A model generated the notes under the pieces. That model worked only from the letters and a program-made list of their open reading frames with translations. It was not told the DNA's origin and made no database searches. A DNA stretch of 33,364 bases, taken from contig JAUVSF010000004.1 of assembly GCA_030597245.1 (NCBI GenBank), forward strand, positions 1-33,364, written 5' to 3'. A program made the position numbers and the translations under genes. Shown piece by piece: positions 1 to 33,364 of this stretch (positions are counted from its first letter, which is position 1; each line of letters starts with the position of its first letter). Source of the stretch: Acidobacteriota bacterium. GTDB taxonomy: Bacteria; Acidobacteriota; UBA6911; RPQK01; JAPXNP01.

Positions 1-917
1 AAGAAGGTCTTGTCCCTTACGATGGGACCGCCTACCGTTCCACCGAACTGGTACCGACTAAAGGGAGGATTGTCAATTTGTGAAAAGGTGTTGCGGGCGT
101 CGAGGGCATTATTTCGGAAATAAAAGAATGCGTTGCCGTGAAAGCTGTTTGACCCTGATTTGCTGACAATGTTGACAACGCCGCCCCGGGCCCGACCGAA
201 TTCAGCTGAATACGAGTTCCGAGTGATTTGAAACTCCTGGATGGCTTCCTGGCTCAAGCTGGCCCTAACTCCGCCGGAAATCGCGTCCATATTATCGGCG
301 CCGTCAATTGTCACATAGTTACTCCTCATGTCCTGCCCTCCGAAGGAAAGACCCGAAGCCGGGGTCTGGGGAGCTGAGAAGTTCACGAGTGTATTTTTGT
401 CGGTTGCACCCGGTGTCAGAAGTATGAACTCGAGGTAGTTTCGCCCATTGATGGGAAGGTTCTCAATCTGATTCTGTTCGATTGTGGAGGCCTGAACGGT
501 TTTCTCGCTCTCGACAATTTGAGCGTTGCTGGAGACGAAGACTTCGGTCTCTGTCGGAGAGACGTCGAGTTGAATGTTCAGCTGAGCGTATTGCCCGACA
601 GTAAGGCGGACTCCCTGAATCACCTTGGTGGCAAAGCCGGGCATCTCCCCTCTCACCTCATAGTTGCCAGGCGGGAGAAGCAGAATCCTGTAATAACCGG
701 CATCGTCAGTGAGCGACCTTCTCACCAATCCAGTCTCCGTACTGGTCGCTGTCACCGTTGCGCCGGGCAACACGGCTGCCGTCTGATCCCGGACTACGCC
801 GAGTAAGTCCGCTGTCATCGCTTGGGACTGGCCCCGGGCGGGGCATATCAAGAGAAGAAGACAGGCGACGGGAAGTAATGCGCTCTTCAACGTACGCCTT
901 TCCAACAGAACCGACAT
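1..917 (-). CDS. TonB-dependent receptor / Oar-like protein with N-terminal carboxypeptidase-regulatory-like domain (3' end outside window)
   Basis: Read manually on the minus strand from ATG at 917: MSVLLERRTLKSALLPVACLLLLICPARGQSQAMTADLLGVVRDQTAAVLPGATVTATSTETGLVRRS...; continues with NLPINGRNYLEFILLTPGATD, GGQDMRSNYVTIDGADN and RNSYSAEFGRARGGVVNIVSKSGSNSFHGNAFFYFRNNALDARNTF, typical of Oar-like receptors. Open to the window edge, so absent from the ORF track. Confidence 0.9.
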   Translation of the reverse strand, partial: MSVLLERRTLKSALLPVACLLLLICPARGQSQAMTADLLGVVRDQTAAVLPGATVTATSTETGLVRRSLTDDAGYYRILLLPPGNYEVRGEMPGFATKVIQGVRLTVGQYAQLNIQLDVSPTETEVFVSSNAQIVESEKTVQASTIEQNQIENLPINGRNYLEFILLTPGATDKNTLVNFSAPQTPASGLSFGGQDMRSNYVTIDGADNMDAISGGVRASLSQEAIQEFQITRNSYSAEFGRARGGVVNIVSKSGSNSFHGNAFFYFRNNALDARNTFSQIDNPPFSRYQFGGTVGGPIVRDKTF

Positions 918-1116
918 AATTCCCCTCCTAGTTGCACAATGCACGCCTCATTCAGAGACGATAAAGTGGGATCACGATACTGAATGCTTCGGGAAGAGTC
1001 AATCCGCGCCGGGAAGTACTGGTAGACCTGTTGCTCGTATCTCCTCGCCACAGACGCTCCACTACCTGAGTTTGGAGAGTCAGTTTCTCACTTGGATTCC
1101 GTCTATCTCAAAGCTG

Positions 1117-1365
1117 CTACTTGTCGGCCTTGCCCTCTTTCCGACCGTTCCCTCGACGTACGAAGATCATCGTAAGAATACCCAGCAGGTACCCTGCCAT
1201 CAACATGATTCCCAGCAGGGCCGCTTGAGGCATCGTTACCGTATAGAAAACTAAATGGGTTTCCACTTCTTCTCGGTTTTGAAGAACGATTGTCATGAGG
1301 AGAATTGCCAGAATGACCGGAATCGCTATCTTGACCACCCTCTTGTAGGACATCTTTTGCTTCAT
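1117..1365 (-). CDS. LapA/DUF1049-like small two-TM membrane protein
   Basis: 82 aa; VLAILLMTIVLQNREEVETHLVFYTVTMPQAALLGIMLMAGYLLGIL resembles the LapA domain pattern (TM - QN - FL/VFYTV - P - TM). Confidence 0.7.
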   Translation of the reverse strand: MKQKMSYKRVVKIAIPVILAILLMTIVLQNREEVETHLVFYTVTMPQAALLGIMLMAGYLLGILTMIFVRRGNGRKEGKADK

Positions 1366-1437
1366 CGTAGTACTCCATGCTTCTCATCGGTACCTGGTTC
1401 GAGACCCCACCTGAAATGTGCTGCCTCCCTTGGCGGC

Positions 1438-1487
1438 TTCGCGGGCTTTGCGTGAAGTGCATTTACCTCACGCCAAGGCCGCAAAGA
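1438..1487. repeat. Imperfect inverted repeat
   Basis: Arms CTTCGCGGGCTTTGCGTGA (1438-1456) and TCACGCCAAGGCCGCAAAG (1469-1487), 16/19 complementary, 12-nt spacer. Confidence 0.75.
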
Positions 1488-1512
1488 CGCAAGAAGATTT
1501 GGAAATGCATCT

Positions 1513-1571
1513 AACCACGAAGTCACGAAGTCACTAGTAAGACCTTCTTGTGTTTTAGTGATTTAGTGGTT
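1513..1571. repeat. Large imperfect palindrome with internally repeated arms
   Basis: AACCACGAAGTCACGAAGTCAC... pairs with the reverse complement of ...TTTAGTGATTTAGTGGTT (AACCACTAAATCACTAAAACAC). Confidence 0.8.
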
Positions 1572-1583
1572 CACTCCCCTGTT

Positions 1584-1625
1584 CAACTCCCAACTCCCAA
1601 TTCCCACTCCCCAGCCCCCAGTTCC
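1584..1625. repeat. Degenerate heptanucleotide tandem array (6 units)
   Basis: CAACTCC CAACTCC CAATTCC CACTCCC CAGCCCC CAGTTCC in unbroken 7-nt register, ending at the stop codon of the next gene. Confidence 0.8.
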
Positions 1626-3034
1626 TAAAGATATTCAGCTGGAAACTTCCAAGGCGCTCGATATTCCGGCCTCGCCATTGCCACTGCCTTCGTATCGCCG
1701 ATGATTTTCTCGGACTGGGAGTCGAATCGGACAGAGCGGCCAAGGCGATACGATAGGTTTGCCAACGTGATTGCCATATCGACCTTCCAGTGATAATTCA
1801 CATTACAGCTGGTTTGCTTGCGGGACTTAATACAGTCGAGCCACTCTCGCTCATGCCCTGGAGAAGGCGGAATCGACTCGGGCGGAGGAGTTTTGTCGCG
1901 TAGCAATTCCCCTTCGGGGACAATTTCACGTTTATTGTAGTCGCAGAAAAGCGTCCCATTCAGTGCATGGAAATAGATGCCCAGTCGCCGCGCCGGTTCA
2001 CCTCGTCCAAAGTCGAAGGCAAAGCTATTGCAGGTGCTCATCATCCACGTCATGGTGAACTGGTCGTATTGCCAGGTTACTTCCTGGGTGTCTGGAGCAT
2101 CACCGTCGTCCCGAATGACATACCGGCCACCGGAACAGTTAGTCACCTTTGGTACACCCAACTCCAAAGCCCAGATGGGAAGATCGATGATGTGAGGAGC
2201 CATTCCTGGAGTCCAGCCCTTGGAATAGTCCCAAAAGGAACAGTGATTGTAACTGTCGGCATAGAGCAGGGAGTTGAAGGATCTAGCCGGCGCCGGTCCA
2301 CACCACATATCCCAGTCAAGTCCGGGAGGCGGATCCTGTTCTGGAGCGTGTCCGAGGCCGTTAGGACCCTGGTTCATGACATTAAAGGTTCGAACAACAC
2401 TGACCGGGCCAAGCTTGCCGGAACGGATCCACTCGACAACCCGTCGATAATTTGACCCTGCATGAATCTGGGTGCCGATCTGGCTGATCCGCTTATGTTT
2501 ATTGACCGCATTTCGGACTGCAAGTGTCTCGTCTGGATACAGGGTCATCGGCTTCTGCAGGTAAATGTCTTTTCCTGCCTCGACCGCATCAACGGCTATA
2601 CGAGCATGCCAATGCGGCGGGGTTGCAATGATAACCGCATCGATCTCAGTTAGTTCGAGCAGTTCACGGTAGTCGCTATAAGCCTTCGCTGTGGCTTTGT
2701 GTTGCTCGACAACTTCGTCCCGCCGCACTTTCGAGACGTCACAGACGGCTTTGACGACAACGTCGGGGTACTTGGAACAGTTTCTGAGGTTGTCCCGCCC
2801 CATGCCGTTGACTCCGATAACTCCCAGGTTGATCTTCTCACTGGGCGGAGGAGCACCATGCGATCCCAAGGCTGCAGTGGTAAGAATGTATGGTGCTGCA
2901 ACAGTGGAAGCCGTCGTTTTGAGAAACTGCCGCCTGGAATGGCAATGAGCCACGGGTTCGCTTTTAAGCTGTGGCTGCTTCTCATTGCTGGATTTCCTCT
3001 TGGAAGTTGATGCCAATGGATACTCAGTTGTCAT
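1625..3034 (-). CDS. Gfo/Idh/MocA family oxidoreductase, Tat-exported
   Basis: 469 aa; SRRQFLKTTASTVAAPYIL twin-arginine signal; INLGVIGVNGMGRDNL Rossmann motif; DAVIIATPPHWHARIAVDAVEAGKDIYLQKPMTL (EKP-like motif, here QKP). Confidence 0.9.
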   Translation of the reverse strand: MTTEYPLASTSKRKSSNEKQPQLKSEPVAHCHSRRQFLKTTASTVAAPYILTTAALGSHGAPPPSEKINLGVIGVNGMGRDNLRNCSKYPDVVVKAVCDVSKVRRDEVVEQHKATAKAYSDYRELLELTEIDAVIIATPPHWHARIAVDAVEAGKDIYLQKPMTLYPDETLAVRNAVNKHKRISQIGTQIHAGSNYRRVVEWIRSGKLGPVSVVRTFNVMNQGPNGLGHAPEQDPPPGLDWDMWCGPAPARSFNSLLYADSYNHCSFWDYSKGWTPGMAPHIIDLPIWALELGVPKVTNCSGGRYVIRDDGDAPDTQEVTWQYDQFTMTWMMSTCNSFAFDFGRGEPARRLGIYFHALNGTLFCDYNKREIVPEGELLRDKTPPPESIPPSPGHEREWLDCIKSRKQTSCNVNYHWKVDMAITLANLSYRLGRSVRFDSQSEKIIGDTKAVAMARPEYRAPWKFPAEYL

Positions 3035-3051
3035 AGTTGAGATCCTCCAGG

Positions 3052-4092
3052 TTAGTCAGACGCTTGTAGAGTTGGGGCGCTATCATAGGCTTCCCAGATT
3101 TCGGCATGGGTCTTCTCATCGGCTCGCCCCCGGTGAATCCACAGTCGGTACTGCAAAACCAACGGCATTCCCTTCCTTAACGCGTACCGGGTTTGGGGAG
3201 CGGGAAAAGTGGGTTGGAACCAGTTTAATTCTGGATACTTGACCCAGTTGCCGGGATAGTCGGGGTTAGCCCTGTTCTGCAGGATGCTTAAGCCCGTAAG
3301 GGACGCTCCACCTTCGAACAGGCCGGAAAGTTCGGCCCAGGCCATTCGCGGATTCGATTTCTTCACATCTGTGTAGAAGGCAATTATCTGGTCTTTCACC
3401 GGAGCCAGGCGGACATTCAGCCCTCCGTATTCATCCGTGTCCCTCCGCGCCACGGTAACGTTTTCCTTGAGGGCAGTGAACTGAAAAAGCAGGTCAACGT
3501 ACCTTCCTCGCTCGTAACTTCGGTAGGCACGAATGAGCGCGATTTCTCGCACAATGGGGATGTTGTCTTCCCACAGCCAGAGATTCTCGGCTTCAATCTG
3601 GGCGAAATTGTCGCCACTCACGAGTTTGAACTCACCGGTCGGGCGTGCGAAGACTCGCTGCAGTGCATGGAGATCCCCCCTCTCTTCCCCCCACTGCACC
3701 TCTGGCCAAGCCCAATAGATCCCGCGGTGATGGGGATGGTCTAATGGCCAATCAAGAGTGAGTTCCTCCCCGTCGAAGCCGTAAAGAGGGTGGATGTAGT
3801 TGCTGCGTGGGCGGGCATATTTCAAGTTGTCGGCGCTGACTTTCTTTATCAGTTCTCCGGGTTCGACTGTCGAATAGTTGTATCTCAAGACGAGTTGGTC
3901 GCCTTCAATCAGGATAATCTGACCACTCTCGGGATCCCTGGCTGCTTGCATTATGGGTTGTGGTTCACCCTGTCCAGTAGACACGCACCCAATTGCTGTC
4001 GCAAGAAACGTGGATAAGATCAGGGTTGAAAGGCCCATGGAGGGCGGCTTCTCTATTGTCACTCTGTTTCTATTAAACCACCAAGTCACCAA
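3052..4092 (-). CDS. PmoA-like / DUF6807-type lipoprotein
   Basis: 346 aa; lipobox-like ATAIGC; HPLYGFDGEELTLDWPLDHPHHRGIYWAWPEV is the family signature (DHPHHRG). Confidence 0.8.
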   Translation of the reverse strand: MVTWWFNRNRVTIEKPPSMGLSTLILSTFLATAIGCVSTGQGEPQPIMQAARDPESGQIILIEGDQLVLRYNYSTVEPGELIKKVSADNLKYARPRSNYIHPLYGFDGEELTLDWPLDHPHHRGIYWAWPEVQWGEERGDLHALQRVFARPTGEFKLVSGDNFAQIEAENLWLWEDNIPIVREIALIRAYRSYERGRYVDLLFQFTALKENVTVARRDTDEYGGLNVRLAPVKDQIIAFYTDVKKSNPRMAWAELSGLFEGGASLTGLSILQNRANPDYPGNWVKYPELNWFQPTFPAPQTRYALRKGMPLVLQYRLWIHRGRADEKTHAEIWEAYDSAPTLQASD

Positions 4093-4134
4093 CTCACAAA
4101 GAGTTCTTGGTGCTCATTGTGTCTTAATGGTGAA
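4074..4134. repeat. Imperfect palindrome (CACCAAG...CTTGGTG type)
   Basis: AAACCACCAAGTCACCAACTCACAAAGAG / TTCTTGGTGCTCATTGTGTCTTAATGGTGAA are reverse complementary with one indel and a few mismatches. Overlaps the 5' end of the adjacent ORF call. Confidence 0.75.
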
Positions 4135-4240
4135 CCGGGCTCTCATCGATTTGGGAAAGGGACTCGCGGGTTCTCGAGACAGCCGCTGGATTCTCTGCTC
4201 ACAGACCGAAGTCACCCGCCAGGATGCAAGAGATGACGCC

Positions 4241-5008
4241 TCACTGCGTTCGGAGTCCTCCGTCGTCACGCGAAAGAACAGCCTCTGTAAACTGGCTTGG
4301 AACCGTCCAGCGGAGAAGGGTACGGTCTTCCGGATCGATCCAGAAATCCATTCTGAGCCCTGTGTCTCCAACGCTTTCGATTCTGAGCCCTTCCCATTCC
4401 TCGTCACCGACGGTGAATTTCTGAACCCCTCTGGGCTTCAATCTCATTTCGAAAACACGTGGGGACTGTTGAGCCAGTTGGGGAACCACGAAATGGACTT
4501 CGCTGCCCTTGTCGAGAGGGATCGACGCCAACATGACGAGGTAGTGGTCCAGCAGAAAACTGCTGTCGAGTACGTACTCATCCCCCTCCAAAGGAATCTG
4601 TTTTGTAAACTCCTGAGGGCCCGTCTTCACTCGAATCGTGCTTTCCTTCTCGTCGAAAGTCACTGTAATCAGGGTGGGTACACGTCCCCCGACAAAAGTC
4701 ATCTCGTAGTTGAGGGGGCGTCCTTCCGGCCATCGGTAAACAGTGCGAGCCGTGAGACTGACTTCGAAGCTCTGTGCGCCCCTGGTAAGCATGAACCGGA
4801 TTTTGTTCGTAGTTTCGAGCCTTGCTTCACCGATCATCCTGCTGGCGACTCTGCTGGTTCCCACCTGAGAGCCACCCATATACAGATCGTACAGCCACTC
4901 TCCACCCTCAGATAGTCCCTTTGCTGCCAAAGAAGCCGAAAGAAGGGAGGACAGGAGAATCCATCCGAGAGGATTTGCGGAGAGGCCGATGACTCGCTTC
5001 AAGTTCAC
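4241..5008 (-). CDS. Secreted protein, DUF3108-like beta-rich fold (uncertain)
   Basis: 255 aa; signal-like N-terminus; YDLYMGGSQVGTSRVA ... RVKTGPQEF ... DSSFLLDHYLVML resembles DUF3108-type architecture. Confidence 0.6.
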   Translation of the reverse strand: MNLKRVIGLSANPLGWILLSSLLSASLAAKGLSEGGEWLYDLYMGGSQVGTSRVASRMIGEARLETTNKIRFMLTRGAQSFEVSLTARTVYRWPEGRPLNYEMTFVGGRVPTLITVTFDEKESTIRVKTGPQEFTKQIPLEGDEYVLDSSFLLDHYLVMLASIPLDKGSEVHFVVPQLAQQSPRVFEMRLKPRGVQKFTVGDEEWEGLRIESVGDTGLRMDFWIDPEDRTLLRWTVPSQFTEAVLSRDDGGLRTQ

Positions 5009-5090
5009 ATTTCAAATGCTATTGCAGAAACCGTAACAGACCAAGCTCGAAGCTCAAAATCCGAGTCTGAGGTCCCTGCACAATGCAAAC

Positions 5091-5160
5091 CACCACCAAG
5101 GACACTAAGGTAAACTCATTAATCTCAGTGTTTCTTGGTGCTCTTGGTGTCTTGATGGTG
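5091..5160. repeat. Imperfect palindrome (CACCAAG...CTTGGTG type)
   Basis: CACCACCAAGGACACTAAGG versus reverse complement of CTTGGTGTCTTGATGGTG (CACCATCAAGACACCAAG). Confidence 0.75.
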
Positions 5161-5202
5161 AATTCCTGAATCATTCCGAATACGTCTCTTATCGCCTGAT
5201 CG

Positions 5203-5682
5203 TCACTCCGGGTGTGGCCATTCAACGGGCGACTTGTGGAAGTGCACGAGTTTCCAATCTCCATCGATTTTGGCCCACACCCTTGTTTCGTTCAGGAGCC
5301 GTGTCTCGGTGCCTTGGTTCCGGAACGTTGAGAACTGCACCGTTGCGGTCACAATTCCCACATCACCGTATAACTGCACTTTTGGGTTCAGCAGTTCGAT
5401 GTGTCGTTCGCCGGGATGGTCTGCTGACTCAGCAAGCGAATCAAGAGCTTTCAGGTGATACTCGATTCCATCCAGACGTGTTGGCAGTCCTTCATAGCAA
5501 GTGACATCCTCCGCCACATGCTGTTTGTAAAAATCCGAGCTGGGATCGACGTAGATTCGAGTAAGGAGTTTCTTAGTCAGTGACAGTAGCTCGTCTTCAA
5601 CTGATCCGGCGAATCCCGCCGCAGAGATCAGAAGAAGAACCATTGAGAAACTTGCGAAGTGAGTCGCTGCTTTTGACCGCAT
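5203..5682 (-). CDS. SnoaL/NTF2-like (DUF4440 or CaMKII-association-domain-like) secreted protein
   Basis: 159 aa; signal peptide; DELLSLTKKLLTRIYVDPSSDFYKQHVAEDVTCYEGLPTRLDGIEYHLKALDSL ... NETRVWAKIDGDWKLVHFHKSP, characteristic of NTF2-like folds. Confidence 0.75.
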   Translation of the reverse strand: MRSKAATHFASFSMVLLLISAAGFAGSVEDELLSLTKKLLTRIYVDPSSDFYKQHVAEDVTCYEGLPTRLDGIEYHLKALDSLAESADHPGERHIELLNPKVQLYGDVGIVTATVQFSTFRNQGTETRLLNETRVWAKIDGDWKLVHFHKSPVEWPHPE

Positions 5683-5772
5683 AGTTCACCTCCCCATTTT
5701 CGGTTTTCGAGTATCGACCTTGGGCTGATGCGGTTTGAGGAACAGGGCCTCAAGCTCAAGCCGGTCCACAGA

Positions 5773-7150
5773 TCAGATTTCGTCTAACACTACGTACGGA
5801 GGCCGATATCTACGAGTGAGCAATCCATTGGCTTGGTCATCGTTCACAAACCGTTCACCGTGGGAGTCGAACAGGACGGTATGTCCGACAAGGTACGCAA
5901 TGTTACCCAGATGGCACAGCGCGGTGGACATGTAGCCTTCGAGAATGTCTGCCTTCAGATCCTGCCACCTTCGGGATCGCACGCAGTCTATAAAGTTCTC
6001 GAAATGTCGCGAGACTGAGTCCTCCTGAACCCAGGGAATTGACTCAAACGGCTGTCCTGCCGCCTCTTTGGCCCCACTGTAGTCCAGTTGAGTCCAGTTC
6101 ACGCTGAAGCCCGGTTTTCCGTCTCGTCCCATGAAAGTCTTGAACTCTGACCCTTGGATCATCCCCCAGCCATCAGACCCGAAGAAGAAATTGCCGATCT
6201 TCATCCCCTCTTCGCTCCCGGTGTACCATCCGCGCACCTCGAAATGGAGTATCTTGCCGTCCGGGTACTCATAGGTAGTGTACTGCGTGTTAGGAGTCTC
6301 CTGGTCCGAAGGCCGGCCCGTCTCATAAAGGCCGCCGACAGCGTTGATGACTCTCGGGTGTTCCCGCTTTCCCATTCCCCACCGCATGAGATCCATTTGG
6401 TGGATACCCTGATTCCCCATGTCGGTATCACCGAAATCCCAAAGCCAATGCCAGTTGTAGTGAAGTTTGTTCTCGTTGTAGGGACGCCATTGGGCCGGCC
6501 CGAGCCACATGTCATAGTCCAGCCCGGCAGGTACCTTTCCGTCCGGCATCTTTCCGATCGTGTTACGCGGTTTGTAACAGAGGGCCTTCGCCGCGTACAA
6601 CTCTCCGAGCCCCCCTTCAGACATAAACTTTATTGCTTCTTGAGCGACGAGATCGCTGCGGCTCTGAGTCCCTGCCGCCACAACCCGATTGTATTTACGA
6701 GCTGCTTCAACCGCCATGCGGCCTTCCCACACGTTGTGACAGACCGGTTTCTCGCAATAGACATCTTTTCCTGCCTGGCATGCCCAGATTGTCTGAAGAG
6801 CATGCCAGTGATCCGGAGTCGCAATTGACACGGCATCCACGTCCTTATCATCCAATACTCTGCGAAGATCGGTTGAGGTCTTGGGTTTGCCTCCGTGTTG
6901 CGCCTTCAAGTTGTCCAGGTGTTCACCGAAAAGTCGTTCGTCGACGTCTACGACGTAGGCAACTTGAACATTTGGAATCTTCTGAAACGCTCCGTAATGG
7001 TACGCGCCTCTCGAGCGGATTCCGACAATGGCTACATTGATGGTTTCGTTGGGGCTCTGCCTGCTGAAGCTTGTTCCTGCCAGGCCGGCAGTTGTAACTG
7101 CTCCAGCGGTTATTGCAGAAGTCTTGCTGATGAACTGTCTTCGATTCATT
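5773..7150 (-). CDS. Gfo/Idh/MocA family oxidoreductase, Tat-exported
   Basis: ORF-track start is 7266, but the Tat signal MNRRQFISKTSAITAGAVTTAGLAG begins at ATG 7150. INVAIVGIRSRGAYHY; DAVSIATPDHWHALQTIWACQAGKDVYCEKPVCHN. Confidence 0.9.
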
Positions 7151-7221
7151 CCAGTGCCTCCTAAGGATCGGTTTGCACCATCGACACTAAACCGGAGTCC
7201 CGGAGAAATCAAGCGGGAGGA

Positions 7222-7371
7222 GTCTTGGGTCTTGGGTCTCGGAGTCTCGGGGATTTTAACCAGCAAAGCACAAAGACACTAAGAATTCTTTGTGACTTGG
7301 GACCTCGATCACCGATCACCGATTACCGATCACCGATCACCCTCCTTCGCTGAAGCTATGGAGGGCAGGCC
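7222..7371. repeat. Composite repeat: 7-nt arrays, CACAAAG palindrome, CGATCAC heptad array and 24-nt hairpin
   Basis: GTCTTGG GTCTTGG GTCTCGG (7222-7242); CAGCAAAGCACAAAGACACTAAGAATTCTTTGTGACTTGG; CGATCAC CGATCAC CGATTAC CGATCAC CGATCAC (7306-7340); CCTCCTTCGCTGAAGCTATGGAGG (7341-7364). Confidence 0.85.
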
Positions 7372-7373
7372 GG

Positions 7374-7610
7374 TTACCGAGCCTTATGGCTGACAATTAC
7401 CTGCTGTGCTGAGTTGGGGATCCGGAAGAATTCGCTTTTTGAAAAGCCGGAATCTGCGAAAGCCTCTTCGAACTCGGCAAAGGTATAGGCATCCCCATTC
7501 TTGGTTGTCCCCAACATAGTCAGCCCAAATCCAGCGGTTGCCCCTGGAGTGATTCGGTCCGGGTTCGGGGCAAATTCCAGTGTCACGACACTACCGTTGT
7601 GGACGAACAC
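7374..7610 (-). pseudogene. C-terminal remnant of a SAM-dependent / O-methyltransferase-like protein
   Basis: 78 aa starting at GTG, stop just upstream in frame: VVTLEFAPNPDRITPGATAGFGLTMLGTTKNGDAYTFAEFEEAFADSGFSKSEFFRIPNSAQQVIVSHKAR. Matches the C-terminal pattern of such methyltransferases; no SAM-binding N-terminus found. Confidence 0.6.
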
Positions 7611-7689
7611 GTTCTACACTGGGGGTTGAGCAGTAATTTCCCACTTCACGAGTTGAGGCAACGAATCCCCTCGAAGGAGGCTGTCAAAA

Positions 7690-9525
7690 ATGGGTCATCA
7701 CCGAAAGAACCGTCGTACTTTTCTCAAGACTGTCGCTGTCGCCCCTGTGACGATTCCATTGTCTCGGTCTGTTCTCCCATCTCAGGGGAAATCGGCCAAG
7801 GAATCTTTGGCGATTCAACAGCATCCGGCGCGGGAATTTGAAACTGGATTCGCTGGACAGGAGACGGACTGGGACTCAGTTGCTGATGGTCTGCATGCTT
7901 CGATCACATCCCTGGACGACTGCCACCTCCGGGACGAAGTTCCCCGGCTCGAGAAGTCGGCCCTTGAGTGGAAGGGTGTAGCCTGGCGCGGGGAGCGCGT
8001 GAACATTCCAATTGTTCTTTGGACGAAAACAGGTGCCAACCAGGTGCGACTGGACAGTGGCGATCTGGTTAGCTCCAGCGGCGGCCGAATCGCGAAGGCA
8101 GTTGTCAGCACACGATTCGTGCGCTATGTAGCCTCGAACCTTCCTTATGGGTCCACAGCAGGTGACTGTGGAAAAGCAGATCTGTCTGAAATATACCTTC
8201 TTCCCGACGTCCTGGAAGCTGTGCGTTCTTATGATCTGGGCGGCAAGTCGGTACGCCCGGTCTGGCTTTCCGTCGACGTTCCCTCCGATGCCAAACCCGG
8301 TTTGTATACATCAACTGTTGAACTGAAGTTTCAGGGTGGTTCTCTTCGCCCTGTGAAGCTGGAATTGGAGGTCCAGAAAGCTGTCTTGCCCAAACCGTCG
8401 GACTGGGAATTTCGCCTGGACCTCTGGCAGAATCCATGGGCGGTCGCTTACCAACATGGTGTCCAGCCGTGGTCCAAGGTTCACATAGAGATCCTGAAGC
8501 CCCATTTGAAGATGCTTGCTGATGCGGGTGCGAAGTTCATTACGACTTATGTTTGTCACTCGCCCTGGAAAGACGATACGTATGTCCCCGACAGCACCAT
8601 GGTTGAATGGACCAGGCAACCAGACGGTTCCTGGAGCTTCGATTATGAGGTTTTTGACCGTTACGTGGAGTTGGCGGCAAGCTGCGGTATCAATGACTCA
8701 ATCACAGCTTATACCATGCTTCCGTGGAAGCATCGTGTCCGCTACTTCGACGCTGCCTCCGCCAGTTACGTTTGGGAAGAGTGGCCACCCAACTCCCCTC
8801 AGTTTAAGGCGTTCTGGCCTATTTTCTTGCGTGATTTCCGAAAGCACCTCAAGAACAAAGACTGGTTTGAAAAGACATATATCGGCATCAATGAAAATGC
8901 CCTTGAGGATACTCAAGCCGCGCTCAGTACTCTCCACGAGGAATCTCGTGAATGGAAGGTGACCTATGCCGGTCACTGGCATGAAGAACTGAATCAATCG
9001 TTGGATGACTACTGTACGATCATCGACAGGGGTGTCCCCCCTCAGGAAGTGGAGCGACGGAGAAGGGAAGGGAAGACGACCACGTTTTACGTTTGTTGCC
9101 ACCCTCCGAAACCCAATAATTTCCCTTTTTCCCCGCCTGCCGAAAATACCTGGATGGGATGGTACGCGGCTGCCTTGAATCTGGACGGGTTTCTGCGCTG
9201 GGCCTACGATAGTTGGACGGCGGATCCTCTCCGCGACACGCGTCACGTGCTGTGGCAGGCTGGAGACTGCTTCTTAGTCTATCCGGGAGCAAGGAGCAGT
9301 ATCCGCTTCGAGAGACTCAGAGAAGGAATTGTGGATTTTGAAAAGGTTCGAATCATCCGAAATCGACTAAAGGAGAAGAACAATCCTGCTGCCAGGGAGG
9401 GTCTCAAGCAACTGGACCGAACCCTGGCGCTTTTTGACTACGAGCGGGTACAGTCGGAGCCGGCTGAAGTGCCGGTGAACCAGGGCAGGAAGCTGCTAAA
9501 CGAATTGACGAGAAACTGGTTTTGA
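7690..9525 (+). CDS. DUF4091 (GH123-catalytic-like) protein, Tat-exported
   Basis: 611 aa; RBS GGAGG; RKNRRTFLKTVAVAPVTIPL Tat signal; TFYVCCHPPKPNNFPFSPPAENTWMGWYAAALNLDGFLRWAYDSWTADPLRDTRHVLWQAGDCFLVYPG is a typical DUF4091 C-terminus. Confidence 0.85.
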   Translation: MGHHRKNRRTFLKTVAVAPVTIPLSRSVLPSQGKSAKESLAIQQHPAREFETGFAGQETDWDSVADGLHASITSLDDCHLRDEVPRLEKSALEWKGVAWRGERVNIPIVLWTKTGANQVRLDSGDLVSSSGGRIAKAVVSTRFVRYVASNLPYGSTAGDCGKADLSEIYLLPDVLEAVRSYDLGGKSVRPVWLSVDVPSDAKPGLYTSTVELKFQGGSLRPVKLELEVQKAVLPKPSDWEFRLDLWQNPWAVAYQHGVQPWSKVHIEILKPHLKMLADAGAKFITTYVCHSPWKDDTYVPDSTMVEWTRQPDGSWSFDYEVFDRYVELAASCGINDSITAYTMLPWKHRVRYFDAASASYVWEEWPPNSPQFKAFWPIFLRDFRKHLKNKDWFEKTYIGINENALEDTQAALSTLHEESREWKVTYAGHWHEELNQSLDDYCTIIDRGVPPQEVERRRREGKTTTFYVCCHPPKPNNFPFSPPAENTWMGWYAAALNLDGFLRWAYDSWTADPLRDTRHVLWQAGDCFLVYPGARSSIRFERLREGIVDFEKVRIIRNRLKEKNNPAAREGLKQLDRTLALFDYERVQSEPAEVPVNQGRKLLNELTRNWF

Positions 9526-9585
9526 TCCGCTACTCGATAGAAACACGCAGTCTTGGATCTGCACACGGAGGAGGATGGGAAAGTG

Positions 9586-10842
9586 ATGAAGAATCGACAG
9601 AGCGCTTTAATCGTATTCGTCTTGCTTGTGGTTACTGCTGCCGGAGGAGAACTCCTCGGACAAAAGGTCTTCAAGGAGCAACGTGTCTCTCCCGCTGATT
9701 TTGTGGTCATGTCCTGGGGGCCGCCGCCTGCTGATCCACAGCAGATTCAATGGATGAAAGAAGCGGGTATCAACATCGCTGGTTTCGTCAGCGTCGAAGA
9801 CCTTCCTGTGTTCGAGGAGGCTGGGCTTTCTGTGTTTGTCAGGGATCCTCGAGTCAGCGGTTATGATTTCGACAAACCATTGGATGAACAGGAGGTGCGA
9901 AGGAACATCAAGTCATTGGCAGATGAAGTGGGAGACAGCCCTGCTGTCATTGGCTTTGTCCTGCGGGATGAGCCTCATGCCCGAGCCATGCCTTCTCTTG
10001 GCCTTGTTGCCGGCATTATTCAGGAGTACATGCCTGGTAAGTGGCCCTATGTCAACTTGTTCCCCGTCCGTGTGTCGGCAGAACGGGTGGGAGTCTCGAG
10101 CTATGAGGAATACGTCAGGATGTTGGTTGATGTCATTCACCAGCCATTTCTGAGTTACGACAACTATTCCCTCGTTCAGGGAGAGATGCTCGACTATTTC
10201 TATACAAATCTTGAAGTGGTCAGAAGGCTATCGGTGGAGACCCGAGTACCCTTCTGGAACTGTGTTCTCTCCGTCACGCATTTCAACTACATGGAAAACA
10301 GTGATGCTACTTACCACCTGCAGGCTTACTCGACTATGGCGCATGGTGGGCTCGGCATGCAGTATTTTAGCTATTTCAGCTGGTCCATTGGTAACTATCG
10401 CCTGGGTCCAATCGATCAGTTCGGAAACAAGACCCTTTCCTGGGATATGTTGCGCCGAGTCAACAATCAGATCCATGCCCTGGCGCCAACGCTTAAGAAA
10501 CTCACCAGCACCGGGGCCTATCACTACCCAATGGTTCCTCCAAAATGCCGGTCTCTAAGCGAGAGCAATCTGGTTGAAAGAGTAGAAATGACTCAGCGCT
10601 ACGTAATTCCCCCCGTACAGGGGCGGTTTCTGGTAGGCGAGTTCAATGCTGATAAGGGAAGACCGTATTTCATGCTGGTGAACAAGGATCTCAGCAACTC
10701 TTTTCGATACAAGATTCATTTGAGGAAACCGGGTGGCACCTTGGTTCATATCTCGCCCTACTCGGGAGAGGAGGAACCCTTTGGCAGAGAGATGGACTGG
10801 GTCGCCCCGGGGGCCGGTCATCTTTTCCGCATCGAGAGGTGA
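9586..10842 (+). CDS. Secreted glycoside-hydrolase-like TIM-barrel protein (uncharacterised)
   Basis: ORF track starts at TTG 9553; ATG 9586 lies behind a purine-rich RBS region and begins a signal peptide (MKNRQSALIVFVLLVVTAAGGELLG). GFVLRDEPHARAMPSLGLVAGIIQEYMPGKWPYVNLFP is GH-like. Confidence 0.65.
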   Translation: MKNRQSALIVFVLLVVTAAGGELLGQKVFKEQRVSPADFVVMSWGPPPADPQQIQWMKEAGINIAGFVSVEDLPVFEEAGLSVFVRDPRVSGYDFDKPLDEQEVRRNIKSLADEVGDSPAVIGFVLRDEPHARAMPSLGLVAGIIQEYMPGKWPYVNLFPVRVSAERVGVSSYEEYVRMLVDVIHQPFLSYDNYSLVQGEMLDYFYTNLEVVRRLSVETRVPFWNCVLSVTHFNYMENSDATYHLQAYSTMAHGGLGMQYFSYFSWSIGNYRLGPIDQFGNKTLSWDMLRRVNNQIHALAPTLKKLTSTGAYHYPMVPPKCRSLSESNLVERVEMTQRYVIPPVQGRFLVGEFNADKGRPYFMLVNKDLSNSFRYKIHLRKPGGTLVHISPYSGEEEPFGREMDWVAPGAGHLFRIER

Positions 10843-10867
10843 GCAGAATCCCCTGTGAGGAGGAAGG

Positions 10868-11719
10868 ATGAAGAACAGCGCTATTCTGTTGATTAGCTGT
10901 CCTGACCGCAAAGGACTGGTAGCCGGCATTGGCGAGTTCCTGTACAAACGCAACGCGAATGTTCTCCATGCGGATCAACATCAGGACAGCGAGACAGATC
11001 TCTTTCTGATGCGTGTGGAGTGGGATCTGTCTGAGTTTGAATTAGCAATGGAGGATTTTGAGACGGAGTTTTCCCCGCTTGCTCACGACTTGGGGATGGA
11101 CTGGAAGCTCAGGCTGTCCTCGATCCGGCAGCGAGTGGGCATCTTCGTCTCGCACTATGATCACTGCCTTGCCGATCTTCTTTACCGACAGCGCAGCGGA
11201 GAGTTGAGCTGTGAATTCCCTTTGATTATCAGCAACCATGAGACTGCCCGGGAATTGGCCGAGTTCTATCAGATCCCTTTCCATTTTATCCCCGTGAAAG
11301 ATAACAAGGTTAAGGTCGAGAAGCGACAACTCGAACTCCTTCAGGAGCATGAGATTGACCTCATCGTCCTGGCTCGTTACATGCAGATCTTGACCAGCCA
11401 TTTTGTTGGTTGTTACCCGCAGCAGATCATCAACGTTCACCACTCGTTCCTGCCGGCGTTCAGTGGAGCGCGACCTTATCATCGGGCCTTCGAGAAGGGC
11501 GTCAAACTGATTGGAGCGACCAGCCATTATGTGACTCCGGAACTGGACGAAGGTCCGATCATAGAGCAGGACGTCATTAGAATCTCCCACCGTGATCAGT
11601 TGAATGACCTGATCCAGAAGGGTCGTGACCTCGAGAAGATCGTGCTTTCCAGAGCCGTGCGCTGGCACATCGAGCACCGGATCCTCACTTATTCCGGGAA
11701 GACCGTAGTCTTCGACTGA
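10868..11719 (+). CDS. purU: Formyltetrahydrofolate deformylase
   Basis: 283 aa; N-terminal ACT domain (ILLISCPDRKGLVAGIGEFLY), LIISNHETARELAEFYQIPFHFIPV, VLARYMQILTSHFVGCYPQQIINVHHSFLPAFSGARPYHRAFEKGVKLIGATSHYVTPELDEGPIIEQDVIRI. Confidence 0.97.
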   Translation: MKNSAILLISCPDRKGLVAGIGEFLYKRNANVLHADQHQDSETDLFLMRVEWDLSEFELAMEDFETEFSPLAHDLGMDWKLRLSSIRQRVGIFVSHYDHCLADLLYRQRSGELSCEFPLIISNHETARELAEFYQIPFHFIPVKDNKVKVEKRQLELLQEHEIDLIVLARYMQILTSHFVGCYPQQIINVHHSFLPAFSGARPYHRAFEKGVKLIGATSHYVTPELDEGPIIEQDVIRISHRDQLNDLIQKGRDLEKIVLSRAVRWHIEHRILTYSGKTVVFD

Positions 11720-11740
11720 CGGGAATGTGAAATTCGTCTC

Positions 11741-11949
11741 GGGTCTTGGGGCTTGAAGAAAGTGCGAAGTGCGAAGTGCGAACGACGAAGGTCGAACGAT
11801 CACCGAGCATCCTCCTTCGCTAAAGCTACGGAGGACAGGCGGAGCACGAACGAAGATACCAAGCCCCAAGCCTCAGGTCTCAAGCCCGGTTCCACCCCGA
11901 TAACCGATCACAGATTGCCGATCACCGTTTACTACTTACTACTTACTCC
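11741..11949. repeat. Composite heptad-phased repeat with central 24-nt hairpin
   Basis: 10 consecutive 7-nt units 11741-11810 (including GTGCGAA x3, CGATCAC), hairpin CCTCCTTCGCTAAAGCTACGGAGG 11811-11834, 24-nt spacer, then 13 consecutive 7-nt units 11859-11949 (CCAAGCC x2 ... TTACTAC x2, TTACTCC). Confidence 0.9.
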
Positions 11950-11961
11950 CCACCGGCCCTG

Positions 11962-13635
11962 CTATCCTTCCAAACCACGCCTGAGGACAACTATCGTCAT
12001 GTCATCCTGCAGGGTCGCTTGACCACCAAAATCCTTGATCGAAGTCTGTAATGTGTCGAGTATCTCCTGGGCACATAATTCCTTTGCATCTTGAATGACG
12101 CCTCTTAATCTTGACTCTCCGAATTCGTCATCGTCTTTGTTCCTTCGTTCCGTGACTCCGTCCGTAAAGAGGACAAGGACTTCTCCCGAACCCAAGCTCG
12201 TCTTACCCTCCTCATACCCTCTCTCGGGAAAGATACCCAAGGGGAGGCCCGTGGCTGGAAGGCTTTTCACTCCTCTGCCAACGATAAGTGGTGCATTGTG
12301 GCCGGCATTGGCGAATCGGAGGCTTCCTGTTGCAGGGTCCACCTCGCCGTAGAAGAAGGTGATATATGTTCCAGGGCTCGAACTCTCGAAGATGAATGAA
12401 CTCAGATCGTGGAACAGTTCCGGGAGAGATCTGCCGAGCCGGAGTTGGGAACAGAAGAAGGCTCGCAAAGTTGCCATTAACAAGGACGGCCCCAGACCTT
12501 TTCCGGATACGTCACCAATCGCCACACCAAATCGCCCTCCTTCGAGCGGGAAGAAGTCATAGTAGTCACCCCCGACTTGGAAACAGGGCACCTGGAACGC
12601 AGCAAGGTCGAATCCGGGAGTCTCGGAGTAGCCACGGGGCAGAAGACCTTTCTGGATTTCAGAGGCGAGCGAGAGTTGCTCTTCAAGAGCTCTTTTTTCG
12701 AGGGCCTCTTCAAAAAGCCTGACATTTTCGATTTTGAGAGCAGCCATATTGGCAAGAGAGGATAGGAGGCAGAGATCCTGCTTGCTGAATGGTTCCTGAT
12801 CTACTCCTCGATCCAGATAGATTAGGCCGACCACGCGTTTTTCGCTCCACAGCGGCGAGCAGATTGCCGAATGTACATTGTCCTCGAGTACGCTGTCACT
12901 GGCCTCAAAGCGTTTATCGAGCTGAGCATCGCGTGTCAGCAGAGAGGCCTTGCTCTCGAAGACGGCGTTCACTATGGAACGACTTATTGGAATAGGACTC
13001 TTTGTGTTGCCACCTCCAAAGACACGGATTGCCTGTGGGTGGAGTTGATCGATGTCCTCGTTTCGCAGCATCAGCACCCCTCTTCGAGCTGGGACAGCCC
13101 TGCTCACAAAATCCAAGGTGAGGTCCAGAACAGGTTGTAAGTGGGTGTGAGCCAATAGCTCCACACCGAAATCTCTCAATGAGAAGATCGCTTGATCCTG
13201 CGTGGGGTGAAGAAAAGAGCGCACTTCCTTCCCTTGACCTGATTGGCCTGGTCGGTAGTCTCTGATCAACTTCCCAACCGGGAAAGAAAGTTCTCCGCCA
13301 GGGTCGGTTTGCAGCTGGTCATCGATTTGGATTTCGCCGGCGTCTGCGGTGAAACGCAACTCAGTGCCGCCGATTGATATCAGGTCCCCGTCGTTCAGTG
13401 CCTGTCGGCCTTGGACTATCTCGCGGTTGAGATAGTTACCATGTGTGCTTTGAGTGTCTTCAACAAAGAACTGGTCGTCGGCGTAGGAGATCATGCAGTG
13501 CAGGCGGGAGGTTCGGGAATCATCAATCGGAAGGTCACTGTTCTTGGCCCGGCCGATCGAAGTTACCTTGAGGGGCAGGGTGTAGGTGACAGATTTTTGA
13601 AAAGGTGGAAAAACTGTCAATTTTGCCACAAGCAC
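11962..13635 (-). CDS. FHA-GAF-PP2C/SpoIIE (RsbU-like) serine phosphatase
   Basis: 557 aa; FHA: VTSIGRAKNSDLPIDDSRTSRLHCMISYADDQFFVEDTQSTHGNYLN; GAF: VFESKASLLTRDAQLDKRFEAS..ICSPLWSEKRVVGLIYLDR; PP2C: EIQKGLLPRGYSETPGFDLAAFQVPCFQVGGDYYDFFPL..VAIGDVSGKGLGPSLLMA..GEVLVLFTDGVTERRN. Confidence 0.95.
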   Translation of the reverse strand: MLVAKLTVFPPFQKSVTYTLPLKVTSIGRAKNSDLPIDDSRTSRLHCMISYADDQFFVEDTQSTHGNYLNREIVQGRQALNDGDLISIGGTELRFTADAGEIQIDDQLQTDPGGELSFPVGKLIRDYRPGQSGQGKEVRSFLHPTQDQAIFSLRDFGVELLAHTHLQPVLDLTLDFVSRAVPARRGVLMLRNEDIDQLHPQAIRVFGGGNTKSPIPISRSIVNAVFESKASLLTRDAQLDKRFEASDSVLEDNVHSAICSPLWSEKRVVGLIYLDRGVDQEPFSKQDLCLLSSLANMAALKIENVRLFEEALEKRALEEQLSLASEIQKGLLPRGYSETPGFDLAAFQVPCFQVGGDYYDFFPLEGGRFGVAIGDVSGKGLGPSLLMATLRAFFCSQLRLGRSLPELFHDLSSFIFESSSPGTYITFFYGEVDPATGSLRFANAGHNAPLIVGRGVKSLPATGLPLGIFPERGYEEGKTSLGSGEVLVLFTDGVTERRNKDDDEFGESRLRGVIQDAKELCAQEILDTLQTSIKDFGGQATLQDDMTIVVLRRGLEG

Positions 13636-14028
13636 CTCCTTCCCGGAAGGCCGGTTGGCTCGAGCTAGACCAGGTTTGCCGACAAGCCCGGTTCCCGTCT
13701 ACTTCTCCTTAACAAGCTAACGAGAAGTCTGGCACAGCAAGCGTGTGTCCAAGTCAATCAGAGAGGGGCCTGCTCAGAGCTCCCGGCTCCTGGGAATCCT
13801 TTTCTCCTATTCTAGGCTCTGTCGCGAGTGGCTGCAAGCTGACAAATCGTCTGTGTGAGGTTCCTCAGATGTGGGATCTACCACCAAGTCACCAAGGAAT
13901 CGCCTGTGCAAAAAGTGGAATCAGCCCATTCTTACGAGAATATGCAGAACCCGCTGCGTCTGGTAACAGAAAGATGCCGGCGGGTGATGGACCGCCCATT
14001 CCGGAAACAAGTTGCCGCTGAGTTCCGG

Positions 14029-15237
14029 TCACATGTTCTCGAATGAAAGAGATTCGGCGAGCCTTGGGTCCCTTGTCGGCACCAGGGCCGGCCCGATCAT
14101 CAGCTTTATCAGCACAGCTGAGAAGAGTCCACCAACTCCCAACAGAGTGAGCAGATCCAACAAGTGAGGATGGAAGCCTTCGGAGTGAACCGGCATCACC
14201 AACCAGTAGAGATCAATGTAGTGCATCAAAAGAAGCCAAACAGTTGCCCCCCACAGGACCTGCTTGTTTCGCTTGGCGGTTCTGGAAATCAGGACGAAGA
14301 ACGGAATGACGAAGTGTCCCAGGGCCAGCAGAATGCTCACGAATTCCCAGCCGTGGCTTAGCCGGTGAGCGTACCAGATAGTCTCCTCAGGAATGTTTGT
14401 GTACCAGATCAGCATGAATTGCGAGAAGGCGATGTAGGCCCAGAAGACTACAAAACCGAACATGAGTTTCCCGAGATCGTGTAAGTGTTCCGAGTTGACC
14501 ATGTTAGTCAAGAGATCACCCCGCTGGAGGACCAGAACCAGCAAGATTATCAGTGCCAGACCGGCCATGAAACTCCCTCCGAAGATATAGACCCCGAAGA
14601 CAGTCGAGTACCAGTGGGGATCAAGGGACATGATCCAGTCGAAAGAGAAGAAGGTCAAAGAGACGGCAAACCAGGCAATCGCCGGGGCACTGGCCGACTG
14701 AAGTGTTCTGGTGATTCGTGACCCGCCTTGATCGTCCTGTGCCAGTGACCGTTTTCGAAACCAGTAGCCGATCGCAGCCCAGCTGATCAGGAACACGGCC
14801 GTCCGCAGGTAGAAGAAACCAGGGTTCAAGTAAGGCTGTTTTCCCTGGAGGATCGGATCGTGACTTACCTTATTCGCGTCTGACCAGGAAAACAGTTGTT
14901 CGAACCCGATTAATACCGGTATGGAGAGCAGCAGAAGAAAAGGAATCGTCCCCATAACGTGTTCGGCTGTCCGCCTGACAGCCACACTCCATCCCGCACG
15001 AGTCACAAACTGAATCAGAACAAAGATTAGTGCTCCAAGAGCCAACGTGAGGACGAAGAGATACGCCACGAGATACGAGAAGTAGAACTGCCGGGCATTC
15101 GAAATGGCTAGCAGAATCGCCACGGCCAGGGCCAAAATCCCTCCTCCTCCGCATATCCATTGAAGTCGAAGGAGTCCGTGCTTCTGCGGAACGAAAATCT
15201 CGTCCGTCGGCAACGAAATCTGTCTTTGAACTGTCAC
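14029..15237 (-). CDS. actF: Alternative Complex III subunit ActF (quinol:cytochrome c oxidoreductase, NrfD-like)
   Basis: 402 aa multi-TM; APAIAWFAVSLTFFSFDWIMSLDPHWYSTVFGVYIFGGSFMAGLALIILL ... GKLMFGFVVFWAYIAFSQFMLIWYTNIPEETIWY is characteristic of ActF. Confidence 0.93.
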   Translation of the reverse strand: MTVQRQISLPTDEIFVPQKHGLLRLQWICGGGGILALAVAILLAISNARQFYFSYLVAYLFVLTLALGALIFVLIQFVTRAGWSVAVRRTAEHVMGTIPFLLLLSIPVLIGFEQLFSWSDANKVSHDPILQGKQPYLNPGFFYLRTAVFLISWAAIGYWFRKRSLAQDDQGGSRITRTLQSASAPAIAWFAVSLTFFSFDWIMSLDPHWYSTVFGVYIFGGSFMAGLALIILLVLVLQRGDLLTNMVNSEHLHDLGKLMFGFVVFWAYIAFSQFMLIWYTNIPEETIWYAHRLSHGWEFVSILLALGHFVIPFFVLISRTAKRNKQVLWGATVWLLLMHYIDLYWLVMPVHSEGFHPHLLDLLTLLGVGGLFSAVLIKLMIGPALVPTRDPRLAESLSFENM

Positions 15238-15307
15238 CTTTGACTATTCTCCTTGTCTCGTATGCTGCTTCGCACCACCCAGGGTCGAGCTTTCCTTTTC
15301 TACTGGT

Positions 15308-17296
15308 TCAGGCCGTAATGGATTCCACATGCGCTGCGCCGGTTCTCCAGAGCAGCTGTTCCGTTTTTTCTCTCTGAAACTTGGGATCTTGCGCCTCGAT
15401 CGAAAGGAAGAACTTGTCGTCACTCATCCGCTCGAAGCGTTTGGAATTGAACAAGGGGTGATAATGTTCAGGAAGTCTTGAAAAGAGCAGGAATCCAAGC
15501 AGGGCTCCCAATCCACCTCCAAGAACACCGCACTCAAACATGATGGGCACGAAGGCCGGCCAACTGAACAATGGTTTTCCACCAATCACGAGCGGGTATG
15601 CGATCGAGCTGACCCACCATTGAAGGAGCATTCCAGCTGCGGCTCCGGACAGTCCCATGACCAGTACCAGCCAAGGTATTCTGGATTTCCGTAATCCCAT
15701 AATACGTTCAAGCCCGTGTACAGGGAAAGGGCTGTGTGCGTCCCAGCGTGTGTAGTTTGCTTCCCGCACCATGTGTGAAGCTCGGAGCAGTTGTTCCGGA
15801 TCGTCAAACTCCGCGAGAAGGCCATACACTTCTTTCCCGGAATCTTCGGTCTTTGCAGGCGCTTTTTCCTCGGAAACGAGTTTGGGCGGCACGGCTGTGA
15901 CATCTACGTGAACACGGGCCTCGGGAAGTACACCCTTCAACTCAGCCATCGCGACCATCGGAAAGTACCGAACGAATAGGCAGAACAGAGTGAAAAAGAG
16001 GCCGAAGCTGCCGATGAGCGTTGAAATATCCCACAGGGTTGGTGAGAAATAGCCCCAGCTTGATGGCAGGAAATCGGCGTGCAGTGAACTCACAACTATC
16101 ACGAATCGCTCGAACCACATGCCGATGTTCACTACGATCGAAACCGCAAACAGAATCGGGATGCTGATGCGTGCCCGTTTGAACCAGAACACCTGCGGCG
16201 AAAGAAGGTTGCAGCTGAACATGATCCAGTACGCCCAGGCATAGGAGCCGAAAGCGCGATTGATGAAGGCAAACTGTTCGTAAGGATTGCCGGAATACCA
16301 GGCTATAAAGAACTCGATGGAGTAAGCAAAGCCGACCACACTCCCGGTGAACAGGATCAGTTTTGCCATCCGGTCGAAGTGAAGCATCGTAATGATGTGC
16401 TTCAGCTTGAACGCGACTCGACAGATCACCATGAGGGTGATGACCATGGCCATGCCCGAAAAAATAGCGCCTGCAACAAAATAGGGTGGAAAAATGGTGG
16501 TATGCCAACCGGGTAAAGTAGAAATCGCAAAGTCAAACGAAACCACTGAATGGACCGAAAGCACCAAGGGGGTTGCCAGGCCGGCCAGCAGCAGGTAGGC
16601 GCGCTCATAGTGGAGCCAGTGCCTGCCCGAGCCTCGCCACCCAAGTGCCAGGGTTCCGTACAGCAGCCGGCGAAACTTCTGTTTCGCTCGATCTCGCATA
16701 GTCGCCAGGTCTGGGATTAAGCCGAGGTACCAGAAAATCAGTGAGATGGTGAAGTAAATCGAGACGGCAAAGACGTCCCACATCAGCGGACTGCGAAACT
16801 GAGGATAGATGCCCATTTCATTGGGCATAGGCATCATCCAGTAATCGAGCCAGGGCCTCCCGGTATGAATGGCTGGGAAAACCAGGGCGCACATAACGGC
16901 GAAGATGGTCATAGCTTCTGCCGCACGGTTGATCGATGTCCGCCACTGCTGACGGAACAGAAAGAGGACTGCTGAGATGAGCGTTCCCGCGTGGCCAATG
17001 CCAACCCAAAAAACGAAGTTAACGATGGGCCAGCCCCAGGCGACAGGAATATTGTTACCCCAGATTCCGACGCCGTTCAGGAGTAGCCAGGTCACGCTGA
17101 TGCCAAACACCCCCAACATGCAAAGCGATATTCCGAGGGCGATATACCAGCCGAGAGGCGGCTTCCATTCGATCGGTCGAGCAACTGCTTCCGTGACTCC
17201 GTGAAGACCCGGCTCTCCAACCACTAACAAAGGCCGTTCTTCGATCGGATCGATTTCCTGCTCCATCGAGTCTATGTCGACAAGTGCTTGTGCCAT
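15308..17296 (-). CDS. Fused Alternative Complex III subunits ActC (NrfD/PsrC-like) and ActD (DUF3341)
   Basis: 662 aa in one ORF: ActC part ([49 protein letters not shown]..) then a linker ([13 protein letters not shown]) and ActD part ([59 protein letters not shown]..). Confidence 0.92.
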
Positions 17297-17321
17297 AAGT
17301 TTTCGGTACTTGATTAATTCC

Positions 17322-17684
17322 CTATCTCAGCTGCTTACCGATCCCATAACCATGATCAAAGGGGGCTGCTAGTGAAATTCCAGACTCGTCAGGCTGAACC
17401 TGCCAGTCCCGCGTATTCAAATCCATAAGTGTAAACACCATCAGAATTGCCAGGAAGATGAAGCCGGCAGACACGAACAATCCAGTCAGACCAGTGCCAT
17501 AGCGAACATGCATGAAGTAAAGAATCACGAGTGTCGACTTAAAGCAGGCAATCCCGAGAGCCACAGGGAAACTCAGAATCCCTATGTCGTAAAATGCCAC
17601 CTCTACTGTGATCATAGTGAGCAATAGAAGAGTGGCGAAAATCAGGTAGTAGATTCTTGCCGGTATCTTATGTGCTGACATCAA
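17322..17684 (-). CDS. Cytochrome c oxidase subunit IV (prokaryotic type)
   Basis: 120 aa, three predicted TMs; [33 protein letters not shown] is the COX4 signature. Confidence 0.9.
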
Positions 17685-18328
17685 CTCCGTCCTATCAGAT
17701 AAAGCAAAGGAAACAGGAATATCCAGACAATATCTACAAAGTGCCAGTACAGCCCCGCCATCTCCACCGGATTGTAGTAGTCAGTCGAGAACCGCCGACG
17801 GTGTGAGAGGGCCACGAGAATTCCCAGAATCGTAATCCCAACGATCATGTGCAGGGCGTGCAGGCCGGTCATGGCGAAATAGAAACAATAAAAAAGTTCG
17901 ATCTGTGCCGCGTAAGAGCTGTCAACAGAGAAGTGAATTCCAGGTATCAGGTGATGCTCATATTTGTCTGCGTATTCCAGCACCTTGACACCGAGGAAAA
18001 CTCCACCGAGCAGGATCGTCAGGAGCAGGAACAAAATGATCCCTTTTCGTTTACCGTGTTGTGCGGCTTGAACGGCCAGCGCCATGGTGAGGCTGCTGCA
18101 GATCAAAACGGCCGTATTGAAGGCGCCCATCAGGTAATCCAGGTGGTCACTCCCAGCTGCGAAGGCAGCTGGATACTTAGTCCGATAGAATCCGTAGGCT
18201 GTGAACAGGGCGCCGAACATCATCACCTCGGTGATCAGGAATGACCACATGCCGAGGTTGGCAGTTTCCCTTTGCTGCTCAGCTGTCTCGAACTGATGTG
18301 CCACCAGGCCGGAATGTGCCTCAGACAA
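17681..18328 (-). CDS. ctaE: Cytochrome c oxidase subunit III
   Basis: 215 aa; [64 protein letters not shown]. Confidence 0.96.
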
Positions 18329-19952
18329 CTTCTTCCTCCAATCGTGAATAGTCGTAGGCTTCCTCTTCCACTACGGGGATTGTGTCGAAATTGTGTTTAG
18401 GCGGTGGCGAAGGGACCGTCCATTCAAGGCCCTTGGCATTCCAGGGATTCGCAGGAGCTGCTTTCCCCCTGAACAGGGACCAAGTGAGATAAAAAGCAGG
18501 GAAGGCGTAGCCTATCGCCAGAATTGAGGCTCCCGCCGTGGAAAGAACCTGGAAGATCTGAAACTCATCAGGGTAAACGTGATATCGCCGGGGCATCCCA
18601 AGGTATCCAACCAGGAACTGCGGGAAGAATGTGAGGTTGAATCCAATGAAGATAATGATTGCACTTAGCTTGGCCCAAGCCTCCGAATAAAGTTTGCCCG
18701 TAATCTTGGGCCACCAGAAGTGCAGCGCTGCCAGATAACCCATGATGGCGCCGCCAACCATGATGTAATGAAAATGAGCCACCACGAAATAGGTGTCGTG
18801 TACGTGCACGTCGAGTCCGAGGGCGCCTAGAAAGAGCCCCGTTAATCCGCCGACCGTGAACAGACCCAGAAACCCGAAGACGTAAATCATCGGCGTCTCG
18901 TACGAAATAGAGCCTTTGTACATTGTCGCGGTCCAGTTGAAGACTTTCACCGCAGAGGGAATTGCTACGAGCATCGTCAGAATCGAAAAGACCATGCCCG
19001 CAAAGATTGATTGGCCGCTTGTGAACATATGGTGTCCCCAGATCAGGAATCCGAGCACCGCAATAGCTAAGCTGGAGAACGCCACAAATCCATACCCGAA
19101 GATCCGTTTCCGGCTGAAGCAGGCCACCACCTCACTGATCACTCCCATAGAGGGCAGGATCATGATGTATACAGCAGGGTGAGAATAGAACCAGAACAGA
19201 TGCTGGAACAGAACCGGGTCACCCCCCAGCGCCGGATCAAATATCCCGACACCAAAGACCCTCTCCAGGAAAACCAGGAGAATTGTAATCGCGACAACCG
19301 GGGTTCCAATGAGCATGATGAGCGACGTCGCATAATGGGCCCAGACAAAGAGCGGGAGACGGAACCAGGTTAGGCCGGGGGCTCGCATCTTGTGGATCGT
19401 CACCACGAAATTGAGTCCCGTCAGGATCGACGAGAATCCGGTAATGAAGACGCCGATCGCGGTCAAGCCGACAGCTGTTTTCGAGTAAGTGCTGCTGTAG
19501 GGTGTATAAAACGTCCAGCCTGTATCCACACCACCGAAGAGGACGACCGCGAAGGTCGTCATCCCACCGATTGCGAAGACATACCAACTGAGCAGATTGA
19601 TCCTTGGGAAAGCGAGGTCTCGGGCCCCGATCATGAGCGGAATCAGGAAGTTTCCCATTACGGCAGGGATGGAGGGGATCAGGAAAAAGAAAATCATCAC
19701 CAGGCCATGCAGGGTAAAGAGCTTGTTGTAGGTGTCGGAACTGACCAGGTCGCCTGCGGGGGTCAAGAGCTCCAGCCTGATAAGAACCGCGAAGAGGCCT
19801 CCGATCACGAAAAAGACACTGATCATGATCAGATAGAGAATTGCAATCCTCTTATGGTCCGTGGTGAGTAGCCACGATTTGAGTCCGTAACCAGCAGTCA
19901 AGTAGTTATTGTCAGGCTCCGGACGACTCGCAGCAGCGACGGTATTACTCAT
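18321..19952 (-). CDS. ctaD: Cytochrome c oxidase subunit I, heme-copper oxidase A2-type
   Basis: 543 aa; [24 protein letters not shown] (YSHPxV), [22 protein letters not shown] (K-channel Lys), [17 protein letters not shown]. Confidence 0.97.
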
Positions 19953-20940
19953 TCCTCTGTTCCTCTAATTCCTTTCCTCCGCGTGGTTCAGAAGTGGAGT
20001 CTTCAGTGTCGAGATTCAGTGACTTTATGTAAGCGACCAATCTGAGTAACTCTTCTTCATTTACCTGCCCCTTATATGTGGGCATCAGTGGTCCGTATCC
20101 TGCCACAAGCTTGGCGGCGGGCAGCAGAATGGACTCGCGAATATAGCTGTCGTCCGCCGTGATAGCGTTCCCGGTCAGCAATTCAACCGCCCTACCGTGG
20201 AGGCCATATAGACTGGGCCCTCGCGGGTCGCCCTCCTGCGCATGACAGGTCCCACAACCGAGCTGGTTGTACAATTGTTCGCCCGCCTGTGCCATTGACA
20301 GGGTCGCTGCCGACTCCCGTGCCAACCAATCCTGGTAGTCAACGGGTTCCATCGCGTAGACAGACCCTGTCATCTGGGAATGTTTGGTTCCGCAGTATTC
20401 GGCACAGAACAGATGGTATTTGCCTGGTTTCGTGGCTTCGAACCAAGCCGTAGTGTATCGGCCGGGCAAAACGTCCATTTTCATCCTGAAAGCCGGCACA
20501 AAGAAACTGTGGATTACATCTTCCGACGTCATGATCAGCTTGACTGGAGTACCCACCGGAACATGAAGCTCGTTTATCTCCCGATTTCCTTCAGGGTGCT
20601 GGATTTTCCACATCCACTGTTTCCCGACGACGTAGACGTTCATTCCTTCAGCCGGCGGTGTGAACATATCGAAATACAGGACGGCTCCCCAGCCGAACAT
20701 GGCCATGCCCAAAATGAAAGGAATGACGGTCCACAGGAGTTCCAGTTTGAGTGAACCGTGGATTGGCTTCGGGCGCTCATCTTCACTGCGACGCCGAAAC
20801 CTGATTGCGAAGAAAGTCACGAGAAGCATGACAAGTAAGAAAAAGAACACACTCACCGCTGTGATGAAAAAGTAGAGCGCGTCAACTTTCCCCGCCATCG
20901 TAGATGCCACTTCAGGAAGGATTTGAATATTGGACAACAT
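19945..20940 (-). CDS. ctaC: Cytochrome c oxidase subunit II with fused C-terminal cytochrome c domain (caa3-type)
   Basis: 331 aa; CuA motif [16 protein letters not shown]-terminal [25 protein letters not shown] (CXXCH). Confidence 0.96.
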
Positions 20941-21047
20941 GACCTTAGTTGAATCCCTTACCGTTTCGAATTAGACACGGTCCGGCATTCGGCGTAATCC
21001 ACGGCTGATCCATGTAATTTTGTTTAACCAGTCTTCTTTTCAAATTC

Positions 21048-21863
21048 TCAGGCACTCGCCCGCGCCTCTTTTCTGCGGTCCTTCCTCAATAAAACGAAGA
21101 GCAGAAGTCCCAAACCCAAGATTGTGAGAACCCCCGCGACCCTCAGAATGGAAAGGATCGTGAATGTGTATTTGCCTGTCAAAGGGTTGTAGTGGTAGCA
21201 GAAGAGCAGGATTTGATCCACAGGCGAGCCGATCTGATTGGACGAAGCCTCCACCAACCCAAGGCGCATATCGCGGGGCGAGTACTCAACCCCGTAAAAG
21301 TAGCGTGCCACTTTCCCCTCCGGAGTGAGCACCATGATCCCGCTGGCATGGGCATACTCGCCGGACTCGGGATCGTATGCATAACGAAAACCAACTGCGT
21401 CGGCAAGGGGTCTGATCTGGTCTTCAGTTCCTGTCAGGAAGTGCCACCCGTTTTCAGCTCCCTCCCGCCTGTAGCTCTCGAGGTACTGGGCCTTTTTTGT
21501 GGATGCAATACTCGGTGTCTCTTTAGGGTTGATGCTAACCGTGACAATCTGGAACTCTTGGCCGGCGCTGAAGTTCATGGCTCTGAGTGCACGCACAGTC
21601 CCATTCAGGATGAGCGTGCAGAGCATCGGGCATTCGTAATAGACAAGGGTGAGAATTACCGGTTTCTCCCCAAAGTACTGCCCTAGAGTTACTTTCTGGC
21701 CGCTTTCATCAAGGAACTCTAAATCGAGTGGGACCTGGGAGCCCAGTTTCTGGTCCAGTCCAACATTCTCGAGGATGTCCAAGCCGGCATCTGAGGGCTG
21801 AGCCAAGACATGCGGCAATTGGAGAACTGCAAAAACTGTTGCGATAGTGATTAGCCTTCTCAT
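21048..21863 (-). CDS. SCO1/SenC-family copper chaperone
   Basis: 271 aa; GEKPVILTLVYYECPMLCTLILNGTV (CxxxC); signal peptide and C-terminal TM anchor. Confidence 0.92.
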   Translation of the reverse strand: MRRLITIATVFAVLQLPHVLAQPSDAGLDILENVGLDQKLGSQVPLDLEFLDESGQKVTLGQYFGEKPVILTLVYYECPMLCTLILNGTVRALRAMNFSAGQEFQIVTVSINPKETPSIASTKKAQYLESYRREGAENGWHFLTGTEDQIRPLADAVGFRYAYDPESGEYAHASGIMVLTPEGKVARYFYGVEYSPRDMRLGLVEASSNQIGSPVDQILLFCYHYNPLTGKYTFTILSILRVAGVLTILGLGLLLFVLLRKDRRKEARASA

Positions 21864-21894
21864 GTTAGTTCCTTACTGCCCTTCTCTTGAAACC

Positions 21895-22311
21895 TTATTT
21901 CTCAGGTGAATCCCCGCCGCTTTCTCTTGCAGGAAGTCCAGTTTCACTAATTATCTGAATGGCCCGATCGATGGGGATACGAAACGTCCCAGTGTCTTCG
22001 TCAACCCACTGGTAGCTATTCAGGCGCTCTTCTTCCCAGCCCTGAACCAGCACCAACTCTTCAGCCGGATTGGCCTGGAGTCTCGGGCCAGGAGGAATCT
22101 GCACAATGTCCACGAGTGGTGAAACCTCTGTGCCAGTCCGCTCAAATTTGAATTCAAGGAAGTCATAGAGTCCGGTCATGAGCAACATGACAACGAGCAA
22201 AAGGACTGCAAGCCCCGCCAGAAACAGAACAACCACCTTGATTTCGACGTCTGACTTTTCGTATCCCTCGTTTTCCTGTCCGATACTCTCTGAATCCAAC
22301 TCTTCACTCAT
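21895..22311 (-). CDS. Small single-TM protein of respiratory operon, unknown function
   Basis: ATG at 22311 with GGAG 5 nt upstream: MSEELDSESIGQENEGYEKSDVEIKVVVLFLAGLAVLLLVVMLLMTGLYDFLEFKFERT..; C-terminal DEDTGTFRIPIDRAIQIISETGLPAR. The ORF-track N-terminus (22312-22374) is translated repeat. Confidence 0.75.
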   Translation of the reverse strand: MSEELDSESIGQENEGYEKSDVEIKVVVLFLAGLAVLLLVVMLLMTGLYDFLEFKFERTGTEVSPLVDIVQIPPGPRLQANPAEELVLVQGWEEERLNSYQWVDEDTGTFRIPIDRAIQIISETGLPARESGGDSPEK

Positions 22312-22316
22312 ATACT

Positions 22317-22356
22317 CCAACACCCCATTACTCCATTTATCCATTACTCCAATCCC
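22317..22356. repeat. Degenerate octanucleotide tandem array (5 units)
   Basis: CCAACACC CCATTACT CCATTTAT CCATTACT CCAATCCC in unbroken 8-nt register. Confidence 0.75.
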
Positions 22357-22491
22357 AATTAAGGAAGGAGCCAATTATGATTGTTACAGTCCTGTCTCTA
22401 ATCTCCCGGGCTGCATCGTTCCTGTCGAGTCCTGTCTCATGAGTGGTGGAATCAAGATCCTCAACTTCCGCGGGGCCCTTTCTTCAAATCT

Positions 22492-23118
22492 CTATTCAGT
22501 TGCGGCCTCCTCAAGCTTCTCTAGATCCTCTTCCGAAACATCCCCGTAGCTTGCATTCTGACTGAGCTGCAGGGCACGAATATAAGCCGCGATCGCCCAT
22601 CGATCTCGCGGCTGGACGCGACTGGAATAGCTGAACATAGCTCCGAACCCATTCGTCATCACATCGAAGAAGTAGCCCGGCGGCGCCTCCCGAAGCCTCG
22701 CGATGTGGAAGGAAGGAGGTTGTTTCATTCCACGCCTTACAATGATGCCCCTCCCGGTTCCCACCTTGTCGTGGCAGGGCGAACAGTAAATGTTGTACCG
22801 GTCTTGTCCTCGAACCAGGGTATCCTGCGTGATCGGGAAGGGGAATAACTCGGAGTCTCCTCCGTCCATCTTTCCCGTATAGAGGAGTTCACCCTGTCTT
22901 AGCCCACCCTGAGGTATCGTGCCCTCGGGAGGAATTCTCGATGCCTGACCGTCTGCAAAGAACTCGCTGGCCTCGTAAGACTCATACTTGGGCTGGTCGT
23001 GCATGTCGAGTCTGCAAGACGAGAAGAGCAGTGTCAGCCCTGCTAGAAAGACAAGCCCTTTCCGGCTCGGTTTTCCGGTTTCGGCTGCCTCAATGCTTGG
23101 TTCTCTGTAGTGCTTCAT
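22492..23118 (-). CDS. actE: Alternative Complex III subunit ActE (monoheme cytochrome c lipoprotein)
   Basis: 208 aa; lipobox-like LLFSSC; CRLDMHDQPKYESYEASEFFADGQASR; RGQDRYNIYCSPCHDKVGTGRGIIVRRGMKQPPSFH. Confidence 0.95.
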   Translation of the reverse strand: MKHYREPSIEAAETGKPSRKGLVFLAGLTLLFSSCRLDMHDQPKYESYEASEFFADGQASRIPPEGTIPQGGLRQGELLYTGKMDGGDSELFPFPITQDTLVRGQDRYNIYCSPCHDKVGTGRGIIVRRGMKQPPSFHIARLREAPPGYFFDVMTNGFGAMFSYSSRVQPRDRWAIAAYIRALQLSQNASYGDVSEEDLEKLEEAATE

Positions 23119-23154
23119 TACTGATTTCTCAAGCGGGTCCGCGGTTTCTCCGAA

Positions 23155-26100
23155 TCAGGCCTGCTCCTCCTTTTCCGAGATCTCCCCGTTTGCGTTCCTG
23201 AGTCTAGCCAGGTAACTGGTACGGGGCCTCGTGTTGAACTGGTCAAGCATTGTGTAGTTTCGATCGTTTTTCTTGAGCTGGGCGACTCGGCTTGTCGGGT
23301 CATTGAGATCGCCGAAAACGATGGCATCCGCCGGGCAAACCTGCTGACAAGCCGTTACGATATCTCCGTCTTCTACCTTTCTGTCCTCTAGTTCCGACTG
23401 GATCTTTGCCTGGTTGATCCTCTGGACGCAATATGTGCATTTCTCCATTACCCCTCGGCTTCTGACTGTCACATCCGGGTTTCTCTGCAACTTCAGTGTC
23501 TGGGTCTGCCAGTCGGAGTAGAGAAAGAAATTGAAGCGACGCACTTTATAAGGACAGTTATTCGAACAGTAACGAGTGCCGATGCAACGGTTATACACCA
23601 TGTCATTGAGCCCCTCGTCACTATGTGAGGTCGCAGCCACCGGGCAGACTGATTCGCATGGAGCATTTTCGCACTGCTGACACATCACAGGTTGGTGGAC
23701 CGTATCGGGATCATCCAGGGAACCCTTGTAGTAGCGATCGATGCGGAGCCAGGGCATCTCCCGCCCCTTCGAGACTTGATCTTTCCCGACAACTGCAATG
23801 TTGTTCTCAGCCTGGCAGGCAATCACACATGCGTTGCAGCCGATACAGGAGTTCAGATCGACAGCCATCCCCCACGAATAACCAGTGTATTCCCAGGGGG
23901 GATAAAGGGCGGCGTCCTCTCCAAGGTCGTGGTCCATCTCATGGATGACACCTGGATTCGCTACGAATTCTGCCAGGTTGACTTCCCTGCTCAGGTTTCG
24001 TCCTTCCATTGAGAAGTGATGCTGAGTACAGGCCAGGGGGTACCGGTCCGATGTAGGCGTCAATGTGAGGCCTGCCCCACCCCAAAGGGCATTCGATAAA
24101 CGGAACGGGTAGGCATTAAACCCGCAGCCCTTTGCTACACGGCCGGCCGTACTCCTCCCGTATCCAAGATGGAGTGTCACGGCACCTGCGGGGTGTCCCG
24201 GTTGAATCCATACAGGAGCTTGAATTGTTGACCCTTGATACCCGAGTTCAACGACCTGTTCATTTTCGAGGTTCAGTTCCTCGGCAGTCGCGGGCGATAT
24301 AAGCGCAGCGTTGTCCCAGGTGAGTTTGGTCAACGGCTTAGGGAGTTCCTGCAGCCAGCCGTTGTTTGCAAAACGGCCGTCGAGTATCGAAGGATCAGGC
24401 CTGAGGATCAATTCCAAACCCGTCTCCTCTGTGGTGCCCGAGTTGGCCCACGCATCCAGAACCGTCTCCTGGTTGACGGACAAGAGTTGTTCCGGGGCGG
24501 AGGAGTCTTCAATTAAGCCATCATGCACAGTTCGGCGCCACCACATTTCAAAGTCGATCGAAACACCCGTATTCTGCCAGTACTGCCGGACCAGGTCGTA
24601 ACTGGATATCGAACTGTCCCCCAGCAAGGTGGCCATTACCTGACAGGCGGTTTTGGAGCGATATAGGGGCTCAATCAGAGGTTGAATCACTGATACGGTT
24701 CCGTCGAACGCCCGAATATCTCCCCAGGCCTCCAGATAATGTGACTCGGGAACGTGCCAGTGGCAGAGTTCCGATGTTTCATTCAGCTGGGCGCTCAAAT
24801 GAACTCTCAGTCCAACGCTCTGGAGGCTCTTCCCGAATTCCAGGTCAGCTGGTGCATCAAAAACGGGATTTCCTCCAAGGATCACAAGAGTTTCCACTCT
24901 CCCGGCTGCCATGCCGTTGACTAATTCTCGGAGCGACTCAGCCTGGTTGGAAGGGCGAACCTCGACGGGTTCAGTCAGGAGTACCGTTTTACCCTGATTC
25001 TTGAGAGTCTGGTTGATCAGATGGATTAGCGCGTGGACGCGTGGGGGCAAATGATCCCCTGCAAGAACAACCGAGGTTCCACGGTTTCGGGCCAAGTCTC
25101 GAGCAGCAGCCGTAATCCATGCTGCACTCTCGAGTTCCGTCTCGCGCCGAATTGATGTTTCTATCCCCAACTCTCGAGCCAGGAGGAGGACAAGAGCCTC
25201 TATCTGCCCGGGATTGACCGAAAGTCGATGATCGGCGAGTGTTCCGGTGACTGTTGGAGAGCTCTCCAACATGTACAGTCGGTTCATCCGCGGGTTCGGC
25301 CCTCCAGCTCTTCTTGCCGACGAGAAGTCCTTTGTGTAGCGAATAGCTCCTGGCCCTGTAAACAAGAAATCAGCATCGAGAGAAAGGACGACTTGGGCTT
25401 CATCAAAGCGATAACAGGGGTTCGCGAATTTGCCGAACGCCGCCCGCGAACCTTCGTGGATGTTATCGAGATTCAGAGGCTCATATTGATGCCACTGGGC
25501 CTCCGGCAATTGTTCGAGAAGGCGCTCGAGCTGACTTCCAAGAGTAGGCGAGGTCACAGTCCCCGAAAGAAACCTCAGGCCCTGGCCCTTATTAAGGCGG
25601 AACTGTTCCATCTGTGACGTGAGCGAGGCAACCAAGACTTCCCATGTACGAACACGTCCCCCATTCGTCACCACTTGTGCACGGTCGGGGTCGTAGAGGT
25701 CCAGTATCGAGGCCTGGGTGTAAAGGCTCGTAGCTCCGAGACTGGCTGGATGGCGCGGATTCCCTTCAATTTTTGTTGGACGCCCATCATGGCTTTCAAC
25801 CAGGACCCCATGACCATAGCCGCAAAGGGGCATTGCTGAGGCATAGAACTGCGGTTTGCCGGGGATCAACTCCTCCGGAGCACGAACAAAAGGAACGAGG
25901 CGCTCCTCGGGCTGACGGGTGCAAGCACTAAGTCCCGCAAAGGCGAGAGATGCTCCCATCAATTGAAGGAATCGACGTCGACCAACAGGGTCTGTCCAGG
26001 TGTTGGCGTTCTCAGGGAATTCCCGCTTGATGTATGTCTGGAATTCTTCTGTATCAGCCAATTCTTCGAGGCTTCGCCAGTACTTCGGGCCTGTCGCGCC

Positions 26101-26172
26101 TGCGAGCTTCTCCCGTATCTTGCTCAGATCCAAACTGACAGTCCTTGATTTCTTCGTTCTCATCTGTGACAA
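23155..26172 (-). CDS. actB: Alternative Complex III subunit ActB (molybdopterin-oxidoreductase-like plus four-cluster Fe-S domain)
   Basis: 1005 aa; Tat-like RRRFLQLMGASLAFAGLSAC; VDLNSCIGCNACVIACQAENNIAVVGKDQV; HQPVMCQQCENAPCESVCPVAATSHSDEGLNDMVYNRCIGTRYCSNNCPYKVRRFNFF. Confidence 0.97.
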   Translation of the reverse strand: MSQMRTKKSRTVSLDLSKIREKLAGATGPKYWRSLEELADTEEFQTYIKREFPENANTWTDPVGRRRFLQLMGASLAFAGLSACTRQPEERLVPFVRAPEELIPGKPQFYASAMPLCGYGHGVLVESHDGRPTKIEGNPRHPASLGATSLYTQASILDLYDPDRAQVVTNGGRVRTWEVLVASLTSQMEQFRLNKGQGLRFLSGTVTSPTLGSQLERLLEQLPEAQWHQYEPLNLDNIHEGSRAAFGKFANPCYRFDEAQVVLSLDADFLFTGPGAIRYTKDFSSARRAGGPNPRMNRLYMLESSPTVTGTLADHRLSVNPGQIEALVLLLARELGIETSIRRETELESAAWITAAARDLARNRGTSVVLAGDHLPPRVHALIHLINQTLKNQGKTVLLTEPVEVRPSNQAESLRELVNGMAAGRVETLVILGGNPVFDAPADLEFGKSLQSVGLRVHLSAQLNETSELCHWHVPESHYLEAWGDIRAFDGTVSVIQPLIEPLYRSKTACQVMATLLGDSSISSYDLVRQYWQNTGVSIDFEMWWRRTVHDGLIEDSSAPEQLLSVNQETVLDAWANSGTTEETGLELILRPDPSILDGRFANNGWLQELPKPLTKLTWDNAALISPATAEELNLENEQVVELGYQGSTIQAPVWIQPGHPAGAVTLHLGYGRSTAGRVAKGCGFNAYPFRLSNALWGGAGLTLTPTSDRYPLACTQHHFSMEGRNLSREVNLAEFVANPGVIHEMDHDLGEDAALYPPWEYTGYSWGMAVDLNSCIGCNACVIACQAENNIAVVGKDQVSKGREMPWLRIDRYYKGSLDDPDTVHQPVMCQQCENAPCESVCPVAATSHSDEGLNDMVYNRCIGTRYCSNNCPYKVRRFNFFLYSDWQTQTLKLQRNPDVTVRSRGVMEKCTYCVQRINQAKIQSELEDRKVEDGDIVTACQQVCPADAIVFGDLNDPTSRVAQLKKNDRNYTMLDQFNTRPRTSYLARLRNANGEISEKEEQA

Positions 26173-26810
26173 CTCGAGCAGTTGGTACGGCTTTTGATTT
26201 GATACTCTTCCACGAGTCTTCGCCCCAGTTCCTTCTGGTTCGAAGGTGGAACCCAGCTGACGCTGAATACCTCTTCTCGAGGTCGAACATAGTCTTCAGG
26301 ATTTCGGTGGCACTCGAGGCACCAACCCATGAACAAGGTGTTGACCTGCATCATTAGAGGCATTTGGTCAACCTGGCCATGGCACGTAGTGCAGCCAACC
26401 CCTTTCTTCACGTGGATGCTGTGATTGAAGTAAACAAAGTCGGGTAAATCGTGGACTCGAACCCATTGTAGAGGTGTCCCGGTTCGGTAGCTTTCTCGAA
26501 CCGGCTCCAGGATAGGTGCTTCAGTCCAAACCTGGGAGTGACAGCCCATGCACGTGTGTGTCGGAGGAATCCCTGCGCTGGAGCTTACCTCCACCGACGT
26601 GTGGCAGTAGCGGCAGTCAATCCCCAAACCATTCACGTGGTGCTTGTGACTGAACATCACCGGTTGTTCGCGGAATACGTTGACCTGGCTGAAGTACACT
26701 GAGTAATAGCCTTGATAGTACGCTAAGCCGAGGCCCGCGGCCAGCACCACAACCACACCCACCAGGATCCGTATGAGTATGTTAATATTTGGATGAAACA
26801 GCTGTGCCAT
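26160..26810 (-). CDS. actA: Alternative Complex III subunit ActA (pentaheme cytochrome c)
   Basis: 216 aa; five CXXCH motifs (CRYCH, CMGCH, CTTCH, CLECH, CSSCH); N-terminal TM; overlaps actB start. Confidence 0.97.
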   Translation of the reverse strand: MAQLFHPNINILIRILVGVVVVLAAGLGLAYYQGYYSVYFSQVNVFREQPVMFSHKHHVNGLGIDCRYCHTSVEVSSSAGIPPTHTCMGCHSQVWTEAPILEPVRESYRTGTPLQWVRVHDLPDFVYFNHSIHVKKGVGCTTCHGQVDQMPLMMQVNTLFMGWCLECHRNPEDYVRPREEVFSVSWVPPSNQKELGRRLVEEYQIKSRTNCSSCHR

Positions 26811-27049
26811 AAAGCCAAATCTTCCAGTCAGATGCTGCTATGGACTCCCCTGTATTTACACTTAAATGAAAAAAAGGAAAGACTGAAAAAGTCATCATAG
26901 CATTTCTCAATTTGCCGTGAGATGGTAACGTCCCCAAGACTTGAATTTCGGCGAGTGGGTTTAGTTGTTTGGTCTTAGGCTCCGCGTTGCCGTCCCTGTA
27001 TCAGCGCATGTGAAGAGAGGGCCGTAAGAACTGCTATAATCCGCTGATC

Positions 27050-27652
27050 TTGGGATTGGAAAAGGTCAACATCTTTCGACGGTTGTACAATTGGGTTCTG
27101 GGTCTTTCCGAGAGTCGATACGGGAGCTGGGCCCTATTTGGTATTGCGGTCGCTGAATCTTCGTTTTTCCCCGTCCCTCCCGACGTACTTCTGATTGCTC
27201 TCGCAGTCGGAGCCCCGAAGAAGGCGTTGCGCTTTGCGGGTGTGTGTACAGCTGGATCGGTTTTAGGTGCCTCCATCGGGTATTTGCTGGGTTGGGAATT
27301 GTACGAATTGGTGGGTCGGAAGATCATAGGTTTCTATTCGGCTGAGGAGAGCTATGCTGCAGTGAAGGTGCTTTACGAACGGTGGGATGCAGTGGCGGTC
27401 ATGGTTGCCGGTTTTACTCCGATCCCGTACAAGGTGTTTACGATTGCGGCGGGGGCGTTCCAGATCAATTTTGCTACGTTTATGCTGGCTTCTCTCGTGA
27501 GTCGAGGTGCTCGATTTTTCCTGATCGGGGCGTTGATCTGGTGGTTGGGACCTGGGATTAGGGACTTCATTGACCGATACTTTAACTGGTTGGTGATCCT
27601 GTTCGTTATCTTGCTCATCGGTGGATTTGTAGCCGTGAAATATGTTATGTAG
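27050..27652 (+). CDS. YqaA/DedA (SNARE-associated)-family membrane protein
   Basis: 200 aa; [74 protein letters not shown]. Start uncertain (TTG). Confidence 0.88.
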
Positions 27653-27753
27653 ACCCCTTACACTTCAGCCGAAGTTGGAAACCAGGGGAGTGGCTGGGGA
27701 TTGACTGTCCTTGGAGCAGTCGAGAAAGACGATTCCAACTATCAAAGCACTGG

Positions 27754-27830
<77 letters not shown>

Positions 27831-27963
27831 TTACCTTTCAATCCCTATGGGCTGGCGTTGGTTTTCGGTGCAGTTTCCGAATCGGAATTTTTGATCACCA
27901 AATAAGCCCGAAAAGCATTCTTGGCCGAAGTTACGAAGCCCCGGGGATACAGAGAGGCCTCGT

Positions 27964-28239
27964 TTGGAGAAGAAAGCGCATCATTGCACAGTCAGTGGAA
28001 GAGTCCAGGGAGTAGGTTTTCGTTACTTTGTGTATCGGCACGCCACCTCTTTGCATTTAGGTGGGTGGGTGCGGAATAAGGACAATGGGGATGTTGAAGC
28101 GCATGTCGAGGGGGGGCAAGAAGATGTGCTGAAACTGGAGCGTTTGATAAGGAAAGGACCTCCGTTTTCGTTTGTTTCCGAGTGTCGGCTTCGAGAGGTT
28201 CCAGTTGAAGGATTTGAGACTTTTTCAATTGCCAGGTAA
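27964..28239 (+). CDS. acyP: Acylphosphatase
   Basis: 91 aa; CTVSGRVQGVGFRYFVYRHATSLHLGGWVRNKDNGDVEAHVEG is the acylphosphatase signature. TTG start. Confidence 0.95.
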   Translation: MEKKAHHCTVSGRVQGVGFRYFVYRHATSLHLGGWVRNKDNGDVEAHVEGGQEDVLKLERLIRKGPPFSFVSECRLREVPVEGFETFSIAR

Positions 28240-28248
28240 GGAAGTTTG

Positions 28249-28767
28249 ATGGACGAACTGAAGAAGAAAATTCGAGAGATTCCGGACTTTCCCAAGCCCG
28301 GAATACTTTTTTACGATGTAACGACTCTGTTGAAAGACCCGGAAGGACTTCGAGCGGCAGTCGATGTGTTCACCCAGCGCTATGCTGACAGAGGGATCAG
28401 CAAAGTCCTGGGGATTGAATCTCGAGGTTTCATTCTGGGTCCTGTGTTGGCCTACAATCTGAATGCCGGCTTTGTACCTGTCAGAAAGAAGGGAAAGCTG
28501 CCTGCTGAGACCCTCAGTGTTTCGTACGAGTTGGAATACGGGACGGACACCCTCGAGATTCATAAAGATGCGGTTGAGCCGGGCGAACGAATCCTTATCA
28601 TCGACGATCTGATCGCTACTGGTGGCACTGCAGCCGCCACGGTTGAATTGGCGAGGGCCCTTGATGCTGATCTGGCGGAAGTAGCATTTCTGATCGAATT
28701 GAGCTTTCTCAATGGGCGCGCAAGAATCCCTTCGGATTTGCCGGTTTTCTCGGTATTGAAATACTGA
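28249..28767 (+). CDS. apt: Adenine phosphoribosyltransferase
   Basis: [101 protein letters not shown] at 28249. Confidence 0.98.
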
Positions 28768-28811
28768 ATTCCGGGGTGTGTCACCCGTACAAGGGGTTCC
28801 AAGACTGCTTC

Positions 28812-28972
28812 CGTAACGCTGGTACCTTTGCCGGGACGGCGGGGCTTAGAGTTCGTAGCGCCGGCTTCCAGCCGGCAGTCGCCAACTTGGCGACGGTTGG
28901 GGAGCGGAAACCTGGAGACTTTTTTGTTCCGGGGCTTGAAGCCCCGGTGCCGGCAAGGATGCCGGTGTTACG
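28812..28972. repeat. Compound hairpin element bounded by 23-nt imperfect inverted repeats
   Basis: CGTAACGCTGGTACCTTTGCCGG (28812-28834) versus reverse complement of 28950-28972 CGTAACACCGGCATCCTTGCCGG (18/23). Internal hairpins GCCGGC-TTCCA-GCCGGC, GTCGCCAA-C-TTGGCGAC, CCGGGGCTT-G-AAGCCCCGG and CCGGCA-AGGA-TGCCGG. Confidence 0.88.
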
Positions 28973-28982
28973 TTCTCCGATC

Positions 28983-30266
28983 CTAGCCCTCATTCAGGCG
29001 GTAAAGAATCTCGCCGGCTCTGGGGACTTTGAGGTAGCCCTCTCCGTTAGCTTCCCAGGTATCCGGGTTCACCTTATCAGGGTCGATATACCCGAGGTTG
29101 AGGTTTGCGCAGTGCTCGGGGGAAATCTGTGTCGCCAGAACCACGCTGACTCTCGGAGTCTCCACTCCGGTTTCGGCATTGTAACTGCCAAGGCCCCGGA
29201 CGTGTGTGCTATGAGCGAGGACTCCTCCTGGATAATCCTTGTACTTGTCCCACTGTTTCACGAAAAACTCGCAGGTATGGTATCCGATCTCGTCGAGCAG
29301 CCGCCCATGAGAGTAACTCACCTCGCTGATATGCGGAGCGTAGATAATCACTTCACCGCCATCCTCGACAACCGGTTCCAGCTTGTACATACCCTTCGCT
29401 GCGGTCCAGATATCGTCGTACATCTCGGGCATGATCGAGAGAACTCGTTTTACGGGCTTCGCAAGCCTGCGAATGTGCAGCTTTGAGGAAAGACTCGCCG
29501 CTTCACGGAAGGCTTCTTCAGGAGTGCCCGTATAGACTCCTGCAACACCCTCGCCTTTCACCACGAGACTGCAGCAGAGCTTCTTGACATCTATCATCGA
29601 AGCGGCCCGATCTATGATCTTGCGAACCGGAGTGTCGACCGTTCCAATAACCTCATAGCTGCTGATGACGGCCCCAAGCCAGTGAGAGTAGTTAATAACT
29701 TCGGGACCGCTGATTCCAGGAAAGAAGTATTTGTTACCCCCGGAGAATCCGGCCACTTCGTGAGGAAATGTCGGACCACAGATTACCAGCAGATCATAGT
29801 CCAGGACCATTTTGTTCAATGTCACCGGGACGTCGCGCAACAGTCCTGCATCGTGGGGCAGGTACCGGATACTCTCACCGACAATCGTCTGAATCTCCGA
29901 TTTGGATATAGTTCCCAGCGTCACGAAAGTTTCAGGGTCAGCCCAAAGGTGATTGTAAAGTCCGATGCTCCTGAACTCTGTTGTCCTTTCCTGGGGAGAA
30001 ATCCCAACCAGCTGACAGAGTTCTGAGTCGCTAAGGGGTTGGTGAGTTCCAAGGGCCACAAGGTAATCCAACTTCCTGGTGACCGGAGAAAGCACTTCGT
30101 GAAAGAGTCTGAAAAAGAGGGGAATGGGGGCAGTTCGGGTCTTATCAGGGATGATTACGAGGACACGTTTGTTTCCAATCTCCTGATGAGCAAACGTCTT
30201 TTTCAGAATCTGTCGGATGTCGTCTGCCTGCAAGTAAGTTTCTTTGTTACCGGCACCGACTAGCAT
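28983..30266 (-). CDS. LarA-family (DUF2088) nickel-pincer-type racemase/epimerase homologue
   Basis: ATG 30266 (MLVGAGNKETYLQADDI..); VIIPDKTRTAPIPLFF; YLVALGTHQPLSD; CGPTFPHEVAGFSGGNKYFFPGISGPEVINYSHW. Confidence 0.88.
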   Translation of the reverse strand: MLVGAGNKETYLQADDIRQILKKTFAHQEIGNKRVLVIIPDKTRTAPIPLFFRLFHEVLSPVTRKLDYLVALGTHQPLSDSELCQLVGISPQERTTEFRSIGLYNHLWADPETFVTLGTISKSEIQTIVGESIRYLPHDAGLLRDVPVTLNKMVLDYDLLVICGPTFPHEVAGFSGGNKYFFPGISGPEVINYSHWLGAVISSYEVIGTVDTPVRKIIDRAASMIDVKKLCCSLVVKGEGVAGVYTGTPEEAFREAASLSSKLHIRRLAKPVKRVLSIMPEMYDDIWTAAKGMYKLEPVVEDGGEVIIYAPHISEVSYSHGRLLDEIGYHTCEFFVKQWDKYKDYPGGVLAHSTHVRGLGSYNAETGVETPRVSVVLATQISPEHCANLNLGYIDPDKVNPDTWEANGEGYLKVPRAGEILYRLNEG

Positions 30267-30276
30267 GGCAACTCTC

Positions 30277-31110
30277 CTATACTCCGCTGAACGCCTGGAA
30301 ACCGCCGTCGATAGGCAGGACAACACCGGTGACAAAGGAAGATGCTGGAGAAAGGAGCCAGAGAACAGCTCCGATCAGGTCGCTGGGTTCCCCGAAACGC
30401 CTGGCTGGGGTGTGGTCAATGATGGCCTGCCCCCTCGCAGTGAGTTTCTCCGACTCAGAGTCGATCAGCAGAAACCGGTTCTGTTCCGTCAAAAAGAATC
30501 CCGGAGCCACAGCATTGACGCGGATTGTCGGAGAGTATTCTTGTGCCATGTGGACCGCGAGCCACTGAGTGAAGTTACTCACACCGGCCTTCGCCGCCGA
30601 ATAGGCAGGAATACGTGTCAGAGGACGAAATGCGTTCATAGAGGAGATGTTTAGAATAATCCCCTCTCCACGCTCGGCCATCATTCTTCCGGCGGCCTGC
30701 GAAGGGAGGATCGTTCCGAGCAGGTTAAGGTCAAACACAAATCTCAGTGCCTCGGCCGGCAAGTCGAAAAACGACAACTCGGGTGCCGTTGTAGCTTTTG
30801 GGCTATTTCCTCCAGCCCCGTTGATAAGACAGTCCAGCTTGCCGAATTCAGAGGTGACTCGGTCGAACGCCCGGTCAACGCTTTCCTTATCGAGCGCATC
30901 ACAGTATTCGACAAAGTAAGGACTTTGGCTCTGTTCCAGCCGGTCTCTCCATCGCTCTGAACCATCCGGCCGCTTGTCAAGTATCGCCACACTGGCACCA
31001 CATTCAGCCAGGGTACAGGCCAGCTCTCCGCACAGGACTCCCGCACCGCCTGTGATGGCGACTGATATCCCCCTGAAATTGTAAGCCTCCAGAATCTCCT
31101 GATATGTCAA
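30277..31110 (-). CDS. SDR-family oxidoreductase (D-mannonate/fructuronate oxidoreductase-like)
   Basis: 277 aa; VAITGGAGVLCGELA; NGAGGNSPKATT; ILNISSMNAFRPLTRIPAYSAAKAGVSNFT; DGGFQAFSGV C-terminus. Confidence 0.9.
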   Translation of the reverse strand: MTYQEILEAYNFRGISVAITGGAGVLCGELACTLAECGASVAILDKRPDGSERWRDRLEQSQSPYFVEYCDALDKESVDRAFDRVTSEFGKLDCLINGAGGNSPKATTAPELSFFDLPAEALRFVFDLNLLGTILPSQAAGRMMAERGEGIILNISSMNAFRPLTRIPAYSAAKAGVSNFTQWLAVHMAQEYSPTIRVNAVAPGFFLTEQNRFLLIDSESEKLTARGQAIIDHTPARRFGEPSDLIGAVLWLLSPASSFVTGVVLPIDGGFQAFSGV

Positions 31111-31191
31111 GAGTCGTCCCTCCGAATTGTCTGGTTATCCAGCGACCGTCCCTGCTACTAAACCGGATAATTGCCGGGAGCGCAGGCCAAG

Positions 31192-32034
31192 TTAGCTCTC
31201 AAGCTCTTCCGATTCTGTATCAGCTGGAACTTCTTCCGGAACAGCTTCCCTCCCCAGTAATGACTCGAGGCGACGCACTTCAGCCTGTGCTGCAGTAGCT
31301 GTAGCTGAACCTGCATGTTCTGAGGTGACCTGCCTGTAACGTGTCAAAGCTTCCTCGAGATTACCGGTAAGTTCCAGATTCCGCGCGAGACGCATCAAAG
31401 CCAAATCCACGGGCAAGCCCCCCGAAGGGTCCGCGACAATCCGTTCGTATAGTTCAACGGCCTGCTCATGGTTTCCTTCGGCCACCGCAATTTGAGCCAA
31501 GGCGTTACGGGCCATGTTCTTAACGTCTGTCCAGGAAGATTCATCAATGGCCATCTGCAGCTCTTGTCCTGCTTCCTGGGTCCTTTCCAGTTCAATAAGG
31601 CTCAAGCCTGCGTAATATCTGGACATTCCTCCCAACCAGAAGCCCGAGTATTCATCAGCCACAGTCCTGAAAGCCTCCAGGGACTCCTCGAATCTCTCCT
31701 GAGAGGTTGTAAACCGGTACTTGGTCTGTTGATCGAGCGCACTTGGATCCAGTGCGGGGTCGGTCTGATCCTCCTCGTCCACCGGCGCATGAAATTTCTC
31801 CATGGCATCAGAGAATGCAACCTGAACCTTGGCATCCCTCGATTCCTGATATTTGCTCCACAAAACCGTGACCACACCTATCAATATGATCAACCCCACA
31901 GCCACGAGAATGTAGTTTAGGTTTCGGATAAGCCAACCAGACGTCTCGGTGAGAGTCCTGCGAATAGCGTCTTCCCGAACGATCTCTTTGCGAGTTAATC
32001 GCTTAGCTGCCAAGAGAGTTCCTCCTCCGTCCAA
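31192..32034 (-). CDS. TPR-containing single-TM protein (YfgM / ancillary SecYEG-like)
   Basis: 280 aa; WLIRNLNYILVAVGLIILIGVVTVLWSKYQESRDAKV followed by TPR-like repeats (NHEQAVELYERIVADPSGGLPVDLALMRLARNLELTGNLEEALTRYRQV). Confidence 0.75.
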   Translation of the reverse strand: MDGGGTLLAAKRLTRKEIVREDAIRRTLTETSGWLIRNLNYILVAVGLIILIGVVTVLWSKYQESRDAKVQVAFSDAMEKFHAPVDEEDQTDPALDPSALDQQTKYRFTTSQERFEESLEAFRTVADEYSGFWLGGMSRYYAGLSLIELERTQEAGQELQMAIDESSWTDVKNMARNALAQIAVAEGNHEQAVELYERIVADPSGGLPVDLALMRLARNLELTGNLEEALTRYRQVTSEHAGSATATAAQAEVRRLESLLGREAVPEEVPADTESEELES

Positions 32035-32184
32035 TACTGGGCTAGGGGCTCGAACAGTGTCCGGGACACTTGCTTTCTCAGTGGGATTCAGACCCCAGAT
32101 TGCGGGTCTAGACTGCGATCGAGATCCCCCGGTCCGTTAGGTACCCTAGTTTTCGTCCTAAGTTCTTTTGTCCAATGACAGAAA

Positions 32185-32258
32185 TGCGCCTGGCAGGACT
32201 CGAACCTGCGGCGCAGGGGTTAGGAACCCCTTGCTCTATCCTACTGAGCTACAGGCGC
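32185..32258 (-). tRNA. tRNA-Arg(CCT)
   Basis: Reverse complement GCGCCTGTAGCTCAGTAGGATAGAGCAAGGGGTTCCTAACCCCTGCGCCGCAGGTTCGAGTCCTGCCAGGCGCA; anticodon loop TTCCTAA gives CCT; no encoded CCA. Confidence 0.96.
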
Positions 32259-32471
32259 AACCTGAAAAGCGTAAGTGTAGCAGATTAGATCATTCGTATT
32301 CCACGGTCCCGGAGCCTTACACTGCATCAGCCTGCGCCTTCGCTACCGCTCGGTCCTGTGCCCGTTTCGTACCTTCGTAAAACGAGTGAAACTGGAATCG
32401 CACCCCTGTATTTCTGCATCTCGAATCCTGCCCCCTGCTGTTTCTCATAAGACGCCCTATAATGGTCCGTT

Positions 32472-33364
32472 ATGGGTTTAGCTCCCTATGCGATGCGGGA
32501 TGAGGATACCGAGGGGCGTCAATTCGCCGAGCGGCCCCATCTCTATCGTTCCGAGTACCAGAGGGACCGTGATCGGGTGATTCATACAAAGGCCTTCCGT
32601 CGGCTGGAGAGGAAGACACAGGTATTTGCCCCGGATTATTCGGATCATTTTCGCAATCGGCTGACTCATACTCTCGAGGTCGCACAGATCAGCCGAACGA
32701 TCGGCAAAGTGCTCGGGCTCAATACAGATCTGTGTGAAGTTCTGGCTCTGAGTCACGATATAGGACATCCGCCCTACAGTCATGAAGGGGAGCGAGTCCT
32801 TGATCTGATCATGAAACGGTGTGGAGAAGGCTTCGAGCACAATCTCCACGCACTACGCATCGTTGAGGATTTTGAGGAGAAGTATGCTGCCTTCAGAGGA
32901 CTCAATCTTACTTTTGAAGTCAGGGAGGGAATTGTCAAGCATAGTCGTGATTATGGACCCGACGACGAACCCTACATTGACATCAGTTCATACCGCCTTG
33001 GTTTTCGCCCTCCCCTCGAAGCTCAGTTGATCGATGCTGCGGACGAGATTGCGTACAACGCCGCGGATCTGGACGACGGCTACGACTCAGGATTACTTTC
33101 GGTGGACCAGATGAAGTCTAACCTTGCTCTGTTTCGCGAGTTATGGGCCTTGGTCCATGTTGAATACAGAGAAGCTGCAGAGAAACTCAAAGTCAGTGAA
33201 GTAATCCGAAGGATTATCGACGTCCTGGTCTCGAACCTGATTACTGAAACCCGCAGAAGGATTGATGCCTACAAGATCAGGAGCGTTGAGCAAGTTCGTC
33301 GATTTGAAGGTCGCCTTTTCCAATTCGATTTTGAAACGGAGAGCCTGAACGGAGAACTGAAGGG
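32472..33364 (+). CDS. dgt: Deoxyguanosinetriphosphate triphosphohydrolase-like protein (3' end outside window)
   Basis: Read manually from ATG 32472: MGLAPYAMRDEDTEGRQFAERPHLYRSEYQRDRDRVIHTKAFRRLERKTQVFAPDYSDHFRNRLTHTLEVAQISRTIGKVLGL..LSHDIGHPPYSHEGERVL (HD motifs). Open to window edge, so absent from ORF track. Confidence 0.95.
   Translation, partial: MGLAPYAMRDEDTEGRQFAERPHLYRSEYQRDRDRVIHTKAFRRLERKTQVFAPDYSDHFRNRLTHTLEVAQISRTIGKVLGLNTDLCEVLALSHDIGHPPYSHEGERVLDLIMKRCGEGFEHNLHALRIVEDFEEKYAAFRGLNLTFEVREGIVKHSRDYGPDDEPYIDISSYRLGFRPPLEAQLIDAADEIAYNAADLDDGYDSGLLSVDQMKSNLALFRELWALVHVEYREAAEKLKVSEVIRRIIDVLVSNLITETRRRIDAYKIRSVEQVRRFEGRLFQFDFETESLNGELK

Follow-up and report, generated by a model that had tools for sequence, protein, structure and literature searches.

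Heptanucleotide arrays and a 30-nt REP-like hairpin in an intergenic mosaic of an Acidobacteriota genome

We have characterized an intergenic region at positions 11741-11949 of a 33,364-nt stretch of Acidobacteriota DNA (hereafter, the window). It is probably a fast-evolving mosaic of two independent components, namely heptad arrays that turn over through slippage and recombination, and a 30-nt REP-like hairpin that was inserted or copied into place. The arrays are of a known kind, and the hairpin looks like an undescribed tiny mobile element. An earlier note on this DNA had described a single, hairpin-centred composite in which the 7-nt phase is kept while the unit sequence changes. All strings that it listed were located where it had placed them, and its 7-nt period proved to be real, genome-wide and far above chance in a shuffle test and an array census. 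The single composite did not hold up: most arrays lack a hairpin, array-free hairpins are present in other genomes, and the distributions differ, with genus-specific words versus a hairpin found across many phyla.

The earlier note had divided the region into block 1 (11741-11810), a 24-nt hairpin (11811-11834), a further 24 nt (11835-11858) and block 2 (11859-11949). The features recognized here are listed below, with G001 denoting the congener Acidobacteriota bacterium CSMAG_2587.

1584..1621, + strand: third heptad array of the window, CAACTCC words
7222..7370, + strand: second mosaic, with GTCTTGG words and CGATCAC x5 followed by another hairpin element (24-nt core at 7341-7364, GGAGG-G-CAGG)
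10868..11719, + strand: purU-like formyltetrahydrofolate deformylase (ACT and formyl transferase), upstream flank
11736..11809, no strand assigned: left heptad block, with inverted CAAGACC-family words (GGGTCTT GGGGCTT), GTGCGAA x3, CGACGAA, GGTCGAA and one CGATCAC
11745..11755, - strand: CTTGGGGCTTG, an 11-nt perfect inverted copy of 11860-11870 and probable arm for inversion between congeners
11810..11839, + strand: 30-nt hairpin element T-CCTCCTTCGCTAAAGCTACGGAGG-A-CAGG, with an outer 6-bp stem (including T11810:A11835), conserved 3x3 internal loop, inner GC stem, tetraloop TAAA and CARG tail; supported by borders, covariation, copy number and a hairpin-less congener allele
11842..11875, + strand: 34-nt block GAGCACGAACGAAGATACCAAGCCCCAAGCCTCA, inverted at 88% identity at the G001 orthologous site
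11859..11893, + strand: CAAGCCC-family heptads, direct orientation
11897..11947, + strand: CGATNAC heptads grading into TTACTAC heptads, kept at the G001 orthologous site
11962..13635, - strand: FHA-GAF-SpoIIE/PP2C phosphatase gene, convergent flank

Lag-7 identity over the 209 nt (11741-11949) is 0.53, compared with 0.254 +/- 0.031 in dinucleotide-preserving shuffles (z 8.9). No shuffle among 2000 attained this value, even with the highest of lags 2-30 counted for each, and harmonics appear at 14 and 21. Taken singly, the blocks give 0.65 and 0.61, and the 48 nt separating them show no 7-periodicity. The array starts at about 11736 rather than 11741. The "24-nt spacer" of the earlier note is not a unit: the hairpin element takes up its first 5 nt (ACAGG), which are followed by a GAGCAC/GAACGAA-type repeat. 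An 89-aa open frame (11753-12022, + strand) crosses the arrays and contains SSFAKATED, derived from the hairpin, with no Pfam match. It is almost certainly not a gene, and such frames could be annotated as hypothetical proteins; arrays and hairpin alike give rise to spurious open reading frames. Elsewhere, positions 1466-1568 of the window, along with loci L008, L225 and others, carry short mixed repeats with 8-nt-like units (CACGAAGT, CACCAAGT, TTTGCGTC) at the same intergenic sites.

Comparison with G001, in which the purU protein is 95% identical, revealed extensive turnover at the orthologous site. The flanks are 85-91% identical and both mosaic ends are conserved, with the core replaced. 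The 34-nt block (window 11842-11875) is inverted, adjoining an 11-nt inverted word pair, CTTGGGGCTTG/CAAGCCCCAAG. The hairpin is absent, and removal of 30-31 nt from the window sequence gives the best fit to this hairpin-less allele (score 32-33 vs. 26). In eight more orthologous gaps the position is likewise constant while the content has been replaced, and the L205/L036 orthologous site displays an in-register 37-nt difference that corresponds to the 30-nt hairpin plus one word. Among the few orthologous pairs compared, whole-block replacement outweighs copy-number change. As a separate observation, two similar insertions of ~190-215 nt in the window's own genome (L174:11422-11610 and L221:215-432) have inverted TTCGAAGCTCGAAATTCGAAACAA-like ends, are missing from the G001 orthologous sites and look like a MITE-type element.

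The hairpin element is 30 nt long and follows the consensus Y-CCKCCTTCGCYRARGCTWYGGMGG-R-CARG (in full, Y-CCKCC-TTCGC-YRAR-GCTWY-GGMGG-R-CARG). Conservation begins abruptly at -1 and decays past +29; the borders are Y at -1 and CARG at +26..+29. In 118 loci from many phyla, pair -1/+25 covaries, with 99/118 Watson-Crick combinations versus 54 when shuffled, as do pairs 3/22 (102/118 vs. 61) and 11/14 (111/118 vs. 60); the next outward pair, -2/+26, displays no covariation in these loci. Because -1/+25 lies beyond the search pattern, its covariation was not imposed by the pattern. A long-loop variant, CCKCCTTCGCTCTNCGAGCTAYGGMG, with a CGACAGGT-type tail and the same outer stem, is found mostly in GGCATCC arrays (L200, L208, L234, L282 and others), with 7 copies in the own-genome sample, 8 in G001 and 2 elsewhere.

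The earlier note's proposal that the hairpin is a repeated element was borne out: 46 copies occur in the window's own genome at <=3 mismatches, with none for the reversed pattern. Thus the element has other copies in the genome and the 7-nt autocorrelation exceeds shuffles, the two points on which that note had staked its reading. Overall, 46-49 copies were counted in the own genome, 55 in G001 and 47 in G007, which belongs to another family; G010, a congener of G007, has none. Exact pattern matches occur in 12/149 Acidobacteriota genomes. All 29 genomes reached via named records, which were chosen for having a hairpin match and include G001, carry 1-75 copies, with 0 control matches. These records include Bradyrhizobium, Niastella, Opitutae, Omnitrophota-like, Gracilibacteria and Azambacteria, and the near-identical 30-nt sequence is present in Acidobacteriota, Bacteroidota, Verrucomicrobiota, Pseudomonadota, Patescibacteria and others. 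A plasmid search returned matches at chance level only, and copies are scarce in viral contigs (104 stretches among 2.9 million). At four loci of other phyla (L060, L065, L074, L076), the hairpin adjoins apparent tRNA genes, as judged by eye. Six 16-nt hairpin strings and the peptide FAKATEDK were unmatched in the open-access papers searched; a description elsewhere under another name is possible.

The junctions between hairpin and arrays are precise. For 36/36 hairpins lying between CGATNAC words in two congeners, excision of 30 nt restores the 7-nt phase, although these are not independent events, since CGATNAC-flanked copies could descend from a few insertions copied with their flanks. In 12 array-flanked loci with other words, from other genomes and viral contigs, only offsets 37, 44, 51 and 58 stand out. 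Tandem direct hairpin copies are frequent and lie 37 nt apart, with one word between them. The 209 hairpin loci outside arrays show neither a clear 7-bp direct repeat at offset 37 nor a target-site duplication signal. Given that a 30-nt cut restores the phase and that no 7-bp repeat is found, the hairpin acts as a block of exactly 30 nt with no target duplication, and the heptads are not its footprints. The phase cut, the non-array loci and the congener allele alike fit insertion without target-site duplication, as in REP/IS200-type elements.

These properties make it conceivable, and we put this forward tentatively, that the CARG-tagged hairpin is an undescribed cross-phylum mobile family, moved precisely and without target duplication by a putative trans-acting, probably single-strand, enzyme, with the arrays as a favoured harbour. 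That it is instead a classical REP moved by a host RAYT (TnpA-REP) seems rather unlikely. Its size, copy number, extragenic position, compensatory changes and stem with conserved mismatches are all REP-like, target duplication is absent, and the own genome encodes two Y1 genes, one RAYT-like (C238) and one IS200-like (C520). However, the GTAG foot is missing, and no RAYT-like or other Y1 transposase gene was found in 222 hairpin-centred loci with single-sequence phmmer queries, which remote RAYTs may escape, although RAYT genes are typically flanked by their own REPs (PMC3733652, PMC6006769). Nor do Y1 transposase counts track hairpin counts among 60 relatives; for example, G019 has 19 Y1 genes and 0 hairpins.

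The arrays were surveyed in an own-genome sample of 80 contigs (678 kb, N runs excluded) from a draft assembly of 748 contigs; the sample was chosen partly for hairpins, with extra hairpin-bearing contigs included. It contains 121 period-7 arrays, versus <=9 for any lag other than multiples of 7 and ~0 in shuffles; this excess of 7-nt tandem arrays over other unit lengths is what characterizes bacterial heptanucleotide simple sequence repeats. About ten word families occur (CGATNAC, CAAGACC, TTACTAC, GGCATCC, CATTTGT, CGAAGTG/CGAAGTT, CGAACGA, CGATTTN, AACTCCC). Arrays are mostly intergenic, and their density between convergent genes is 2.1-3.1 per kb vs. 0.8-1.2, with genes taken as simple ORFs. 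The variable position 5 of CGATNAC (T150/C120/A90/G11) gives a striking 6+1 pattern. As a general rule, "6 fixed + 1 variable base" was rejected, since per-array concentration elsewhere is mild (0.39 vs. 0.33).

A threefold CGATHAC pattern has 292 matches in the own genome and 370 in a congener; beyond the genus, its frequency does not exceed that of its reversed control (2 vs. 3 of 58 genomes). The single-contig genome G002, of the same family, matches the reversed control word (CAHTAGC x3) 52 times and is a heptad-rich genome with another vocabulary. Arrays are therefore common and vocabularies lineage-specific. A vocabulary common to several phyla was considered and rejected: 11/52 leading words are shared, a figure that carries no composition control, and CGATHAC is at control level outside the genus. 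Heptad arrays of other genomes are concentrated around the hairpin, with a density 4.8 times higher inside 120 nt of it than elsewhere (467 vs. 98 per Mb).

The earlier note had taken the pattern to suggest a mechanism that maintains 7-nt spacing even as the words change. A single locus cannot reveal phase retention, since a new word is divisible into 7-mers at any rotation. Across two genomes, the 41 junctions that join different words give an in-phase identity of 2.22/7 versus 1.41-2.05 at other shifts, and CGATNAC/TTACTAC junctions have offsets of 3, 3, 3, 5, 5, 2 and 6; together, these fail to demonstrate that the phase is kept, and the proposed mechanism is unsupported. We regard it as improbable that the spacing itself is selected, for instance by an oligomeric DNA- or RNA-binding protein that leaves the unit sequence free and carries the phase through changing words. 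Period 7 is exclusive in the own genome, cold-shock proteins bind with one protein per heptamer (PMC4679880), and the junctions show that slight in-phase excess. Against this, the excess is small, with shift +1 nearly equal, the same two words differ in offset between loci, neighbouring words are randomly oriented, and arrays avoid promoters relative to convergent ends.

There is very little chance that the whole 209 nt constitute one structured RNA or a regulatory 3' UTR: the hairpin folds as RNA (-10 to -14 kcal/mol, computed) and the region lies between convergent gene ends, but the region as a whole folds no better than its shuffles (DNA parameters, z -0.43), there is no Rfam match and the sequence is replaced in the congener, and a structured RNA across the whole region was rejected. 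Least credible of all, and largely refuted by the 209 non-array loci, is the idea that rounds of hairpin insertion and loss generated the heptads as 7-bp target-site duplications; the words flanking hairpins at 37 = 30+7 nt, tandem hairpins one word apart and the heptad enrichment near hairpins would suit it, but a clean 30-nt insertion into an array yields the same geometry and most arrays are hairpin-free.

We thus return to the two-component mosaic, in which we infer slippage and recombination as drivers of the arrays, and mobility of the hairpin. Heptad words would be gained and lost in 7-nt steps by strand slippage or unequal exchange, and blocks could be exchanged, replaced and inverted via recombination or template switching among hundreds of dispersed copies of the roughly ten word families. 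Slippage or unequal exchange with recombination between dispersed arrays would explain replacement at fixed sites, inversion between inverted words and the mixing of families. CGATNAC units are barely sorted by variant (adjacent-identical 0.246 vs. 0.232 in within-array shuffles), which is less local sorting than fresh slippage leaves, so slippage alone is not favoured. Arrays may persist because their sites disrupt nothing, above all between convergent gene ends. The hairpin would insert into, or be copied between, array sites as an exact block without target-site duplication, and its 30-nt step would fit either movement as single-stranded DNA by a putative HUH-type enzyme acting in trans or copying together with its flanks by recombination.

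Heptad arrays have long been noticed in bacterial genomes and are still without explanation. Array turnover could be studied to advantage in this genus, where some ten word families coexist and block replacement and inversion are plain between congeners. Heptameric repeats are in excess in bacteria, with polymerase-contact slippage proposed as the cause (Mrazek 2007, as relayed in PMC4679880 and PMC4692102). Known heptads include TAACTGA in Beggiatoaceae, GGGAATC in Xanthomonas, GGGACCG in Geobacter metallireducens (PMC2700814) and the cyanobacterial STRR. As far as Mrazek (2007) is represented in those sources, the present arrays resemble such repeats in their 7-nt tandem unit, degeneracy, mostly intergenic position and tens to hundreds of sites per genome, and Xanthomonas heptad arrays likewise vary in length and sequence between close relatives. 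Unlike in known heptanucleotide repeats, about ten genus-specific word families are mixed and inverted within one site, blocks are rapidly replaced between congeners and a hairpin element is embedded. Cyanobacterial STRR would belong to the same kind, and the host here is an acidobacteriote.

The hairpin is the less expected part, being a near-single 30-nt sequence with covarying pairs and exact borders across phyla. REP palindromes fall into the GTAG and CGTC super-families (Di Nocera et al. 2013, PMC3733652). Like REP elements (PMC3733652), the hairpin is an imperfect palindrome of 20-40 nt with many copies, an extragenic position with convergent bias, compensatory stem changes, a short unpaired tail and a patchy distribution. 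Unlike REPs, it keeps nearly one sequence across many phyla, often occurs as tandem direct copies at 37 nt, and has a CARG tail (CYTG on the other strand) in place of a GTAG foot or, as far as could be compared, a CGTC foot. The marks of the GTAG super-family were absent, both the unpaired GTAG (or GTRG/GYAG) at the hairpin borders and a repeat-flanked RAYT among the 222 loci queried by single-sequence phmmer. The CGTC super-family is described by a CGTC/TGTC/CCTC tag, a stem opening with two A-T pairs and a CCA tail; the hairpin stem opens Y:R then C:G, unlike this A-T rule, and TGTC can be read across the reverse-strand border. With respect to RAYT/TnpA-REP systems (PMC2817692, PMC6006769), hairpin insertion without target duplication would fit an HUH enzyme, whereas no RAYT gene was found near any hairpin copy at those 222 loci. 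Should the hairpin prove mobile, one could test which enzyme moves it and how it passed between phyla.
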